Source: Aromatoleum anaerobium
Lineage (GTDB): Bacteria > Pseudomonadota > Gammaproteobacteria > Burkholderiales > Rhodocyclaceae
NCBI RefSeq assembly: GCF_012910705.2
Contig: NZ_WTVG02000035.1
Location: 1-64,000, forward strand
DNA length: 64,000 nucleotides
Direction of reading: 5' to 3'
Part shown: positions 1-64,000 of the stretch, one piece after another
Layout of the letters: the number at the start of each line of letters is the position of its first letter
How positions within the stretch are numbered: position 1 is the stretch's first letter
Notes under the pieces: model-generated
What the model was told of the DNA's origin: nothing
Databases searched by the model: none
Seen by the model: the letters and a program-made list of their open reading frames with translations, nothing else
Position numbers and translations under genes: made by a program

Positions 1-1
1 C

Positions 2-88
2 AGCCCCGCGCAGATCGAGCATATTCAGGGGAAGGTGGAAGAAAACATCCGCTTCATCAAACGGTTCGCAGCCGCATTGCCGGCCTGA
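2..88 (+). CDS. C-terminal end of an unidentified protein (partial)
   Basis: The window opens inside a reading frame that runs on the plus strand to a TGA at 86-88. The 28 visible residues are mostly charged and helical, including a QIEHIQGKVEENIRFIKRF stretch, and end in AALPA. This is too little to name a family. It converges on the chemotaxis receptor gene. The call rests only on the open frame and its amphipathic look, so it could be a chance frame. Confidence 0.4.
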   Translation, partial: SPAQIEHIQGKVEENIRFIKRFAAALPA

Positions 89-178
89 GGGATGGTCCGG
101 AGGGGTCCGGCAGCGTGACTGGCAGGGCCCCGGCAAGGACTCCCGCTCTTGAGGTTCGGCCCCGCGGTGATCCCGACG

Positions 179-2182
179 CTACACCTTGAAGACTTGGACA
201 GCCGCCTGGAGCCGGGCAGCGATCGACTGCAATCCTTCGGCCGATTGCGCGGTTTCCTGCGCTTCGACGTTATTGCGCTCGGTCATGTGGGCAATCTTCT
301 CCAGACCTTGAGCCACACTGGTCGTCGCGATGCTCTGTTCGCGAATGGCCGTGGTGATGCCCGACACCGCCTGGGACACCTGTACCGCGCCGTGATGGAT
401 CCGTTCGATGGCAGCAGTGGCCTCCGCCGCGAGTTCGACCCCGCTGGAGACCTGCTCGACCCCGATGTTCATGTTGTCCACGGCATTCAGCGTGCCCTGC
501 TGGATGCGTCCGATCATCTCGCCGATTTCGTGCGTCGAAGTGGTGGTGCGCTCGGCGAGCTTTCGTACCTCGTCTGCGACGACGGCGAAACCGCGGCCCT
601 GCTCCCCGGCGCGCGCAGCTTCGATTGCGGCATTGAGGGCAAGGAGGTTGGTCTGGTCGGCGATGTCTTTGATCGTATGCGCAATCGCGGAAATTTCCTG
701 GGATTCGCGCCCGAGTTGCTCGACGGCCGCCGAAGAGCGGCGAACGGTGTCGGCAATATGATTCATCGCAGCCACCGCGCGGTCGATGACGAGGACGCTG
801 CTGCGTGATTCGGTTTCGGAGTCGGTCGAAATTTTCAGCGCCTCGGCGGCATGCTCGGCGATCATGTCGATGCTTGCACTCATCTGTTCGACGGATACGG
901 CCATGTCGGCTGCGGCGCCGCTTTGCATCGTCGAACTGGTCGCGACGTTGTCGGCGGCCGTGGCAAGCTGCCTGGCGTCGGCGGCGACGCTGGCCGCAGC
1001 AACGCGCACGTCTCTGATGGTTTGGCCAAGCTGTTCGACCATCGTCGATTGCGCGCGCACCAGCGCACCGATCTCGTCATTCGACTTCACTTCGGCACGC
1101 GCAGTGAAATCGCCCTCGGCGACCTTGTTGGCGACGACGACTGCTTCCCCAAGCGGCTTGGCGATCCAGCGCCGCGTCGCGATCCACACCAGGGCAAGCA
1201 CCACCGGAATCAGCAGCAGGGCGGCTTGCATCAGCCCTCGGCCGGCTTCCTTCCCTTCGCTGTTGAATTCGTCCAGATAGCTGCCGGAAGCCACGATCCA
1301 GTTCCACGCCGGATAAAGGTTGTACACGACGATTTTTTCCCGCGCTTCCTTTTCATCAGGATTCTTCCACCAGTAGTTGATGACGCCGTTCCCGGAAGCC
1401 AGCATTTCGGCAATGAACTCGCGGCCATGGATGTCTTTCTGACCGAGCAGCGATTTGCCCTCAAGGCTCGGGTGGATGACGATGCGGCCCTTGTCGCGCC
1501 CGGCGTCGAGCCCATAGGGATAGCCGGTCGCACCGATCCGGATTGCCGAGATTTTTTCTTTCATCGCCGCCATGCCGTCGGTGAAGTCGACGCCGACAAA
1601 AAACGCACCGATCGTTTCGCCGCGGCTGTCGCTGATGGGAGCGTAGTGTGTCATGACGTCCCGGCCGAGCATCTTGGCGATGCCGGTATAGGACTTCCCC
1701 TTGAGAAGGAACGGGACGGCCGGATGGTCATCGCCCAACAGAATACCCGAGGCGCGGTTGCCCTTTTCGTCCTTTATCGAAGTCGAAATGCGTTCGAAGT
1801 CATTGCCGCGGCGGGTCAGCACGGTCGCCGCCGCGCCCGAGAGGCTGGTGAAGCGATCGGGGATGGAGGTTTCTTCGAATGTGATCGGGAGGTCGCCGTG
1901 CATCAGGAGACCGCTGCCGGAATGAATGTGGAACGCTTGCGGGTAATTGCCTGCAAAGACCGCGGCGAGGCGCTGGACGGCCTGTTGCGCGGCGCTGTTA
2001 TAGCCGTCGATCATGTTGATGATCATGCGGTTGGTCGCTTGCAGCCCCTCCAGCGACTTCTGTTCCAGTTTATTGCTCAAATATTGCGCGAGCCCGAATG
2101 CAACGCCGAGCAGCAAAAGGGTGATGGCAGTAACGAGTACCAGGCTGAACCTGACCGCTACCGATGTTTGACGACCCGACAT
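179..2182 (-). CDS. methyl-accepting chemotaxis protein with periplasmic Cache domain
   Basis: A 667-residue transmembrane chemoreceptor that should signal through CheA/CheW. A first membrane segment (about residues 12-32) leads into a large periplasmic region of the Cache 3/Cache 2 type (about 40-310). A second segment (about 315-337) is followed by a HAMP linker and a cytoplasmic signalling domain. The highly conserved hairpin tip is present ([19 protein letters not shown], then [18 protein letters not shown]). The ATG start has an AGGATG ribosome site just upstream. I saw no sigma-28 promoter in the leader. The ligand cannot be read from sequence; Cache domains of this kind often bind small organic acids or amino acids. 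No che genes lie nearby, so it is an orphan receptor. Confidence 0.93.
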
Positions 2183-2377
2183 TGCGCATCCTGTTTATGG
2201 TTGATTGCGACCCATCCCGTCGTGCCCGCCCCGCACCTTCAGGTATGACACGTCCATCGGGCCTGCCAGGCGGCAAGAGTACAGAGGCCGGAACATCATG
2301 TCTATGTTAAATGGTTTACTTTTGAACTGTTTTGGGTGCGCACAGCCGCCCGGAGGGGGGCCGCGCAGGATGAAAAA

Positions 2378-2767
2378 TCAGTAGTTGAGCGTGTCATAGT
2401 CCGCTGCGCCGCCCGAAAGGCTCAGGCTGACCTCGTTCGGCGCGCAGATCGCGACCGCTCCGGCGCGGCTCAGCCAGCCCTGGCGAACGCAATACTGGCG
2501 CGGCCCGGGATCGGAGAGGACGCGCGCGCGGCCCGGCTCGACTTCGATGCGCGTGATCCCGAGCGGCCCCGGGACGTCGACGCGCTGCGGGCTCGCGAGG
2601 CTCAGTTCGGCGAACACCGCGCCGCCGGCGCGCACGATCGCCTTGTCCGGGGCGCCGCCGCGCCACAGCAGCAACACCGACACGACGCATACCGCGAGCG
2701 CGCCCGCCAGCGTCGCGAAATCGCCCGGCCGCAGCAGCGCCAGCCAGTCGGCGAAGCGCGGATTCAC
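2378..2767 (-). CDS. NusG domain II-containing protein
   Basis: A 129-residue protein read from a GTG that overlaps the rapZ stop codon (GTGA), which implies translational coupling. The N-terminus has one hydrophobic segment (about residues 17-36) in the style of a membrane anchor. The rest is a small beta-rich domain of the NusG_II type, with the family-like run [21 protein letters not shown]. Despite the name, such proteins lack the NusG N-terminal domain that contacts RNA polymerase, and their role is unknown. The start was chosen from the overlap. A longer upstream extension in the same frame only shadows rapZ. Confidence 0.8.
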
Positions 2768-3642
2768 TGGCCTGCCACGTCGGCGCCGTGGTCGACGATA
2801 CGGCGCGCGGCGGAACGGTGACGCACGAGCACGCGCAGCGTGTCGCTGAAGTGCCGGCCGAGCCATTCGGCGATATACACCGAGCGGTGCTGTCCGCCGG
2901 TGCAGCCGATCGCGACCGTGAGGTAGCTGCGATTGTCGCGCGCGTAGCTCGGCAACCAGGTCGCGACAAAGCGGCGGATGTCCTCGCACATGCGCCCGAC
3001 CTCGGGGAAGCTGTCGAGAAACTCGATGACCGGCTGGTCCTTGCCGGTAAACGGCCGCAGGTACAGGTCGTAATGCGGGTTCGGCAGGCAGCGCACGTCG
3101 AAGACGAGGTCCGCGTCGAGCGGAATACCGTATTTGAAGCCGAACGACTGGAACATCAGCGTCAGCCCTTCGGTCGCCTCGATCGCGAGGAAGTCCTTGA
3201 TCCATGCGCGCAGCGTGTTCGCCTGCAGTTCGCTGGTGTCGATGCGGTGGCCGAGTTCGGCGATGCTCGCGAGCGCGCCGCGCTCGTTCTGGATCGCTTC
3301 GGCGAGCGAGACGTCTTCGCTGGCGAGCGGATGGCGGCGGCGGGTTTCCGAAAAACGCGCGATCAGCGTGTCGTCGCGCGCATCGAGAAAGATCACGCGA
3401 AGATCCGACGCGAGCGCGCGCAAGTGCTCGACCTGCTGCGGCAGCGCCAGAAGGCTCGCGCCGGAGCGCACATCGACGGCGATCGCGACGCGCACGTGCC
3501 CGGTGTCGCGCAGCTCGGCGACGAGTTCGGGCAGCAGTGTCGCGGGCAGGTTGTCGACCGCGTAATAACCGACGTCTTCCAGCACTTTCAGCGCGATGCT
3601 CTTGCCGGAACCCGACAAGCCACTGATCAGGACGATCTGCAT
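2764..3642 (-). CDS. rapZ: RNase adapter protein RapZ
   Basis: A 292-residue P-loop nucleotide-binding protein. In E. coli RapZ presents the GlmZ small RNA to RNase E and so tunes glucosamine-6-phosphate synthase and cell-envelope precursor supply. Walker A is GLSGSGKS at residues 8-15. A DVRSG motif lies near residue 59. The C-terminal domain carries the family signature [15 protein letters not shown]. Length matches the family (about 285 residues). The usual neighbours hprK and ptsN are not in this window; the downstream partner is the coupled NusG-II gene. Confidence 0.96.
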
Positions 3643-3729
3643 GACAGGACACTCCCCCTATCGCGGGGATTATGGCGAAAGTCGTAGGCACAGGCCAGCG
3701 GCGAAAGTCCGTGTCGATGCAGGCGGTAT

Positions 3730-4650
3730 TCAGGCCGCGACCAGCCGCCCTCCTTCGCAGCGGGCGACGCCGGCGCGCGACAGTTCCGCGACCAGCCAGT
3801 CGGCCAGCGCCGCCGGCGACTGGCCGAGGAAACGCGCGTTGGCTTCCCGGTAGAGCGGCACGCGGGCGAGATGTTCCGGCAGCTCGTCGAGCGCGATCGA
3901 GCGCAGGTCGAGCAGCGAGAACGTCATGCAGGCGCGGATCGCGTTGCGCGCCATGCGCGCGCCGTCCTCCTCGAACGCCTTCAGCCGCGCAAACGCCCGC
4001 GTCAGCGCGTCGTCGAACTCGACGAATGGCGCGCCGTGCCCCGGAATGACGACCTCGACCGGCAGGCGCGCGATCGCCTCCAGCGTGCGCCGCGCCGCGC
4101 CGATGCCGTCGCCGGTGCCGAGCACGTCCGCGAACAGGATGCCGAAGCCGTCGCGCCACAGCGCGTCGCCGGAAATCAGGATGCGGCGGTCGGCGTTGTG
4201 GAACACCAGCGCATCCATGTCGTGACCCGGCGCTTCGAGGGCCTGCCACGTCAGTTCGCCCATCTCGACGGTCTCGCCCGCGGCCAGCAGACGACCGGCG
4301 TGAAAACGTTCGCCGGCCTGCTCCGCGGTGCTCAGCAGCAGCGCCGCCTCGTCCCACTCGGCAACCGCGCCCGCGATCCCCGCAGGCACCGTGATCGCGC
4401 AGCCGAACGCCCGCTGCACCGCCGCGTTGCCGCCGATGTGATCGGAATGCGAGTGCGTGTTGATCAGCCGCCCGAGGCGGCGGCCGTCGAGCGTGCGGTG
4501 CAGCAGCGCGACCGTCTGGGCGGCGTGGCTGACGTAGCCGCTGTCGATCAGCGTCGCCTCGCTGTCGTCGAACAACACGACGTTGTTCGACGACAGCCAG
4601 CCGCGCTCGAGAACGGCGATCGTCGCCGGAAGCTTCGCTGCGGCCGTCAT
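3730..4650 (-). CDS. MBL-fold metallo-hydrolase
   Basis: A 306-residue protein of the metallo-beta-lactamase fold. The zinc motif is NTHSHSDHIGG (HxHxDH) near residues 69-79. A later GHD and an HG pair near the C-terminus supply the remaining metal ligands. The start ATG overlaps the stop of the upstream DUF1289 gene (ATGA), so the two are probably translated together. The fold covers glyoxalase II-like, lactonase-like and other hydrolases, and nothing in the sequence fixes the substrate. It has no secretion signal. Confidence 0.88.
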   Translation of the reverse strand: MTAAAKLPATIAVLERGWLSSNNVVLFDDSEATLIDSGYVSHAAQTVALLHRTLDGRRLGRLINTHSHSDHIGGNAAVQRAFGCAITVPAGIAGAVAEWDEAALLLSTAEQAGERFHAGRLLAAGETVEMGELTWQALEAPGHDMDALVFHNADRRILISGDALWRDGFGILFADVLGTGDGIGAARRTLEAIARLPVEVVIPGHGAPFVEFDDALTRAFARLKAFEEDGARMARNAIRACMTFSLLDLRSIALDELPEHLARVPLYREANARFLGQSPAALADWLVAELSRAGVARCEGGRLVAA

Positions 4651-4829
4651 TGCAGGCCTTCGCCGACGTTTTCTGCGACATTCGCCGGCAGCGGCACTTT
4701 CGCCGGCGCCGGCCTCGTCACCGGCGCGACCGGCACGCCGTCGATTTCGTCCGCGGTGCGGCCGCAGCCGAGGCACACCCCGCTATCCCAGTCGATCATG
4801 CAGACGCCGACGCACAGCGCATCGTTCAT
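4647..4829 (-). CDS. DUF1289 family small protein, copy 2
   Basis: A 60-residue protein with the four-cysteine DUF1289 pattern: C-VGV-C near the start, then CLGC (residues about 6-21). The pattern suggests a small metal-binding knuckle. After the Cys motif comes a Pro/Val-rich tail not seen in the neighbouring copy. Its ATG overlaps the stop of copy 1 and its stop overlaps the ATG of the metallo-hydrolase, so three genes are chained by ATGA overlaps. The function of DUF1289 proteins is unknown. Confidence 0.82.
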   Translation of the reverse strand: MNDALCVGVCMIDWDSGVCLGCGRTADEIDGVPVAPVTRPAPAKVPLPANVAENVGEGLQ

Positions 4830-5029
4830 CGGGGTTGCTCCATGCGAACCGCGTTTGCAGCGGCGGCCTGCGCACGGCGCCGGCTCAGCGCGGCGAGAAC
4901 GCGGCGTTTCTCGTCGTCGGTGTAACGGCTCCAGCCGGCGATCTCGTCGAGGCTGCGAAAGCAGCCATCGCAGTAACCGCTGCCGGTATCCATGCGGCAC
5001 ATGTTCATGCAGGGAGAAGTGGGGTCCAT
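4826..5029 (-). CDS. DUF1289 family small protein, copy 1
   Basis: A 67-residue protein with the full DUF1289 signature: SPCMNMCRMD, then GYCDGCFRSLDEIAGW, then a basic tail RRVLAALSRRR. The four cysteines are placed as for a single metal site. It begins the small DUF1289-DUF1289-MBL operon. A 114-bp gap separates it from the enoyl-CoA hydratase gene upstream, so it could be a read-through extension of the acyl-CoA operon. Function unknown. Confidence 0.88.
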   Translation of the reverse strand: MDPTSPCMNMCRMDTGSGYCDGCFRSLDEIAGWSRYTDDEKRRVLAALSRRRAQAAAANAVRMEQPR

Positions 5030-5143
5030 GCTGTCGTGGGGGTCTGGTTGAATCGTTGTTGTCGTTGGTCCGTCGTCGGCGCGTTCGGTTCGCGTACCGG
5101 CCGCGCAATCCTGTTGGCGTGCCTCGCGAAGCCGGCCCGGCGT

Positions 5144-5932
5144 TCAGCCCTGCGGCACCCACGCCGCGGGGCGCTTCGACAGGAACGCGTCGAGGCCTTC
5201 CTTCGCTTCCGGCGTCGCGCGCAGGCTGGAGATGCGGCGCGCGGTGTCCTCGACGACTGCCTCGTCGACCGGCCGGTTCGCGACATTGCGGATCAGATCC
5301 TTCGCCGCGGCCTGCGCCTTCGGCCCGCCCTGCAGCAGCGCCGCGACGATCTCCGCGACTTTCGCGTCGAGCGCTTCGGCAGCGACGACTTCGTGCGCAA
5401 GGCCTATCTCCGCGGCGCGCGCGGCGGTGATCCGCTCCGCGGTCTGGAAATAGCGATACGCCTGGCGCTCGCCGATCGCACGGATCACGTAGGGGCTGAT
5501 CGCTGCCGGGATGATGCCGAACTTGACTTCGGAGGTCGCGAACACCGCCTGCTCCGCGGCGACGCAGATGTCGCACGCGGCTGCGAGCCCCATGCCGCCG
5601 CCGAGCGCCGCGCCCTGCACGCGCGCGATTGTCGGCTTTCCCATCCCGGAAATCGTGCGCAGCATGCCGGCGAGCTTACGCGCATCCTCGAGGTTGTCCT
5701 CGACGCTGGCTGCGGCGGCCGCCTTCATCCAGTTCAGGTCCGCGCCCGCGGAGAAACTCTTGCCGCGTCCGGCGAGCACGACGACGCGCACCGTCTCATC
5801 CGCGTCGAGTTCGCGGTACGCCGCGGTCAGGTGCGCGATCAGCTGCGCGTTGAACGCGTTATGCACGTCGGGGCGGTTCATCCAGATCGTCGCGACGCCG
5901 CCTTCGGTCCGGATTTCGAGGGTTTCGTACAT
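5144..5932 (-). CDS. enoyl-CoA hydratase/isomerase family protein, methylglutaconyl-CoA hydratase-like
   Basis: A 262-residue crotonase-fold enzyme. The oxyanion-hole segments are present (SAGADLNWMK near residue 64; GAALGGGMGLAAACDICVA near 107). The run FGIIPAAISPYVIRAIGERQAYRYF is close to LiuC, the methylglutaconyl-CoA hydratase of leucine breakdown, rather than to FadB-type hydratases. It is last in a run of acyl-CoA genes below a LiuR-like regulator, which supports a branched-chain or short acyl-CoA role. The biotin carboxylase partners of a full liu cluster (liuB, liuD) are absent, so the leucine-specific role is inference. Confidence 0.88.
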   Translation of the reverse strand: MYETLEIRTEGGVATIWMNRPDVHNAFNAQLIAHLTAAYRELDADETVRVVVLAGRGKSFSAGADLNWMKAAAAASVEDNLEDARKLAGMLRTISGMGKPTIARVQGAALGGGMGLAAACDICVAAEQAVFATSEVKFGIIPAAISPYVIRAIGERQAYRYFQTAERITAARAAEIGLAHEVVAAEALDAKVAEIVAALLQGGPKAQAAAKDLIRNVANRPVDEAVVEDTARRISSLRATPEAKEGLDAFLSKRPAAWVPQG

Positions 5933-5991
5933 CCTGCTGTCTCCTGTTGTCCGGGCCTCCCGGCCCGGCTCCCGCGGGCGCGGCAACGAAA

Positions 5992-7137
5992 TCAGGCGGC
6001 GAGCGCGCGGCCGATCACCAGCCGCTGGATGTCGCTCGCGCCTTCGTAGATCTGGCACACGCGCACGTCGCGGTAGATGCGCTCGACCGGGAAGTCGGCT
6101 ACGTAACCATAGCCGCCGTGGATCTGGATCGCATCCGAACACACCTTCTCGGCCATCTCGGATGCGAACAGTTTCGCCATCGACGCTTCCTTGAGGCACG
6201 GCCGGCCGGCATCCTTGAGGCTCGCGGCGTACCACACGAGCTGGCGCGCGGCTTCCAGTTGCGTCGCCATGTCGGCGAGGCGGAAGTTCACCGCCTGGTG
6301 CTCGAAGATCGGCTTGCCGAACGTCTCGCGCTCGTGCGCGTACCTGACCGCCGCGTCGAGCGCGGCGCGCGCCATGCCGAGGCACTGCGCGGCGATGCCG
6401 ATGCGCCCCGCCTCGAGGTTCGACAGCGCGATCTTGTAGCCTTCGCCCTCCATGCCGAGCAGCGCATCCGCCGGCACGCGGCAGTCCTCGAACACGATCT
6501 GCGCGGTGTCGGACGCCTTCTGGCCCATCTTCTCCTCGATGCGCGCGACGATGTAGCCCGGCACGTAGTCAGGGAAACCCGTCGGCACAAGGAAGCACGA
6601 AATGCCTTTCTTGCCGGCGGTCTTGTCGGTCACCGCGAACACGATTGCGACGTCGGCCTCGCGGCCGGTCGTGATGAACTGCTTCACGCCGTTGATGATC
6701 CACCCGTCGCCGTCCTTCACCGCGGTTGTCTTCAGCGCAGACGCGTCCGAGCCGACGTGCGGCTCGGTGAGGCAGAAGCAGCCGAGCTTCTCGCCTTTGG
6801 CGAGCGGCTTCAGCCAGCGCTCCTTCTGCGCGTCGTTGCCGTAGCGGTTCGGGATGCCGCAGGCGAGCGAGTTCTGCACGCTGACGATCGTCGAGGTCGC
6901 GCCGTCGCCGGCCGCGATCTCTTCGAGCGCAAGCACGAGGCTGATGTAGTCCATCCCCGCGCCGCCCCACTGCTCGGGCACGACCATGCCGAGCGCGCCG
7001 AGTCCGGCGAGTTCGCGCAAGGCTTCGCGCGGGAAAGTGTGGTTGCGGTCCCATTCGGCGGCGAACGGCGCGAGGCGCTCCTGCGCGAACGCGCGCAGGG
7101 AATCGCGGACCATCTCCTGTTCTTGCGTGAGGATCAT
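5992..7137 (-). CDS. acyl-CoA dehydrogenase, short-chain type
   Basis: A 381-residue flavoprotein that introduces the alpha-beta double bond in acyl-CoA and passes electrons to ETF. The FAD/substrate signature [18 protein letters not shown] lies near residue 119. The catalytic base is Glu365 in [11 protein letters not shown], the position used by short- and medium-chain enzymes; long-chain and isovaleryl enzymes place it elsewhere. Its ATG follows directly on the thiolase stop (TAA-ATG), showing one transcript. A butyryl-, isobutyryl- or 2-methylbutyryl-CoA substrate fits equally well. Confidence 0.93.
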
Positions 7138-8328
7138 TTAGACGAGCTCCACCGCAACCGCCGTCGCCTCACCGCCGCCGATGCACAGGCTCGCGACGCC
7201 GCGCTTCTTGCCGTACTGCTTTAGTGCGCCGAGCAGCGTGACGATGATCCGGGCGCCGGACGCGCCGATCGGATGGCCCAGCGCGCACGCGCCGCCGTGC
7301 ACGTTCACCCTGTCGTGCGGCAGGTCGAGTTCCTTCATCGCTGCCATCGTGACGACCGCGAAAGCCTCGTTGATTTCCCACAGGTCGACGTCGCTGACGT
7401 TCCAGCCGGCCTTCGCCAGCACCTTCTGCATCGCGCCGACCGGGGCCGTCGTGAACCAGGCCGGGTCCTGCGCGTGCGTCGCATGGCCCTTGATCGTCGC
7501 GAGAGGCGCGAGGCCCAGCTTGTCGGCGGTCGAGCGGCGCATCAGCACGAGCGCGGCGGCACCGTCCGAGATCGAGCTCGAGTTCGCGGCCGTAACGGTG
7601 CCGTCTTTGGCGAACGCGGGCTTCAGGCCGGCGATCTTGTCGATCTGCGCTTTCGGCGGCTGCTCGTCGCGGTCGACGACGACCTCGCCCTTGCGCCCCG
7701 GGACCGTCACCGGCGCGACTTCCCACGCGAAGCTGCCGTCCTGGATCGCGTTCTGCGCACGCGTCGTCGAGGCGACCGCGAACTCGTCCTGCGCGGCGCG
7801 GGTGAAGTCGAAGTGGCGCGCACAGTCCTCGGCAAACGTGCCCATCAGGCGACCCTTGTTCTCTTTCGAGTAGCTGTCTTCGAGGCCGTCGAGGAACATG
7901 TGGTCGAGCACCTGGCCGTGGCCGAGGCGGTAGCCGCCGCGCGCCTTTGGCAACAGGTAGGGCGCGTTCGACATCGACTCCATGCCGCCGGCGACCATCA
8001 CCTCGTTCGTGCCCGCGACCAGCAGGTCGTGCGCGAGCATCACCGACTTCATGCCGGAGCCGCACACCTTGCTGACCGTCGTGCAGCCGGCCGACAGCGG
8101 CAGGCCGGCGCCGAGCGCGGCCTGGCGCGCCGGGGCCTGGCCGACGCCGGCCGGCAGCACGCAGCCCATCAGCACTTCCTGCACCGCTTCGGGGTTGACC
8201 CCGGCGCGCTCGACCGCGGCCTTGATCGCGACGGCGCCGAGTTGCGGACCGCTCAGCGCGGCAAGATCGCCCTGGAAGCCGCCCATCGGCGTGCGGGCGG
8301 CGGAAACGATGACGACTGGATCATTCAT
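7138..8328 (-). CDS. thiolase (acetyl-CoA C-acyltransferase)
   Basis: A 396-residue thiolase. The three active-site elements are all visible: nucleophile Cys89 in KVCGSGMKS, His352 in ACALGHPIGASG, and Cys382 in CIGGGEA. It could act as a biosynthetic acetoacetyl-CoA thiolase or as the last step of beta-oxidation. The operon partners (dehydrogenase and hydratase) favour degradation. A supply of acetoacetyl-CoA to the nearby PHA synthase is possible, but there is no phaB gene here. Confidence 0.94.
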   Translation of the reverse strand: MNDPVVIVSAARTPMGGFQGDLAALSGPQLGAVAIKAAVERAGVNPEAVQEVLMGCVLPAGVGQAPARQAALGAGLPLSAGCTTVSKVCGSGMKSVMLAHDLLVAGTNEVMVAGGMESMSNAPYLLPKARGGYRLGHGQVLDHMFLDGLEDSYSKENKGRLMGTFAEDCARHFDFTRAAQDEFAVASTTRAQNAIQDGSFAWEVAPVTVPGRKGEVVVDRDEQPPKAQIDKIAGLKPAFAKDGTVTAANSSSISDGAAALVLMRRSTADKLGLAPLATIKGHATHAQDPAWFTTAPVGAMQKVLAKAGWNVSDVDLWEINEAFAVVTMAAMKELDLPHDRVNVHGGACALGHPIGASGARIIVTLLGALKQYGKKRGVASLCIGGGEATAVAVELV

Positions 8329-8366
8329 GCTTTCTCTCCTGTACGACTTGTAGGGATAGCCGGCTC

Positions 8367-9506
8367 TCAGGCCAGCGTTTCGAGCGCCGCGACGTAGCGC
8401 GGCACCAGGTCTTCGGGGCGCGTCACGTTGAGGCCGAGGTCGCGCACGAGCCCGTTCTTCAGCCCGTAGATCCACGCATGCACCGCCAGCGGCTGGCCGC
8501 GTTTCCACGCGTCCTGCACGACGACGGTCTGGCACACATTGACCACCTGTTCGAGCGCGTTCAGCTCGCACAGGCGGTCGTGCGCAAGCTCCGGCGGCAG
8601 CCCGTCTACCGCCTGGCGGTGCTTGACGTGCACGTCCTGCACATGGCGCAGCCACAGGTCCACGAGACCGACGCGCTCGCGCCCGAGCGCCGCCTTCACG
8701 CCGCCGCAGCCGTAGTGGCCGACGACCATGATGTGCCTGACCTTCAGCACATCGACGGCGAACTGGATCACCGACAGGCAGTTGAGGTCGGTATGCACAA
8801 CGACGTTCGCGACATTGCGATGCACGAAAACCTCGCCCGGCAGCAGGCCGATGACCTGGTTCGCCGGTACCCGCGAATCCGAGCAGCCGATCCACAGGTA
8901 CTCGGGCGCCTGCAGCTTCGACAGTTTCTCGAAGAAACCCGGATCGATCTGCTGCATCTGGTGCGCCCAGGCACGGTTGTAATCGAAGAGATGGAACAGG
9001 TTTTCGTCCGCCACCTCCTCTTCGGACCAGTTGTCGAGATCCAGAGCGAGGAAGAGGCTCCCTTCGAGAGGCGCCGGATAGTAGGCCGGCGCCTCGGTGA
9101 AACCGAGTTCGCGATACAGCTTCATCGCGATGCGCATCGTCGGCAGCGTGTCGAGCACGATACGGCGGTAGCCGATCGCTTTCGCCGCGCGGATCGCCGC
9201 GAGGACCAGATCGCGGCCGACGCCCAGACCGCGCAGCCCCGGTTCGACGTACAGCCGCTTCATCTCGCAGATGCCTTCGGAAAACGGGCGAATCCCGACG
9301 CAGCCCGCCGCGCGACCATCGACTTCAGCGTAGAAGAGCCTGCCTTGCGGCGCGGCATACGCCCCCGGCAAGGACGCCATCTCGTCGTCGAAGCACTGGA
9401 AGCCCAGATCCACGCCGAGCGATGCGGCGTAGTTGCGGAAGAACTGGCGGACGTGGTCGAGGCAGGCCTCGTCATCGGCGCCCAGGTGGCGAAGTTCAAC
9501 TGGCAC
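8367..9506 (-). CDS. fusion: GNAT N-acetyltransferase + beta-carbonic anhydrase
   Basis: A 379-residue two-domain protein. Residues about 1-160 are a GNAT acetyltransferase with the acetyl-CoA loop EPGLRGLGVGRDL at 88-100. Residues about 165-379 are a complete beta-carbonic anhydrase of the Can type, with zinc ligands Cys208 and Asp210 (CSDSR), His264 and Cys267 (HYGCGG). I chose the GTG at 9506 because AAGGAA sits seven bases upstream; an in-frame ATG 45 bases further up has no such site. The anhydrase interconverts CO2 and bicarbonate. The acetyltransferase target is unknown. It lies between the thioesterase and thiolase genes in the acyl-CoA operon. Confidence 0.93.
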   Translation of the reverse strand: MPVELRHLGADDEACLDHVRQFFRNYAASLGVDLGFQCFDDEMASLPGAYAAPQGRLFYAEVDGRAAGCVGIRPFSEGICEMKRLYVEPGLRGLGVGRDLVLAAIRAAKAIGYRRIVLDTLPTMRIAMKLYRELGFTEAPAYYPAPLEGSLFLALDLDNWSEEEVADENLFHLFDYNRAWAHQMQQIDPGFFEKLSKLQAPEYLWIGCSDSRVPANQVIGLLPGEVFVHRNVANVVVHTDLNCLSVIQFAVDVLKVRHIMVVGHYGCGGVKAALGRERVGLVDLWLRHVQDVHVKHRQAVDGLPPELAHDRLCELNALEQVVNVCQTVVVQDAWKRGQPLAVHAWIYGLKNGLVRDLGLNVTRPEDLVPRYVAALETLA

Positions 9507-9626
9507 AGAAAATTCCTTCAGAATATGCTTGCAACGCCGCGACGGCCGCATCCGGTCGAATCGTTGCCTCCTGATCGGCGCGCCACCCCTGTCAGCCGCC
9601 GGTGTGGACGCCCGCGGCCGCTGACA

Positions 9627-10094
9627 TCACTCTACCCTTTCCTTCTTGCCATGCATCGCGATGATCGTCTGCTGCATCACCGCGCAGAGTGTCCATTGCT
9701 CCCGCTTGATCGCGAACACTTCCGCGCGCGTGATCAGCAGCGTGCGACCGGACTTGATGACTTCGCCGCGCGCGACGAGCCGTTCGCCATCCGCCGGCGC
9801 GATCAGGTTCAGCTTGTATTCGACCGTCAGCACGCTGGTGTCCGGCGGCGTCAGCGTGTTCGCGGCGTAGCCCGCCGCCGAATCCGCGATCATGCCGACG
9901 ACGCCGCCATGGATGACGCCGTGCTGCTGAGTGATTTCCGGCTTGAACGGCAGGTGGATCTCAGCGTAGCCCGGCTCGACGACCGGCAATTCGGCGCCGA
10001 TCAGCGCCATTGCCTGCTGCAGGCGGAAACTTTCGCGGACGCGATCTGCATACCCGGGATCTTTCGGCTGGAAAATCGGCAGCTCGTGTCTCAT
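9627..10094 (-). CDS. PaaI-family hotdog thioesterase
   Basis: A 155-residue hotdog-fold acyl-CoA thioesterase. The family motif QHGVIHGGVVGMIADSAAGYAA (the HGG loop and the following helix with its acidic residue) sits near residues 57-78. Such enzymes cut aryl- or short acyl-CoA to free CoA. It is the first gene after the LiuR-type operator, with a strong GAGGAG ribosome site, so it probably leads the acyl-CoA operon. Confidence 0.9.
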   Translation of the reverse strand: MRHELPIFQPKDPGYADRVRESFRLQQAMALIGAELPVVEPGYAEIHLPFKPEITQQHGVIHGGVVGMIADSAAGYAANTLTPPDTSVLTVEYKLNLIAPADGERLVARGEVIKSGRTLLITRAEVFAIKREQWTLCAVMQQTIIAMHGKKERVE

Positions 10095-10138
10095 CGCGTC
10101 TCCTCGTCCGGATTGCAGAATTTCCAGTTGTTATTACG

Positions 10139-10154
10139 TTTACGTCAACGTAAA
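10139..10154. promoter_or_regulatory. LiuR-type operator palindrome
   Basis: The sequence TTTACGTCAACGTAAA is a 16-bp inverted repeat with perfect 7-bp arms around a CA centre. It lies in the 76-bp gap between the MerR gene and the thioesterase gene, 45 bp before the thioesterase start. It matches, from memory, the TTTACGT/ACGTAAA operator of LiuR regulators of branched-chain amino acid breakdown in proteobacteria. No second copy was seen elsewhere in the window. Confidence 0.75.
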
Positions 10155-10170
10155 CTAATCGCGAAAAAAA

Positions 10171-10608
10171 TCAAGCCCCGCTGCGCATCCGGCGCACGAT
10201 CTCGGCGCGTGCGGCCGCCGCGCCGCCGGGATCGTGGCCGAGCAGCTCGGAGCACTGTTTTTCGAGCATCGCGATCTCGCCGAGCACCGCCTCGATGTCC
10301 TCGCGCTGCTGTTCGAGCGCTTCACGGCGGTCGGCGAGCACGACGAGGAAACGCACCAGCTGGGCGGCGGGATTGCGCACGCCGCCGTGCATCTCGAGCA
10401 ATTCCTTGATTTCGGCGAGCGACAGGCCGAGGCGCTTGCCGCGCAGCGTGAGCTTGAGGCGGGTTCGGTCGGACTTGGAATAGATGCGCGTGCGCCCGGC
10501 ACGGGAAGGCTTCAACAGACCCTGGTCCTCGTAGAAGCGGATTGCCCGAGGTGTCACGTCGAAGTCGCGCGCGAGTTCGGTAATGGTGTAGGTTTGTTCG
10601 CTTGCCAT
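10171..10608 (-). CDS. liuR: MerR-family transcriptional regulator, LiuR-like
   Basis: A 145-residue regulator. The N-terminal winged helix reads YTITELARDFDVTPRAIRFYEDQGLL, followed by RGKRLGLSLAEIKELLEM, both very close to LiuR regulators of leucine/isovalerate degradation. A coiled-coil dimer helix (about residues 80-125) closes the protein, and the C-terminus lacks metal-binding cysteines. I chose the ATG at 10608 from the family N-terminus; an upstream ATG at 10656 would add 16 unlike residues. A LiuR-type operator lies just downstream, so it probably controls the acyl-CoA operon that follows on the same strand. Confidence 0.88.
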   Translation of the reverse strand: MASEQTYTITELARDFDVTPRAIRFYEDQGLLKPSRAGRTRIYSKSDRTRLKLTLRGKRLGLSLAEIKELLEMHGGVRNPAAQLVRFLVVLADRREALEQQREDIEAVLGEIAMLEKQCSELLGHDPGGAAAARAEIVRRMRSGA

Positions 10609-10746
10609 TGGTCGGTGCCCGAAGTAAAACGGCCTGGTCGATTGCGTCCAGCGCAAGCAGCCGCTCTGAAAGAGCAGAAAAGTTAATCAGAATTGCGGGG
10701 TTTGAGCAATCGGCGATTGCGTGCCCCGTCCAACGGAGAGAAATCG

Positions 10747-11775
10747 ATGAATCGTCTTACCGAACTGCAGTATCCGTTCAGCGAGACCCCTGCCGGCGGC
10801 GAGACGCTCCCCGTGGCGATGGGGGTGAGCTGGGTGCGGATGCCGCTGCCATTCGCCCTCGACCACATCAACCTGTGGCTGCTCGACGACGGCGAAATGC
10901 TCACCGCGATCGACACCGGCTTCGGCCTCGACGAAGTGCGCGAGCACTGGAACACGATCCTCGCCAACGACGGACGCCCGGTCGGGCGCGTCGTCGTCAC
11001 CCACCACCATCCCGACCATCTCGGCCTGGCGACCTGGCTCGCCGCGCGCGACGGCGCACCGGTCTGGATGACGCAGGGCGAGTTCCTGTCCGGCCACGCG
11101 ATATGGAGCCAGCTGCCGGGATATTCGGTCGCCGACATGGTCGCGCAATTCCGCAGCCATGGACTCGACGGCGCGCGGCAGGCGGCACTCGTCGATCGCG
11201 GCAACGGTTACCGCCGCGGCGTACCCACGCTCCCCGGAGCCTACCACCGGCTGTTCGACGGCGACGTCGTGACGATCGGCGGCCACGAGTGGCGCGTCAT
11301 CGTAGGATATGGTCATGCACCCGAGCATGCGAGCCTGTACTGCGCGCAGCTCGGGGTACTCATTTCGGGTGACATGCTGTTACCGCGCATTTCGACGAAC
11401 GTCAGCGTCTATGCGGCAACGCCGAATGACGATCCGCTCGGCTGGTTCCTCGATTCGCTGAATCGCTTCAAGGACTTGCCCGACGATACGCTCGTGCTAC
11501 CATCGCATGGTCGACCATTCCGCGGCATCAGGGCAAGAATCGCACAGCTCGAAACACACCACCGTGAACGCTGCGACGAACTGCTGGGCGCAATCGGAAT
11601 GCCCGGCAGCGCCGCGGACGTTCTCTCGACACTGTTTCCCCGCGAGCTGGACACGCACCAGGTCATGTTCGCGATGGGAGAAGCGATCGCTCACCTCAAC
11701 TACCTTGTCAAAAGAAACGAGGCTCGCAGGCTGATCAGCGACGACGGCACGATCCGATTCGAACGCATTGCATGA
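10747..11775 (+). CDS. MBL-fold metallo-hydrolase
   Basis: A 342-residue metallo-beta-lactamase-fold protein with the zinc motif THHHPDHLG near residues 80-88, GHAPEHASL near 183-191 and a later HG pair. The ATG has GGAGAG six bases upstream; a longer in-frame start exists but lacks a site. It is divergent from the MerR gene and ends directly before phaC, and an ATG 24 bases upstream of the phaC start I chose overlaps its TGA. Proteins of this kind are commonly annotated as thioesterase- or lactonase-like. A link to PHA or acyl-CoA turnover is suggested only by position. Confidence 0.88.
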   Translation: MNRLTELQYPFSETPAGGETLPVAMGVSWVRMPLPFALDHINLWLLDDGEMLTAIDTGFGLDEVREHWNTILANDGRPVGRVVVTHHHPDHLGLATWLAARDGAPVWMTQGEFLSGHAIWSQLPGYSVADMVAQFRSHGLDGARQAALVDRGNGYRRGVPTLPGAYHRLFDGDVVTIGGHEWRVIVGYGHAPEHASLYCAQLGVLISGDMLLPRISTNVSVYAATPNDDPLGWFLDSLNRFKDLPDDTLVLPSHGRPFRGIRARIAQLETHHRERCDELLGAIGMPGSAADVLSTLFPRELDTHQVMFAMGEAIAHLNYLVKRNEARRLISDDGTIRFERIA

Positions 11776-11795
11776 AAAACAGGAGCACTAGAGAG

Positions 11796-13619
11796 ATGGC
11801 TGCACCCACCCCCGAGAATGTATTTGCCGAGCTGCCGGACCCGAAGGAGGTCGCCAAGACCTACGCGGAAGTCGCCCAGCGGGCTTCGCACCTGATCAGC
11901 GAACACGTCCAGCGCCAGCTCAAGAAAGGCGTCTCCACGCCCAGCGACGAGTTGGGCATCGCGCAGGCGTTCATGGACATGATGGCCAAGCTGCTGGCCA
12001 ATCCGTACAAGCTCGCCCAGTCGCAGATGAACCTGGTGTGGGACTACTTCTCGCTGTGGCAGCATTCGATGCTGCGCGTCATGGGCATGCACGGCGCCCC
12101 GATCGCGCAGCCCGAGAAAGCCGACAAGCGCTTCAAGGACGAGCAGTGGGAAGAGCATTTCCTGTTCGACTTCATCAAGCAGTCGTACCTGATCACCGCG
12201 CGCCACGTGCATGACACGGTGTGCTGCGTCGAAGGGCTCGACGAGCACTCGCAGAAGAAGGTGAACTTTTTCACGCGCCAGTACATCGACGCGCTGTCGC
12301 CGTCGAATTTCGCGCTGACGAATCCCGAGGTCTTCCGCGAGACGGTCAAGAACAACGGCCAGAACCTGATCAAGGGCCTGAACAACCTGCTGCGCGACAT
12401 GGAAGACGGCGGCGGCCAGCTGCGCGTCAAGATGACCGACACGACCGCGTTCGAACTCGGCCGCAACGTCGCGACGACGCCGGGCAAGGTGGTGTTCCAG
12501 ACGGACATGATGCAGCTGATCCAGTACACGCCGCGCACCGGCAAGGTGCTCAAGCGCCCGCTGCTGATCGTGCCGCCGTGGATCAACAAGTTCTACATCC
12601 TGGACCTGCGCGAGAAGAATTCGTACATCAAGTGGTGCGTCGACCAAGGCCACACGGTGTTCGTCGTGTCGTGGGTGAACCCCGACGAGCGCTTGGCCGA
12701 GAAAACCTTCGAGTCCTACATGCACGAAGGCATCATCGCGGCGCTCGATGCGATCGAGAAGCAGACCGGCGAGAAGGAAGTGAACGTCTGCGGCTACTGC
12801 CTCGGCGGCACGCTGCTGGCGACGACGCTCGCCTACCTCGCCGGGAAGAAGGACAAGCGCATCGCGACGGCGACGTTCTTCACGACGATGATCGATTTCT
12901 CGGAGCCGGGCGAACTGGGCGTGTTCATCGACGAGGGCCAGGTATCGAGCCTCGAGAAGAAGATGTTCGAGCGCGGCTACCTCGAAGGCTCCGAGATGGC
13001 CGGCACCTTCAACATGATGCGTGCGAACGACCTGATCTGGTCCTTCGTCGTGAACAACTACCTCATGGGCAAGGACCCGTTCCCGTTCGACCTGCTGTAC
13101 TGGAACTCCGACTCGACGCGCATGCCGGCGAAGATGCACAGCTATTACCTGCGCACGATGTACATGGAAAACCGGCTCGTCGAGCCGGGCGGCATCGTCA
13201 TCGACGGCGTGCCGATCGATCTGTCGAAGATCAAGATCCCGTGTTACTTCATCTCGACGCTCGAAGACCACATCGCGCCGTGGAAGAGCACCTACACGGG
13301 CGCGCAGGCGCTCGGCGGGCCGGTACGCTTCGTGCTCGGCGGCTCCGGCCACATCGCCGGCATCGTCAACCCGCCGGCGTCAAACAAGTACGGCTACTGG
13401 CTGAATCCGTCGGCAAAGCTGCCGAAGGACGCCGACGCGTGGTTCGAAGGCGCGCAGCACCAGGAGGGTTCGTGGTGGACCGACTGGCAGGGATGGGTGG
13501 TGCCGCAGGATCCCGAGCAGGTTGACGCGCGCGACCCGGCGAAAGGCAAGCTCAAGCCGATCGAGGACGCTCCCGGCTCCTTCGTCAAGATCCGTCTCGA
13601 CGCGACCAAGGCCGCCTGA
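11796..13619 (+). CDS. phaC: class I poly(3-hydroxyalkanoate) synthase
   Basis: A 607-residue alpha/beta-hydrolase-type polymerase that joins (R)-3-hydroxyacyl-CoA into PHA granules. The lipase-like box is GYCLGG with nucleophile Cys335. The other catalytic residues are Asp491 (TLEDHIAPW) and His519 (GGSGHIAGIVNPP). Length and the N-terminal domain fit class I enzymes, which work without PhaE or PhaR. I chose the start MAAPTPENV from the AGGAG about ten bases upstream. phaA, phaB and phasin genes are not adjacent, so precursors must come from elsewhere, possibly from the thiolase operon nearby. Confidence 0.96.
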   Translation: MAAPTPENVFAELPDPKEVAKTYAEVAQRASHLISEHVQRQLKKGVSTPSDELGIAQAFMDMMAKLLANPYKLAQSQMNLVWDYFSLWQHSMLRVMGMHGAPIAQPEKADKRFKDEQWEEHFLFDFIKQSYLITARHVHDTVCCVEGLDEHSQKKVNFFTRQYIDALSPSNFALTNPEVFRETVKNNGQNLIKGLNNLLRDMEDGGGQLRVKMTDTTAFELGRNVATTPGKVVFQTDMMQLIQYTPRTGKVLKRPLLIVPPWINKFYILDLREKNSYIKWCVDQGHTVFVVSWVNPDERLAEKTFESYMHEGIIAALDAIEKQTGEKEVNVCGYCLGGTLLATTLAYLAGKKDKRIATATFFTTMIDFSEPGELGVFIDEGQVSSLEKKMFERGYLEGSEMAGTFNMMRANDLIWSFVVNNYLMGKDPFPFDLLYWNSDSTRMPAKMHSYYLRTMYMENRLVEPGGIVIDGVPIDLSKIKIPCYFISTLEDHIAPWKSTYTGAQALGGPVRFVLGGSGHIAGIVNPPASNKYGYWLNPSAKLPKDADAWFEGAQHQEGSWWTDWQGWVVPQDPEQVDARDPAKGKLKPIEDAPGSFVKIRLDATKAA

Positions 13620-13641
13620 CGCGCGCCACCGCTCGCACCTC

Positions 13642-13665
13642 GCGAGGGGGCTGCGGCCCCCTCGC
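13642..13665 (+). terminator. GC-rich hairpin after phaC
   Basis: A perfect inverted repeat, GCGAGGGGG paired with CCCCCTCGC, closed by a further C-G pair and a TGCG loop, begins 23 bases after the phaC stop. There is no T-run, so it may be a weak or Rho-assisted terminator, or an RNA-stabilising end, before the PIN gene. Confidence 0.5.
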
Positions 13666-13695
13666 TGTCGTTGACCGCCACCCGCGGAAGACCCG

Positions 13696-14172
13696 ATGCC
13701 CGACCTTCCCTGCCCGCGCGTCGTCCTCGACACGAATACCGTCATGGCGCTGTGGCTCTTCGAAGACCCGGCGCTGGCGCGCCTGCGAGACGTGATCGAA
13801 GGCCGCCATCTCACGCTCGTCACGCGCGCCGACGCACTCGACGAGTTGCGCCACGTCCTCGCGTACCGCCAGTTCGGCGTCGATGCCGAACGCCAGGCGG
13901 CGATCCTCGCCGGCTACACGGCGCGGGTCACGCTACTCGCCGACCGCGGCGCACCCGCCCTGGCCGACGGACCGGCACAGGCGCTGCCCGCACTGCCGCT
14001 GTGCCGCGACCGCGACGACCAGAAGTTTCTCGAGATCGCGCGCGACGGCGAAGCGAGCCATCTCGTCAGCCGCGACAAGGCGTTGCTGAAGCTCAACCGC
14101 CACCGCCTGCTGCGGTCGCTGTTCGCGGTCCTGACGCCGGAAAACTTCGCGCAGGAGCTCGCTTCGCGCTGA
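13696..14172 (+). CDS. PIN-domain protein, putative toxin-type nuclease
   Basis: A 158-residue PIN-fold protein. The acidic residues expected for a Mg-dependent RNase are in place: Asp12 in VVLDTNTVM, a Glu in ALDELRHVL, Asp in CRDRDDQKFLEIA and Asp in VSRDKALL. It resembles proteins annotated as the PIN toxin of a toxin-antitoxin pair. No small antitoxin gene lies directly upstream or downstream; it sits between phaC and a convergent gene. It may therefore be a solitary housekeeping PIN protein. Confidence 0.82.
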   Translation: MPDLPCPRVVLDTNTVMALWLFEDPALARLRDVIEGRHLTLVTRADALDELRHVLAYRQFGVDAERQAAILAGYTARVTLLADRGAPALADGPAQALPALPLCRDRDDQKFLEIARDGEASHLVSRDKALLKLNRHRLLRSLFAVLTPENFAQELASR

Positions 14173-14209
14173 ATCGGCTGCCGGCGTCGAAGCCGCCCGC
14201 GAGCTTTCC

Positions 14210-15043
14210 TCACGCCGCGGCGAGCCGCTCCCGCAGCCGCACGAGATAGCGCAGCCCGGCCGCGGCGCGGCTGCCGTACCAGGACGTCATTTCGCCGTCG
14301 ATCAGCGCAGTGGGCCGGCCCGACAGCCGCGCGACCTCGTCCAGATGCGACGCGCGGAAACGGTAGGGTTCGGACGACAGCAGCACCCGTTGCGCCTGCG
14401 CGAGCGCGGGCGCCTGCCAGTCGATTTCCGGATAGCGACTCGATGCGTCGCCCGGCGGCACGGTTTCCCAGCCGACCGCGCGCAGCGTCGCCGAGATATA
14501 GGTGTCGCGCGACACGCTCATCCACGGCTCGCGCCAGATCAGGTACAGCACGCGCTCCGGCGGCAGCGACACGGCGGCGGCGCGCGCGGCATCGAGGGCG
14601 GCGGCGAGGTCCGCGGCCAGCCGGCCGGCTGCGGCGTCGCGATCGAAGATCCGGCCGAAGAGCCTGTACAGCCCGAAATTGTCCTCGGACGCGCACGGGT
14701 GGGTGACGATGACGTTCGGAATGAACGCGGCGAGCTGGTCGACCGTCTCGCGCCGGTTCTCGTCGATATTCACGATCAGGTGAGTGGCGTCGAGGGCTCG
14801 CACGGCTTCCATCCTGACGTCCTTCGTGCCGCCGACTTTCGCCACCTTCCTCACGATGTCGCGCGGATGGATACAGAAGCCGGTACGTCCGACGAGCTGG
14901 TCGGCGAGGCCGAGCTCGCACACCAGTTCGGTCAGCGACGGCACCAGCGACACGATGCGCACCGGCCCTTCGGCAGGGCGGTGCACCACGCCGACGGCGT
15001 CTTCCAGTACGGCGGATTCGGGCGGGATCGTGGATACTTGCAT
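14210..15043 (-). CDS. helical-backbone metal receptor (BtuF/TroA-like), no signal peptide
   Basis: A 277-residue protein of the two-lobed cobalamin/iron-chelate receptor fold. The N-terminal lobe begins VRIVSLVPSLTELVCELGLADQLVGRT, as in BtuF-type receptors, and a long linking helix follows near residues 150-175. Unlike periplasmic BtuF it has no visible signal peptide or lipobox, and no permease or ATPase genes adjoin it. It is divergent from ald across a 111-bp gap. Either it acts in the cytoplasm or its ligand role has changed. The ligand is not deducible. Confidence 0.8.
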   Translation of the reverse strand: MQVSTIPPESAVLEDAVGVVHRPAEGPVRIVSLVPSLTELVCELGLADQLVGRTGFCIHPRDIVRKVAKVGGTKDVRMEAVRALDATHLIVNIDENRRETVDQLAAFIPNVIVTHPCASEDNFGLYRLFGRIFDRDAAAGRLAADLAAALDAARAAAVSLPPERVLYLIWREPWMSVSRDTYISATLRAVGWETVPPGDASSRYPEIDWQAPALAQAQRVLLSSEPYRFRASHLDEVARLSGRPTALIDGEMTSWYGSRAAAGLRYLVRLRERLAAA

Positions 15044-15154
15044 TTCGATTTGCAGTCGTTGGGGAAGGCTACGATTGTAGGCGATGCGGCAATCGGGCCG
15101 CTGCCCGGGGTCGCGCCGGCCGGCGTCCGGCCACCTTCGCGGGAGGTTTTCAGC

Positions 15155-16288
15155 ATGCTTATCGGCGTACCGAGGGAAATCAAGGTCCATGAATATCGCG
15201 TCGGGCTCACGCCGGCGAGCGTCCGCGAGGTCGTCGCACACGGCCACGAGGTGATCGTCGAGCGCGATGCGGGACGCGGCATCGGCGCGGCCGACGACGA
15301 CTACCGGCGCGCCGGGGCACGCATCGTCGACGACGCCGGGGCGCTGTATGCGGCGGCCGAACTGATCGTCAAGGTCAAGGAACCCCAGCCTGTCGAGCGC
15401 GCGCGTCTCGGCGCCGGCCAGGTGCTGTTCGCCTATCTCCACCTCGCCCCGGACCCGCAACAGGCGAAAGACCTGCTCGCGAGCGGCGTGACCGCGATCG
15501 CATACGAGACGGTCAGCGACGCCGACGGCGGGCTGCCGCTGCTCGCGCCGATGTCGGAAGTCGCCGGGCGGATGAGTGTGCAGGCGGGCGCGCATTGTCT
15601 CGAGAAAGAAGCCGGCGGCCGCGGGCTGCTGCTCGGCGGCGTGCCGGGCGTCGAACCGGCGCGGGTGGTGATCCTCGGTGGCGGAGTGGTCGGCAGCAAC
15701 GCCGCGCTGATCGCGCTCGGCATGGGCGCCGCGGTGACCATCGTCGACCGCTCGGTGGCAGTCCTGCGCCGTCTCGGCGAGCGCTTCGGCCCGCAGCTGC
15801 ACACCCTGCACGCGAGCACCGACGCGATCGAAGCCGCGGTGCTCGACGCCGATCTGGTGATCGGGGCAGTGCTGGTGCCGGGTGCCGCCGCGCCGAAGCT
15901 CGTCACGCGCGACATGGTGCGCAGGATGCGCCCCGGCGCCGTGGTCGTCGACGTCGCGATCGACCAGGGCGGCTGTTTCGAGACTTCGCGCCCGACGACT
16001 CATGCCGACCCGACTTTCGTCGTCGACGAGGTCGTGCATTACTGCGTCGCGAACATGCCCGGCGCAGTCGCCCGGACCTCGACGCTCGCGCTGAACGCCG
16101 CGACGCTGCCCTGCGTGCTCGCGCTTGCCGACAAGGGCTGGCGCCAGGCGCTGCGCGACGATCCGCATCTGGCGCGGGGGCTGAACATCTGCGCCGGCCG
16201 CGTCATGCATCCCGGCGTCGCGGCGGCCCTGGGCGTCGAGCCCGGCAACGCGCGCGACATTGCGGCGGCGACCGCGGCGACGCCCTGA
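15155..16288 (+). CDS. ald: alanine dehydrogenase
   Basis: A 377-residue NAD-dependent enzyme that interconverts L-alanine with pyruvate and ammonia. The N-terminal motif GVPREIKVHEYRVGLTP is diagnostic. The catalytic Lys (VKVKEPQ) and His (AYLHLAPD) of the family are present, and the NAD-binding loop reads VILGGGVVGSNAA. A GGGAGG ribosome site precedes the ATG. It forms a divergent pair with the metal-receptor gene. Confidence 0.95.
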   Translation: MLIGVPREIKVHEYRVGLTPASVREVVAHGHEVIVERDAGRGIGAADDDYRRAGARIVDDAGALYAAAELIVKVKEPQPVERARLGAGQVLFAYLHLAPDPQQAKDLLASGVTAIAYETVSDADGGLPLLAPMSEVAGRMSVQAGAHCLEKEAGGRGLLLGGVPGVEPARVVILGGGVVGSNAALIALGMGAAVTIVDRSVAVLRRLGERFGPQLHTLHASTDAIEAAVLDADLVIGAVLVPGAAAPKLVTRDMVRRMRPGAVVVDVAIDQGGCFETSRPTTHADPTFVVDEVVHYCVANMPGAVARTSTLALNAATLPCVLALADKGWRQALRDDPHLARGLNICAGRVMHPGVAAALGVEPGNARDIAAATAATP

Positions 16289-16387
16289 GAACCACGGATT
16301 CTTTTTCCGGAGCGTGAAAATCTGCTCGTCGGCGATGGTGCACTGCGCTAATCTACGCGCCTCGCACCAAGTCCCCCGGGAGTATTC

Positions 16388-18310
16388 ATGCAGGCACTCG
16401 AGGGTGTGAATACTTCACCCGCAGCCGCTGCCACGGCGCACGCCCCCGCTCCGCGACGCGGCATTGCCGGGCTCGCGGTCGCCGCGATCGGCGTCGTCTA
16501 TGGCGACATCGGCACAAGCCCTCTCTACACGCTGAAAGAAGTCTTCAACGGCCCGCATGCGGTGCCGGTGACGCCCCAGAACGTCTACGGCATCCTGTCG
16601 CTGGTGTTCTGGGCGCTGGTGCTCGTGGTGTCGGCGAAATACGTGTTGTTCATCACCCGCGCCGACAACCGCGGCGAAGGCGGCATCATGGCGCTGACCT
16701 CGCTCGTACTGCGCGCGGTGCCGCCCGGCCGCAAGGCCTGGGTGCTGTCGGCGCTGGGAGTGTTCGGTGCCGCGCTGTTCTACGGCGACGGCATGATCAC
16801 GCCGGCGATCTCGGTGCTGTCGGCGGTCGAAGGCCTCGAGGTCGCGACGCCGGCGTTCCGCCCGTATGTGCTGCCGATCGCGCTCGCGGTGCTATGCGGC
16901 CTGTTCGTCATTCAGCGCCACGGCACCGGCAGTGTCGGCAGGATCTTCGGGCCGGTGATGCTGGTGTGGTTCGTCCTGCTCGCGGTGCTCGGCATTGCGG
17001 GTATCACGCTGCATCCCGAGATCATCGGCGCGCTCGACCCGCGCTGGGCGCTGCGCTTCTTTGCCGACATGCCGCTGGTCGGCTGGCTGTCGCTCGGCGC
17101 GGTGGTGCTCGCGATCACCGGCGGCGAAGCGCTGTATGCGGACATGGGCCACTTCGGCCGCCGGCCGATCAAGTTCGCGTGGTTCCTCGTCGTGTTTCCG
17201 TCGCTGTACCTGAACTACCTCGGCCAGGGCGCGCTGATCCTCGATCACCCCGACAACGTGCGCAATCCGTTTTACCTGCTGGTGCCCGACGCGCTGGTGT
17301 ACCCGATGGTCGCGATGGCGACGCTGGCGACGATCATCGCCAGCCAGGCGGTGATCTCCGGAGCCTACTCGCTGACCCGCCAGGCGATGCAGCTCGGTTA
17401 CGCGCCACGCATGCGCACGATCTTCACGTCGGAACGCGAGATGGGCCAGATCTACGTGCCGAGCATCAACTGGATGCTGCTCGGCGCGGTGATCGCGCTG
17501 GTCGTCGGCTTCCGCTCGTCAAGCGCTCTCGCGTCGGCGTACGGCATCGCAGTCACGCTGACGATGATGATCGACACCCTGCTCGCGTTCGTCGTCGTCC
17601 GCGCGCTGTGGGGCTGGGGCAGGCTGCAGGCGGGACTCTTCCTCGGCGTGTTCCTCGCGGTCGACGTCGCGTTCTTCTCCGCGACCACCGTGAAGATCCT
17701 CGCCGGCGGCTGGTTCCCGCTGCTGATCGGGGCGCTGATCTTCACGTTGCTGACAACCTGGAAGCGCGGCCGCGAACTGCTCAACAGCCGCATCCGCACC
17801 GACACCATGCCGCTCGACAGCTTCATCCGGTCGATGTTCAACAGCCCTTCGCCGCGCGTCGATGGCACTGCGGTATTCATGACGACCTGGCTCGAGGGCG
17901 TGCCGCGCGCACTGCTGCACAACCTCGTGCACAACAAGGTGCTGCACCGCCGGGTCGTGCTGCTGACGGTCGAAACCGCCGACGTACCGCGCGTTCCGGA
18001 CAGCGAGCGCGTGGTCGTCGAGGAACTCGACTACGGCTTTTACCGCGTGCGCGTGAACTACGGCTTCAAGGACGACCCCGACCTGCCGGCGGCGCTCCTG
18101 CAGTGCGCGGATTTCGGCCTGAAATTCGACATGATGGAGACGTCGTTCTTCCTCGGCCGCGAAACCCTCGTGTCGCGCGTCGGTTCCGGCATGCCGCGCT
18201 GGCGCGAGAAGCTCTTCATCGTCATGTTCCGCAACGCCGGCAGCGCGGCCGACTACTTCCACATCCCGCCGAACCGCGTCGTCGAGCTCGGCACGCAGGT
18301 CGAGCTGTAG
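16388..18310 (+). CDS. kup: low-affinity potassium transport protein Kup
   Basis: A 640-residue inner-membrane K+ uptake protein. The signature GVVYGDIGTSPLYTLKEVF lies at about residues 37-55 and DNRGEGGIMALTSLV near 98. About twelve membrane segments fill the first 440 residues, and a cytosolic C-terminal domain of about 190 residues follows, as in the family. The ATG has a GGGAG site six bases upstream. A GC-rich inverted repeat lies shortly after the stop but has no T-run. Confidence 0.96.
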   Translation: MQALEGVNTSPAAAATAHAPAPRRGIAGLAVAAIGVVYGDIGTSPLYTLKEVFNGPHAVPVTPQNVYGILSLVFWALVLVVSAKYVLFITRADNRGEGGIMALTSLVLRAVPPGRKAWVLSALGVFGAALFYGDGMITPAISVLSAVEGLEVATPAFRPYVLPIALAVLCGLFVIQRHGTGSVGRIFGPVMLVWFVLLAVLGIAGITLHPEIIGALDPRWALRFFADMPLVGWLSLGAVVLAITGGEALYADMGHFGRRPIKFAWFLVVFPSLYLNYLGQGALILDHPDNVRNPFYLLVPDALVYPMVAMATLATIIASQAVISGAYSLTRQAMQLGYAPRMRTIFTSEREMGQIYVPSINWMLLGAVIALVVGFRSSSALASAYGIAVTLTMMIDTLLAFVVVRALWGWGRLQAGLFLGVFLAVDVAFFSATTVKILAGGWFPLLIGALIFTLLTTWKRGRELLNSRIRTDTMPLDSFIRSMFNSPSPRVDGTAVFMTTWLEGVPRALLHNLVHNKVLHRRVVLLTVETADVPRVPDSERVVVEELDYGFYRVRVNYGFKDDPDLPAALLQCADFGLKFDMMETSFFLGRETLVSRVGSGMPRWREKLFIVMFRNAGSAADYFHIPPNRVVELGTQVEL

Positions 18311-18438
18311 CGTCGGCGGCGCCGCGGCGGCGCCTGTCCTACCGCAAGCGCGAGCCGACAGACAGACCCTCGTAAGCAAGACTCCAGCGCTCAGCACCCG
18401 CTCGCCGGGTTGCTCGCCGTGCAAGGCTGCAGCTTCTC

Positions 18439-18597
18439 TCAGGTCCTGGTCTGCGTTTCGCGGATGAAATCCAGCGCCACCGCGGGGAAGATTGCCCGCT
18501 CGCGGTCGAAGTCTTTGGCCGTCTGCTTGTCGTAGCCCTCAGCGAGCAGCACAGCCTCGATGGCGGTTTCAAAGGCGGCTTCGCCGGTGCGTTTCAT
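18439..18597 (-). pseudogene. N-terminal stub of type I restriction enzyme HsdR
   Basis: A 52-codon frame whose product (GEAAFETAIEAVLLAEGY, then DFDRERAIFPAVALDFIRET) matches the first residues of type I restriction R subunits, including the DRERAIFPEVALAFI-type run I recall for that family. The usual protein is about 1000 residues, so more than 90 percent is missing and the frame stops after QTRT. It follows fic on the same strand. This is the third remnant element of a type I restriction locus; the helicase and nuclease parts are not in the window. Confidence 0.75.
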
Positions 18598-18660
18598 GGA
18601 TTGATTTCCCTGCTCAACTTTAATTTCCCAGCCGCGTTAATTAAAGCAAACGCTTTAGCG

Positions 18661-19794
18661 TTAAATAACGAAGAGGCTTAGGTAACGCTGGAACACAAAA
18701 ACACGCCCGCGCTGCTGCCCGGTGATCTCCTGCAGGATGTCAAGGCGCACGAACTCGCGGATTAGCGCATTGGCTGTCGGGGGTGCCACCTCCAGCGCCG
18801 CGCCGAACTCCTTGGCGATGATCACCGGCTTGCGGTAGAGCAGGTTCAGCGCCGTGCGCGCCAGGGGCGCCCGCTTGCCCAGGGTCAGGCATTGCGCCTC
18901 GGTCTCGCTGCGCAGCGTCAGGATCTTGCGGAAAGTATCCCGCCCCTTGCTTGCGGTTTCCTGCACCCCCGCGAGAAAGAAGCGCACCCAGTGCCCCAGA
19001 TCGTTGGCGGTGCGCGCCCGCATCAGGGCATCGTAGTAGGTGGCCCGGTTGCGTTCGAAAAAATCCGACAGGTACAGCGACGGCTTGCACAGCAGCCCTT
19101 TGCCGATCAGATACAGCACAATCAGCAGGCGACCGATACGCCCGTTGCCATCGTTGAACGGGTGGATGGTTTCGAACTGGTAGTGCGAAATGGCCGCCCG
19201 CACCAGATGGGGCACCGCGATTTCCTCGTTGTGCAGGAACTTCTCCAGATCGCTCATCAGCTCGGGCACCTCGCTCGCATGGGGCGGCACAAAGGCTGCA
19301 TCCATCGGCCCCGAGCCACCGATCCAGTTCTGCCCGCTGCGAAACTCCCCCGGCTGCTTGTGCTCGCCACGCACCCCGCGCATCAAAATGGCATGAGTCT
19401 CGCGCAGCAGGCGGTTCGATACCGGCAGCCGTTTGAGTTCGGCAATCGCGATGTTGATCGCGTCGATGTAGTTGCGCACCTCGTGCCAGTCGTTGCGCCG
19501 TTCCGGGGCGACGTTTTCTTCCGGCAACAGCGCCTCGTCCATCTCGGTGCGGGTGCCCTCGATGCGGCTGGAAGTGTTGGCCTCCTTGAGGATATGCATC
19601 TCGATGAACAGATCCACATCCGGCACGATCAGCGAAAATGCATCCAGCTCGCCCAGCGCCTTGGTGGCGGATTCCAGCAGCACGTTGATGCGCCCGTCGT
19701 CCCAGCTCCACTCATGGTCGATCAGGCTGGGCGCAAAACTCTTGTACTGGTACTGCTTGTGCCAGACGCCGGATTTGAAGGCTTCGAGCTTCAT
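18661..19794 (-). CDS. Fic family AMP-transferase with C-terminal winged helix
   Basis: A 377-residue Fic protein. The catalytic motif HPFNDGNGRIGR is complete at residues 211-222. An inhibitory helix of the SxxxEG type (SSRIEG, Glu79) lies N-terminal to it, as in autoinhibited class II Fic enzymes. Residues about 290-370 resemble a winged-helix domain. Such proteins transfer AMP to target proteins; the target here is unknown. Its ATG overlaps the stop of the hsdM-hsdS remnant. Fic genes often sit inside type I restriction loci, and this one lies between an hsdM/S remnant and an hsdR stub. A small AACGCT/AGCGTT inverted repeat (18649-18662) overlaps its stop. Confidence 0.92.
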   Translation of the reverse strand: MKLEAFKSGVWHKQYQYKSFAPSLIDHEWSWDDGRINVLLESATKALGELDAFSLIVPDVDLFIEMHILKEANTSSRIEGTRTEMDEALLPEENVAPERRNDWHEVRNYIDAINIAIAELKRLPVSNRLLRETHAILMRGVRGEHKQPGEFRSGQNWIGGSGPMDAAFVPPHASEVPELMSDLEKFLHNEEIAVPHLVRAAISHYQFETIHPFNDGNGRIGRLLIVLYLIGKGLLCKPSLYLSDFFERNRATYYDALMRARTANDLGHWVRFFLAGVQETASKGRDTFRKILTLRSETEAQCLTLGKRAPLARTALNLLYRKPVIIAKEFGAALEVAPPTANALIREFVRLDILQEITGQQRGRVFVFQRYLSLFVI

Positions 19795-20087
19795 GCGGCC
19801 ATGGCCTCGGGCGCGAGCTGGCCGATGACGGCGGCGGTGATCAGGGCGGCGCGACGCTCTTTGAGAAGTCTGACCGAGATGTCAAGTTCTTGTCGGACGC
19901 GCTCCGTAACGCGTTCGCCTTCTTGCAGGAAGTAACTGACGATGTCTTCCTTGAGGGGGACATTCTCGGCATCCTTGTGTGCCGGGTCGGGCTCGTATTC
20001 GATGCGGCTGTCCTTGTGGCCCTTGATGAGCAGATCGGCGACGGACCAGATGAAGTTGGCGAGTTGTTGGAAATTGGTCGGTGTCAT
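19791..20087 (-). pseudogene. in-frame HsdM-HsdS remnant of a type I restriction-modification system
   Basis: A 98-codon frame made of three pieces. Residues 1-20 (MTPTNFQQLANFIWSVADLL) are the start of a type I methyltransferase HsdM. Residues about 22-55 (SRIEYEPDP, then ENVPLKEDIVSYFL) resemble the C-terminal third of HsdM. Residues about 56-90 (LLKERRAALITAAVIGQL) match the end of a specificity subunit HsdS. Two in-frame deletions would explain this. No methylase motif (DPPY/NPPF) survives, so it cannot methylate. The stop overlaps the fic start. A short fusion protein may still be made. Confidence 0.75.
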
Positions 20088-20377
20088 GTTCTCGTTGTTC
20101 GTGATAGCGCGTGGCTTGCGAAACCTCCGCAACAAAAAGCCGCCTTGAGTCACGTCGGTTCAGGCATGCCCTACCGACGTTGTCTCATTGACACGAGTCT
20201 CATGGAACATTGGGATTTTACTGTCCCAGCTACCACCCGAGATGGATCGCCCAAGCGGCATGGATATCGCTTGTTACGCCGGCAAAGGGCGAATTGTATG
20301 CTCCCACCAACGCGGCCTGAACGAGTTTGGCGGGCGGCAGCCGGAACCCTCTGTGCACAACCGCCGCCGCGTGTCGC
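20088..20377. other. intergenic region beside the restriction scar
   Basis: These 290 bases separate the hsdM-hsdS remnant from the end of the glutamate dehydrogenase gene on the same strand. They must hold the promoter of the remnant-fic unit, but I saw no clear -35/-10 pair, no strong hairpin and no coding frame. The base composition looks less GC-rich than the flanking genes. Confidence 0.4.
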
Positions 20378-23300
20378 TCAGGCCATGTTGCGCAGCTCGC
20401 GCAACAGCACCGACAGCATCGGCATGTCGGTCTGCGCGGCGGTCTTCACATCGGCGAGGAGGTGCCGGTAACGCTCGACGTTGCTGCGGTTGCGGGCTTC
20501 CCACGCGGCGATCACCACTTCGGGCTGTTCGACGCCGGGACAATGCTTGAGCGCTTCGGACGCGAGGATGCGCGCCTGGTTCGACAGTTCGCTGCGCAGC
20601 GCGCTGCGCGCGAGCCCCTGCCAGCGCGATTCGGCCGGCAGCGCGGAGATCTGCAGGCCGAGCCAGTACAGGTCGAGCTGGTCGCCGAGGGCGTAATACA
20701 CGCGGGCGACGGTCGCCTCCGGCCGGCCGGTTTCCGCCGCGACCTCGACGAGGTCGAGCGCCGAATACAGCTCGTCGAGCGACGCAATGCGTTGCGCAAG
20801 CGGTGCGGGCACGCCTTTCTGGATGAAGCCTGCGGCGACGGCGTCGAGGACTTCGCGGTACGCCGGCTGGACAAAGTCGCGCAGCCCGGCCGATAGCTCG
20901 GCGGCGCCGGCCGAGAAGTAGTCGAGCGTCGCCTGCAGGTCGGCGATCCAGTTGCGGTGGCGCAGGAACCACACTGCGCCGCGCTCGATCAGCCGCACTG
21001 ATTCGAGGATCATCTCGGTCTGCACCGTGTCGGCGACGACGTTGTCGAGCGACTCGATGTCGCGCCACGTCGGCACGAGGCCGTACACTTCGCGGCTCGC
21101 CATGTAGGCCCGGACGACTTCCGCAGGCGTCGCGCCGAGTTCGCCGTGCAGCCGGCTGACGAACGTCGGTCCGACGCGGTTGATCATGCTGTTGACGACA
21201 TGTGTCGCGATGATCTCGCGCCGCAGCGGATGGCGCTCGATCTGCGCCGCGTAGCGTTCGCGCAGCGGCTTCGGAAAATAATTCTTCAGCGCGGCGGAGA
21301 TGTAAGGGTCCTCCGGCACGTCGGAGGCGATGACTTCGTCGAACAGCTCGATCTTGCTGTACGCGAGCAGCACCGCGAGCTCGGGCGTGACGAGGCCGAC
21401 CTGCTTGAGCGCCCGCTCGGCGATCTCCTCGTCCATCGGCAGGAACTCGAGCTTGCGGTTGAGGCGTCCCGCATGGCCGAGCCGGCGGATGAATTCGGCC
21501 TGCTCGCCGAGCAGCGCCACGCTGCGCGAGCGCGTCACCGACAGCACCTGCGTCTGGCCGTAATTGTCGCGCAGCACGAGGCTGGCGACTTCGTCGGTCA
21601 TCTCGACGAGCAGCGCGTTGCGCTGCTTGTCGGTCAGGTCGCCTTCGGCGACGACGCTGTCGAGCAGGATCTTGATGTTCACCTCGTGATCGGAGCAATC
21701 GACGCCGCCCGAATTGTCAATCGCATCGGTGTTGATCTTGCCGCCCCGGAGCGCGTATTCGATGCGCCCGAGCTGGGTGACGCCGAGGTTGCCGCCTTCG
21801 GCGACGACGCGGCAGCGCAGCGCCGCGCCATTGACCCGCACCGCGTCGTTCGTCCGGTCGCCGACCGCGGCGTCGGTCTCGCTCGTCGCCTTGACATACG
21901 TCCCGATGCCGCCGTTGTAGAGCAGATCGACCGGCGCGGTGAGGATCGCGCGGATCAGCTCGGCGGGCGACAGTATCTCGGCTTCGATGTCGAGCGCCTC
22001 GCGCACCTGCGGCGACAGGGGGATCGATTTCGCGTGGCGCGACCACACGCCGCCGCCTGCCGAGATCAGCGCCTTGTCGTAGTCGTCCCACGACGAGCGC
22101 GGCAGCGCGAACAGGCGCTCGCGTTCGGCGAACGAGGTTTCGGCGTCCGGGATCGGGTCGATGAAAATGTGACGGTGGTCGAACGCGGCGACGAGCCGGA
22201 TCGTGCGCGAACGCAGCATGCCGTTGCCGAACACGTCGCCGGACATGTCGCCGACGCCGACGACGGTGAACGGTTGTTCCTGCGTGTTCAGCCCGAGTTC
22301 GCGGAAGTGGCGCTTGACCGACTCCCAGGCCCCCCGCGCGGTGATGCCCATCTTCTTGTGGTCGTAGCCTGCGGACCCGCCGGACGCGAACGCGTCGCCG
22401 AGCCAGAAACCGTATTCGGCCGCCACCGCGTTCGCGTGATCGGAGAACGTCGCCGTCCCCTTGTCGGCGGCGACGACGAGGTAAGGGTCGTCCTCGTCGT
22501 GGCGCAGCACATCCACGGGCGGCACGACCTGGCCCTGCACGAGGTTGTCGGTCACGTCGAGCAGGCCGCGCAGATACGTGCGGTAGCACTCGACGCCTTC
22601 GGCCAGCAGCGCCTCGCGGTCGCCGGCGGGCGGGTTCTTGACGACGAAGCCGCCTTTCGAGCCGACCGGCACGATGACTGCGTTCTTGACGATCTGCGCC
22701 TTCACCAGGCCGAGCACTTCGGTGCGGAAATCCTCCATGCGGTCGGACCAGCGCAAGCCGCCGCGCGCGACACGGCCGCCGCGCAGATGCACGCCTTCGA
22801 AGCGCGGCGAATAGACGGAAATCTCGAACATCGGCAGCGGCTGCGGCAGGTTCGGGATGCGGCGCGGATCGAGCTTCAGCGACAGGTACGGCTTCGGCCC
22901 GCCATCGGCGGCGCGCTGGTAGTAGTTCGTGCGCAGCGTCGCCAGCACCATCGCGAGGAACTGCCGCAGGATGCGGTCCTCGTCGAGGTTGGCGACATTG
23001 TTCAGCGCCTCCTCGATGCTCGCGACGAGCGTCGCCGCCCGCGCGTCGCGCTCGCCGCCGCGCGCCGGGTCGAAGCGCAGCGCGAACAGGTCGATCAGTT
23101 GCCGCGCGAGCTTCGGGTGGGCGGCGAGCGTCTGCTCCATGTACGCCTGGCTGAACGTGAAAGCCGCCTGGCGCATGTGCTTGGCGTAGGCGCGGAGCAC
23201 GACGATCTCGCGCCACGTGAGCCCGGCGAGCAGCGTCAGGCGGTTGAAGTCGTCGCTCTCGATGTCGCCGCGCCAGGCGTGCAGGAAAGCGTCGTGGAAC

Positions 23301-25195
23301 AGCGCCCGCAGCCGGTCGAGGTTGAGCTCCTCGGCGCCCGCGTACGACAGCCCGAAGTCGTGAATCCACACGCCGCGCCCGTCCTGGCGCTCGATCTCCG
23401 ACGGCTTCTCGTCGATGACGCGCACGCCCATGCGTTCGAGCATCGGCAGGCTCTGCGACAGCGGCACCGGCGCGCCGACGCGGTAGATCTTGAAGTTCAG
23501 CCGCCCCGGCGGCGCTTCGAGCGGGATGTAGAGGCTCATCGCGAGATCGCGGTCATCGGCGAGCGACTCCATCTGCTCGATGTCGAACACCGCGACGCGC
23601 GGCGCGTATTCCTCGCGGTAGCCGGCCGGAAAACCGTCGGCGTAGCGGCGCAGCAGCGCCATGCCGCGCTCCTCGCCGAGGTGTTCGAGGATCGCGCGCT
23701 GCAGCTCGTCCTCCCAGCGCCGCGTCGCCCGCACCAGGCGCTGTTCGAGTTCATGCACGTCGAACGGCGGAATCGTCGAGTCGCGCGTGCGCACGATGAT
23801 CAGGACGCGCGCCAGCGCCGATTCGGAAAACTGCACGTCGAACTCGGCACTGCTGCCGTTGAACGCCTCCATCAGCACCGCCTGCATGCGCAGCCGCTGG
23901 TCGGTGTTGTAGTGCTCGCGCGGCACGTAGATCAGGCACGAGACGAAGCGCGCGAACGGGTCGGTGCGGACGAAAAGGCGCGTGCGCTGGCGCTCGCCGA
24001 GCCGCAGGATGCCCATCGCCTGATGGTACAGATCCTCCGTCGAGATCTGGAACAGCTCGTCGCGCGGGTAGCGTTCGAGGATCGTCAGCAACGCCTTCGC
24101 CGCATGGCTCTTCGGCAGCAGGCCGGCCTGTTCGACAACCGCGGCGACCTTGCGGCGCAGAAACGGGATCAGCCTCGGGCTGGTGCTGTACGCGGTCGAC
24201 GCGAGCAGCCCGATCACCCGCCGCTCGGCGCGCGCGTGGCCGTTCTCGTCGAACACCTTGATGCTGAACCGGTCGATGAAGCCCGGCCGATGCACGGTCG
24301 AGCGCGTGTTCGACTTGGTCACGGTCAGCAGCACCGGCAGATTCGGCAGCGTCGCCTTGAGGGTCATCGGCAGCGCGGCGAACGAGCGCGACACGTTCTC
24401 TCCCGGACGCTGCCGCAGCAAGCCGAGCCCCGAGCCGGGTCGGATGCGCAGTTCGCTGTCGCCGTCGGCGGCGAGCAGCTCGTAGTCGCGGCAGCCGAGC
24501 AGCACGATGTTCTCGTCCAGCAGCCACTTCAGGAAAGCCACCGTCTCCGCGATCTCGTCCGGCGGGACCGGCGGCGGGTCCTGCTCGATGCCCTGGATGA
24601 TCTCGACCACGCGCTGCTGCATCGCCGGCCAGTCGGTGACCGCCGCGCGCACGTCGGCGAGCACGCGCTCGAGCCCGTTGCGCAGCGCGTCGACGTCGCC
24701 CGCCTCGGTGCGCCGGTCGACTTCGACGTGGATGATCGACTCGTAATGTCCCCGCGTGTCGCCGTCTTCGGCGATCCCGAGGTACTGGCCCGTATCGTCG
24801 CGCACGACCCGCATCACGGGATGGATGATCAGGTGCAGCGTGAGCCCCTGTCGGTTGACTTCCATCGTGATCGAATCGACGAGGAACGGCATGTCGTCAT
24901 TGACCATTTCGACGACGGTGTGCGTGGATTCCCAGCCGTGCTCTTCGAGCTTCGGGTTGTATACGCGCAAGCGCGTGCCGCCGCGATGCTTGCGCACGAA
25001 CTGCCAGTGGCTGACCACGGCGCCGTACAGGTCGTCGACCGAGCGGTCGGCGAGATCCTCCGGAGCGACCTGGCCGAACCACCGCCGCGCGAACGGCTCG
25101 ATGAGCGCCGCCTGGTCGGCCGGCAACTTGTTCGCGATCTGTTCCAGAACCGCGTCGAATCGCGCGGCGTCGACGTCCGCCTGAAGTAATTGCAT
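20378..25195 (-). CDS. gdhB: NAD-specific glutamate dehydrogenase, large (180-kDa class)
   Basis: A 1605-residue enzyme of the large NAD-glutamate dehydrogenase class, which oxidises glutamate to 2-oxoglutarate and ammonia. The N-terminal half (about residues 1-700) holds ACT-like regulatory segments. The catalytic core begins near GGLRWSDRMEDFRTEVLGL and includes KNAVIVPVGSKGGFVVK. The C-terminal helical region is also full length. I chose the ATG at 25195 because GGAGG lies just upstream. It probably feeds amino-acid nitrogen into the TCA cycle, in keeping with ald and the arginase-aminotransferase gene in this window. Confidence 0.96.
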   Translation of the reverse strand: MQLLQADVDAARFDAVLEQIANKLPADQAALIEPFARRWFGQVAPEDLADRSVDDLYGAVVSHWQFVRKHRGGTRLRVYNPKLEEHGWESTHTVVEMVNDDMPFLVDSITMEVNRQGLTLHLIIHPVMRVVRDDTGQYLGIAEDGDTRGHYESIIHVEVDRRTEAGDVDALRNGLERVLADVRAAVTDWPAMQQRVVEIIQGIEQDPPPVPPDEIAETVAFLKWLLDENIVLLGCRDYELLAADGDSELRIRPGSGLGLLRQRPGENVSRSFAALPMTLKATLPNLPVLLTVTKSNTRSTVHRPGFIDRFSIKVFDENGHARAERRVIGLLASTAYSTSPRLIPFLRRKVAAVVEQAGLLPKSHAAKALLTILERYPRDELFQISTEDLYHQAMGILRLGERQRTRLFVRTDPFARFVSCLIYVPREHYNTDQRLRMQAVLMEAFNGSSAEFDVQFSESALARVLIIVRTRDSTIPPFDVHELEQRLVRATRRWEDELQRAILEHLGEERGMALLRRYADGFPAGYREEYAPRVAVFDIEQMESLADDRDLAMSLYIPLEAPPGRLNFKIYRVGAPVPLSQSLPMLERMGVRVIDEKPSEIERQDGRGVWIHDFGLSYAGAEELNLDRLRALFHDAFLHAWRGDIESDDFNRLTLLAGLTWREIVVLRAYAKHMRQAAFTFSQAYMEQTLAAHPKLARQLIDLFALRFDPARGGERDARAATLVASIEEALNNVANLDEDRILRQFLAMVLATLRTNYYQRAADGGPKPYLSLKLDPRRIPNLPQPLPMFEISVYSPRFEGVHLRGGRVARGGLRWSDRMEDFRTEVLGLVKAQIVKNAVIVPVGSKGGFVVKNPPAGDREALLAEGVECYRTYLRGLLDVTDNLVQGQVVPPVDVLRHDEDDPYLVVAADKGTATFSDHANAVAAEYGFWLGDAFASGGSAGYDHKKMGITARGAWESVKRHFRELGLNTQEQPFTVVGVGDMSGDVFGNGMLRSRTIRLVAAFDHRHIFIDPIPDAETSFAERERLFALPRSSWDDYDKALISAGGGVWSRHAKSIPLSPQVREALDIEAEILSPAELIRAILTAPVDLLYNGGIGTYVKATSETDAAVGDRTNDAVRVNGAALRCRVVAEGGNLGVTQLGRIEYALRGGKINTDAIDNSGGVDCSDHEVNIKILLDSVVAEGDLTDKQRNALLVEMTDEVASLVLRDNYGQTQVLSVTRSRSVALLGEQAEFIRRLGHAGRLNRKLEFLPMDEEIAERALKQVGLVTPELAVLLAYSKIELFDEVIASDVPEDPYISAALKNYFPKPLRERYAAQIERHPLRREIIATHVVNSMINRVGPTFVSRLHGELGATPAEVVRAYMASREVYGLVPTWRDIESLDNVVADTVQTEMILESVRLIERGAVWFLRHRNWIADLQATLDYFSAGAAELSAGLRDFVQPAYREVLDAVAAGFIQKGVPAPLAQRIASLDELYSALDLVEVAAETGRPEATVARVYYALGDQLDLYWLGLQISALPAESRWQGLARSALRSELSNQARILASEALKHCPGVEQPEVVIAAWEARNRSNVERYRHLLADVKTAAQTDMPMLSVLLRELRNMA

Positions 25196-25363
25196 CGCTG
25201 CCTCCGTTTGTCGAAGACGGGCTGTGCAACGCGGCGTCATACGGGCGCCGACCCGCTTCCGCCGAAAACGATACCCGGATCGGGCGCGCGGCGAAAGAAG
25301 CTTTTACCCGGTAGGGCTATCCGGCCGCGCGGGTCGGCCGGGGGATGCGGGTCGTGGCGGAGT

Positions 25364-26008
25364 TCAGCTTTTTTTCTGCTCGCTGCGCGAGCGCGCGATC
25401 AGCTGGTCGACTTCCTTGAGCATCTGCTCGAATCCGCCCGCCGAGCTCGCGGAAACGGTGTAGCGGCCGTCGACGGCCATCATCGGCACGCCGCTGACCT
25501 TGTAGGCCGCCGCGATCTGGTTCGAGCGCTGCACTTTCGACTGCACGCCGAACGACTTGTAGATGTCGCCGAAGCGCTTGCTGTCGAGTCCCGAGCTGGC
25601 GACCCACTGCATCAGCACGTCGTCCCGGTACAGCGGCTGCTTCTGGTCATGGATCGCGGCAAACACCGCCGGCCCTTTCTCTTCGGCCTGGCCCATCGCT
25701 TCGAGCGTGTAGTAGAGCCGCGCCAGCGCCGTCCATTCGGGACGGTTGAACGTGATCGGCACCTTGACGAAGTTCACGTCACCCTGCAGCTTCTTCGCCC
25801 AGCCGTTGAGCAGCGGTTCGAAGTCGTGGCAGTGCGGGCAGCCGTAGGAAAAGAACTCGATCACTTCGACCTTGCCCGCGACTTCGGTCGGGACCTTCGT
25901 ACCCAGCGTCTGGAAAGCCTCCCGCTGGGCGAAGACGGAGGCGGAGGCGCCCAGCGTGGACAGCGCGCCGAGCGCGGCGAGTTGCTTGAGGGCGAGACGA
26001 CGATTCAT
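25364..26008 (-). CDS. dsbA: thiol:disulfide interchange protein DsbA
   Basis: A 214-residue periplasmic oxidase that introduces disulfides. The signal peptide starts with a twin Arg (MNRRLALKQL) and runs to about residue 27. The active site is Cys57-Pro-His-Cys60, the DsbA-type CPHC, and the cis-proline loop reads VSGVPMMAVDG. Its partner DsbB is not in the window. It is followed at a distance by glutamate dehydrogenase and preceded by the SPOR gene. Confidence 0.95.
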   Translation of the reverse strand: MNRRLALKQLAALGALSTLGASASVFAQREAFQTLGTKVPTEVAGKVEVIEFFSYGCPHCHDFEPLLNGWAKKLQGDVNFVKVPITFNRPEWTALARLYYTLEAMGQAEEKGPAVFAAIHDQKQPLYRDDVLMQWVASSGLDSKRFGDIYKSFGVQSKVQRSNQIAAAYKVSGVPMMAVDGRYTVSASSAGGFEQMLKEVDQLIARSRSEQKKS

Positions 26009-26099
26009 GCATTGCTCCCGGGTGGATGACAGGGTCTCGGACGGCGGCCGCGGACGGACGTTCCCGCAAACGCCCGTGCCGGCGGCATGGAGCCGCGAA

Positions 26100-26707
26100 T
26101 CAGGGGGTGGCCTTCACGACGGTCCCGGTGAAGCCGGCCTCGGCGAGCCGCGTGCGCACCGGGTTCATGTCTTCGGGCTTGGCGAACGGCCCGATCCGTA
26201 CGCGGTGCATCGTGCGTCCGTCGGGCAGCTGCGCCCGCTGCGCGCTCGCCTCGATGCCGGCGAGCGCGAGCCTCGCCTTGAGGTTGTCGGCTTCGGCGGG
26301 ATTCTCGAAAGCGCCGATCTGCAGGTACAGCCGCTCGGCGACGGGGGCCGGGGGCGGCGGGGCGGGCGGAGCTTCGGCCGGCGCCACGTTGCCCTGCGGC
26401 AGGATCTTGTAGAACTCGAAATCACGGGCTTGACGACAGGACGGTCGCCCGGTTTGCCCGGCAGCGACAGCGGCGGCTGGTCCGGCGCCGACGGCACGCG
26501 GCTCGGCACGCTGACGCTGCCGCTGCCGCTGCCGCTGCCGCTGCCTTGCGGTGTCTGGAAAGGCGACGAGCGGGTGAACCACCACGCGGCACCGGCGGCG
26601 AACAGCGCACCGAGGATCAGGCCGATGAAGATGCCGACGACCACGCCGCCGCCGCTTTTCGCAGGCGGGCGGCGGGTTGTCGGCGGGGATTGGGGGGCGC
26701 GGCTCAC
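26100..26707 (-). pseudogene. SPOR-domain membrane protein (FtsN-like) with a frameshift
   Basis: The gene starts at a GTG (26707) with GGAGA upstream. The first frame encodes a short cytosolic tail, one membrane helix (GGGVVVGIFIGLILGALFAAGAAWW without its end, about residues 19-43) and a Gly-Ser/Pro linker. At about 26426-26429 the frame changes: after the codons for VVK the conserved text DFEFYKILPQGN continues in another frame, as does a complete SPOR peptidoglycan-binding domain (about 75 residues, LYLQIGAFENPAEADNLKARL without its end) to the TGA at 26100. One missing base in a CCC/GGG run explains it. Either a real frameshift or a sequencing error. Confidence 0.8.
26516..26545 (-). repeat. 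five perfect copies of a 6-bp unit (Gly-Ser linker)
   Basis: The plus strand carries GCTGCC five times in a row without change. On the coding strand this is GGCAGC, giving a Gly-Ser linker just after the membrane helix of the SPOR protein. Because the unit is 6 bp, copy-number change would alter linker length but not the frame. Confidence 0.9.
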
Positions 26708-26731
26708 GAGGGTTCTCCGGACGTTGCGTCG

Positions 26732-28495
26732 TTACATCGACTGCGGGGCCGACACGCCGAGCAGCGCCAGCGCGGTGGCCAGCACCTGCCGCACCGCTGC
26801 CGCCAGCGCGAGCCGCGCCAGACGCAGCGCGGGATCGTCGACGAGCATGCGCTCGGCGTTGTACCAGCTGTGGAACTCCGCGGCGAGGTCCTTCAGGTAG
26901 AACGCGATCTGGTGCGGCGCGTAGTCCGCGGCGGCGTTCTGGATCAGCTCGGGGAAGCTGCCGAGGCGCGCGCACAGCGCGAGCTCGCGCTCGTTTTCGA
27001 GAAGATCCAGTTGCGCGGCACGCAGTTCGGCCGCGTCGCCGCCCCACTGCTCAAGCACCGAGCAGACGCGGGCGTGCGCGTACTGCACGTAATACACCGG
27101 GTTCTCGTTGCTCTGGCTTTTCGCCAGGTCGAGGTCGAAATCGAGGTGCTGGTCGCTTTTCCTCAGCACGTAGAAGAAGCGGCACGCGTCGTTGCCGACT
27201 TCGCGGCGCAGTTCGCGCAGCGTGACGAATTCGCCCGAGCGCGTCGACATCGACGCCTTCTGGCCGTTGCGATACAGCACCGCGAACTGCACCAGCGTCA
27301 CCTCGAGCTTTTCCGGCGGCAGGCCGAGCGCCGCGATCGCTCCCTTGACGCGCGGAATGTAGCCGTGGTGATCGGCGCCCCAGATGTCGATGATGCGGTC
27401 GTAGCCGCGCTCGTACTTGTTCAGGTGGTACGCGATGTCGGACGCGAAATACGTGTACAGGCCGTTCTCGCGCTGCACGACGCGGTCCTTCTCGTCGCCG
27501 AACGCGGTCGAGCGGAACCACTTCGCGCCGTCCTGCAGATACACGTGGCCGCGTTTTTCGAGCTCGGCGACCGCGCGGTCCACGAGCCCGGTGTCGAACA
27601 GGCTCTTCTCCGAGAACCACTTGTCGAAATGCACGCCGAACTCTTCGAGGTCGTCGCGCCCGTCGCCGAGCTGCTCGTTGAGCGCAAAGCCGTGCACGAA
27701 GTGGTAGTCCTCGCCGAGCAGCCGCTTGGCGTTGGCGATCAGCATGTCGAGGTGGTCCTCGCGCTGCGTCTTCGCCTCGTCATCCTTGCGCTCGGCAATC
27801 GGCAGCCCCGGTGCGCCTTCGAGCACCTGTTCGGCGGTGAAGCCGGCGAAGCGGTCCTGGTGCCCTTCGCGCAGCGCGCGCGCCATGTCGATGACGTAGT
27901 CGCCCTGGTAGGCGTTCGGCGGGAACGGGATGTCGACGCCATGCAGCGCGAGATAGCGCAGCCACGTCGACAGCGCGAGGATGTCCATCTGGCGGCCGGC
28001 GTCGTTGATGTAGTACTCGCGGGTCACGTCCGAGCCGGCGAAATCGAGCACCGCGGCGAGCGACGCGCCGTAGGCCGCGCCGCGCCCGTGGCCGACGTGC
28101 AGCGGGCCGGTCGGGTTCGCCGAGACGAATTCGATCTGCACGCGGGTGCCGGTGTGCGCGCCGCGGCCGAACTCGGCACCGCGTTCGAGCACCCTGCTTA
28201 CCGCGGCGGTCTTCGCGTCGGCGGCGAGCGTGAAGTTGATGAACCCGGCGCCGGCGACTTCAGTCGCCGCGACCAGCGGCGAGCGCGGCAACTCGGCGAG
28301 CAGCAACTCCGCGAGCTCGCGCGGGCGGCGGCGCAGCGGTTTCGCCAGCTGCAGCGCGAGGTTCGTCGCGAAATCGCCGTGGCCGGCCTGTTTCGGCCGT
28401 TCGAGGTGGATCGGCGTATCGGCCAGTTCCGGCGCGATGCTCTTGAGCGCGGCGCGCAACAAGGCGGTGAGTTGTACTTTCGAATCGGCGCTCAT
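26732..28495 (-). CDS. argS: arginyl-tRNA synthetase
   Basis: A 587-residue class I aminoacyl-tRNA synthetase. The HIGH-type motif is HVGHGRGAAYG near residue 128, preceded by FVSANPTGPLHV. The N-terminal additional domain and the C-terminal anticodon-binding domain (ALRLARLALAAAVRQVLATA) are both complete. The KMSKS position reads KASMSTRSGEF, typical of ArgRS, which often lacks a strict KMSKS. A TATAAT lies 29 bp before the ATG. The SPOR gene begins 24 bp after its stop on the same strand. Confidence 0.97.
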   Translation of the reverse strand: MSADSKVQLTALLRAALKSIAPELADTPIHLERPKQAGHGDFATNLALQLAKPLRRRPRELAELLLAELPRSPLVAATEVAGAGFINFTLAADAKTAAVSRVLERGAEFGRGAHTGTRVQIEFVSANPTGPLHVGHGRGAAYGASLAAVLDFAGSDVTREYYINDAGRQMDILALSTWLRYLALHGVDIPFPPNAYQGDYVIDMARALREGHQDRFAGFTAEQVLEGAPGLPIAERKDDEAKTQREDHLDMLIANAKRLLGEDYHFVHGFALNEQLGDGRDDLEEFGVHFDKWFSEKSLFDTGLVDRAVAELEKRGHVYLQDGAKWFRSTAFGDEKDRVVQRENGLYTYFASDIAYHLNKYERGYDRIIDIWGADHHGYIPRVKGAIAALGLPPEKLEVTLVQFAVLYRNGQKASMSTRSGEFVTLRELRREVGNDACRFFYVLRKSDQHLDFDLDLAKSQSNENPVYYVQYAHARVCSVLEQWGGDAAELRAAQLDLLENERELALCARLGSFPELIQNAAADYAPHQIAFYLKDLAAEFHSWYNAERMLVDDPALRLARLALAAAVRQVLATALALLGVSAPQSM

Positions 28496-28523
28496 GGCAC
28501 TCGGGAAATCGTAAAAGGGCTGA

Positions 28524-28529
28524 ATTATA
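28524..28529 (-). promoter_or_regulatory. candidate -10 box for argS
   Basis: On the minus strand the hexamer is TATAAT, a perfect -10 match, 29 bp before the argS start. No convincing -35 lies 16-18 bp upstream of it. Confidence 0.4.
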
Positions 28530-28650
28530 ACGGATCGGCCCCGCCGGACCCGCCGCGCTTCGCAGTTCGCGCGCGGTTGCGCCCGGTTGCGCCTTTCGCC
28601 GCCCCGCCTTTCGGGCTAAAGTCCGCGGTTTCCCCTCTTTCACCCCTCCC

Positions 28651-30180
28651 GTGCGCCTGTTCCGTCTCGCCAAGATCGTCACCGTGGGCCTGCGTTTCGG
28701 CCTCGACCAGATGGTGCTCGACGCCGATCCGAGCGGCCGGCTGCTGCGGCTGTGGCACCTCGTGTTCTTCTGGCGCCACCCGTCGTCCCCGCGCGGCGTG
28801 CGGCTGCGCCAGGCACTCGAGTCGCTCGGTCCGATCTTCGTCAAGTTCGGCCAGATGCTGTCGACGCGCCGCGACCTGCTGCCGACCGACCTCGCCGACG
28901 AGCTCGCGCTGCTGCAGGACCGCGTGCCGCCGTTCCCGACCGAGCAGGCGCTGAAGGTCCTCGAGGACTTCTACGGCCGGCCGGTCGACGATGTCTTCGT
29001 CGATTTCGCGCGCACCCCGGTCGCCTCCGCGTCGGTCGCACAGGTGCATTTCGCCGAGCTGCCAGACGGCACCGAAGTCGCGATCAAGATCCTGCGTCCC
29101 GGCATCGAGCGCGTCATCGAGCACGACCTCGCGCTGCTCGAGACCGCGGCGCTGCTGCTCGACAAGCTGTGGGTCGAAGGCCGGCGCCTGAAGCCGCGCG
29201 AAGTGGTTGCCGAGTTCAGCAAATACCTGCACGACGAGCTCGACCTGATGCGCGAAGCGGCCAACTGCTCGCAGCTGCGGCGCAATTTCAAGGACTCGGC
29301 GCTGCTCGTCGTGCCCGAAGTCTATTGGGACTGGTGCGGCAAGTCGGTGATGGTCATGGAGCGCATGCACGGCGTGCCGATCTCGCAGCTCGCGACGCTG
29401 CGCGCGCAGGGCACGGACCTGAAGGCGCTGTCGCGCGCCGGCGTCGAGATTTTCTTCACGCAGGTGTTCCGCGACGGCTTCTTCCACGCCGACATGCATC
29501 CGGGCAACATCTTCGTGCATGCCGACGGGCGCTACATCGCGCTCGACTTCGGCATCGTCGGCACACTGACCGAAGTCGACAAGAACTACCTCGCGCAGAA
29601 CTTCCTCGCCTTCTTCAAGCGCGACTACAATCGCGTCGCGCGCGCGCACATCGAAGCCGGCTGGGTGCCCGCGCACACCCGCGTCGACGAGTTCGAAGGC
29701 GCGATCCGCGCGGTGTGCGAGCCGATCTTCGATCGCCCGCTGAAGGACATCTCGTTCGGCAAGACGCTGTTGCGCCTGTTCCAGACCGCGCGCCGCTTCG
29801 AGATGGAAGTCCAGCCGCAGCTCGTGCTGCTGCAGAAGACGCTGCTGAATATCGAGGGCCTCGGGCGCCAGCTCGACCCGGATCTCGATCTGTGGAAGAC
29901 CGCGAAGCCGTTCCTCGAACGCTGGATGGACGAGCGCATGGGCTGGCGCGCGCTGCTGCGCGGCGTGCGCGACGAGGCGCCGGCGTGGGCCGGCACGCTG
30001 CCGCAGCTGCCGCGCCTGATGCATCAGGCGCTGGTCGAGCCGGCGCTGCACCACGCTGTCCAGCGCGAGCAGCTCGAGCGCCTCACCGCGGCGCAGCGCT
30101 TCCAGGGGCGCCTGCTCGCCGTCGTCGCGCTGCTGCTCGCGGCGATCGTCACGATCGAGCTGTACCGCGGCTTCGCCTGA
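28651..30180 (+). CDS. ubiB: ubiquinone biosynthesis regulatory kinase-like protein UbiB
   Basis: A 509-residue ABC1/ADCK-family protein. It starts at a GTG with [19 protein letters not shown], the usual UbiB opening. The family motifs are [14 protein letters not shown] near residue 66 and a kinase-like core: [11 protein letters not shown], then EVAIKIL with its Lys, then [10 protein letters not shown] and ALDFGIVG. Two C-terminal hydrophobic helices anchor it. In E. coli UbiB is needed for coenzyme Q synthesis as an ATPase that helps lipid intermediates. It is divergent from argS and not linked to ubiE/ubiJ here. Confidence 0.95.
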
Positions 30181-30306
30181 GCGGCTGCACCGGGAGCAGT
30201 CGACGCGGCGCCACGCGTTGCGGCGGCTGAACGAATCCCTGCCGCCCACGTCGAACCGTCAAGCATTTTGACTTGTTCGTCCGCAGCTGCGGTCTGGGAG
30301 GATGTC

Positions 30307-32463
30307 ATGACGCATTCAGCCCCGCTTCATATCTCGAACGATTCCGCGGCGCATGCCGCTGTCAGCATCCTCGGCGTCGCGTCGGCGCTTGGCGCGCCCG
30401 GAAGCGGCCCCGATGCGGGCCCGGCGGCGCTGCAGGCGTCCGGCCTCGTCGCGCGGCTGCGCGGCCTCGGCATCACCGCGGCATGGGAGCAGACGCTGCT
30501 GCCGCACGACTCAGCGGCGCCGGGCGCGTCGATGGAGGAACGCCTGAAGAGCGTCGGCGACCTGGCACGAAGCGTCGCCGACCAACTCGCCGCGCTCGAC
30601 CCGGCGCGCTTCCCGCTGATCCTCGGCGGCGACCATGCGATCGCGATCGGCACCTGGCCGGCGATCGCCAGCCGCGTCGCGGCGCGCGGCACGCTCGGGC
30701 TGATCTGGATCGACGCCCACCTCGACAGCCACACCGACGCCAGCACCCATTCCGGCAACATCCACGGCATGCCGCTCGCGGCCGTGCTCGGCGAAGGCGA
30801 CCCGCTGCTGACCGGCATCCCCGGCCCGCGCCTCGACCCGCACAACGTCTGCATCATCGGCGCGCGCTCGTGGGAGCCGGAAGAGTTCGAGCGCCTGCAG
30901 CGGCTCGGCGTGACGATCTTCGATATGGCGACGATCCGCGAGCGGGGGCTGTCGGCGGTGTTCTCCGACGCGCTCGGCGTCGTGCGGCGCAACACCGCTG
31001 CGTTCGGCGTCACGCTCGATCTCGACGCGCTCGATCCGGCGATCTTTCCGGCGGTGACATGTATCGAAAGCAGCGGTCTCGCGGCCGACGAGCTTTCCGA
31101 CGCGCTGCTCGCGCTACGCGCGTGCCCCGACTTCACGGCATTCGAGATCGTCGAATACGTGCCCGAACTCGATCCGCTCGGCGCGGGCGCCGGCTGGATC
31201 GCCGAATTCGCCGGCGCCGCGCTCGGCCCGGGCACTGCGCTGCTGCGCGCCCAGGAACAGCATTTCGGCGCGCACAACTACGCGCCGCTGCCGGTGGTGT
31301 TCCATCGCGGCAAGGGCGTCTGGCTGTGGGACGTCGAGGGGCGGCGCTACCTCGACATGATGAGCGCGTATTCGGCGGTGAGCTTCGGTCACGCCCACCC
31401 GCGCCTGCTGCGCGCGCTCAACGACCAGGCGCAGCGCCTCGCGCTGACGTCGCGCGCGTATTCGAACGACCGCCTGCCGCTGCTGCTCGAGCGGCTGTGC
31501 GCAATGTTCGGCTTCGAGCGCGCGCTGCCGGTCAACACCGGCCTCGAAGCCGTCGAAACCGCGCTCAAGACGGTGCGCAAGTGGGCGTACAAGGTCAAGG
31601 GCGTCGCGACGGACCGTGCCCAGATCATCGCCTGCCAGGGCAACTTCCACGGTCGTTCGATCGCGATCGTCGGCATGTCGTCGGAGCCCCAGTACCGCGA
31701 CGGCTTCGGGCCGTTCCCGCCCGGTTTCAAGCTGATCCCGTACGGCGACGCCGACGCGCTCGAAGCCGCGATCACGCCGGACACCGCCGCCTTCCTCGTC
31801 GAGGCGGTCCAGGGGGAAGGCGGCATCATCGTGCCGCCGGCCGGTTATCTCGCGCGCTGCGCCGAGATCTGCCGCCGCAACAACGTGCTGCTGATCGTCG
31901 ACGAAGTGCAGACCGGGCTCGGACGCACCGGCCGGCTGCTCGCGTGCGAGCACGAAGGCGTGCATCCGGACGGGCTGATCCTCGGCAAGGCGCTGGGCGG
32001 CGGCCTGCTGCCGGTGTCGGCGTTCCTCGCCGACGCCGCAGTGATGGACGTGCTCCACCCCGGCGACCACGGCTCGACGTTCGGCGGCAATCCGCTCGGC
32101 GCGGCCGTCGCGCTGGAAGTCCTCGACTTGCTCGAGGAAACGCGGCCGTGGGAAAACGCCGCGCGTCTCGGCGAACACCTGATGCGGCGGCTCGCCGACG
32201 GTGCGCCGCCGTGCGTGACGGCGGTGCGCGGCCGCGGCCTGCTGGTCGGCATCGAGCTCGACCCGCGCATCCTCGACGCCGCGACCGGCGCCGAACTGCT
32301 GCTCGCACGCGGCATCGCGACGAAGGACACGCACCACACGGTGTTGCGCTTCGCGCCGCCGCTGGTGATCGACGACGCCGTCCTCGACGCGGGGATCGAC
32401 GTGATCCTCGACACGCTCGCGACTGCGAGCCGCCGCCGCGAGCACGGGCCGTTGCACGGCTGA
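30307..32463 (+). CDS. fusion: arginase-type ureohydrolase + ornithine aminotransferase
   Basis: A 718-residue two-domain enzyme starting at the ATG with GGGAGG five bases upstream. Residues about 17-312 are a ureohydrolase with all metal ligands in arginase positions: His110 (GGDHA), Asp136, His138 and Asp140 (DAHLD), Asp238 and Asp240 (LDLDALDP). The loop after these (PAIFPAVTCIESSGL) differs from the usual AP-TGTP-GGL. Residues about 316-715 are a class III aminotransferase of the ornithine type (FGAHNYAPLPVVF, VDEVQTGLGRTG, PLP lysine Lys561 in GKALGGG). Together they would turn arginine into ornithine and then glutamate semialdehyde, if both keep their expected substrates. A Na+/solute symporter gene follows. 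Confidence 0.93.
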   Translation: MTHSAPLHISNDSAAHAAVSILGVASALGAPGSGPDAGPAALQASGLVARLRGLGITAAWEQTLLPHDSAAPGASMEERLKSVGDLARSVADQLAALDPARFPLILGGDHAIAIGTWPAIASRVAARGTLGLIWIDAHLDSHTDASTHSGNIHGMPLAAVLGEGDPLLTGIPGPRLDPHNVCIIGARSWEPEEFERLQRLGVTIFDMATIRERGLSAVFSDALGVVRRNTAAFGVTLDLDALDPAIFPAVTCIESSGLAADELSDALLALRACPDFTAFEIVEYVPELDPLGAGAGWIAEFAGAALGPGTALLRAQEQHFGAHNYAPLPVVFHRGKGVWLWDVEGRRYLDMMSAYSAVSFGHAHPRLLRALNDQAQRLALTSRAYSNDRLPLLLERLCAMFGFERALPVNTGLEAVETALKTVRKWAYKVKGVATDRAQIIACQGNFHGRSIAIVGMSSEPQYRDGFGPFPPGFKLIPYGDADALEAAITPDTAAFLVEAVQGEGGIIVPPAGYLARCAEICRRNNVLLIVDEVQTGLGRTGRLLACEHEGVHPDGLILGKALGGGLLPVSAFLADAAVMDVLHPGDHGSTFGGNPLGAAVALEVLDLLEETRPWENAARLGEHLMRRLADGAPPCVTAVRGRGLLVGIELDPRILDAATGAELLLARGIATKDTHHTVLRFAPPLVIDDAVLDAGIDVILDTLATASRRREHGPLHG

Positions 32464-32644
32464 GCGCAGCGCGCTTGCGCACTCGGGGACGGGACGACGA
32501 AGTTCGGCACAATCGTCGCCACACTCGTCGGCCCGTTCGCCGGCCCGATCGGGCGCGAATTCGGATCGATTCGGGCGGCCCTCGCGACGAAATTCGTTGC
32601 TAAACTTCGGCCCGCTCAATCCACGTCCCCGGAAGAACCCGCCC

Positions 32645-34111
32645 ATGCTGATCGGCTTCGTCATCGCTTACCTGCTGGTTTCGATCGGCGTCGGGCTGTA
32701 CGCGGCGACGCGGGTCAGGAACACCGCCGACTACGTCGCCGCCGGGCGCCACCTGCCGCTGTACATCGTCACCGCGACGGTGTTCGCGACGTGGTTCGGC
32801 TCGGAAACCGTGCTCGGCATTTCCGCGACGTTCATCGACGAAGGCCTGCGCGGCCTGTGGTCCGATCCGTTCGGCGCGTCGCTGTGCCTGATCCTCGTCG
32901 GCCTGTTCTTCGCGCGCCCGCTCTATCGCATGAACCTGCTGACGCTCGGCGACTACTACCGGCTACGCTACGGGCGCACCGTCGAAGTGCTGTGCTCGAT
33001 CGCGATCGTCGTCTCCTACCTCGGCTGGGTCGCGGCGCAGATCACCGCGCTCGGCCTGGTGTTCAACATCCTCTCTGACGGAGCGATCACGAACGAGGCC
33101 GGCATGATGATCGGCGCCGCGGTGGTGCTGGTGTATACGCTGTTCGGCGGCATGTGGTCGGTGGCGCTGACCGACTTCATGCAGATGATCGTCATCATCG
33201 CCGGGCTGTTCTACATCGCGTGGCTGGTCGGCGACATGGCCGGCGGCGTCGGCACGGTCGTCAGCCACGCGAACGCCGCCGGCAAGCTGAACTTCCTGCC
33301 CGCGCTCGACCCGGCCGACATCATCGCCTTTCTCGCCGGCATCCTGACGATGGGGTTCGGCTCGATCCCGCAGCAGGACGTGTTCCAGCGGCTGAACTCG
33401 GCGCGCGACGAGAAGATCGCCGTGCGCGGCACGCTGCTCGGCGGCTCCGGCTACTTTCTCTTCGCGTTCGTGCCATTGTTCATCGCGTACTCGGCGACGC
33501 TGATTGACCCCGAACTGGTCGCCCGCTACCAGCAAAGCGACAGCCAGCACGTCCTGCCGCAGCTGATCCTCGCGCACACGCCGCTGTTCGCGCAGGTGAT
33601 GTTCTTCGGCGCGCTGCTGTCGGCGATCATGAGCACCGCTTCGGGGACGCTGCTCGCGCCCTCGGTGACCTTCTCCGAGAACATCCTGCGCGGCACGTTC
33701 CGCCACCTCGACGATCGCCAGTTCCTGCTGCTCACGCGGATCATCGTCGTCGCGTTCGCGCTGCTGATCACGTGGTATGCGACATACACCGAGGAGACGA
33801 TCCACGGCATGGTCGAGAACGCCTACAAGGTCACGCTCGCGACCGCCTTCGTGCCGCTCGCGTTCGGCCTGTACTGGAAGCGCGCCAGCACGCAGGGCGC
33901 GCTGGTGTCGATCCTGGCCGGCCTCGTCGTCTGGGTGCTGCTCGAGATCGCCGCCCCCGACGCCGACGTCCCGCCGCATTTCGCCGGCATGCTCGCGGGC
34001 ATCGTCGGCATGATCGCCGGTTCGCTGCTGCCGCAGACGCTGGTCAAGCCCGTCCACGGCCACGTCGCCGCGCACCTGCAGACGCAGCACCAGTCGCACG
34101 CGGGGCGCTGA
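32645..34111 (+). CDS. sodium:solute symporter family transporter
   Basis: A 488-residue SSS-family membrane protein with about thirteen hydrophobic segments. The family pattern is visible in FATWFGSETVLGISATFIDEG near residue 51 (without its first residues elsewhere) and in SIPQQDVFQRLNSARDEKIA near 240, followed by a conserved SAIMSTASGTLLAPS segment. It lies 181 bp after the arginase-aminotransferase gene on the same strand. Uptake of an amino acid or related solute is plausible from this position, but the substrate cannot be read from sequence. Confidence 0.9.
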   Translation: MLIGFVIAYLLVSIGVGLYAATRVRNTADYVAAGRHLPLYIVTATVFATWFGSETVLGISATFIDEGLRGLWSDPFGASLCLILVGLFFARPLYRMNLLTLGDYYRLRYGRTVEVLCSIAIVVSYLGWVAAQITALGLVFNILSDGAITNEAGMMIGAAVVLVYTLFGGMWSVALTDFMQMIVIIAGLFYIAWLVGDMAGGVGTVVSHANAAGKLNFLPALDPADIIAFLAGILTMGFGSIPQQDVFQRLNSARDEKIAVRGTLLGGSGYFLFAFVPLFIAYSATLIDPELVARYQQSDSQHVLPQLILAHTPLFAQVMFFGALLSAIMSTASGTLLAPSVTFSENILRGTFRHLDDRQFLLLTRIIVVAFALLITWYATYTEETIHGMVENAYKVTLATAFVPLAFGLYWKRASTQGALVSILAGLVVWVLLEIAAPDADVPPHFAGMLAGIVGMIAGSLLPQTLVKPVHGHVAAHLQTQHQSHAGR

Positions 34112-34131
34112 ACGGCCCCCGCGGGCGCCGT

Positions 34132-35184
34132 TCAGTACTGGTCGAAGCAGCGCTGCAGCTCGCCGGCGTCGCGCGAACGGCCGAGCGCGAGCATCAGCAG
34201 GATGCGGGCCTTGTGCGGATTCAGCGAGTTCGCCGCGACGGTGCCGAGCACCGCGTCGTCGGCCGACGCCGTGACCACGCCCTGTCCGACGCGGCTCGAG
34301 CGCACGACCGCGACGCCGTGGCGTGCCGCCTCTTCGGCGCCGGCGCGCGCCGCCGGCGAAAGACCACCGTTGCCGCAGCCGGCAACGACGATGCCGCGCG
34401 CGCCCGCGGAAATCGCGGCGCGATAGTGGTGCAGCCCCGCGCCCTGGTGGTCGTAGAGGATGTCGACGTGCGGCAGCTCACCGATCGCGGCGAGCGAGAA
34501 CTCGCTGTCGACGGTGTGCCGGCACAAGGGCGCGGTGAAGAAATGAACCTTGCCCGCGGCGACTTCGCCGAGGTTGCCCTGCTCGAACGCGCGAAACGCG
34601 TCAGGCACGGTGGTGGCCGCCTTGGTCACGAAGCGCGCGGCGCCGATGCGGTCGTTCATCATCACCAGCACGCCCTTGCCGTGCGCCGCCGTGCAGGTGG
34701 CGACGAGAAAAGCGTTGTACAGGTTCAGCGGCCCGTCGGCGCTCAACGCGGTCGCCGGACGCATCGCGCCCGCGAGCACGACCGGCTTCGCGCTCTTCAG
34801 CACAAGATTCAGGAAATACGCCGTCTCCTCGAGCGTGTCGGTGCCGTGCGTGATGACGATGCCGTCGACATCGGGCTGGCCGAGCAGCGCATCGACGCGG
34901 CGGGCGATCTTCAGCAGCAGCGCATTGTCGATGTCGCGGCTGTCGACATTGGCGAGCTGCTCGCCGCGGACCTCGGCGAGCGTCCGCAGTTGCGGCACGG
35001 CGGCGAGCAGCTCGTCGGTGGTCGCGCCGACGGTGTAGTCGTGGAGCTGCGTCGCCTCGCCCGCCACCGCCGCGATCGTGCCGCCGGTGCCGAGCAGCAC
35101 GATGCGCGGCCGCGCCGGCTGCCCTTCGCCCGTCGCGGCGCGCGATCCTTGTTCCGCTACGCCAGCCGTGTTGCCGGAATTCAT
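34132..35184 (-). CDS. L-asparaginase
   Basis: A 350-residue asparaginase. Both threonine motifs are present: VLLGTGGTIAAVAGE near residue 30 and VITHGTDTLEETAYFL near 108. These, with the later Lys-containing segment, give the two Thr-Lys-Glu/Asp-Thr sites of the family. Sequence style is type II, but no signal peptide is visible at the start I chose (ATG at 35184, GGAGAG upstream), so it is probably cytosolic. It converges on the symporter gene with only 20 bp between stops. Confidence 0.92.
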   Translation of the reverse strand: MNSGNTAGVAEQGSRAATGEGQPARPRIVLLGTGGTIAAVAGEATQLHDYTVGATTDELLAAVPQLRTLAEVRGEQLANVDSRDIDNALLLKIARRVDALLGQPDVDGIVITHGTDTLEETAYFLNLVLKSAKPVVLAGAMRPATALSADGPLNLYNAFLVATCTAAHGKGVLVMMNDRIGAARFVTKAATTVPDAFRAFEQGNLGEVAAGKVHFFTAPLCRHTVDSEFSLAAIGELPHVDILYDHQGAGLHHYRAAISAGARGIVVAGCGNGGLSPAARAGAEEAARHGVAVVRSSRVGQGVVTASADDAVLGTVAANSLNPHKARILLMLALGRSRDAGELQRCFDQY

Positions 35185-35584
35185 CGCACAGGCTCTCCGG
35201 GTTTCGATGCCGGCCATTGTTCGCTTCGGCCCCCGCAAGGTCAAATCACGCCCCTGCCCGGATCGCACGCCCGTCGGGGGCGTCAGCGGGGCGCCTGCCA
35301 CAAAAGTTGCGGCAGCTGTTGCGTGCCTTTCGGGCGACGGCATAAACCCCGCCCGTTTGTTGCAGCCGCGGGAGTTCAACGCTCTCGCGCCATGAAACTT
35401 CTTCCTTGAAATTCATATTGTTGCATCGCCTACCTCGCAGGCGACCGATGCTTTCCGCTTCATATTTTCCGGCGTCCCGAACGGTGCTAGCATCGCTTCA
35501 CGTTAAATTGTTTGATATCAAACATTGATGCCGGACCGGCGATGAACGCACCCGCGGCCGCGGCGATCCGCACAAGGAGGCGAC
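35185..35584. other. divergent promoter region between asparaginase and hcrCAB
   Basis: These 400 bases contain the leaders of both divergent units. The right half is clearly AT-richer (about 35395-35525). It holds one perfect 16-bp palindrome and, before hcrC, the ribosome site AAGGAGG (35573-35579). No further coding frame with support was seen. Confidence 0.6.
35509..35524. promoter_or_regulatory. perfect 16-bp palindrome upstream of hcrCAB
   Basis: TGTTTGATATCAAACA reads the same on both strands without any mismatch. Its centre lies about 68 bp before the hcrC start, in an AT-rich stretch. Its form (TTTGATATCAAA core, no spacer) is like operators of MarR-type regulators of aromatic catabolism, and differs from FNR boxes, which need four bases between the TTGAT/ATCAA arms. 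No MarR gene is in this window, so the regulator is unknown. Confidence 0.65.
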
Positions 35585-36061
35585 ATGAAGACCCTGCTGA
35601 CACTTTCGGTGAATGGCCGGCCGCGCGAGGACGCAGTGGCCGGGAATGCGTTGCTGATCGACTACCTGCGCGACACCCTCGGCCTGACGGGCACGAAGCA
35701 GGGCTGCGACGGCGGCGAGTGCGGCGCCTGCACGGTGCTCGTCGACGGCCAGCCGCGGCTTGCGTGCTGCACGCTCGCGCACAGCGTCGCCGGGCGCTCG
35801 ATCGAGACGATCGAAGGCCTCAGTCACGAGGGCAACCTGTCGCGCCTGCAGCGCGCGTTCCACGAACACCTCGGCAGCCAGTGCGGCTTCTGTACGCCGG
35901 GCATGATCATGGCGGCCGAAGCGCTGCTGCGCCGCACCCCGCAGCCGTCGCGCGACGAGATCCGCGCGGCGCTCGCCGGCAACCTGTGCCGCTGCACCGG
36001 CTACGTGAAGATCATCGAATCGGTCGAGGCGGCGGCCGGCTGCGAGGAGGTGCCGGCATGA
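35585..36061 (+). CDS. hcrC: 4-hydroxybenzoyl-CoA reductase, gamma subunit (2x[2Fe-2S])
   Basis: A 158-residue iron-sulfur subunit. The plant-type cluster ligands are Cys41, Cys46, Cys49 and Cys61 ([12 protein letters not shown]). The second cluster has Cys100, Cys103, Cys135 and Cys137 ([18 protein letters not shown]). The sequence is very close to what I recall of HcrC of Thauera aromatica across its length. It passes electrons from ferredoxin-side partners to the molybdenum site in HcrA. It is first in the hcrCAB operon and its stop overlaps the hcrA ATG. Confidence 0.95.
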
Positions 36062-38439
36062 ACGCGCCCGATCGCGAACTGCGCACGCTCGGCGCGGCCG
36101 CGGCGCCGCGCGGCGTCGGCGCCCGCCTGCCGCTCATCGACGGCGTCGAGAAAGTCACCGGCACGGCCCGCTACACTGCCGACCTGCCGGCCCAGGGCGC
36201 GCTGGTCGGCAAGATCCTGCGCAGCCCCTACGCGCACGCCGAGCTGCTCGAGGTCGACATCAGCGAAGCGCTGAAGCTGCCCGGCGTGCGCGGCATCGTC
36301 ACCGGTGACGACTGCGATACGCCTTACGGGGTGATCCCGATCGCGCAGAATGAATTCCCGCTCGCGCGCGGCCGCATCCGCTATGTCGGCGAGCCGGTCG
36401 CCGCCGTCGCCGCGATTGACGAGGCGACCACCGACGCGGCGCTCGCGCTGATCCGGCTGAAGGTGCGCGAACTGCCGGCCTATTTCGCCGCGGCCGATGC
36501 GCGCAAGGCCGACACTGTGCTGCTGCACGACAACAAGAAAGGCAACATCGAGCGCGAGGTGCACAACGAGTTCGGCGACACCGCCGCCGGTTTCGCAGCG
36601 GCCGACCTGATCCGCGAGGACACCTTCGAGTGCGCCGAAGTCCACCACGCGATGATGGAGCCGAACGCCGCGCTCGCGGCGTGGGACAACGAGCGCGGGC
36701 ACCTCACGCTGTGGTCGGTGACCCAGGTGCCGTACTACGTGCATGAATCGCTGTCGCGCTGCATGAAGCTCGACGCGGCCTATATCCGCGTCATCAAGCC
36801 GTTCGTCGGCGGCGGCTTCGGTCACCGCGTCGAGACGCTGAACTTCGAGATCATCGCCGGGCTGCTCGCCCGCGCGGCACGCGGCACCGTGCGCCTGCTG
36901 CAGACGCGCGAGGAAGCCTTCCTCACGCACCGCGGCCGGCCGCAGACTCAGGTCCGCATGAAGCTCGGCCTGACGCGCGACGGGCGCATGACCGCCTGCG
37001 AGGCCGAGGTCGTGCAGCGTGGCGGCGCGTACGGCGGCTACGGGCTGGTGACTATCCTGTATGCAGGCGCGCTGTTGAACGGCCTCTACGACCTTCCCGC
37101 GGTCAAGTACGACGGCTACCGCGTCTACACGAACAACCCGCCGTGCGGCGCGATGCGTGGCCACGGCACGGTCAACATCCGTTTCGCGTTCGAATCGCTG
37201 CTCGACATGATGGCGGCCGAGCTCGGCCTCGACGTGTTCGCGGTGCGCCGCCGCAACCTGCTCAAGGCGCCAACCGAGACAATCAACGGCCTCAAGGTGA
37301 TGAGCTACGGCCTGCCCGAGTGCCTCGACTGGGTCGAGCAGGCGAGCGGCTGGCGCGACCGCGCCCCCCGGCTCAAGGCGAACGGCGACGGCCCGATCAA
37401 GCGCGGCATCGGCATCGCCTGCTCGCACTTCGTCAGCGGCTCGGCCAAACCGGTGCATTTCACCGGCCAGCCGCACGCGACGATCGCGCTGCGCATCGAC
37501 TTCGACGCCGGCATCACGATCCTCACCGGCGCCTCCGACATCGGCCAGGGCTCGTCGACGATCATCAGCCAGGTCGTCGCCGAGATCCTCGGTGTGAGCT
37601 ACCGCCGCCTGCGCGTGGTCGCGACCGATTCGGCGCTGACGCCGAAGGACAACGGCTCGTATTCGTCGCGCGTCACCTTCATGGTCGGCAATGCGGCGGC
37701 GGATGCCGCGCAGAACCTCAAGCGCGTGCTCGTCGCCGCAGCGGCGAAGCGCCTGCAGGTCAGCGAGGCCGAGGTCGACTGGCTCGGCGAAGCCGCCGCG
37801 GTCGTCGGCGACCCGGCGCGCCAGATCCCGTTCCACGACGTCGTCGAGGAAGCGCTGGTCGGCACCGGCATGCTGACCGTCAAGGGCACTTTCACCTGCC
37901 CGGTCGAGTTCCAGGGCGGCAAGCAGCGCGGCGGCGCGGTCGGCTCGACGATGGGCTTCTCGTATGCCGCGCAGGCCGTCGAAGTCAGCGTCGACACCGA
38001 GCTCGGCAAGGTCACCGTCGACAAGGTCTGGTCGGCGATCGACTGCGGCTTCGCGATCAACCCGATGTCGGTCGAAGGCCAGGTCCAGGGCGCGATCTGG
38101 ATGGGCATGGGGCAGGCGATCTCGGAGGAAACCGTGTATGAGAACGGCCGCCACAAGGCGGTCAGTCTGCTCGACTACCGCGTGCCGACGATCGTCGAAT
38201 CGCCCGACATCGCAGTGCATATCGTCGAGAGCCTCGACCCGAACGGCCCGTTCGGCGCGAAGGAAGCGAGCGAAGGGCCGCTCGCGGGCGTTATGTCCGC
38301 GATCGCCGCCGCGATCGAGGACGCCACCGGCACCCGCATCCAGGCAACGCCCTTCACGCCGGACCGCGTGTTCGACGCGCTGCACCGCAAACCCCGCGTC
38401 GGCGCCCCTGCGCCGGCCACCGCAAAAGGAGAAGCATGA
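36058..38439 (+). CDS. hcrA: 4-hydroxybenzoyl-CoA reductase, alpha subunit (molybdenum site)
   Basis: A 793-residue molybdopterin subunit of the xanthine oxidase family. It would bind the Mo cofactor and reductively remove the para-hydroxyl of 4-hydroxybenzoyl-CoA to give benzoyl-CoA, the central anaerobic aromatic intermediate. Cofactor-binding segments include [10 protein letters not shown] near residue 254, AMRGHGTVN near 364, [13 protein letters not shown] near 497 and the active-site Glu736 in [10 protein letters not shown]. The ATG overlaps the hcrC stop and the stop overlaps the hcrB start, so all three are coupled. A longer upstream reading of the same frame only shadows hcrC. Confidence 0.94.
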
Positions 38440-39425
38440 TGGGCGCGCTGTCCGATTTCAGTGTATTGCGTCCGGCGAGCGCCGCCGACGCGGTCCGCCT
38501 GCGCGGCGAACATCCCACCAGCCGCTTCATCGCCGGCGGCACCGACCTCGTGCCGAACATGCGGCGCGGCCTCGTCAGCACCGATATCGTCATCGACCTC
38601 GGCAACGTCGGGGAGATGCGCGAGCTGCAGCACCAGGGCGGCACGCTGCGCATCGGCGCCGGCGTCACGCTCGCGACGCTCGCCGCCGACCCGAGGGTCC
38701 GCGCGCGCCTGCCGGCCCTCGCCCAAGCCGCACTGTGCGTCGCCGGCCCGACGCACCGCACCGCGGCGACGCTCGGCGGCAACCTGTGCCTCGAAACGCG
38801 CTGCCAGTACTTCAACCAGAGCGAGAGCTGGCGCCAGGGCAACAACTACTGCATGAAGCTCGCCGGCGACACCTGCCGCGTCGCGCCGAAATCGAGCCGC
38901 TGTTACGCCGCCTTCAGCGGCGATGTCGCACCCGCGCTGCTCGCGCTCGGCGCCGAGGTCGAGCTCCTCGGCCCGCAAGGGATCCGGCGCCTGCCGCTCG
39001 CCGAACTCTACGTCGACGACGGCATGCGCTGGCTCGCGCTGGGGGCCGACGAGCTGCTGTTCGCCGTCACCGTGCCGCTCGTCGCCGGCCGGGTCAGCGG
39101 CTACGAGAAGCTGCGCGTGCGCGGCGCGATCGACTTCCCGCTCGCCGGCGTCGCGGTGGTGCTGCGGCGCGACGGCGACGCGCTCGGCGAACTGCGCATC
39201 GCCTGCACCGGTGTGTCGTCGCGGCCCGAATTCGTCGGCGGCCTCGACGCGCTCGCCGGGCAGCCGCTCGACGATGCTGCGTTCGCAGTCATCGAACGCC
39301 AGATCAAGCGCACGATCCAGCCGATGGAAACGACGACCGTCAGCGTGCCGTACCGCCGCCGCGCGACGCCGGTGCTCGCGAAGCGCCTCGTGCGTAGGCT
39401 GTGGGACGAAGCGAAGCGACGCTGA
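38436..39425 (+). CDS. hcrB: 4-hydroxybenzoyl-CoA reductase, beta subunit (FAD and extra [4Fe-4S])
   Basis: A 329-residue FAD subunit of the CoxM/xanthine oxidase type. The FAD loops are [12 protein letters not shown] near residue 31 and the TLGGNL segment near 112. Between them and the core lies an inserted loop with Cys123, Cys139, Cys147 and Cys156, each one residue on from the four cysteines (122, 138, 146, 155) I recall as binding the extra [4Fe-4S] cluster of Thauera HcrB. This loop is what separates true 4-hydroxybenzoyl-CoA reductases from ordinary xanthine dehydrogenases. The start is ATGATG; the first ATG overlaps the hcrA stop. Confidence 0.95.
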
Positions 39426-39541
39426 CGACTCGCGAAGAAATCCTCACGACAAGAAGGCGGATGAGCCGCAGGCCGGGTCTGCCCACCGGGGAGCGTCGGC
39501 ACGGACGTGGCCGGGATCCGGCAGGGGCCGCGCCTGCCGCG

Positions 39542-40645
39542 CTACTTGTACCAGGGCAGCGTGCGCCGCAGCGACACGATCTCGCCTGCGGCTTCGGCAT
39601 CGTAGCCCGGCACCGCCCCGGCCAGCCGCCGAAAATCCGCGCTGCGCAACACGCCGATGACCGCCTCCATTGCCGTCGTGCCCAGCGCATCCTTGAGGCA
39701 GACGAGAAAATACTGTTCGTGCGCGAGCGGCACGAAGTCGAGTCCGAAGCGCGCGGCCGCGGCGCGCAGGCCGAAGCCACAGCTCGCGCTGCCGGCAGCG
39801 ACGTTCGCCGCGACCGACAGATGGGTGGGCTCCTCGGTGTCGTAGCCGACCACCGCCGCGGACGGCACGTCCGCGCGCGCGAGCAGTTCATCGAACATCA
39901 GCCGCGTGCCGGAACCCCGCAGGCGATTGACGAACACCACGCCAGGCCGGTCGAGGTCGTTCAGCGAGACCAGCCCGAGCGGGTTGCCGGGTGCGACGAT
40001 CAGCCCCTGCTCGCGGCGGGCGAAGCGGATCAGCTTGTGCACGCCGAGCCGCAGTTCGCGCCCGAGGGCGAGGTGGATCCGCGAGCCGCGCCGGCACAGC
40101 CGCTCGTCATCGAGCGGCAGGTGGATGCCCGCCACGGTGCACGCACCGGCATTGAGGCGTTCGAGCGCGCGCGTGCTGCCGACGTATTCGACATCGAGCA
40201 GCACGCGCGCGCCGCGCAACAACGAGTCCCGCAGCACGCCGAACAGCAGGTCGTGGCTCGCACAGGCCGGCAGCAGCCTCAGCCCCGGATCGACCGCCAG
40301 CAACAGTTCGCGGTCGAGCTGGCCGGCGAGGCTCTCCGCCTGTGGCAACAGGCGCGCGAGGATGCGCTTTTCCGCCCACAGCAGACGTTCGCCGAACGCC
40401 GACAGCCGCGCCGCCCGGCCCTGGCCGCTGGCGAGCAGCGCCTGGCCGAAAACTGCCTCGTGCTTCTTCAGCTCGCCCCACAGATGACGGTACGACAGCC
40501 CGAGCTGCGTCGCCGCCTTGCCGATCGATCCTTGCACACGGATCGCGTCGAGCATCGCCAGCAGCGGATTCTGCAGCTGCAGTGCCGCTGCAGGCGACGC
40601 CCCGGCCACGCCGGCGACGAAACGGTAGTCGAGTTTCACGCTCAT
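39542..40645 (-). CDS. ModE-like regulator with LysR-type HTH and substrate-binding-like domain
   Basis: A 367-residue protein. Residues about 25-95 are a ModE/LysR-type winged helix (LLAMLDAIRVQGSIGKAATQ without its end, SYRHLWGELKKHEAVFG). Residues about 120-345 are a periplasmic-binding-protein-like domain without a signal peptide (NRLRGSGTRLMFDELL, AANVAAGSASCGFGLRAAA). This architecture is known for putative molybdate/tungstate-responsive regulators. It converges on hcrB, the gene for a molybdenum enzyme, and lies 4.5 kb from tupA. Mo- or W-dependent control is inference from family and position. Confidence 0.85.
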   Translation of the reverse strand: MSVKLDYRFVAGVAGASPAAALQLQNPLLAMLDAIRVQGSIGKAATQLGLSYRHLWGELKKHEAVFGQALLASGQGRAARLSAFGERLLWAEKRILARLLPQAESLAGQLDRELLLAVDPGLRLLPACASHDLLFGVLRDSLLRGARVLLDVEYVGSTRALERLNAGACTVAGIHLPLDDERLCRRGSRIHLALGRELRLGVHKLIRFARREQGLIVAPGNPLGLVSLNDLDRPGVVFVNRLRGSGTRLMFDELLARADVPSAAVVGYDTEEPTHLSVAANVAAGSASCGFGLRAAAARFGLDFVPLAHEQYFLVCLKDALGTTAMEAVIGVLRSADFRRLAGAVPGYDAEAAGEIVSLRRTLPWYK

Positions 40646-40739
40646 CGAAAAAGCTTACCCGAAAACGCTGCGGCGACTTTCGTCCGGCACGCAGCAGATC
40701 GACAGCAGTCCGCATCACGTCCCGCTCGGCGGGGGCGGC

Positions 40740-41711
40740 TCACGATGATCCGGTGGCGCAGATCCGTCTGGCCACGCCGGCACGCTGCGGATGCCTGCCG
40801 TACCAGCGCCGGCCGAGGGCTTCGAACCAGCGAAAGAGCTTGAAGTCGGACGGCACGGAGCCGATCCACGGCCGGTAACGATCGCATTCCGGCGGCAACG
40901 TCCGACGCTTGCGCCCGGCAACGAGGCGGACCGGCGCGACGATGACGCCTTCACCGTCGCCCACGCGCGCGACTTCCCGGCCGTCGCTGTCGGCGATGTG
41001 CGAGAAGCCGGGAAAGCGCGAGGTCTGCCGCGGCCAGATTCCGGGCAGGTCGGTTTCCCACGGCCCCCATTTGTTCGCCATCAGCACCGGCACGCCGACG
41101 CCGGCGGCGATCTGCGTCGCGCCGTCGCGGAAGGCGGCGTGGTAGGCGTCGATGCGCTTCTGGGTGTAGAGGAAGTTCCGCATCGGCGTCGGCGCCGACA
41201 TCGGCATCAGCGCGAGGTCGGGGTCGCCGGCGAGCAGCTTGTCCCAGACTGCGTGCAGGCTGCTGTCGTAGCAGATGGCGACGCCGATGCGGCCGATCGC
41301 CGTCGGAATGACGTGGTCGTCGTCGCCGCCGGCGAAGACGTAGGCTTCGAGCGAGCACGGGTGCGACTTGCGCACGCGGCCGGCGATGGCGCCGTCGGGC
41401 GCAGCGAGCGCGAAGGTGTTGAAGAAGTCCTCGCCCCGGGCTTCCAGGTAGCTGCCGCCGATGTGCAGGCCGTGGCGGCGGGCCACTGCCGTCAGCCAGG
41501 TTTCGCTCGGCCCGCCCTGCGGCTCGGCGCTGTGCCAGGAGTGGGCGTTGAGTTCGAAGCCGGTCGAGAACAGCTCGGGCAGCAGCACCAGTGCCGCGCC
41601 GCAGCGGGCGGCCTCGCCGGCCCAGCGGCCGGCGCGCGCGAGGTTGCCGGCGATGTCGCCGTTCTTGCTTTCCATCTGCACGGCGGCGACGGTCAGGGTG
41701 CGGTCAGTCAT
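40740..41711 (-). CDS. carbon-nitrogen hydrolase (nitrilase superfamily)
   Basis: A 323-residue nitrilase-fold enzyme with the full Glu-Lys-Cys triad: Glu46 (LLPELFSTG), Lys115 (RVRKSHPCS) and Cys147 (VAICYDSSL). The family covers amidases, carbamoylases and nitrilases; the substrate is open. The C-terminal 60 residues carry a basic, Trp-containing extension (RPWIGSVPSDFKLFRWF) beyond the core. Its ATG overlaps the stop of the dikinase gene, so it is the third gene of a coupled TetR operon. Confidence 0.92.
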   Translation of the reverse strand: MTDRTLTVAAVQMESKNGDIAGNLARAGRWAGEAARCGAALVLLPELFSTGFELNAHSWHSAEPQGGPSETWLTAVARRHGLHIGGSYLEARGEDFFNTFALAAPDGAIAGRVRKSHPCSLEAYVFAGGDDDHVIPTAIGRIGVAICYDSSLHAVWDKLLAGDPDLALMPMSAPTPMRNFLYTQKRIDAYHAAFRDGATQIAAGVGVPVLMANKWGPWETDLPGIWPRQTSRFPGFSHIADSDGREVARVGDGEGVIVAPVRLVAGRKRRTLPPECDRYRPWIGSVPSDFKLFRWFEALGRRWYGRHPQRAGVARRICATGSS

Positions 41712-44173
41712 GGCCTTCTTTGCTTCATGTTTGAAATCCTGCGCACCGTGCCGCGCCCGCCGTCGACTTCGAGCGGCTCGCCGTCGGCAAGCGCGGCAAG
41801 GATGCCCGGCAGGTTGACGACGGCCGGGATGCCGAATTCGCGCGCAACGATGGCGCCATGCGACAGGTAGCCGCCGGTTTCCATGACCAGGCCGCCGGCC
41901 TTCAGGAAGAGCGGCGTCCACGCCGGGTCGGTCGACGGCGCGACGAGAATGTCGCCGGCGGCCAGCCGGCCGCCGTCCTCCGGGCAGCGGATCACGCGCA
42001 CCGGACCGGCGGCGAGCCCGGCGCCGACGGCGGTGCCGCGCCACAGACCGCCGGCCGCATCGGCCGCCGCCGGGACGGTAACGGGAGCGGCGACGCCTTC
42101 GTGGATCACGTCCGGCGCCGGGTTCGCCTCCCACTCGGCGAACAGCCGCTCGCGGTCGGCGACGCGGTGGCGCAACGCGGCGCCCTGGAGCCGGCCGGCG
42201 AGCGCGGCGGCGACTTCCGGCGGGATCAGGTGGAAGACCTGTTCGGCCCGCTCCAGACAACCGCGCGCCGTCAGCCGCCGGCCGATTTCCAGTACCAGCA
42301 GGCGGCCGATTTCGCCATAGGCGATGAAGGCGCTGCGCGCCGCTTCGCGGTCGTTGCATTCGGCGGTGGCGGCCTTGGCCAGCGCCAGCGCCCAGCGCCG
42401 CGCCCACCCCGGCAGGCGGACGAGCCGCGCGCGGGCGGCTTGCCTCGCCTCGGCCTGACGTGCGGCCAGGCGTGAGGGCAGCGCCGGATCGCCGTCCATC
42501 AATTCGGCGATTCTCCGCAGCAGGTAGGCGGGGTCTTCGCGCCAGCGCGGGTTGCGCGAATACGTTTCGTAGATGCCGCGGTGGCCGTAGCGTTCGATGA
42601 AGGCGGCAAAGCGGCGGCGGAAGGGGCTGTCATCAGGCAGCCCTTGCCAATCGTTGGCGCCGGCGCGCAGCAGCGCGGCGGCGGCCGGCTCAGCAGCGGC
42701 AATGGCCGCGAGCGCCTGCAGTTCGTAGCTTTGGCGGGCGGTGACGCTCGGCTCGCCGCCGGCCAGCAGCGCGGCGGCGAGCGCGTGCGCTTCGCCGGGC
42801 AGATGGCGTTCGATCAGGTCGAGCAGCAGCGACAGGCTGCCGCCGCCCGATCCCTGCAGGAACAGCAGGCCGCTTTGCCGGCGGGTATGCAGCCCGACCA
42901 TGAACAGGCGTCGGCCCAGTTCTTCGTTGTCGAGCGCGGCGAGGTTCTCGGCGCGCCACGCGGCGCAGGCGGCATGGGCCTCGTCCACCTGGCGCCGGCC
43001 GAGGCGGCGCACGCGACCCGACCGGACGACGTAGCGCAGCATGCGCAGCGCGCGCACGGTGCGTTCCTTGAAGCCGGCGGGCGGCACCGCGATCTCCGGA
43101 TGGTGACCGCCGAGCAGCTGGTTCATCGCCGCCGGGGCGATGCCGACGGCGTCGTAGCCTTCCCACTGGAGCAGCGCGGCATTGAGGTAGAGCCGCCCCG
43201 AAAACAGCGCGGCGCGTTGCGCGCCGGGCAGCAGCGGGTAGCCGGCGAGCCGCCAGCCCTGTTCGAGGAGCAGGTTCACCAGCCGCCGCGAGAAGGCCCA
43301 ATCGCCGGCGGACATGACGTGCGGCAGGGCGTCGCGGGTGTTGCCGTCGGACCACAGCGCCGCCTGCCCGGCAAGCGCCGGATAGGTGTGCCACGGGCGG
43401 GCGGTGACCGGGCGGGCCTGGACGAGGTGAAAGCGCTCGCCATCCCACACCCATTCGATGTCGAACCACGGCGCACCGTAGTCGAGGGCGAAGGCGGTTT
43501 CGCGCACCAGTTCGGCGAGTTCGACGGCGCCGGCGTCGGCGAGGCCAGCGGACGGCCCCTGCCGGCGGATGACGGCGTAGTCCTCGCTGACCGGGTCGGC
43601 TTCGAGGACGATTTCCTCGCCGTTCACCCGACCGGAAACGAGCGCGTCGGCAAGGCCTGGAACGGCGTTGATCACCACCTGGTCGTCGCGTCCGCTCGCC
43701 GGGTCGCAACTGAAGGCGACACCGGCGGCGACGGCCGGCAGCATCGGCATGACCACCACTGCCATCGCGGCTTCATGGATGCCCAGGCGCTCGCGGTAGG
43801 CGACTGCCTGCGGCGTCGACAGCGAAGCCCAGACGGCGCGCACCGCCTCGGCCACCGCCGCGCCCCCGGTCACGTTCAACGCGCTGTGGTGGATACCGGC
43901 GAACGACGCGCGCTGCGAGTCTTCCATCGGCGCCGATGAGCGCACCGCGAGCGGCGTGCTTTCCCAGCCGCGCTGGCCAAGCGCCTCGGCGACGACGCCA
44001 TCGAGGTCGAGGCACGCCGCCTGCGCGAAAGCCGCTGTGGTCAGCACGAAACCGTCGGGCACCGGCAGACCGTAGCGCGCCAGCCGGCCGAGCTGGTGGC
44101 CCTTGCCGCCGGCGAGGCGCGGCCCGGCTTCGGCCGCAGCAGCAAAATCGATGATCAGCGGCGTCGCGCTCAT
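41708..44173 (-). CDS. PEP synthase/rifampin phosphotransferase-like dikinase
   Basis: An 821-residue three-part enzyme. The N-terminal 300 residues are a PPDK_N-type ATP-grasp domain (GGKGHQLGRLARYGLPVPDGF without its end, TPLAVRSSAPMEDSQRASFAG without its end, QARPVTARPW). The middle region (about 310-690) is helical and unlike PEP synthase. The C-terminal swivelling domain carries the phosphohistidine His772 in GGYLSHGAIVAREFGIPAV. There is no PEP/pyruvate barrel. That architecture and size fit rifampin phosphotransferases and relatives, which move phosphate from ATP via His to a small molecule. The acceptor is unknown. Both ends overlap neighbours by ATGA. Confidence 0.87.
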   Translation of the reverse strand: MSATPLIIDFAAAAEAGPRLAGGKGHQLGRLARYGLPVPDGFVLTTAAFAQAACLDLDGVVAEALGQRGWESTPLAVRSSAPMEDSQRASFAGIHHSALNVTGGAAVAEAVRAVWASLSTPQAVAYRERLGIHEAAMAVVVMPMLPAVAAGVAFSCDPASGRDDQVVINAVPGLADALVSGRVNGEEIVLEADPVSEDYAVIRRQGPSAGLADAGAVELAELVRETAFALDYGAPWFDIEWVWDGERFHLVQARPVTARPWHTYPALAGQAALWSDGNTRDALPHVMSAGDWAFSRRLVNLLLEQGWRLAGYPLLPGAQRAALFSGRLYLNAALLQWEGYDAVGIAPAAMNQLLGGHHPEIAVPPAGFKERTVRALRMLRYVVRSGRVRRLGRRQVDEAHAACAAWRAENLAALDNEELGRRLFMVGLHTRRQSGLLFLQGSGGGSLSLLLDLIERHLPGEAHALAAALLAGGEPSVTARQSYELQALAAIAAAEPAAAALLRAGANDWQGLPDDSPFRRRFAAFIERYGHRGIYETYSRNPRWREDPAYLLRRIAELMDGDPALPSRLAARQAEARQAARARLVRLPGWARRWALALAKAATAECNDREAARSAFIAYGEIGRLLVLEIGRRLTARGCLERAEQVFHLIPPEVAAALAGRLQGAALRHRVADRERLFAEWEANPAPDVIHEGVAAPVTVPAAADAAGGLWRGTAVGAGLAAGPVRVIRCPEDGGRLAAGDILVAPSTDPAWTPLFLKAGGLVMETGGYLSHGAIVAREFGIPAVVNLPGILAALADGEPLEVDGGRGTVRRISNMKQRRP

Positions 44174-44787
44174 GCTTGACCCCCGGCGCGGGCGCCGCCC
44201 AGGAAGAGATCGAGCATGGCGTCGAAGTCGGCGGCGAGCGACGCGCCGGGCGTGCGCAGCCAGCGCATGACGGTGCACAGGTACATGAACTGCAGGGTGT
44301 CGGCGAGCTGCTGCGTCGGCAAGTCGGCGCGGATTTCCCCGCTCGCCTGCCCTTCGGCCAGCAGCCGGGCGTAGATCTGGTCGAGACCGCTGCGGTTGTC
44401 GCGACCCAGGGTATCCACCGGTTGCGAGAGGCGGTAGTGCAGGTAGGGCGCCATATAGTCGCGGAAGCGCTCGGCGAAGTCCGCCGCCCGGTGCAGGAAG
44501 GCGCGCAGCCGCGCCGCGCAGCCGGGCAGCGTCGCCAGCTCGGCGAACAGCGCCGGCATCGCCGCCGCCAGATCGACGTGGAAGCGGTGGTGCAGGAGCG
44601 CCTCTTTGACCGGGAAATGGTTGTACAGCGTGCCTTTGGCGACGTCGGCGGCGACGGCGATCTGCTCCATGGTGACCTTGTCGTAGCCGAACTCGGCGAA
44701 GAGGTCGAAGGCGGCCTGAACCAGGTGGTCCGCGGTCTGCTGGCGCTTACGGGCGCGGCGGCCGTCCGGCGCGGCAGGGATGGACAT
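44170..44787 (-). CDS. TetR-family transcriptional regulator
   Basis: A 205-residue repressor. The HTH (about residues 18-60) reads AAFDLFAEFGYDKVTMEQIA without its neighbours, followed by AKGTLYNHFPVKEALL. The C-terminal ligand domain (70-200) is unlike named subfamilies. It is the first gene of an operon with the dikinase and the nitrilase, all joined by ATGA overlaps. A large inverted repeat lies 12 bp before its start and spans a candidate promoter, so it very likely represses its own operon. Confidence 0.93.
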   Translation of the reverse strand: MSIPAAPDGRRARKRQQTADHLVQAAFDLFAEFGYDKVTMEQIAVAADVAKGTLYNHFPVKEALLHHRFHVDLAAAMPALFAELATLPGCAARLRAFLHRAADFAERFRDYMAPYLHYRLSQPVDTLGRDNRSGLDQIYARLLAEGQASGEIRADLPTQQLADTLQFMYLCTVMRWLRTPGASLAADFDAMLDLFLGGARAGGQA

Positions 44788-44799
44788 GAATCGTCCCCT

Positions 44800-44839
44800 A
44801 TTAATATACGACGTTCAATATCGTACGTCGTATATTAAT
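44800..44839. promoter_or_regulatory. 40-bp TetR-type operator (15-bp perfect inverted arms)
   Basis: ATTAATATACGACGT (44800-44814) is mirrored exactly by ACGTCGTATATTAAT (44825-44839) across a 10-bp spacer. It lies directly upstream of the TetR gene. The length suggests two overlapping dimer sites, and TACG-type half-sites recur inside it. Confidence 0.85.
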
Positions 44840-44848
44840 TTTCCGCAA
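44820..44848 (-). promoter_or_regulatory. candidate promoter inside the TetR operator
   Basis: On the minus strand TTGCGG (-35, plus-strand 44843-44848) and TACGAT (-10, 44820-44825) are 17 bp apart. Both are partial matches. The -10 falls in the spacer and right arm of the inverted repeat, so a bound repressor would block it. Confidence 0.45.
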
Positions 44849-45143
44849 TCGGAGATGGGCAAGAGCCTGCGCAAAAAACAACGGTCATTTTTGCCACGAC
44901 GGCATGGCATGAAGTGGCGAGCAGCCGGCACCGCACGCTTCGCCTTCGCCATTTGAGGGCGCTACAAACGGGAAGCGGCGCAGCGCGGCGGACGAATTTA
45001 TGCACTCTTTTGCCGATGCAGGACTCCCCCAACCAGCGTCGGACTGGCCCGCCACACGCGGCTTTGGTAAAAGAACTTGCGTACGCGCGGTGTTCCCGCG
45101 ACAGCCCCCGAATTCGTGCACATTCCATCCACGGAGATCTTTC
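44840..45143. other. intergenic region between the TetR operator and tupA
   Basis: These 304 bases lie between divergent genes. They hold the -35 of the TetR promoter at the left end and the GGAG ribosome site of tupA at 45133-45136. I looked for a ModE-like box and for a conserved molybdenum/tungsten cofactor RNA, and found nothing I can support. Confidence 0.4.
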
Positions 45144-45962
45144 ATGGCACATCTGCTTCGCCTCCTGCTGACCGCTTTCGCCTGCATGCTCGGCCTCGCC
45201 GCACACGCCGGCGACCGGTTCATCATCGTCTCCTCGACGACCTCGACCGAGCAGTCGGGCCTGTTCGGCCACATCCTGCCGGTGTTCGAGCAGCAGTCCG
45301 GCATCGAGGTGCGCGTCGTCGCGCTCGGCACCGGCCAGGCGCTCGACACTGCGCGGCGCGGCGATGCGGACGTGGTGTTCGTGCATGACCGCGCAGCCGA
45401 GGAGAAATTCGTCGCCGAAGGCCATGGCGTCGAGCGCCGTGACGTCATGTACAACGACTTCATCCTCGTCGGGCCGAAAAGCGATCCGGCGCAAGTCGCC
45501 GGCGGGCGCGACATCGTCGCGGCACTGAAGAAGATCGAGGCCGCGCAGGCGCCGTTCGTGTCGCGCGGCGACAAGAGCGGCACGCACGCCGCCGAGCTGC
45601 GGCTGTGGAAGCTCGCCGGCATCGACCTCGAGCAGGCGAAAGGGCCGTGGTACCGCGACTCGGGCTCCGGAATGGGGCCGGCGCTGAACATGGCGGCATC
45701 GCTCGGCGCGTACATCCTCGCCGACCGCGGCACGTGGCTGTCGTTCAGGAACCGCCAGGACCTGGCGATCGTCGTCGAAGGCGACAGGCGTCTGTTCAAC
45801 CAGTACGGCGTGATCCTCGTGAATCCTGCGAAACACCCGCACGTCAAGCGCGAACTTGGCCAGCAGTTCATCGACTGGATCGTTTCACCCGCAGGCCAGC
45901 AGGCGATCGCCGCTTACAGGATCGACGGCGAGCAGCTGTTCTTCCCGAACGCGGCAAAGTAA
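45144..45962 (+). CDS. tupA: tungstate ABC transporter substrate-binding protein TupA
   Basis: A 272-residue periplasmic binding protein. The signal peptide (about residues 1-22) ends in AAHA. The oxyanion-binding signature SSTTSTEQSGLF follows directly, and further ligand segments are SRGDKSGTH near residue 139 and the region GSGMGPALNMA near 176. This pattern is that of TupA, which binds tungstate and weakly molybdate. The permease and ATPase genes tupB and tupC do not follow; ubiU does. It is therefore an orphan binding protein in this window. Confidence 0.9.
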   Translation: MAHLLRLLLTAFACMLGLAAHAGDRFIIVSSTTSTEQSGLFGHILPVFEQQSGIEVRVVALGTGQALDTARRGDADVVFVHDRAAEEKFVAEGHGVERRDVMYNDFILVGPKSDPAQVAGGRDIVAALKKIEAAQAPFVSRGDKSGTHAAELRLWKLAGIDLEQAKGPWYRDSGSGMGPALNMAASLGAYILADRGTWLSFRNRQDLAIVVEGDRRLFNQYGVILVNPAKHPHVKRELGQQFIDWIVSPAGQQAIAAYRIDGEQLFFPNAAK

Positions 45963-46015
45963 GTTTCGCCGCCACACCGCGGCCAGCACTCGCGCGGAGC
46001 TGCGGGGCCGCGCCC

Positions 46016-46029
46016 TTGACCCCGGTCAA
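46016..46029 (+). promoter_or_regulatory. FNR/Dnr-type box upstream of ubiUVT
   Basis: TTGACCCCGGTCAA is a perfect inverted repeat with the FNR-family layout (5-bp arms, 4-bp spacer). The arms are TTGAC/GTCAA instead of the TTGAT/ATCAA consensus. A TATGGT hexamer at 46052-46057 would give a start near 46064, placing the box centre 41.5 bp upstream, the classic position for activation. It lies 56 bp before the ubiU ATG. Confidence 0.7.
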
Positions 46030-46051
46030 CGCGGTCCGGCGCGAGTCGCAC

Positions 46052-46057
46052 TATGGT
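46052..46057 (+). promoter_or_regulatory. candidate -10 box for ubiUVT
   Basis: TATGGT, four of six matches to TATAAT, sits at the distance from the FNR-type box expected of an FNR-activated promoter. Such promoters usually lack a good -35, and none is seen here. Confidence 0.45.
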
Positions 46058-46085
46058 TGCGGGGCTCTTTTCCCCAGCCCCCGCC

Positions 46086-47099
46086 ATGACCTCCAATTCC
46101 AGAATAGAACTCGTCTGCCCGGCAGGAAGCCTGCCGGCGCTGAAGACGGCCGTCGACCACGGCGCCGATTGCGTCTACCTCGGCTTCAAGGACGCGACCA
46201 ACGCGCGCAACTTCACGGGGCTCAATTTCGACGCCAACGCGATGCGCGAAGGCGTGCGCTACGCGCATGACCGCCGCCGCAAGGTGCTGCTCGCGCTCAA
46301 TACCTATCCGCAGGCAGGCAACTGGTCGGCCTGGACCGCGGCGATCGACCGCGCCGCCGACCTCGGCATCGACGCGGTGATCCTCGCCGACCCGGGCCTG
46401 ATGGCCTATGCGCAGAAGACGCACCCGGCACTGCGCCTGCACCTGTCGGTGCAAGGCTCGGCGACGAGCTACGAGGCGATCAACTTCTACGCCGAACGCT
46501 TCGGCATCCAGCGCGCGGTGTTGCCGCGGGTGCTGTCGCTGCCGCAGGTCGAGCAGGTGATCGCGAACACCGCGGTCGAGATCGAAGTGTTCGGCTTCGG
46601 CGGCCTGTGCGTGATGGTCGAGGGGCGCTGCGCGCTGTCCGCGTACGCGACGGGCGAATCGCCGAACTGCAACGGCGCGTGCTCGCCGGGCAAGCACGTG
46701 CGCTGGGAACAGACGCCGAGCGGGATGGAGACGCGGCTCAACGGCATCCTCATCGACCGCTTCGGTGACGGCGAACGCGCCGGCTACCCGACGCTGTGCA
46801 AGGGCCGCTTCGACGTGGGCGGCGAGACCTACTACGCGATCGAGGAACCGACCAGCCTCAACACGCTGGAGCTGCTCCCCGACCTCGCCCGCGCCGGCAT
46901 TCGTGCGATCAAGATCGAAGGCCGCCAGAGGAGCCCGGCCTACGTCGCGCAGGTCACGCGCGTGTGGCGCGAGGCGCTCGACCGCGTGATGCGCGACATT
47001 GACGGCTTCCGCGTCCAGCCGGCCTGGATCGCCGAGCTCGACAAAGTCTCCGAAGGCCGCAGCCATACGCTCGGCGCGTATTACCGGCCGTGGAAATGA
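46086..47099 (+). CDS. ubiU: ubiquinone anaerobic biosynthesis protein UbiU (U32 family)
   Basis: A 337-residue U32-peptidase-family protein that with UbiV hydroxylates ubiquinone precursors without O2. The four cluster cysteines are Cys175, Cys182, Cys199 and Cys238, each exactly six residues later than those known for E. coli UbiU (169, 176, 193, 232). The start [20 protein letters not shown] is that of the family. The stop overlaps the first ATG of ubiV. An FNR-type box precedes the gene, in line with anaerobic induction of ubiUVT reported in E. coli. Confidence 0.95.
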
Positions 47100-47122
47100 A
47101 CGCGATGAACGCGATGAACCCG
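47096..47122 (+). repeat. three tandem 9-bp units at the ubiV start
   Basis: ATGAACGCG occurs twice and ATGAACCCG once in direct succession, each bringing a new in-frame ATG. They add MNAMNAMNP before the conserved UbiV N-terminus. Confidence 0.9.
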
Positions 47123-48019
47123 ATGAAACTCGCTCTCGGACCCCTCCTTTATTACTGGCCGCGCCAGGCGACGCTCGACTTCTATGCGCAGGTCGCCGAC
47201 AGCCCAGCCGACGTCGTCTATGTCGGCGAGACCGTGTGCTCGCGCCGCCACGAGCTGCGCCTCGACGACTGGCTCGAGGTCGCCGCGATGCTGCGGGCGG
47301 CCGGCAAGGAAGTCGTGCTGTCGTCGCAGTCGCTGATCGAATCCGAATCCGATCTCAAGGCATTGCGCCGCATCGTCGCCCAGGCCGATTTCCGCGTCGA
47401 GGCGAACGACATGTCGGCCGTGCACCTGCTGACCGGTGCCGGCCGACGCGACTGGATCGCCGGGCCGACGCTGAACATCTTCAATCCGCACACGCTTGCG
47501 CTGCTGGCCGAGTCGGGCGCGACGCGCTGGGTCGCGCCGCCGGAGATGTCGGGCGCGGTGCTCGCCGAGCTGCTCGCGTCGGGCGCGCCGCAGATCAAGA
47601 CCGAGGTGCTCGCGTGGGGCCGGCTGCCGCTCGCGCATTCGGCGCGCTGCTTCACCGCGCGCCACTTCAACCTGCAGAAGGACACCTGCGAATTCCGCTG
47701 CCTCGGCATGAGCGACGGCCTGGTGCTGCGCACGCGCGAAGGCGAACCTTTCCTGACGCTCAACGGCGTGCAGACGCAATCGGCGCGCGTGCATAACCTG
47801 CTCGCCGACCTGTCGTCGGTGCGGCGTTCGGCGCAGGTCGTGCGGGTGAGTCCGCAGGGCGAGCATACGATCCGGGTGCTGGAGCTGTTCCGCGAATCGG
47901 CCGTCGGGCGGCTCGCCCCGCAGGAAGCTTTCCGCCGCAGCGCCGAATGCATGGTCGAGGCGCCGTGCAATGGTTTCTGGCACGGCCGTCCGGGTGTGGA
48001 ACAATACGTTCCATCCTGA
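47096..48019 (+). CDS. ubiV: ubiquinone anaerobic biosynthesis protein UbiV (U32 family)
   Basis: A 307-residue partner of UbiU. Cluster cysteines Cys48, Cys185, Cys198 and Cys202 keep the spacings of E. coli UbiV (39, 180, 193, 197) in the C-terminal trio. The reading starts at an ATG overlapping the ubiU stop. Three more in-frame ATGs follow within 27 bases; the fourth (47123) gives [13 protein letters not shown], which aligns with the E. coli N-terminus and puts the first Cys at 39. Either start could be used. Confidence 0.93.
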
Positions 48020-48044
48020 ATCCGCCTTCCTGGAGTCCATCCCG

Positions 48045-48554
48045 ATGACTACGCTTCGCCTCCCGGCCTTCACGCTGCCCGCGCCGCTCGCGCGCCTTGC
48101 CGCCCGTCTGCCGCAGCGCCCGCCGACGTTCGCACTGACCACCGCGCTGAACCTCGCGCTCGGGCGCATCCTGCCACGCGAGAACCTCGAACCGCTGAGC
48201 GGCCGGCACCTGCGCATCAAGGTCCGCGACGCCGGGCTGACGCTCGACTTCACGCTCGACGCGCGCGGCTTTCGTCCGCTGTCCGGCCGCGGCACGCCCG
48301 ATCTCACGCTGACCGCGAACGTCCGCGACTACCTTGCGCTCGCGCTGCGCGAGGAAGATGCCGATACGCTGTTCTTCGGCCGCCGGCTGCTGACCGAAGG
48401 CGACACAGACCTCGGCCTGCTGGTGAAGAACACACTCGACGCCGTGGACTGGGACGCGCTGCAGAAGGAATATGCGCCAGCCAACGTGCTGCGCCGGCTC
48501 AACCCCCTCACCCGCCACCGCTGCGCGGACAGCCGCCTGACGCCCACCGTTTGA
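48045..48554 (+). CDS. ubiT: ubiquinone anaerobic biosynthesis accessory factor UbiT (SCP2 domain)
   Basis: A 169-residue lipid-binding SCP2-type protein. In E. coli UbiT works with UbiU and UbiV and binds isoprenoid quinone intermediates. The start MTTLRLPAF has GGAG ten bases upstream. The core (about residues 35-145) contains LRIKVRDAGLTLDFTL and DYLALALREEDADTLFF, typical of the family. The gene completes a compact ubiUVT operon, 25 bp after ubiV. Confidence 0.9.
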   Translation: MTTLRLPAFTLPAPLARLAARLPQRPPTFALTTALNLALGRILPRENLEPLSGRHLRIKVRDAGLTLDFTLDARGFRPLSGRGTPDLTLTANVRDYLALALREEDADTLFFGRRLLTEGDTDLGLLVKNTLDAVDWDALQKEYAPANVLRRLNPLTRHRCADSRLTPTV

Positions 48555-48634
48555 TCCGCTGCAGCGGGGACGACGTCCCCGCCCCGGCGTCCGGGATAGA
48601 ATCGGCTTCCCAGATTCTTCGCCCGGACCTGCCG

Positions 48635-49714
48635 ATGCCCGCCGCGCGCGCCGTTCCCACCCTGCCGCGCCACCTCGCCTTCGCGTACGGACTGCTGATC
48701 GTCTACGCCTGCCTGCACCCGCTCGCCGGGTGGAAGCCGACGGGCCTGCCACCGCTGGACTTCCTGTTCGCGCCGTGGCCGAAGTATTTCCGCTACGCCG
48801 ATCTCGCGCTCAACCTGCTCGGCTTCGTGCCGTTCGGCTTCGTGCTCGCGCCGGCGCTCCCCGAGCGCCTCGGGCGCGCCGGCGCAGTCGTGGTCGCGAC
48901 GCTGATCGCCGGCGTGCTGAGCTTCTCGATGGAAGTCACGCAGAATTTCCTGCCGACCCGCGTGTCGTCGAACATCGACCTCGGGTTCAACGTCCTCGGC
49001 GGCCTGATCGGCGCGCTCGCCGGCGCGCGCTGGGGCCATGCGCTGTTCGACGAGCGCGGCTGGCTGCACCGCTGGCGCTCCGAACGCATCATTCCCGGCC
49101 ACTCGGGCGACCTCGGCCTGATGCTGCTGGGCCTGTGGCTGCTCGCGCAGCTGATGCCCGACAGCCTGCTGTTCGGCAGCGGCGACCTGCGCCAGCTGCT
49201 CGGCCTGCCGACGCCCCTGCATTTCGATCCCGAACGCTTCATCCTGCTCGAATCGGTCGTCGTCGCCGTGAGCATCGTCGCCGTCGGCCTTTTCTGCCGC
49301 TGCATGATGCAGGCGGCCAGTCCGCTGCCGGTTGCGCTGCTGTTGCTGCTCGGGCTTGCCGCGAAGACCGTTGCGACCGCGTCGTTCTTCGCCCCCGGCG
49401 CGGCGCTGGTGTGGCTCACGCCCGGCACCACCCGCGGGCTGCTGTACGGCGTGCCGCTGCTGGCGGCGGCGCTGATGCTGCCGCGCCTGCACCAGCACGC
49501 GCTCGCGGGCGTGACGATGCTGGCGGCGACGACGCTGACGAACCTGCTCCCCGACAACCCGTATTTCATGCTCGGGCTGGCGTCGCTGCCGCAGGGAAAT
49601 TTCCTCAACTTCCACGGTCTGACCCGGCTCACGGCGAACCTGTGGCCGTTTCTCGCGCTGTCCTACCTGTCCGCGATCGGCCTGTGGCGCGGCGAACACC
49701 TGGCCGGGCGCTGA
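48635..49714 (+). CDS. VanZ-family membrane protein
   Basis: A 359-residue membrane protein. Residues about 20-150 are the VanZ domain (KYFRYADLALNLLGFVPFGF, then SFSMEVTQNFLPTRVSSNID). About ten hydrophobic segments follow the pattern of two-part VanZ proteins. I used the ATG at 48635; an upstream TTG overlapping ubiT would add a tail with no family match. Roles proposed for VanZ proteins include envelope or exopolysaccharide functions, but nothing here settles it. Confidence 0.85.
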   Translation: MPAARAVPTLPRHLAFAYGLLIVYACLHPLAGWKPTGLPPLDFLFAPWPKYFRYADLALNLLGFVPFGFVLAPALPERLGRAGAVVVATLIAGVLSFSMEVTQNFLPTRVSSNIDLGFNVLGGLIGALAGARWGHALFDERGWLHRWRSERIIPGHSGDLGLMLLGLWLLAQLMPDSLLFGSGDLRQLLGLPTPLHFDPERFILLESVVVAVSIVAVGLFCRCMMQAASPLPVALLLLLGLAAKTVATASFFAPGAALVWLTPGTTRGLLYGVPLLAAALMLPRLHQHALAGVTMLAATTLTNLLPDNPYFMLGLASLPQGNFLNFHGLTRLTANLWPFLALSYLSAIGLWRGEHLAGR

Positions 49715-49741
49715 ACCGCGCGGGGATGATTGTCCCGCAGC

Positions 49742-49747
49742 TATAAT
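49742..49747 (+). promoter_or_regulatory. candidate -10 box for the ferredoxin-hydrolase pair
   Basis: A perfect TATAAT lies 60 bp before the ferredoxin start. The 16-18 bp window upstream holds no TTGACA-like hexamer. It is supported only by the -10 match and by the 92-bp gap that isolates this gene from vanZ. Confidence 0.35.
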
Positions 49748-49806
49748 CGGCCCGAAGCCGGTCCGGCGTTGCGGCGCCGGCCACCTTCCCCGACCGGAGA
49801 CCGTCG

Positions 49807-50127
49807 ATGAGCTACTTCAAGCACCACGTTTTCTTCTGCTGCAACCAGCGCGAACCCGGCGACACCTGCTGCAACAACCACAACGCCACCGGGATGCAGA
49901 CGTATGCGAAGGACCGCATCGCGGCGCTCGGCCTCAAGGGCCGCGGCAAGATCCGCATCAACAAGGCCGGCTGTCTCGACCGCTGCGACGAAGGCCCGGT
50001 GCTCGTCGTGTACCCCGACAACGTCTGGTACACGTATATCGACAAGGAAGACATCGACGAGATCATCGACGAGCACCTCGTCCATGGCCGCATCGTGACC
50101 CGCCTGCGCCTGCCGGACGCCGCATGA
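49807..50127 (+). CDS. thioredoxin-like [2Fe-2S] ferredoxin
   Basis: A 106-residue Shethna-type ferredoxin. The cluster cysteines are seen in FFCCNQREPGDTCC near the start and in NKAGCLDRCDEGPVLVVYP near residue 53. The rest keeps the thioredoxin-like fold. GGAGA precedes the ATG by eight bases. Its stop overlaps the start of the hydrolase gene, so the two are co-translated. Electron partners are not evident from the neighbourhood. Confidence 0.92.
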   Translation: MSYFKHHVFFCCNQREPGDTCCNNHNATGMQTYAKDRIAALGLKGRGKIRINKAGCLDRCDEGPVLVVYPDNVWYTYIDKEDIDEIIDEHLVHGRIVTRLRLPDAA

Positions 50128-50771
50128 GCCGGCCGCAGGCGAGCGAAAGCGTGCTGCTGCGCGGCCCGGACGGCGCGATCGAGGCGCTGATCGACGTCCC
50201 CGGGACGATCCGCGGCATCGCGCTGGTGTGCCATCCGCACCCGCTGTTCGGCGGCGCGAACACGAACAAGATCGCCCACACGCTCGCCCGCAGCCTGCGC
50301 GAACTCGGCTACGCCACGATCCGGCCGAACTTCCGCGGCGTCGGCAAGAGCGAGGGCGCGCACGACCATGGCGACGCCGAGACCGAGGACATGCTGTCGG
50401 TGATCGCGTGGGCGCAATCGCGCTGGGGCAGCCTGCCGATCGCGCTGGGCGGATTCTCGTTCGGCGCCTTCGTCCAGACGCGGGTCGCGAAACGGCTCGC
50501 CGACAGCCTGACGCCGGCCGAGCGCATCGTGCTGGTCGGCACCGCGACCGGCGAAGTGCGCGGTGCGCGCAGCTACACCACCGAAGCGGTGCCGAAGGAT
50601 ACGCTGGTGATCCACGGCGCCGAGGACGAGAACGTCGCGCTGGCGAACGTGCTCGACTGGGCGCGACCGCAGGAACTGCCGATCGTCGTCGTCCCGGGCG
50701 CCGACCATTTCTTCCACGGCAAGCTGCATCTGATCCGCGACATCATCGCGCGCGCCTGGGCGCCGCGCTGA
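50124..50771 (+). CDS. alpha/beta-hydrolase
   Basis: A 215-residue small alpha/beta-hydrolase of the kind often annotated as a dienelactone hydrolase-like or serine esterase. The opening CHPHPLFGG and RPNFRGVGKSEGAHD are typical. The nucleophile motif is GGFSFGAF (Ser in GxSxG near residue 114). Asp and His follow in HGAEDENVA and PGADHFFHGKL. It is translationally coupled to the ferredoxin gene. The substrate is unknown. Confidence 0.88.
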   Translation: MSRPQASESVLLRGPDGAIEALIDVPGTIRGIALVCHPHPLFGGANTNKIAHTLARSLRELGYATIRPNFRGVGKSEGAHDHGDAETEDMLSVIAWAQSRWGSLPIALGGFSFGAFVQTRVAKRLADSLTPAERIVLVGTATGEVRGARSYTTEAVPKDTLVIHGAEDENVALANVLDWARPQELPIVVVPGADHFFHGKLHLIRDIIARAWAPR

Positions 50772-50809
50772 ACAGTGCCCGGGCACCCGCCCTCAAGGAG
50801 ATCGCCGCA

Positions 50810-51421
50810 ATGAAGCTTTTCGCCTCGCTCACCAGCCCGTACGCGCGCAAGATCCGCATCATCCTTGCCGAAAAAGGACTGCCGTTCGAGCTCGTCGTCG
50901 ATTCGCCGTGGGAAGTGAACACGCGCATCCCTTCCGTGAACCCGCTCGGCAAGGTGCCGGCGCTGCTCACCGACGGCGGCGAAGTGTTCTTCGATTCCCC
51001 CGTCATCGCCGGCTACCTCGAAACCCTCAACGTTTCCCCCCACCTGCTGCCGCACGAACCGATCGACGCGGTGCGGGTGCGACAGATCGAGGCGCTCGCC
51101 GACGGCATCACCGATGCGGCCGTCGCGATGGTGCTCGAGTCGCGCCGCCCCGAGGCGAAGCGCAGCGACGACGAGATCGCGCACCAGACGGGCAAGATCG
51201 GCCGGGCGCTGGACGAGCTCGAGCGGCGCGCGACCGGTCGTCACTGGCTGCACGGCGACAGCCTGAGCCTCGGCGACATCGCCGCCGGCACGGCGCTGGC
51301 CTACCTCGACCTGCGCCATCCGGACTACGACTGGCGCGCCGCGCACCCCGCGCTGGCAGCACTGGCCGCACGCCTGTTCGCCCGCCCGAGCTTCACCGAC
51401 ACCAAGCCGCCGGTAGGATGA
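50810..51421 (+). CDS. glutathione S-transferase family protein
   Basis: A 203-residue GST. The N-terminal thioredoxin-like domain begins [20 protein letters not shown] and has NPLGKVPAL near residue 46 and the gamma-glutamyl-binding region [11 protein letters not shown] near 64. The all-alpha C-terminal domain ends normally and carries the [14 protein letters not shown]-capping box. AAGGAG lies ten bases before the ATG. Substrate unknown. Confidence 0.93.
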
Positions 51422-51428
51422 TGATGCA

Positions 51429-52442
51429 GTGCATCTTGCGAGGACGGACTTTTCCGGAGAGCCGGTGCAGGCGGATCGTCCCCTGACGCTCGCGAGCCGG
51501 TCGCCGGCCTCCCCGCTGTCGATCCGCGGCCTGCGCAAGCGCTACGGCGACACCGAGGTGGTCGCCGGCATCGACCTCGAGCTGCGACGCGGCGAGTGCT
51601 TCACGCTGCTCGGCCCGAACGGCGCCGGCAAGACGACGACGCTGCGCTGCGCGCTCGGGCTCACCGCGCCGTCCGCCGGCGAGATCCGACTCGCCGGCCT
51701 GCCGGTGCCGGCGCGCGCGCGGGAAGCGCGCATGCGCGTCGGCATCGTGCCGCAGCAGGACAGCCTCGACCCCGATTTCACGTGCGCCGAGAACCTGATC
51801 GTCTACGGCCGCTATTTCGGCCTCGACGAGGCGACGATCCGCGCGCGCATCCCGGAGCTGCTCGCGTTCGCAGGCCTCGAGGGCAAGCGCGACGCGCGCA
51901 TCCAGGCGCTGTCGGGCGGCATGAAGCGGCGCCTGACGCTCGCCCGCGCGCTGGTCAACCGCCCCGACCTGCTGATCCTCGACGAGCCGACCACCGGCCT
52001 CGATCCGCAGGCGCGCCACCTGATCTGGGAACGCCTCAAGCACCTGAGCCGCGCCGGCACGACGATCCTGCTGACGACCCATTTCATGGACGAGGCCGAG
52101 CGCCTCGCCGACCGCCTCGCGATTCTCGACGCCGGACGCATGCTGACCGAAGGCAGCCCGCGCGACGTCATCGCCGCGCAGATCGAGCCGCAGGTCGTCG
52201 AGGTCTACGGCGACTGGAACGGCGGCGGTGCCGCGGGCGGCGCCGAAGCGTGGGCCGCCCGACACGCCGCGGCGTTCGCGCGGCGCTTCGAAGTCAGCGG
52301 CGAGACCGCCTTCTGCTACGTCGAGGACGCGGCGCCGCTGCTCGCACACCTGTCCGCGCAGGCCGGCCTGCGTTACCTGCACCGCCCGGCGAACCTCGAA
52401 GACGTGTTCCTCAAGCTCACCGGGCGCGAGCTCAGGGACTGA
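51429..52442 (+). CDS. ABC-2 type exporter, ATP-binding protein (NodI-like)
   Basis: A 337-residue ABC ATPase. Walker A is [12 protein letters not shown] near residue 60, the signature is [15 protein letters not shown] near 160, and Walker B with the catalytic Glu is [14 protein letters not shown]. The C-terminal 90 residues resemble NodI/CcmA-type drug and polysaccharide exporters. I give the GTG at 51429; an internal GTG at 51465 with GGAGA close upstream is an equal candidate and would remove 12 residues. The permease gene follows 13 bp later. Confidence 0.9.
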
Positions 52443-52455
52443 CCGGAGCGAATCG

Positions 52456-53247
52456 ATGCCGACCTCAGCGAGTTCCTGGCGCGCGCCGCAACTCTCGCGC
52501 CGCTTCATCCCGGTATGGCGGCGCAATTTCCTCGTCTGGCGCAAGCTCGCGCTGCCGTCGGTGCTCGGCAACCTCGCCGACCCGGTGATCTACCTGTTCG
52601 GCCTCGGCTTCGGCATCGGCATGCTGGTGCCCGAAGTCGGCGGCGTGCGCTACATCAGCTTTCTCGCGGCGGGCATGGTGTGCTATTCGACGATGAACGC
52701 CGCGTCGTTCGAAGTGCTGTATTCCGGCTTCTCGCGCATGCACGTGCAGAAGACCTGGGAAGCGATCATGAATGCGCCGATCGACCTCGACGACGTCGTG
52801 TTCGCCGAGCTGGTGTGGGCGGCGTCGAAAGCGCTGCTGTCGGGCGCCGCGATCCTGCTCGTGATCTCGGCCTTCGGGCTCGTCGACACCCGTTACGTGC
52901 TGTGGCTGCTGCCGCTGATCTTCCTCGTCGGCCTCGCGTTCGCCGCACTCGGCCTGGTGATGACGGCGCTCGCGCCAAGCTACGACTTCTTCATGTATTA
53001 CTTCACGCTGTTCATCACGCCGATGACGCTGGTGTCGGGCGTGTTCTTCCCGATCGAACAGCTCCCCCCTGCGCTGCGGGCCGCCGCGACGCTGCTGCCG
53101 CTGACGCACGCGATCGAACTCGCCCGGCCGCTGCTGCTCGGACGGCTGCCGGAGCACGTCGCCCTGCATCTTTCCGTCATCGCCGGCTACGGCGCCGCAG
53201 CCTTCTGGCTGGCGCTCGCGCTGACGCGGCGGCGGCTTCTCAAGTAG
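52456..53247 (+). CDS. ABC-2 type exporter, permease (NodJ-like)
   Basis: A 263-residue membrane protein with about six hydrophobic segments, the size of NodJ. GGAG precedes the ATG by seven bases. The family text NLADPVIYLFGLGFGIG and MNAPIDLDDVVFAEL are clear. It forms a two-gene exporter with the preceding ATPase. No nod or polysaccharide genes lie nearby, so a drug, lipid or polysaccharide cargo cannot be chosen. Confidence 0.9.
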   Translation: MPTSASSWRAPQLSRRFIPVWRRNFLVWRKLALPSVLGNLADPVIYLFGLGFGIGMLVPEVGGVRYISFLAAGMVCYSTMNAASFEVLYSGFSRMHVQKTWEAIMNAPIDLDDVVFAELVWAASKALLSGAAILLVISAFGLVDTRYVLWLLPLIFLVGLAFAALGLVMTALAPSYDFFMYYFTLFITPMTLVSGVFFPIEQLPPALRAAATLLPLTHAIELARPLLLGRLPEHVALHLSVIAGYGAAAFWLALALTRRRLLK

Positions 53248-53407
53248 CGGCCTGACCCGGCTCATCGACCCGACCCCGGCTGCCCGGAGTCAACGCGTTC
53301 GTCATGAATCTGCCGCGTCGACAGCATCGGTATTATGCTGGTCGGCATATCTCGGCAGCAGCGCCACGCAACCGGCGCCCGAATCCTTCTTCACACCAGG
53401 AGACGCC

Positions 53408-54525
53408 ATGAACAAGCTTGCACTGACCGCCCTGACCGCGATTTGCGCTGCCCTCACCGCCGGCCCCTCGATCGCAGCCGATCCGGCGACCATCGACTGG
53501 TCGAAGGTTCCCGCCGAAGAGATCACGCTGTTCTGACGGTCCAGGCCGCTTACGACACGCGAAACGCGTACCTGCGCCTGCAGTGGAAAACGAAAGGCGC
53601 GTGGCCCGGCGTCGAATACCCGTATTACCGTTTCGACGGCAAGGAGTGGAAAGCGTACGGCGGCCCGCGTCTCAAGCAGGAGGTCCGCGACGGCAAGCAA
53701 CCGGCGATCTATGAAGACCGCGTGTCGATCATGCTCGACGACGGCAAGGTGCCGCTGTTCGCCGAGCAGGGGTGCTGGCTGACGTGCCACGATGGCGAGC
53801 GCGACACCCGCGGGCAGGCGAGCAGCGAGGAAGCGGCGGCCAACCCGCTGCTGGCGGCGATCAAGAAAACCGACGTGCGCAAATACCTGCCGGCGACGCG
53901 CACCGACCCGCTCGACTGGAAAACCGGCAAGCCGCTCGCCGAGATCGAGCGCCTCAAGGCCGCGGGCGGCTTCGTCGACCTGATCCAGTGGCGCGCGCAC
54001 CGCAGCAATCCGGTCGGCATGGCCGACGACGGCTACGTCCTCGAATACCGCAATTTCGACGCCGGCAAGAACCCTTTTGCCGCGAACCTGGACAAGGAGA
54101 CCAGGCAGCCGAAGTTCATGTTCGACGCGGCAAAGGCCGGAGGCAAGGCCGTCACCGCCGAGCAGGTGTTCAAGAAGGAACACATTCTCGTCCAGGGCGG
54201 CAACGCCGTGCCCTTCGACGCGGCCGCAGGCTGGAAGGAGGGCGACATGCTGCCGCAGTATGTCCTCAGCGCGGCGCAGGCGAGCGGTTCGGCGGCCGAC
54301 AACAAGGCTTCGGGCAGCTGGCAGGACGGCGTCTGGACCGTCGTCATCATCCGCCCGCTCGGCCTCGCGAACAGTGACGACAAGGCGCTGGCCGAAGGCG
54401 GCGTGTATAACGTCGGCTTCGCGGTCCATGACGACAACGTCACCAGCCGCGCCCATTACGTGTCGCTGCCGACGACGCTGGGGATCGGCGCAAAGGCGAA
54501 GATCGAGGCGGTCAAGCTGCCCTGA
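53408..54525 (+). pseudogene. ethylbenzene dehydrogenase-related haem protein, broken by a deletion
   Basis: The gene starts with a signal peptide (MNKLALTALTAICAALTAGP, cleaved near AADPATIDW). After EITLF the frame meets TGA at 53534-53536. The remainder of the family sequence (LTVQAAYDTRNAYLRLQW onward) continues in another frame to 54525. In related proteins I recall, a haem-binding segment of about 50-60 residues with a CxxCH motif stands between these two blocks; here it is missing. The deletion junction is therefore out of frame. The surviving part has one CWLTCH haem site and ends normally. It stands alone, without dehydrogenase alpha or beta subunits. Confidence 0.8.
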
Positions 54526-54561
54526 CCTTTCAGACCTCCGGACGACTGCACGAAGCGCCGA

Positions 54562-54873
54562 TCACCGGCGCGACATCATGCCGAGCGCCGCGACCAGCCG
54601 GGCGAGGCGCCGCTTGATGTCGTCGCGCTCGCTGCCGTCGCTGTCGGCCAGTTGCCCGCGCAGCACGGCGATTTCGCGGCGCAGCATGATCTCGGCCGGG
54701 GCGAAGCCGGCGTTCTTCAGTATCCGGTTCGCCATCCGCTGTTCCGGCGACACCAGCGGTTCGTCGTCAAGATGGAGGGGGCGCCCCGCGCCGGGCAGGC
54801 TGTCGAATTCGCCGCGCCGGATGGCTTCGGCGATGCGCTGTTCGGCGAGGATGTCGAAAACGGATGGCGGCAT
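54562..54873 (-). CDS. DUF1992 (DnaJ-homologue subfamily C28-like) protein
   Basis: A 103-residue protein that fits DUF1992 from end to end: MPPSVFDILAEQRIAEAIRR, then GEFDSLPGAGRPLHLDDEPL, then RMANRILKNAGFAPAEIMLR. The ATG at 54873 was chosen because the family starts there; the frame extends upstream without likeness. Function unknown; homologues in eukaryotes are called DNAJC28. It converges on the haem-protein pseudogene. Confidence 0.88.
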   Translation of the reverse strand: MPPSVFDILAEQRIAEAIRRGEFDSLPGAGRPLHLDDEPLVSPEQRMANRILKNAGFAPAEIMLRREIAVLRGQLADSDGSERDDIKRRLARLVAALGMMSRR

Positions 54874-55097
54874 CGGAGTATGCGGCGCGCAGTAGCCTCG
54901 AGCCCGCGCCAGGGACGGCAGCGCCGCACGATCTGAACGGCCGGCAGAGTCAAAGTTCCACGCATTTTCCTGCGCCGCGCACAGCTGCGGCCTGCCTGCG
55001 GCATATACGGATTGCCAAGCGCGCGTACCGTGCGGAACATAGCGACTACGGAGCGGCACGCGGCGCCGGCCGGCCCCCATCAGCAAGGAGTTCACAC

Positions 55098-55841
55098 GTG
55101 TTCGAATTCATGACCGACGGCGCATTCTGGGTGTCGGTGCTGCAGATCATCGCGATCGACATCCTGCTCGGCGGCGACAACGCGGTGGTCATCGCGCTGG
55201 CGTGCCGCAAGCTGCCCGAGCACCAGCGCAGCAAGGGCATCGCGTGGGGCGTCGTCGGCGCGATCGCGCTGCGCATCGTGCTGATCTTCTTCGCGCTGCA
55301 GTTGCTCGAACTGCCGTTCCTGAAGATCGTCGGCGCGCTGCTCTTGCTGTGGATCGGCGTCAAGCTGATGCAGCCGGAGGAAGGCGACAGCCACTCGGGC
55401 GTCGAGGGCGCGCCGCACCTGCTCGGCGCGATCCGCACGATCATCATCGCCGACGCGGTCATGAGCCTCGACAACGTCATCGCGGTGGCCGGCGCGGCGA
55501 AAGGCAATCTCGGGCTGGTGGTGTTCGGCATCGTCATCAGCATCCCGATCATCGTGTGGGGCAGCAAGTTCGTGCTCAAGCTGATGGACCGCTTCCCCGC
55601 CGTCATCACGCTCGGCGCGGCGCTGCTCGGCTGGATCGCCGGTGGCATGCTGGTCGGAGACGTGACGGTCAGGCCGTGGGTCGAAGAGATGCCGTCGTGG
55701 CTGCACTATGCGACGTCGGTGATCGGCGCGGCGTTCGTCGTCGTGCTCGGCAGCTGGCTCGCCAGGCGTGGCGCGGCGCCGCCGCCGCTGGTCGAACTGG
55801 CGGTCGACGACCCGCGCGCCGGGCGCCCGGGCGACAAGTAA
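55098..55841 (+). CDS. TerC-family integral membrane protein
   Basis: A 247-residue membrane protein with about seven hydrophobic segments. The two conserved acidic motifs of TerC proteins are IDILLGGDNAVVIALAC near residue 21 and IIIADAVMSLDNVIAVAGAA without its context near 115. It starts at a GTG with AAGGAG eight bases upstream; an in-frame ATG follows 12 bases later. TerC proteins have been linked to metal-ion handling (for example manganese export). A UspA gene follows in the same operon; its ribosome site overlaps the terC stop. Confidence 0.92.
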   Translation: MFEFMTDGAFWVSVLQIIAIDILLGGDNAVVIALACRKLPEHQRSKGIAWGVVGAIALRIVLIFFALQLLELPFLKIVGALLLLWIGVKLMQPEEGDSHSGVEGAPHLLGAIRTIIIADAVMSLDNVIAVAGAAKGNLGLVVFGIVISIPIIVWGSKFVLKLMDRFPAVITLGAALLGWIAGGMLVGDVTVRPWVEEMPSWLHYATSVIGAAFVVVLGSWLARRGAAPPPLVELAVDDPRAGRPGDK

Positions 55842-55852
55842 AGGAGATTGCG

Positions 55853-56299
55853 ATGGCGATGATGAAAGTGCTCGTACCCGTGGATGGATCGGACAACGCG
55901 AACCGCGCCGTGGCGCACGTGCTGGCGCTCTATCGCAGCGACGCACAGCTGGACATCCACCTCCTCAACGTGCAGATTCCGATCGACTCGGGCCATGCGC
56001 GGCTGTTCGTCAGCCCGGAGGAGCTCGAGGATTACCATCGCGACGAAGGGCTCGCGGCGCTCGCCCCCGCGCGCCACATCCTCGACGAAGCGCACGTTCC
56101 CTACACCCACCACGTCGCGGTCGGCCATGTCGCGGACACAATCACCCGCTACGCGAAGGAACACGGTTTCGACAAGGTCGTCATGGGCTCCCACGGGCGC
56201 ACCGCGCTGCTGCAGAGGGTGCTCGGCTCGGTGGCACACGAGGTGCTGAAGCGCTCCACGATCCCCGTGACGCTCGTCAAGCCGGCCGCCGAGGGTTGA
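55853..56299 (+). CDS. universal stress protein UspA family
   Basis: A 148-residue Usp protein. The ATP-binding pattern G-2x-G-9x-G-S/T fits GSHGRTALLQRVLGSVAHEV near residue 113 (without its final residues). The N-terminus MKVLVPVDGSDNANRAV is typical. It is read from an ATG 11 bp after the TerC stop, with AAGGAG in between, so the two are one unit. Role in stress tolerance is by family only. Confidence 0.93.
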   Translation: MAMMKVLVPVDGSDNANRAVAHVLALYRSDAQLDIHLLNVQIPIDSGHARLFVSPEELEDYHRDEGLAALAPARHILDEAHVPYTHHVAVGHVADTITRYAKEHGFDKVVMGSHGRTALLQRVLGSVAHEVLKRSTIPVTLVKPAAEG

Positions 56300-56416
56300 A
56301 AAGGGTCGGGCCGCTTGCCCCCTTCCGGTTCCCGGCCGAGTGGTTACCGGGTTGCTGGTGTTACCGCACGTGGCCGGGTCGGTGACAATCGGCATTTTTC
56401 GCTCCGGAGCCCGCGA

Positions 56417-56764
56417 ATGAACGAAGTGCTTGTCGTCCTGACGAATCTTCCCGACGAGGCGAGTGCCCGTGCGCTCGCGTCTCATCTCGTCGAAAAGCGG
56501 CTCGCCGCGTGCGTGAACATGCTCGCGCCCTGCCGTTCCGTTTATCGCTGGCACGACGCGATCGAAGAGGCTGCGGAAGTTCCGTTGCTCATCAAGACGA
56601 GTGCCGACCGCTACGCGGCGCTCGAAGCCGCGGTCCGCGCCGCGCACCCATACGAACTTCCGGAGATCATCGCGGTCCCTGTTGTGCGGGGTCTGCCTGC
56701 TTATCTCGACTGGGTGGCCGCAGAGACGGCTCTGGCATCCACCGGGCACAGACCGACCCCGTGA
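56417..56764 (+). CDS. cutA: divalent-cation tolerance protein CutA
   Basis: A 115-residue trimeric CutA protein. The conserved run KRLAACVNMLAPCRSVYRW (residues about 25-43) and HPYELPEIIAVPV are clear. It starts at an ATG with GGAG eight bases upstream. CutA has been linked to copper and other divalent metals, though its true role is debated. dsbD follows 102 bp downstream, as in many proteobacteria (cutA-dsbD). Confidence 0.95.
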   Translation: MNEVLVVLTNLPDEASARALASHLVEKRLAACVNMLAPCRSVYRWHDAIEEAAEVPLLIKTSADRYAALEAAVRAAHPYELPEIIAVPVVRGLPAYLDWVAAETALASTGHRPTP

Positions 56765-56865
56765 TCGCGCGCAGTGCGTCATCTTCGGACAGCTTGATCC
56801 TGGTTCAGGCTCCGTTGCCGGCCACGCCCCAGAATCCGACTAATTCCGACACCCTTCCCGAACCG

Positions 56866-58680
56866 ATGCGCCGCCTCCTGTTACTGCTGGCCGCCCTGGC
56901 CAGCCTGCTTGCCCTGCTCCCGCCGACATTCGCGCAAGGCAGCCCGATCGAACCCGAAAAAGCCTTCCGCTTCGCTGCTCGCGCGCTCGATCCCGCCACC
57001 GTCGAGATCACGTTCGACATCGCCGACGACTACTACCTTTACGGCGACAAGTTCAAGTTCACCGCCGACCCGCCGGCCGTGCAACTGGGCATTCCGGAAC
57101 GCGCGCCGGGCAAGATCAGGCACGACGAATTCTTCGGCGATGTCGAGACTTACCGCGACAAGATCAGGATCCTGCTGCCGGTCACCGCAGCCGAAGGCGT
57201 CACCGCGTTCCGCCTGACCGCGACGAGCCAGGGCTGCTGGGACGGCGGCATCTGCTACCCGCCGCTGCAGCAGAGCACCGACATCGACCTGACGGCGACG
57301 CCGGTAGCGGCGGGCGGCAGCCTGATCGACCGCCTCCTGTCGCCCGGCAACACGGCGGGCGCAAGCTCCGGGACGGCGCCGAGCGGCGACGAAAGCGGGC
57401 GCATTGCCGGCCTGCTGCGCGACGCGAGCGTACCGCTGATCCTGTTGAGCTTCTTCGGCTTCGGCCTGCTGCTCGCTTTCACGCCCTGCACTTTTCCGAT
57501 GATCCCGATCATCTCGGGCGTCATCGTCGGCCATGGCCACCACATCTCGCGCGGACGGGCTTTCGCGCTGTCGCTCGTGTACGTGCTCGGCATGGCGACG
57601 GCCTATGCCGCGGCCGGGGTCGCGGCGGGCATCTCCGGCACGCTGCTGTCGGTAGCGCTGCAGAACGCGTGGGTGCTCGGCGCCTTCGCGCTGGTGTTCG
57701 TGCTGCTGTCGCTGTCGATGTTCGGCTTCTACGAGCTGCAACTGCCGAACGCGCTGCAAAGCCGCCTGAGCTCGACCGCGAACCACCAGAAAGGCGGCAG
57801 TCTCGGCGGCGTCGCGATCATGGGCGTGCTGTCGGCGCTGATCGTCGGGCCGTGCGTCGCCGCGCCGCTCGCCGGGGCGCTGCTCTACATCGCGCAGACC
57901 GGCAACGCGACGCTCGGCGGAGTCGCCCTGTTCGTCATGGCGCTCGGCATGGGCGCACCGTTGATCGCAGTCGGTGTCGCCGCGCGTTCGGTGCTGCCGA
58001 AAGTCGGCCCGTGGATGGAAGGCGTCAGGAAAGCGTTCGGCGTGATGCTGCTCGCCGTCGCAGTGTGGCTGCTGACACCGGTCGTCCCGGCGTTCGTGAC
58101 GATGCTCGCGTGGGCGGCGCTGCTGCTGTTCTCGGGCATCTTCCTGCACGCGATCGACCCGCTGCCGGCGCACGCGAAAGGCTGGGCGCGCTTCTGGAAA
58201 GGCACCGGCGTCGTCATGCTGATCGCCGGGGCGGCGATGTTCGTCGGCGCGCTGGCGGGCTCGCGCGACCCGCTGCAGCCGCTCGCGGTGCTGCGGGCGG
58301 AAGCGTCGGCGTCCGTCGCGACTGCGCCGCGTTTCGAGAAAGTCGCGTCCGTCGCCGAGCTCGACGCGCGCCTCGCGTCGGCCGATCGGCCGGTGATGCT
58401 GGATTTCTACGCCGACTGGTGCGTGTCGTGCAAGGAGATGGAGCGCTTCACGTTCAGCGACGGCGCAGTGCAGGCGCGCATGGACCGAATGCTGCTGCTG
58501 AAAGCCGACGTCACCGCGAACAGCGACGACGACAAGGCGCTGCTGAAGCGTTTTACGCTGTTCGGCCCGCCGGGAACGATCTTCTTCGATCGCGACGGCA
58601 AGGAGCGCGAAGGCCTGCGAGTCGTCGGATTCATGGCAGCGGAACCGTTCGGCGAATTGCTCGACCGCGCGCTGCGCTGA
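56866..58680 (+). CDS. dsbD: thiol:disulfide interchange protein DsbD
   Basis: A 604-residue inner-membrane reductase that passes electrons from cytosolic thioredoxin to the periplasm. All three parts are present. The N-terminal periplasmic domain has Cys124 and Cys130 (GCWDGGICYPP) after a signal peptide. The eight-helix membrane core has Cys208 (TPCTFPM) and Cys330 (GPCVAAPL). The C-terminal thioredoxin domain has Cys519 and Cys522 (WCVSCKEME). This is a complete, canonical DsbD. It would keep c-type cytochrome maturation and DsbC/DsbG-type partners reduced. Confidence 0.97.
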   Translation: MRRLLLLLAALASLLALLPPTFAQGSPIEPEKAFRFAARALDPATVEITFDIADDYYLYGDKFKFTADPPAVQLGIPERAPGKIRHDEFFGDVETYRDKIRILLPVTAAEGVTAFRLTATSQGCWDGGICYPPLQQSTDIDLTATPVAAGGSLIDRLLSPGNTAGASSGTAPSGDESGRIAGLLRDASVPLILLSFFGFGLLLAFTPCTFPMIPIISGVIVGHGHHISRGRAFALSLVYVLGMATAYAAAGVAAGISGTLLSVALQNAWVLGAFALVFVLLSLSMFGFYELQLPNALQSRLSSTANHQKGGSLGGVAIMGVLSALIVGPCVAAPLAGALLYIAQTGNATLGGVALFVMALGMGAPLIAVGVAARSVLPKVGPWMEGVRKAFGVMLLAVAVWLLTPVVPAFVTMLAWAALLLFSGIFLHAIDPLPAHAKGWARFWKGTGVVMLIAGAAMFVGALAGSRDPLQPLAVLRAEASASVATAPRFEKVASVAELDARLASADRPVMLDFYADWCVSCKEMERFTFSDGAVQARMDRMLLLKADVTANSDDDKALLKRFTLFGPPGTIFFDRDGKEREGLRVVGFMAAEPFGELLDRALR

Positions 58681-58780
58681 ACCCGGCGCAAGGGGCCGCG
58701 CGGGAAGCGATTGGCAATCCACCGTTTTTCGCCCACTTTCGCCTACAATCGCTGCTTCCCCACTTGCCCGTCCCTCCATC

Positions 58781-59386
58781 ATGTTTTCCGGAATCGTGGC
58801 CGCCTGCGGCCGAATCGAACGTATCGAACCCCTGCAGGACGGCGTGCGCCTGACCGTGGATGCCGACGGGCTGGACCTCGCCGACGTGCAGATCGGCGAC
58901 AGCATCGCGAACAGCGGCGTCTGCCTGACCGTCGTCGCGCTCGACGGCAGCCGCGTGCAGTTCGACGTGTCGCGTGAAACGCTGAACTGCACCACCGGCC
59001 TCGACACCGCCGGCAACGAAGTCAATCTCGAGAAGGCGCTGTGCCTCGCGGACCGCCTCGGCGGCCATCTCGTCACCGGCCACGTCGACGGCGTCGGTGA
59101 AGTCGTGAGCTTCACGCCGGTCGGCGAGAGCCACGACCTCGTGATCCGTGCGCCTGCGACGCTTGCCGGCTACATCGCGAAGAAAGGTTCGATCACGGTC
59201 AACGGCGTGAGCCTGACGGTGAACCGCGTCGAAGCCCGCGAATTCTCGATCAACCTGATCCCGCACACCGTGGCCGTGACCAATCTCAAGCATCTAGCCG
59301 CCGGCAGCCGCGTCAATCTCGAGATCGACCTCATCGCCCGTTACGTCGAACGCATGCTCGCCTGGCGCGAGGAGTCCGCACAATGA
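58781..59386 (+). CDS. ribE: riboflavin synthase, alpha chain
   Basis: A 201-residue enzyme joining two lumazine molecules to give riboflavin. The two repeated lumazine-binding halves are seen as MFSGIVAACGRIERIEP and VTGHVDGVGEVVSF, each with the SVNGVCLTV-type motif (IANSGVCLTVVA, ITVNGVSLTVNR). A TACAAT hexamer lies 31 bp before the ATG. No FMN riboswitch was seen in the 100-bp leader. The stop overlaps the ribBA start by ATGA. Confidence 0.96.
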   Translation: MFSGIVAACGRIERIEPLQDGVRLTVDADGLDLADVQIGDSIANSGVCLTVVALDGSRVQFDVSRETLNCTTGLDTAGNEVNLEKALCLADRLGGHLVTGHVDGVGEVVSFTPVGESHDLVIRAPATLAGYIAKKGSITVNGVSLTVNRVEAREFSINLIPHTVAVTNLKHLAAGSRVNLEIDLIARYVERMLAWREESAQ

Positions 59387-60471
59387 CCGCATTGGCCCCG
59401 ATCACCGAGATCATCGAGGACATCCGCGCCGGCCGCATGGTCGTGCTCGTCGACGAGGAAGACCGCGAGAACGAAGGCGACCTCGTGCTCGCCGCCGAAC
59501 ACGTGACGCCGGAAGCGATCAACTTCATGGCCAAGTTCGGCCGCGGCCTGATCTGCCTGACGCTGACCGAAGCGCGCTGCCGCCAGCTCGACCTGCACCT
59601 GATGGTGCGCGACAACCGCTCGCCGCACGGCACCGCCTTCACGACCTCGATCGAGGCGGCCGAAGGCGTCACGACCGGCATTTCCGCCCACGATCGCTCG
59701 CGCACGGTGCAGGCGGCCGTCGCGCGCCACGCGAAAGCCGCCGACATCGTCCAGCCCGGCCATATCTTCCCGCTGATGGCGCAGAAAGGGGGGGTGCTGA
59801 TCCGCGCCGGCCACACCGAAGCGGGCTGCGACCTTGCGGCGCTCGCCGGACTCGAACCGGCGTCGGTGATCTGCGAGATCCTCAAGGACGACGGCACGAT
59901 GGCGCGGCTGCCGGATCTCGTCGAGTTCGCGAAAGAGCACGGCCTGAAGATCGGCGCGATCCGCGACCTCATCGAGTACCGTTCCGCGAACGAGCACCTG
60001 GTCGAGCGCGTCGCCGAGAAGGACGTCGAGACGCCGTACGGCCGCTTCCGGCTCGCCGCGTTCGAAGACAAGACCACCGGCGAAGTGCATTTCGCGCTCT
60101 CGCACGGCGAAATCCGCCCCGAGCGCGAAACCCTGGTGCGCGTGCATGAGCCGATCTCGGTCGTCGACTTCATCGATCCCGAGAGCGGCCGCCACACTTT
60201 CCCCGTCAATCAGGCGATGGCGCGCCTGGCCGAAGCCGAACAGGGCGTCATCGTGCTGCTCTATCGGCCGCAATCGGGCAGCGAGCTGCTCGCCGGCCTG
60301 CGTGGCGACCCCTCGCTCGCCGCGAAATGGGACGCGCGCCTCTTTGGCGTCGGCGCGCAGATCCTGCGCGACCTGAAGGTCGGCAAGATGCGGCTCCTCG
60401 CGAGCCCGCGCAAGATCCCGAGCATGGCCGGCTTCGGCCTCGAGATCACCGGCTTCGTCGAGCGCCCCTGA
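59383..60471 (+). CDS. ribBA: DHBP synthase with degenerate GTP cyclohydrolase II domain (RibBX type)
   Basis: A 362-residue protein. Residues about 1-205 are a complete RibB, 3,4-dihydroxy-2-butanone-4-phosphate synthase (DEEDRENEGDLVLAAEHVTP, RAGHTEAGCDLAALAG). Residues about 206-362 are RibA-shaped but lack the zinc site: where GTP cyclohydrolase II has a CxGD-type cysteine and RCDCG, this reads RVHEPISVVDFIDPESG with no cysteines. This matches the RibB-X form known in many betaproteobacteria. The cell must have a separate functional RibA elsewhere. The gene lies between ribE and ribH. Confidence 0.93.
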   Translation: MTALAPITEIIEDIRAGRMVVLVDEEDRENEGDLVLAAEHVTPEAINFMAKFGRGLICLTLTEARCRQLDLHLMVRDNRSPHGTAFTTSIEAAEGVTTGISAHDRSRTVQAAVARHAKAADIVQPGHIFPLMAQKGGVLIRAGHTEAGCDLAALAGLEPASVICEILKDDGTMARLPDLVEFAKEHGLKIGAIRDLIEYRSANEHLVERVAEKDVETPYGRFRLAAFEDKTTGEVHFALSHGEIRPERETLVRVHEPISVVDFIDPESGRHTFPVNQAMARLAEAEQGVIVLLYRPQSGSELLAGLRGDPSLAAKWDARLFGVGAQILRDLKVGKMRLLASPRKIPSMAGFGLEITGFVERP

Positions 60472-60554
60472 GGGTGTTACCCTGAACCTCCCGCGCCGGA
60501 GCCGTCGCGCATCGCGGCCGCACTCCCGGCCTTTTTGTCGTTCAAGAATCGAAA

Positions 60555-61025
60555 ATGACCCGCTACGAAAACATCCCCGAATTCGAAACCGATCTCGACG
60601 GCCGCGGCTTGCGCGTCGGCATCGTCATGAGCCGCTTCAACCAGGACGTCTGTGAAGGCCTGTTGTCGGCGTGCACCGCCGAGCTGCTGCGCCTGAACGT
60701 GTCGCCCGACCTGGTGCGCATCGCCACCGTTCCGGGGGCGCTGGAGATCCCGCTGACGCTACAGGCGATGGCGCGCAGCGGCCGCTTTGATGCGCTGATC
60801 GCGCTCGGCGCGGTGATCCGCGGCGAGACCTACCACTTCGAGCTGGTGTCGAACGAAACGGGCAGCGGCATCAACCGGGTCGGGCTCGACACCGGCGTAC
60901 CGATCGCCAATGGCGTGCTGACGACCGAAGACGACGATCAGGCCCTCGCGCGGATGCAGGAAAAAGGCACCGACTGCGCCCGCACCGCGATCGAGATGGC
61001 CAAGCTGTTGAAGCAGCTCCAATGA
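60555..61025 (+). CDS. ribH: 6,7-dimethyl-8-ribityllumazine synthase
   Basis: A 156-residue lumazine synthase. The core motifs are [17 protein letters not shown] near residue 22, [16 protein letters not shown] near 56 and [19 protein letters not shown] near 79 with the catalytic His. It forms icosahedral or pentameric shells in other bacteria. The stop overlaps the nusB ATG, so the operon is ribE-ribBX-ribH-nusB. Confidence 0.97.
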
Positions 61026-61459
61026 GCGGCAAGGCTGCCCGCCGCCGGGCGCGCGAATTCGCGCTGCAGGGGATTTACCAGTGGCTGCTTTCGGCCAACT
61101 CGATGCCGCTCATCGAGGAGCATGTCAGCCAGGTCTCGGGCTTCGACAAGGCCGACCGCGAGCTCTTCATCAGCCTGCTGCGCGGCACGCTGAACAACGT
61201 CGACGACCTGCAGGCGGAGTTCGCGCCGTTCATCCATCGCGCCGTGCATGAACTGTCGCCGGTCGAACGCGCCATCCTGCTGCTCGCGACGCACGAACTC
61301 AAGCACAATCTCGACACCCCCTATCGCGTCATCATCAACGAGGCGATCGAGCTGGCGAAAGGCTACGGCGGCACGGACGGCCACCGCTTTGTCAACGGCG
61401 TCCTCGACAAGCTCGCGGCGCAGCTGCGCGCCACCGAAGTCAGCGCCGGCCGCAGCTGA
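61022..61459 (+). CDS. nusB: transcription antitermination factor NusB
   Basis: A 145-residue all-helical protein that with NusE (S10) binds the boxA RNA of rRNA operons. Family runs are [19 protein letters not shown] at the start, [15 protein letters not shown] near residue 78 and [20 protein letters not shown] without its end near 101, then [10 protein letters not shown]. Translational coupling with ribH through ATGA. A long GC-rich inverted repeat follows its stop at once. Confidence 0.97.
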
Positions 61460-61461
61460 AG

Positions 61462-61502
61462 CCGGCGGCGCCGGACGCGGCAGCCGGGTCCGGCGCCGCC
61501 GG
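61462..61502 (+). repeat. long GC-rich inverted repeat just after nusB
   Basis: Two 15-bp arms (CCGGCGGCGCCGGAC and its exact complement) flank an 11-base loop and begin two bases after the nusB stop. There is no T-run. It may shield the mRNA 3' end or slow polymerase before the stronger terminator 50 bp further on. Confidence 0.7.
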
Positions 61503-61550
61503 AACGCACAACGCTGCCATCACCGGCGCGGCACGATGCCAAAAAACGAA

Positions 61551-61584
61551 AAGCGCGGAACCGCATTGTGGCGGTTCCGCGCTT
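61551..61584. terminator. bidirectional Rho-independent terminator between nusB and rhlE
   Basis: A perfect 14-bp stem, AAGCGCGGAACCGC with GCGGTTCCGCGCTT, and a 6-base loop ATTGTG. A-run on the left (61541-61546) and T-run on the right (61583-61588) make it work for both strands, as expected between convergent operons. Confidence 0.95.
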
Positions 61585-61706
61585 TTTTCATTCCGGCATA
61601 CAACGTGGAGCAGCCGGCCTGGCTGCGCGACGAGGTGCGCGGGCGGCTCACGCGCCGCGCGCCTCGTCGCAAGGACGACCCGTGGGCGGTCGTCCCGCTC
61701 GGTCGT

Positions 61707-63098
61707 TCAGCCGCGAGCGGCCGGACGCGGGCGGCGGGCGCCGTCCGGACGGTCGCCGCCGAAGCGGCTGCCTTCGCTGCGACCGGCGCCACCGTCACGA
61801 CCGTAGCCGCCGCGGTTTCCGGACGGCGACTCCGACGACCAGCCCTTGCCGGCGCCCGGACGACTGTCGCGGCTTTCACGACCATACGACGACCCGCCCG
61901 GACGACCGCCGAAGCCCGGCTTGCCACCGGTCGGCGCGCGACGCGGCGACGACGGGCGCTGCGTCGGCTCGAGGCCTTCGATGACATGCACCGCCAGCGG
62001 TTTGCCGGTGAAGCGCTCGATCGCGCGGATGATGCCCATCTCGCGCGGCCCCGAGAACGTGATCGCGATGCCGTCGCGTCCGGCACGGCCGGTGCGGCCG
62101 ATGCGGTGCACGTAGTCCTCGACCTGGCGGGGCGCGTCGAAGTTGATCACGTGGCTGATGCCCGCGACGTCGATGCCGCGCGCCGCGACGTCGGTCGCGA
62201 CGAGCACGCCGATGCGGCCCTGGCGCAGCTTGTCGAGCGTGCGGTTACGCGCGGTCTGGTGCATGTCGCCATGCAGCGCGGCGGCCGAAAAGCCTTTTTC
62301 CTGCAGGTTCAGCGACACTTCCTCGGCCCCGCGCTTGGTCGCCGTGAACACGACGGCCTGCTGCAGGTCATCGCCGCCGAGCAGCGATTCGAGCAGGCGG
62401 TTCTTGTGCACGATGTTGTCGGCCATCAGCAGGCGCTGCTCGATGTTCGCGCGGTTCTCGACCGTCGCGGCGATCTCGATGCGCTGCGGATTGCGCGTCA
62501 TCTTGCGCGCGAGGTTGCCGACGACGCCGTCGAGCGTTGCCGAAAACAGCAGCGTCTGGCGGCTCGCCGGGGTCGCGGCGACGATGGTCTCGATGTCCTC
62601 GACGAAGCCCATGTCGAGCATGCGGTCGGCTTCGTCGAGCACCAGCACTTCGATGTCGGACAGCTTGAGCTTGCGGCGGTTGAGGTGATCGATGAGGCGG
62701 CCCGGCGTCGCGACGACGACGTCGACGGGGCGCGACAGCAGCTTCGCCTGGGCGAAGAACGGCGCACCGCCGACGAGGCACGCGGTGTTCAGGTAACGCA
62801 GGTTGCGGGCGTAGGTCTTGACCGCTTTTTCGACCTGCTGCGCGAGTTCGCGCGTCGGGGTCAGCACCAGCACGCGCGGGCCGGCGCCGGGCGCCTGCTT
62901 GCGGTCGATCAGGCGGTGCAGGCTCGGAAGCGTGAAGGCGGCGGTCTTGCCGCTGCCGGTATGCGAGGACACCATCAGGTCGGCGCCGGCAAGCGCGGCG
63001 GGAATCGCCTGCTCCTGGACCGAAGTCGGGACCGTGTAACCGGTGGTTGCGATGGCTTGAAGCAGGGCTTCGTGGAGGCCGAGTTCCTGGAACGTCAT
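61707..63098 (-). CDS. rhlE: DEAD-box RNA helicase, RhlE-like
   Basis: A 463-residue helicase. In order: Q motif (TVPTSVQEQAIP), motif I SHTGSGKTAAF, PTRELAQQ, motif II DEAD near residue 152, motif III SAT, and in the second lobe VVFTATKRGAEE, ATDVAARGID and HRIGRTGRAGR. The last 90 residues are a low-complexity Gly/Arg/Ser tail (RGG-like), common in RhlE and CsdA-like helicases for RNA contacts. AAGGAAG lies just before the ATG. It ends at the shared terminator. Probable roles are ribosome assembly and RNA unwinding. Confidence 0.93.
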   Translation of the reverse strand: MTFQELGLHEALLQAIATTGYTVPTSVQEQAIPAALAGADLMVSSHTGSGKTAAFTLPSLHRLIDRKQAPGAGPRVLVLTPTRELAQQVEKAVKTYARNLRYLNTACLVGGAPFFAQAKLLSRPVDVVVATPGRLIDHLNRRKLKLSDIEVLVLDEADRMLDMGFVEDIETIVAATPASRQTLLFSATLDGVVGNLARKMTRNPQRIEIAATVENRANIEQRLLMADNIVHKNRLLESLLGGDDLQQAVVFTATKRGAEEVSLNLQEKGFSAAALHGDMHQTARNRTLDKLRQGRIGVLVATDVAARGIDVAGISHVINFDAPRQVEDYVHRIGRTGRAGRDGIAITFSGPREMGIIRAIERFTGKPLAVHVIEGLEPTQRPSSPRRAPTGGKPGFGGRPGGSSYGRESRDSRPGAGKGWSSESPSGNRGGYGRDGGAGRSEGSRFGGDRPDGARRPRPAARG

Positions 63099-63555
63099 GT
63101 GTTCTTCCTTGTATGTCCGGCACAACGGATGGTCGTGCCGAATCGATGCCCGGGTGAACGGGCAAATCAAAAAGCATCGCACCGTCCCACAGGGGACGCG
63201 GTGGCGGCAAGCGCGCGATGGGCTTGGGCCGGCCGGATTCCGCCGGAAAAACAGGCGAAAATCGACCGCGCATCGGCACCAACCGGCATTCGCGATGCCA
63301 TACGATCAGAAGAACGAATGGAGTTCGACGGGAGGGTCGGGGGCGATGGGGCTGTGGATACAGTCCCTCGGCTGGGTCCGCGGAATCCTGATCCCGCGAG
63401 ATAGACCTGAAAAAAGACCGACTGCTGCATTGCACAACGACGCGAATGGTACCCGATTTTCCGTATTCGGGAAAGAGAAAAACGAAGGACGAAAAACGAA
63501 GGACCCGGCACCAGGAGGCGCCGGGTCCTGCTTCGGCATGAAAAAGCCGGACTTC
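63099..63555. other. intergenic region between HU and the helicase
   Basis: These 457 bases carry the helicase promoter and leader, and the end of the HU unit. A GC hairpin with a T-rich minus-strand tail (63501-63528) terminates HU. Next to it ACGAAGGACGAAAAACGAAGGAC-type text repeats itself (about 63480-63503; short copies of GAAGGACGAAAAAC and AACGAAGGAC). I found no gene, tRNA or convincing small RNA in the rest. Confidence 0.5.
63501..63528 (-). terminator. Rho-independent terminator of the HU gene
   Basis: On the minus strand GGACCCGGC pairs perfectly with GCCGGGTCC around a 10-base loop. It begins 28 bp after the HU stop and is followed by TTCGTTTTTCG, a T-rich tail. Confidence 0.75.
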
Positions 63556-63834
63556 TTACTTGCTGTTGATTGCGGTCTTCAACGTGGCGCCGGCGGAGAA
63601 CTTCGGCACGCGCGACGCGGCGATCTTGATCGAGGCGCCGGTTTGCGGATTCCGCCCGGTACGCGCAGCCCGCTCGGACACTTCGAAAGAGCCGAAGCCT
63701 GTGAAGGCAACTTTTTCGCCGGCAGCCATGCGCTCGACGATGATATCCAGCACGGTCGACAGCGCCCGGTCGGCCTGCGCACGGGAAACATCCAGACGGT
63801 CGGCCAGGGCCTCGACGAATTCACCTTTGTTCAT
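63556..63834 (-). CDS. hupB: DNA-binding protein HU
   Basis: A 92-residue histone-like protein. The start MNKGEFVEALADRLDVSRAQ, the GFGSFEVSERAARTGRNPQT arm region and the end SAGATLKTAINSK match HU-beta proteins; the RNPQTG at the arm tip is diagnostic, with the family Pro. AGGAT lies before the ATG. Its leader holds an extended -10 promoter element and a run of GT repeats. Confidence 0.96.
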   Translation of the reverse strand: MNKGEFVEALADRLDVSRAQADRALSTVLDIIVERMAAGEKVAFTGFGSFEVSERAARTGRNPQTGASIKIAASRVPKFSAGATLKTAINSK

Positions 63835-63887
63835 GCTTATCCTCGATTGGTGTGTGTGTGGTACAGAATTGCAGCTTTACCGCGCGG

Positions 63888-63893
63888 ATTCTA
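63888..63893 (-). promoter_or_regulatory. candidate extended -10 box for hupB
   Basis: On the minus strand the text is TGCTAGAAT, an extended -10 (TG-N-TAGAAT). It lies 53 bp before the HU start. A clear -35 is not seen, which is acceptable for an extended -10. Confidence 0.5.
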
Positions 63894-64000
63894 GCACCGT
63901 CACGGTCGCCGGGGATTTGCCCGGAACGTGGATACAACACGAAAAACAGCGATTTCATCGCCATAAAATCGTCATCCACCGAGCGTAGGATAGTCGATAT

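Follow-up and report, generated by a model that had tools for sequence, protein, structure and literature searches.

A gene of Aromatoleum anaerobium raises the question of whether hydrolysis of arginine to ornithine and transamination of ornithine to glutamate semialdehyde are entrusted to a single polypeptide, and of how such a protein arose. The gene lies in a window of 64,000 nucleotides (contig NZ_WTVG02000035.1, positions 1 to 64,000), where an initial annotation had read it as an arginase and an ornithine aminotransferase (OAT) joined in one chain, with both catalytic centres complete. Translation and Pfam domain matches bear out this reading: the coordinates, length and residue numbers then given are correct, the 718-residue frame contains no inner stop, and neither a stop nor a frameshift occurs near residue 315. 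The six metal ligands and the PLP lysine are likewise present. The start codon is ATG, with GGGAGGA a few bases upstream. Table 1 lists the features of the locus.

Table 1. Features of the fused gene and its neighbourhood (positions in the window).
Feature	Residues	Position	Strand	Basis
Fused arginase-OAT gene, 718 codons plus stop		30307..32463	+	Translation; domain matches; unbroken in 17/17 genus genomes
Arginase-family domain	18-294	30358..31188	+	Pfam PF00491, 163.1 bits (cut-off 22)
DAHLD metal-binding motif	136-140	30712..30726	+	Alignment to 1cev
Altered loop PAVTCIESSG, replacing PGVGTPVIGG of 1cev	248-257	31048..31077	+	Alignment
Junction	295-320	31189..31266	+	AlphaFold2 model; motif spacing
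Ornithine aminotransferase domain	321-703	31267..32415	+	PF00202 Aminotran_3, 386.7 bits (cut-off 30.5)
PLP lysine codon	K561	31987..31989	+	Translation, alignment
Sodium/solute symporter family transporter, adjoining the fusion		32597..34111	+	TIGR00813, 164.4 bits (below cut-off 184)
Type II asparaginase, facing the symporter gene		34132-35379	-	Above subfamily cut-off
4-Hydroxybenzoyl-CoA reductase, all three subunits		35512-39425	+	TIGR03193, TIGR03194, TIGR03195, above cut-offs

An unbroken fusion frame of 717-720 codons is found in 17 of 17 Aromatoleum genomes, its own included, and four of these genomes consist of one contig, which rules out a sequencing or assembly artefact. The initial annotation named no characterised protein of this form, and none was found in a search of titles and abstract openings in the open part of PMC; the arginase plus OAT architecture may already be listed in some domain database.

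The C-terminal half scores 501.4 bits against the ornithine--oxo-acid transaminase model TIGR01885, above the cut-off of 378.4, and 488.1 bits against NF003145, a narrower model of the same name, below the cut-off of 656. By sequence, its nearest solved OAT is 3ruy (441.2 bits). The equivalents of Y55, Y85, F177, R180, E235, D263, Q266, K292, T322 and R413 (human and rat numbering) are kept in all 34 fused rows aligned. These rows comprise 33 distinct sequences (L008 and L045 are identical); the residue counts and the trees leave out fused near-copies (L005, L006, L010, L012, L014, L015, L016 and L025) and rows from the genome itself (L001, L002 and L125-L128). A Foldseek search of the PDB with the whole predicted model placed 1oat first, with a TM(target) of 0.91; the best 50 of 1807 matches were all aminotransferases and are uninformative on the arginase half.

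The arginase-family domain and its active site

The nearest solved relative of the N-terminal half by sequence is the Bacillus arginase 1cev (145.8 bits). Against TIGR01229, the rocF equivalog, this domain scores 183.3 bits, under the cut-off of 227.6, as do two other fused proteins at 176.2 and 185.9 bits. Its scores against the agmatinase model TIGR01230 (48.9 bits, cut-off 174.3) and the formimidoylglutamase model TIGR01227 (68.6 bits, cut-off 229.15) also fall under their cut-offs. The metal ligands are H110, D136, H138, D140, D238 and D240, and in the alignment they are kept, together with the equivalents of H141, E186 and E277, in 34 of 34 fused rows; E186 and E277 have their equivalents in the window protein as well. 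Aligned to 1cev, loop A has the length seen in arginases and keeps the equivalents of S137 and N139. Among the 34 fused rows, 28 carry S at the former place and the other six T; at the latter, 25 carry N and nine have A, M or R. Overall, the first domain resembles an arginase rather than an agmatinase.

An excerpt of PMC9224512 describes how these loops govern specificity in human arginase. Loop A (129-140) provides the residues for the carboxylate of arginine (N130, S137 and N139), loop B (181-184) holds those for its amino group, and the length of loop A is proposed to decide between arginase and agmatinase. According to the same excerpt, a chimera that combined three exchanges with a shorter loop A had agmatine as its sole substrate, one with N130Y and the full loop length retained 3.5% of arginase activity, and N130D alone allowed agmatine to be accepted as well as arginine (PMC9224512).

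It is at two of these places that the window protein departs from the classic enzyme, with H142 as the equivalent of N130 and E190 as that of D183, as in most of its subfamily. Over the 104 rows of the arginase alignment, the 130/183 pair is HE in 69, ND in 32, NE in 3 and HD in none. The 72 rows with E at the D183 place lie together on one side of a branch that is starred in the tree and are mostly proteobacterial, fused and unfused; they delineate an arginase subfamily in which 69 of 72 rows also carry H for N130. Given the effect of N130D in human arginase (excerpt of PMC9224512), the N130H and D183E exchanges could alter specificity. Since they are common to unfused members of the subfamily, they are independent both of the unusual loop and of the fusion.

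That loop, which follows the metal site, had been described in the initial annotation as unlike classic arginase and taken as a pointer to another guanidino substrate. The first part stands, as the loop does differ in the alignment to 1cev, with C252 occupying the place of mammalian T246. The second part is weakened by the arginase features of loop A and by the distribution of this cysteine, which is found in 17 of the 34 fused rows, namely those of Aromatoleum, Zoogloea and genome G422 (two of the rows come from the same genome). Thirteen of the other 17 keep TP here, five of them as GTP, and the rest have SP, MP, LP or VP.

Arginine metabolism and the favoured substrate

The genome contains two arginase-family matches, the fusion and a formimidoylglutamase (299.2 bits, cut-off 229.15), so a second arginase was rejected. 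Class-III aminotransferase matches number four, and a profile of the fused OATs scores 790 on the fusion, 293 and 190 on others, and nothing further over 150. All 17 genus genomes encode a PutA-type P5C dehydrogenase over cut-off, as well as an ALDH7-type gene located away from the fusion, while arginine deiminase was found in 0/17. Cyanophycin synthetase over cut-off was also found in 0/17, and a role in cyanophycin breakdown was rejected for that reason. With regard to urea, the urease alpha subunit was not found in the A. anaerobium genome and is present in 8 of the 17 genus genomes; urea carboxylase over cut-off was found in none of the 17, its matches spanning only the first ~460 positions. 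Urea would consequently need to be excreted or put to a use outside the enzymes searched; either this is the case, or the failure to find an enzyme that uses urea counts mildly against urea being the product.

Among the 28 fused loci compared, a relative of the symporter lies beside the fusion in eight (6/6 Aromatoleum, G422 and G019); from this proximity, it may share a function with the fusion. The 4-hydroxybenzoyl-CoA reductase genes further downstream fit an aromatics-degrading bacterium. Outside Aromatoleum, an ALDH7-type gene immediately follows the fusion in the same orientation at seven of 22 fused loci (L135, L136, L138, L139, L141, L053 and L118), and at L073 such a gene is divergent. 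NF050084, scanned on five of these seven genes, scores above its cut-off of 730 in four and below it, at 713.4, in L053; for L138 and L118, the assignment comes from a profile built in this analysis. A PrkA-type kinase gene also lies downstream in seven of the 22 loci, named as such by NCBIfam on L134 only and assigned by similarity on L136, L137, L142, L053, L067 and L118. At L134:8115-12898, the genes after the fusion encode a PrkA-type kinase, a protein resembling YeaH/YhbH and a member of the SpoVR family; genes of these types have been linked with nitrogen starvation.

The main rival reading concerns what the first domain acts on. It holds that this domain hydrolyses another guanidino or amidino amino acid, such as N-hydroxy-, N-methyl- or homo-arginine, and supplies the aminotransferase with ornithine or one of its homologues. 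The neighbouring ALDH gene of some fused loci is compatible with it, matching the model of L-piperidine-6-carboxylate dehydrogenase, an enzyme of lysine breakdown. The absence of a detected urease in the A. anaerobium genome, the cysteine in every Aromatoleum, Zoogloea and G422 row, and the prevalence of the HE pair point the same way, as does the influence of position 130 on the specificity of human arginase (excerpt of PMC9224512). Against these points, the ornithine-binding residues of the OAT are unchanged in all 34 fused rows and the TIGR01885 cut-off is exceeded, which makes ornithine the most likely product. Furthermore, the TP of the loop persists in most fused rows from elsewhere, and arginine's carboxylate and amino group could still be accommodated by H and E. 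A changed substrate is considered unlikely, and arginine is favoured.

Selection, junction and origin of the fusion

Both halves of the protein are under purifying selection. Ten close genus pairs, some of which share a row, have dN/dS values of 0.127-0.259 in the arginase half and of 0.079-0.14 in the OAT half, and the ratios are higher in three distant pairs, at 0.255-0.357 and 0.174-0.215, respectively. These ratios bear on a further alternative, that a working OAT carries the remnant of an arginase domain, either dead or regulatory in role. The faster evolution of this domain, with a dN/dS 1.3 to 2.6 times that of the OAT half in each of the ten close pairs, would suit a remnant, and so would the changes in its substrate shell. 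However, the ratio is far below 1, every fused row retains the six metal ligands as well as counterparts of H141 and E277, and length is held to 717-720 codons in 17 genomes, all of which makes a remnant very improbable.

The AlphaFold2 model, built on a 42-row alignment (mean pLDDT 85.7, pTM 0.77), predicts that the last helix of the arginase (293-306) is separated by about three residues from a helix (310-320) leading into the OAT, with block pLDDT values of 93, 83 and 76 across residues 301-330. From the last arginase motif to the first OAT motif, the distance is 44-47 residues in 28/30 fused rows, a count that refers to those of rows L003-L032 in which both flanking motifs were found. That the open frame nevertheless yields two separate proteins, through an inner start or cleavage, so that the fusion is without consequence, is scarcely credible: an inner start could survive, since unfused relatives begin the OAT no more than 30 bases past the arginase stop or overlapping it, but the near-constant spacing and the helical model over the junction argue otherwise.

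The full-length unbroken fusion occurs in 21 of 61 relatives and in 12 of the 399 genomes sampled from the order, the own genome being included in both counts. In a class sample of 369 genomes, seven besides the own genome have both halves divided by stop codons, and in a phylum sample of 398 genomes there is one such stop-divided pair besides it. In the class sample, locus L156 (genome G497), from outside the order, shows a fused frame without a stop, matched from residue 102. A pattern scan covering one genome per species across 84,980 species yielded, among the best 80 of a larger number of matching loci, 12 that are fused; these belong to Aromatoleum diolicum, five Zoogloea records, Azonexus, Oryzomicrobium, Sterolibacterium, Rhodocyclales and two other betaproteobacterial bins.

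Trees were drawn for the arginase (104 rows) and OAT (57 rows) halves. Set against gene-pair rows, the fused label requires 2 changes in each tree, compared with a mean of 10.0 after shuffling; set against all unfused rows, it requires 3 in the arginase tree. Because support is weak for many inner branches and an unfused OAT (L034) is placed among the fused rows, a single origin of the fusion is no more than likely. L034 (genome G351) is a stand-alone OAT, for which a later loss of the arginase half is possible.

An OAT gene adjoins the arginase on the same strand in 12 of the 70 unfused arginase rows (seven with the arginase first and five with the OAT first), and the remaining 58 have no OAT next door in the DNA examined; L063 is counted here as a pair even though a contig end cuts its OAT and its class label in the tree was unpaired. 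The layout was examined at 20 loci, 15 of which are arginase-then-OAT pairs (L063, L070, L075, L079, L082, L108, L122, L154, L155, L157-L161 and L163), 11 of them in frame. As for the other five, L156 is a single frame, no arginase was seen at L164 or L165, and at L043 and L044 the OAT comes first. Near-copies occur among the pairs (L079, L159 and L160; also L082 and L158). In 12 of the 15 pairs, the OAT could begin at the earliest 3 to 30 bases past the arginase stop, and in three its first possible start overlaps the arginase end. This proximity suggests that the fusion probably arose by loss of the stop codon in a rocF-rocD pair. A single in-frame stop was also considered as a sign of readthrough and rejected: eight pairs, from L154-L163, came from a frame-bound search, and among the seven from the DNA-pattern scan, three are in frame (L063, L079 and L082) and four are not (L070, L075, L108 and L122), as by chance.

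The protein is an inherited fusion of two consecutive enzymes, and its mechanism is most likely two known reactions in series. With good though incomplete confidence, it is read as a bifunctional enzyme leading from arginine to glutamate semialdehyde that originated by stop loss in a rocF-rocD pair; both the reactions and the substrate are deduced from sequence. The N-terminal domain, with its two-metal site kept, would convert L-arginine into L-ornithine and urea. The PLP domain would then transfer the delta-amino group of ornithine to 2-oxoglutarate, yielding glutamate-5-semialdehyde and glutamate, and a semialdehyde dehydrogenase (PutA, or the ALDH7-type enzyme encoded beside the fusion in some relatives) would complete the path to glutamate. 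This reading is supported by the domain and equivalog matches, the retained catalytic residues, the arginase length of loop A, purifying selection, the grouping of fused rows in both trees, the gene-pair relatives, the ALDH7-type gene beside the fusion at some loci outside Aromatoleum, and the presence of PutA-type P5C dehydrogenase with no arginine deiminase detected throughout the 17 genus genomes. It is weakened by the score of the arginase domain under the rocF cut-off, the exchanges at the N130, D183 and T246 places, the lack of a detected urease in the genome and of urea carboxylase over cut-off in the genus, the separation of the genus ALDH7 gene from the fusion, and the lack of an adjoining OAT at most unfused arginases in the tree.

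Several known systems offer points of comparison. The first domain resembles RocF-type arginase (EC 3.5.3.1; Bacillus 1cev) in family, metal ligands, loop A length and the guanidinium glutamate, and differs from it in being fused to an OAT, in its TIGR01229 score and in carrying H, E and C at the N130, D183 and T246 places. The second matches RocD/OAT (1oat, 3ruy) in equivalog score, in all ten active-site residues compared and in fold, whereas in the fusion an N-terminal arginase domain precedes it. Unfused arginase-then-OAT pairs share the gene order, side by side, but remain two genes with a stop codon or an overlap between them. Cyanobacterial AgrE, as presented in an excerpt of PMC8262935, also joins two successive arginine-degrading steps in one chain with ornithine as intermediate; it differs in combining an arginine dihydrolase with an ornithine cyclodeaminase, giving ammonium, CO2 and proline.

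Direct transfer of ornithine between the two domains is possible. A bolder version, to which we assign little weight, is that the sites, held at fixed spacing, pass ornithine directly and apart from the pool used for synthesis, and that in Aromatoleum and Zoogloea the hydrolase has shifted to a modified arginine through its cysteine loop. Ornithine is common to arginine synthesis and to breakdown by arginase and OAT, which exposes cells to the risk of a futile cycle. With its almost constant spacing, the fusion is a test case for whether channelling or matched dosage averts such a cycle. Because its relatives span separate genes, gene pairs and the fused form, the step from operon to single protein can be traced. 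In addition, the fusion draws attention to an arginase subfamily whose substrate shell is altered, with H and E in the places of N and D.
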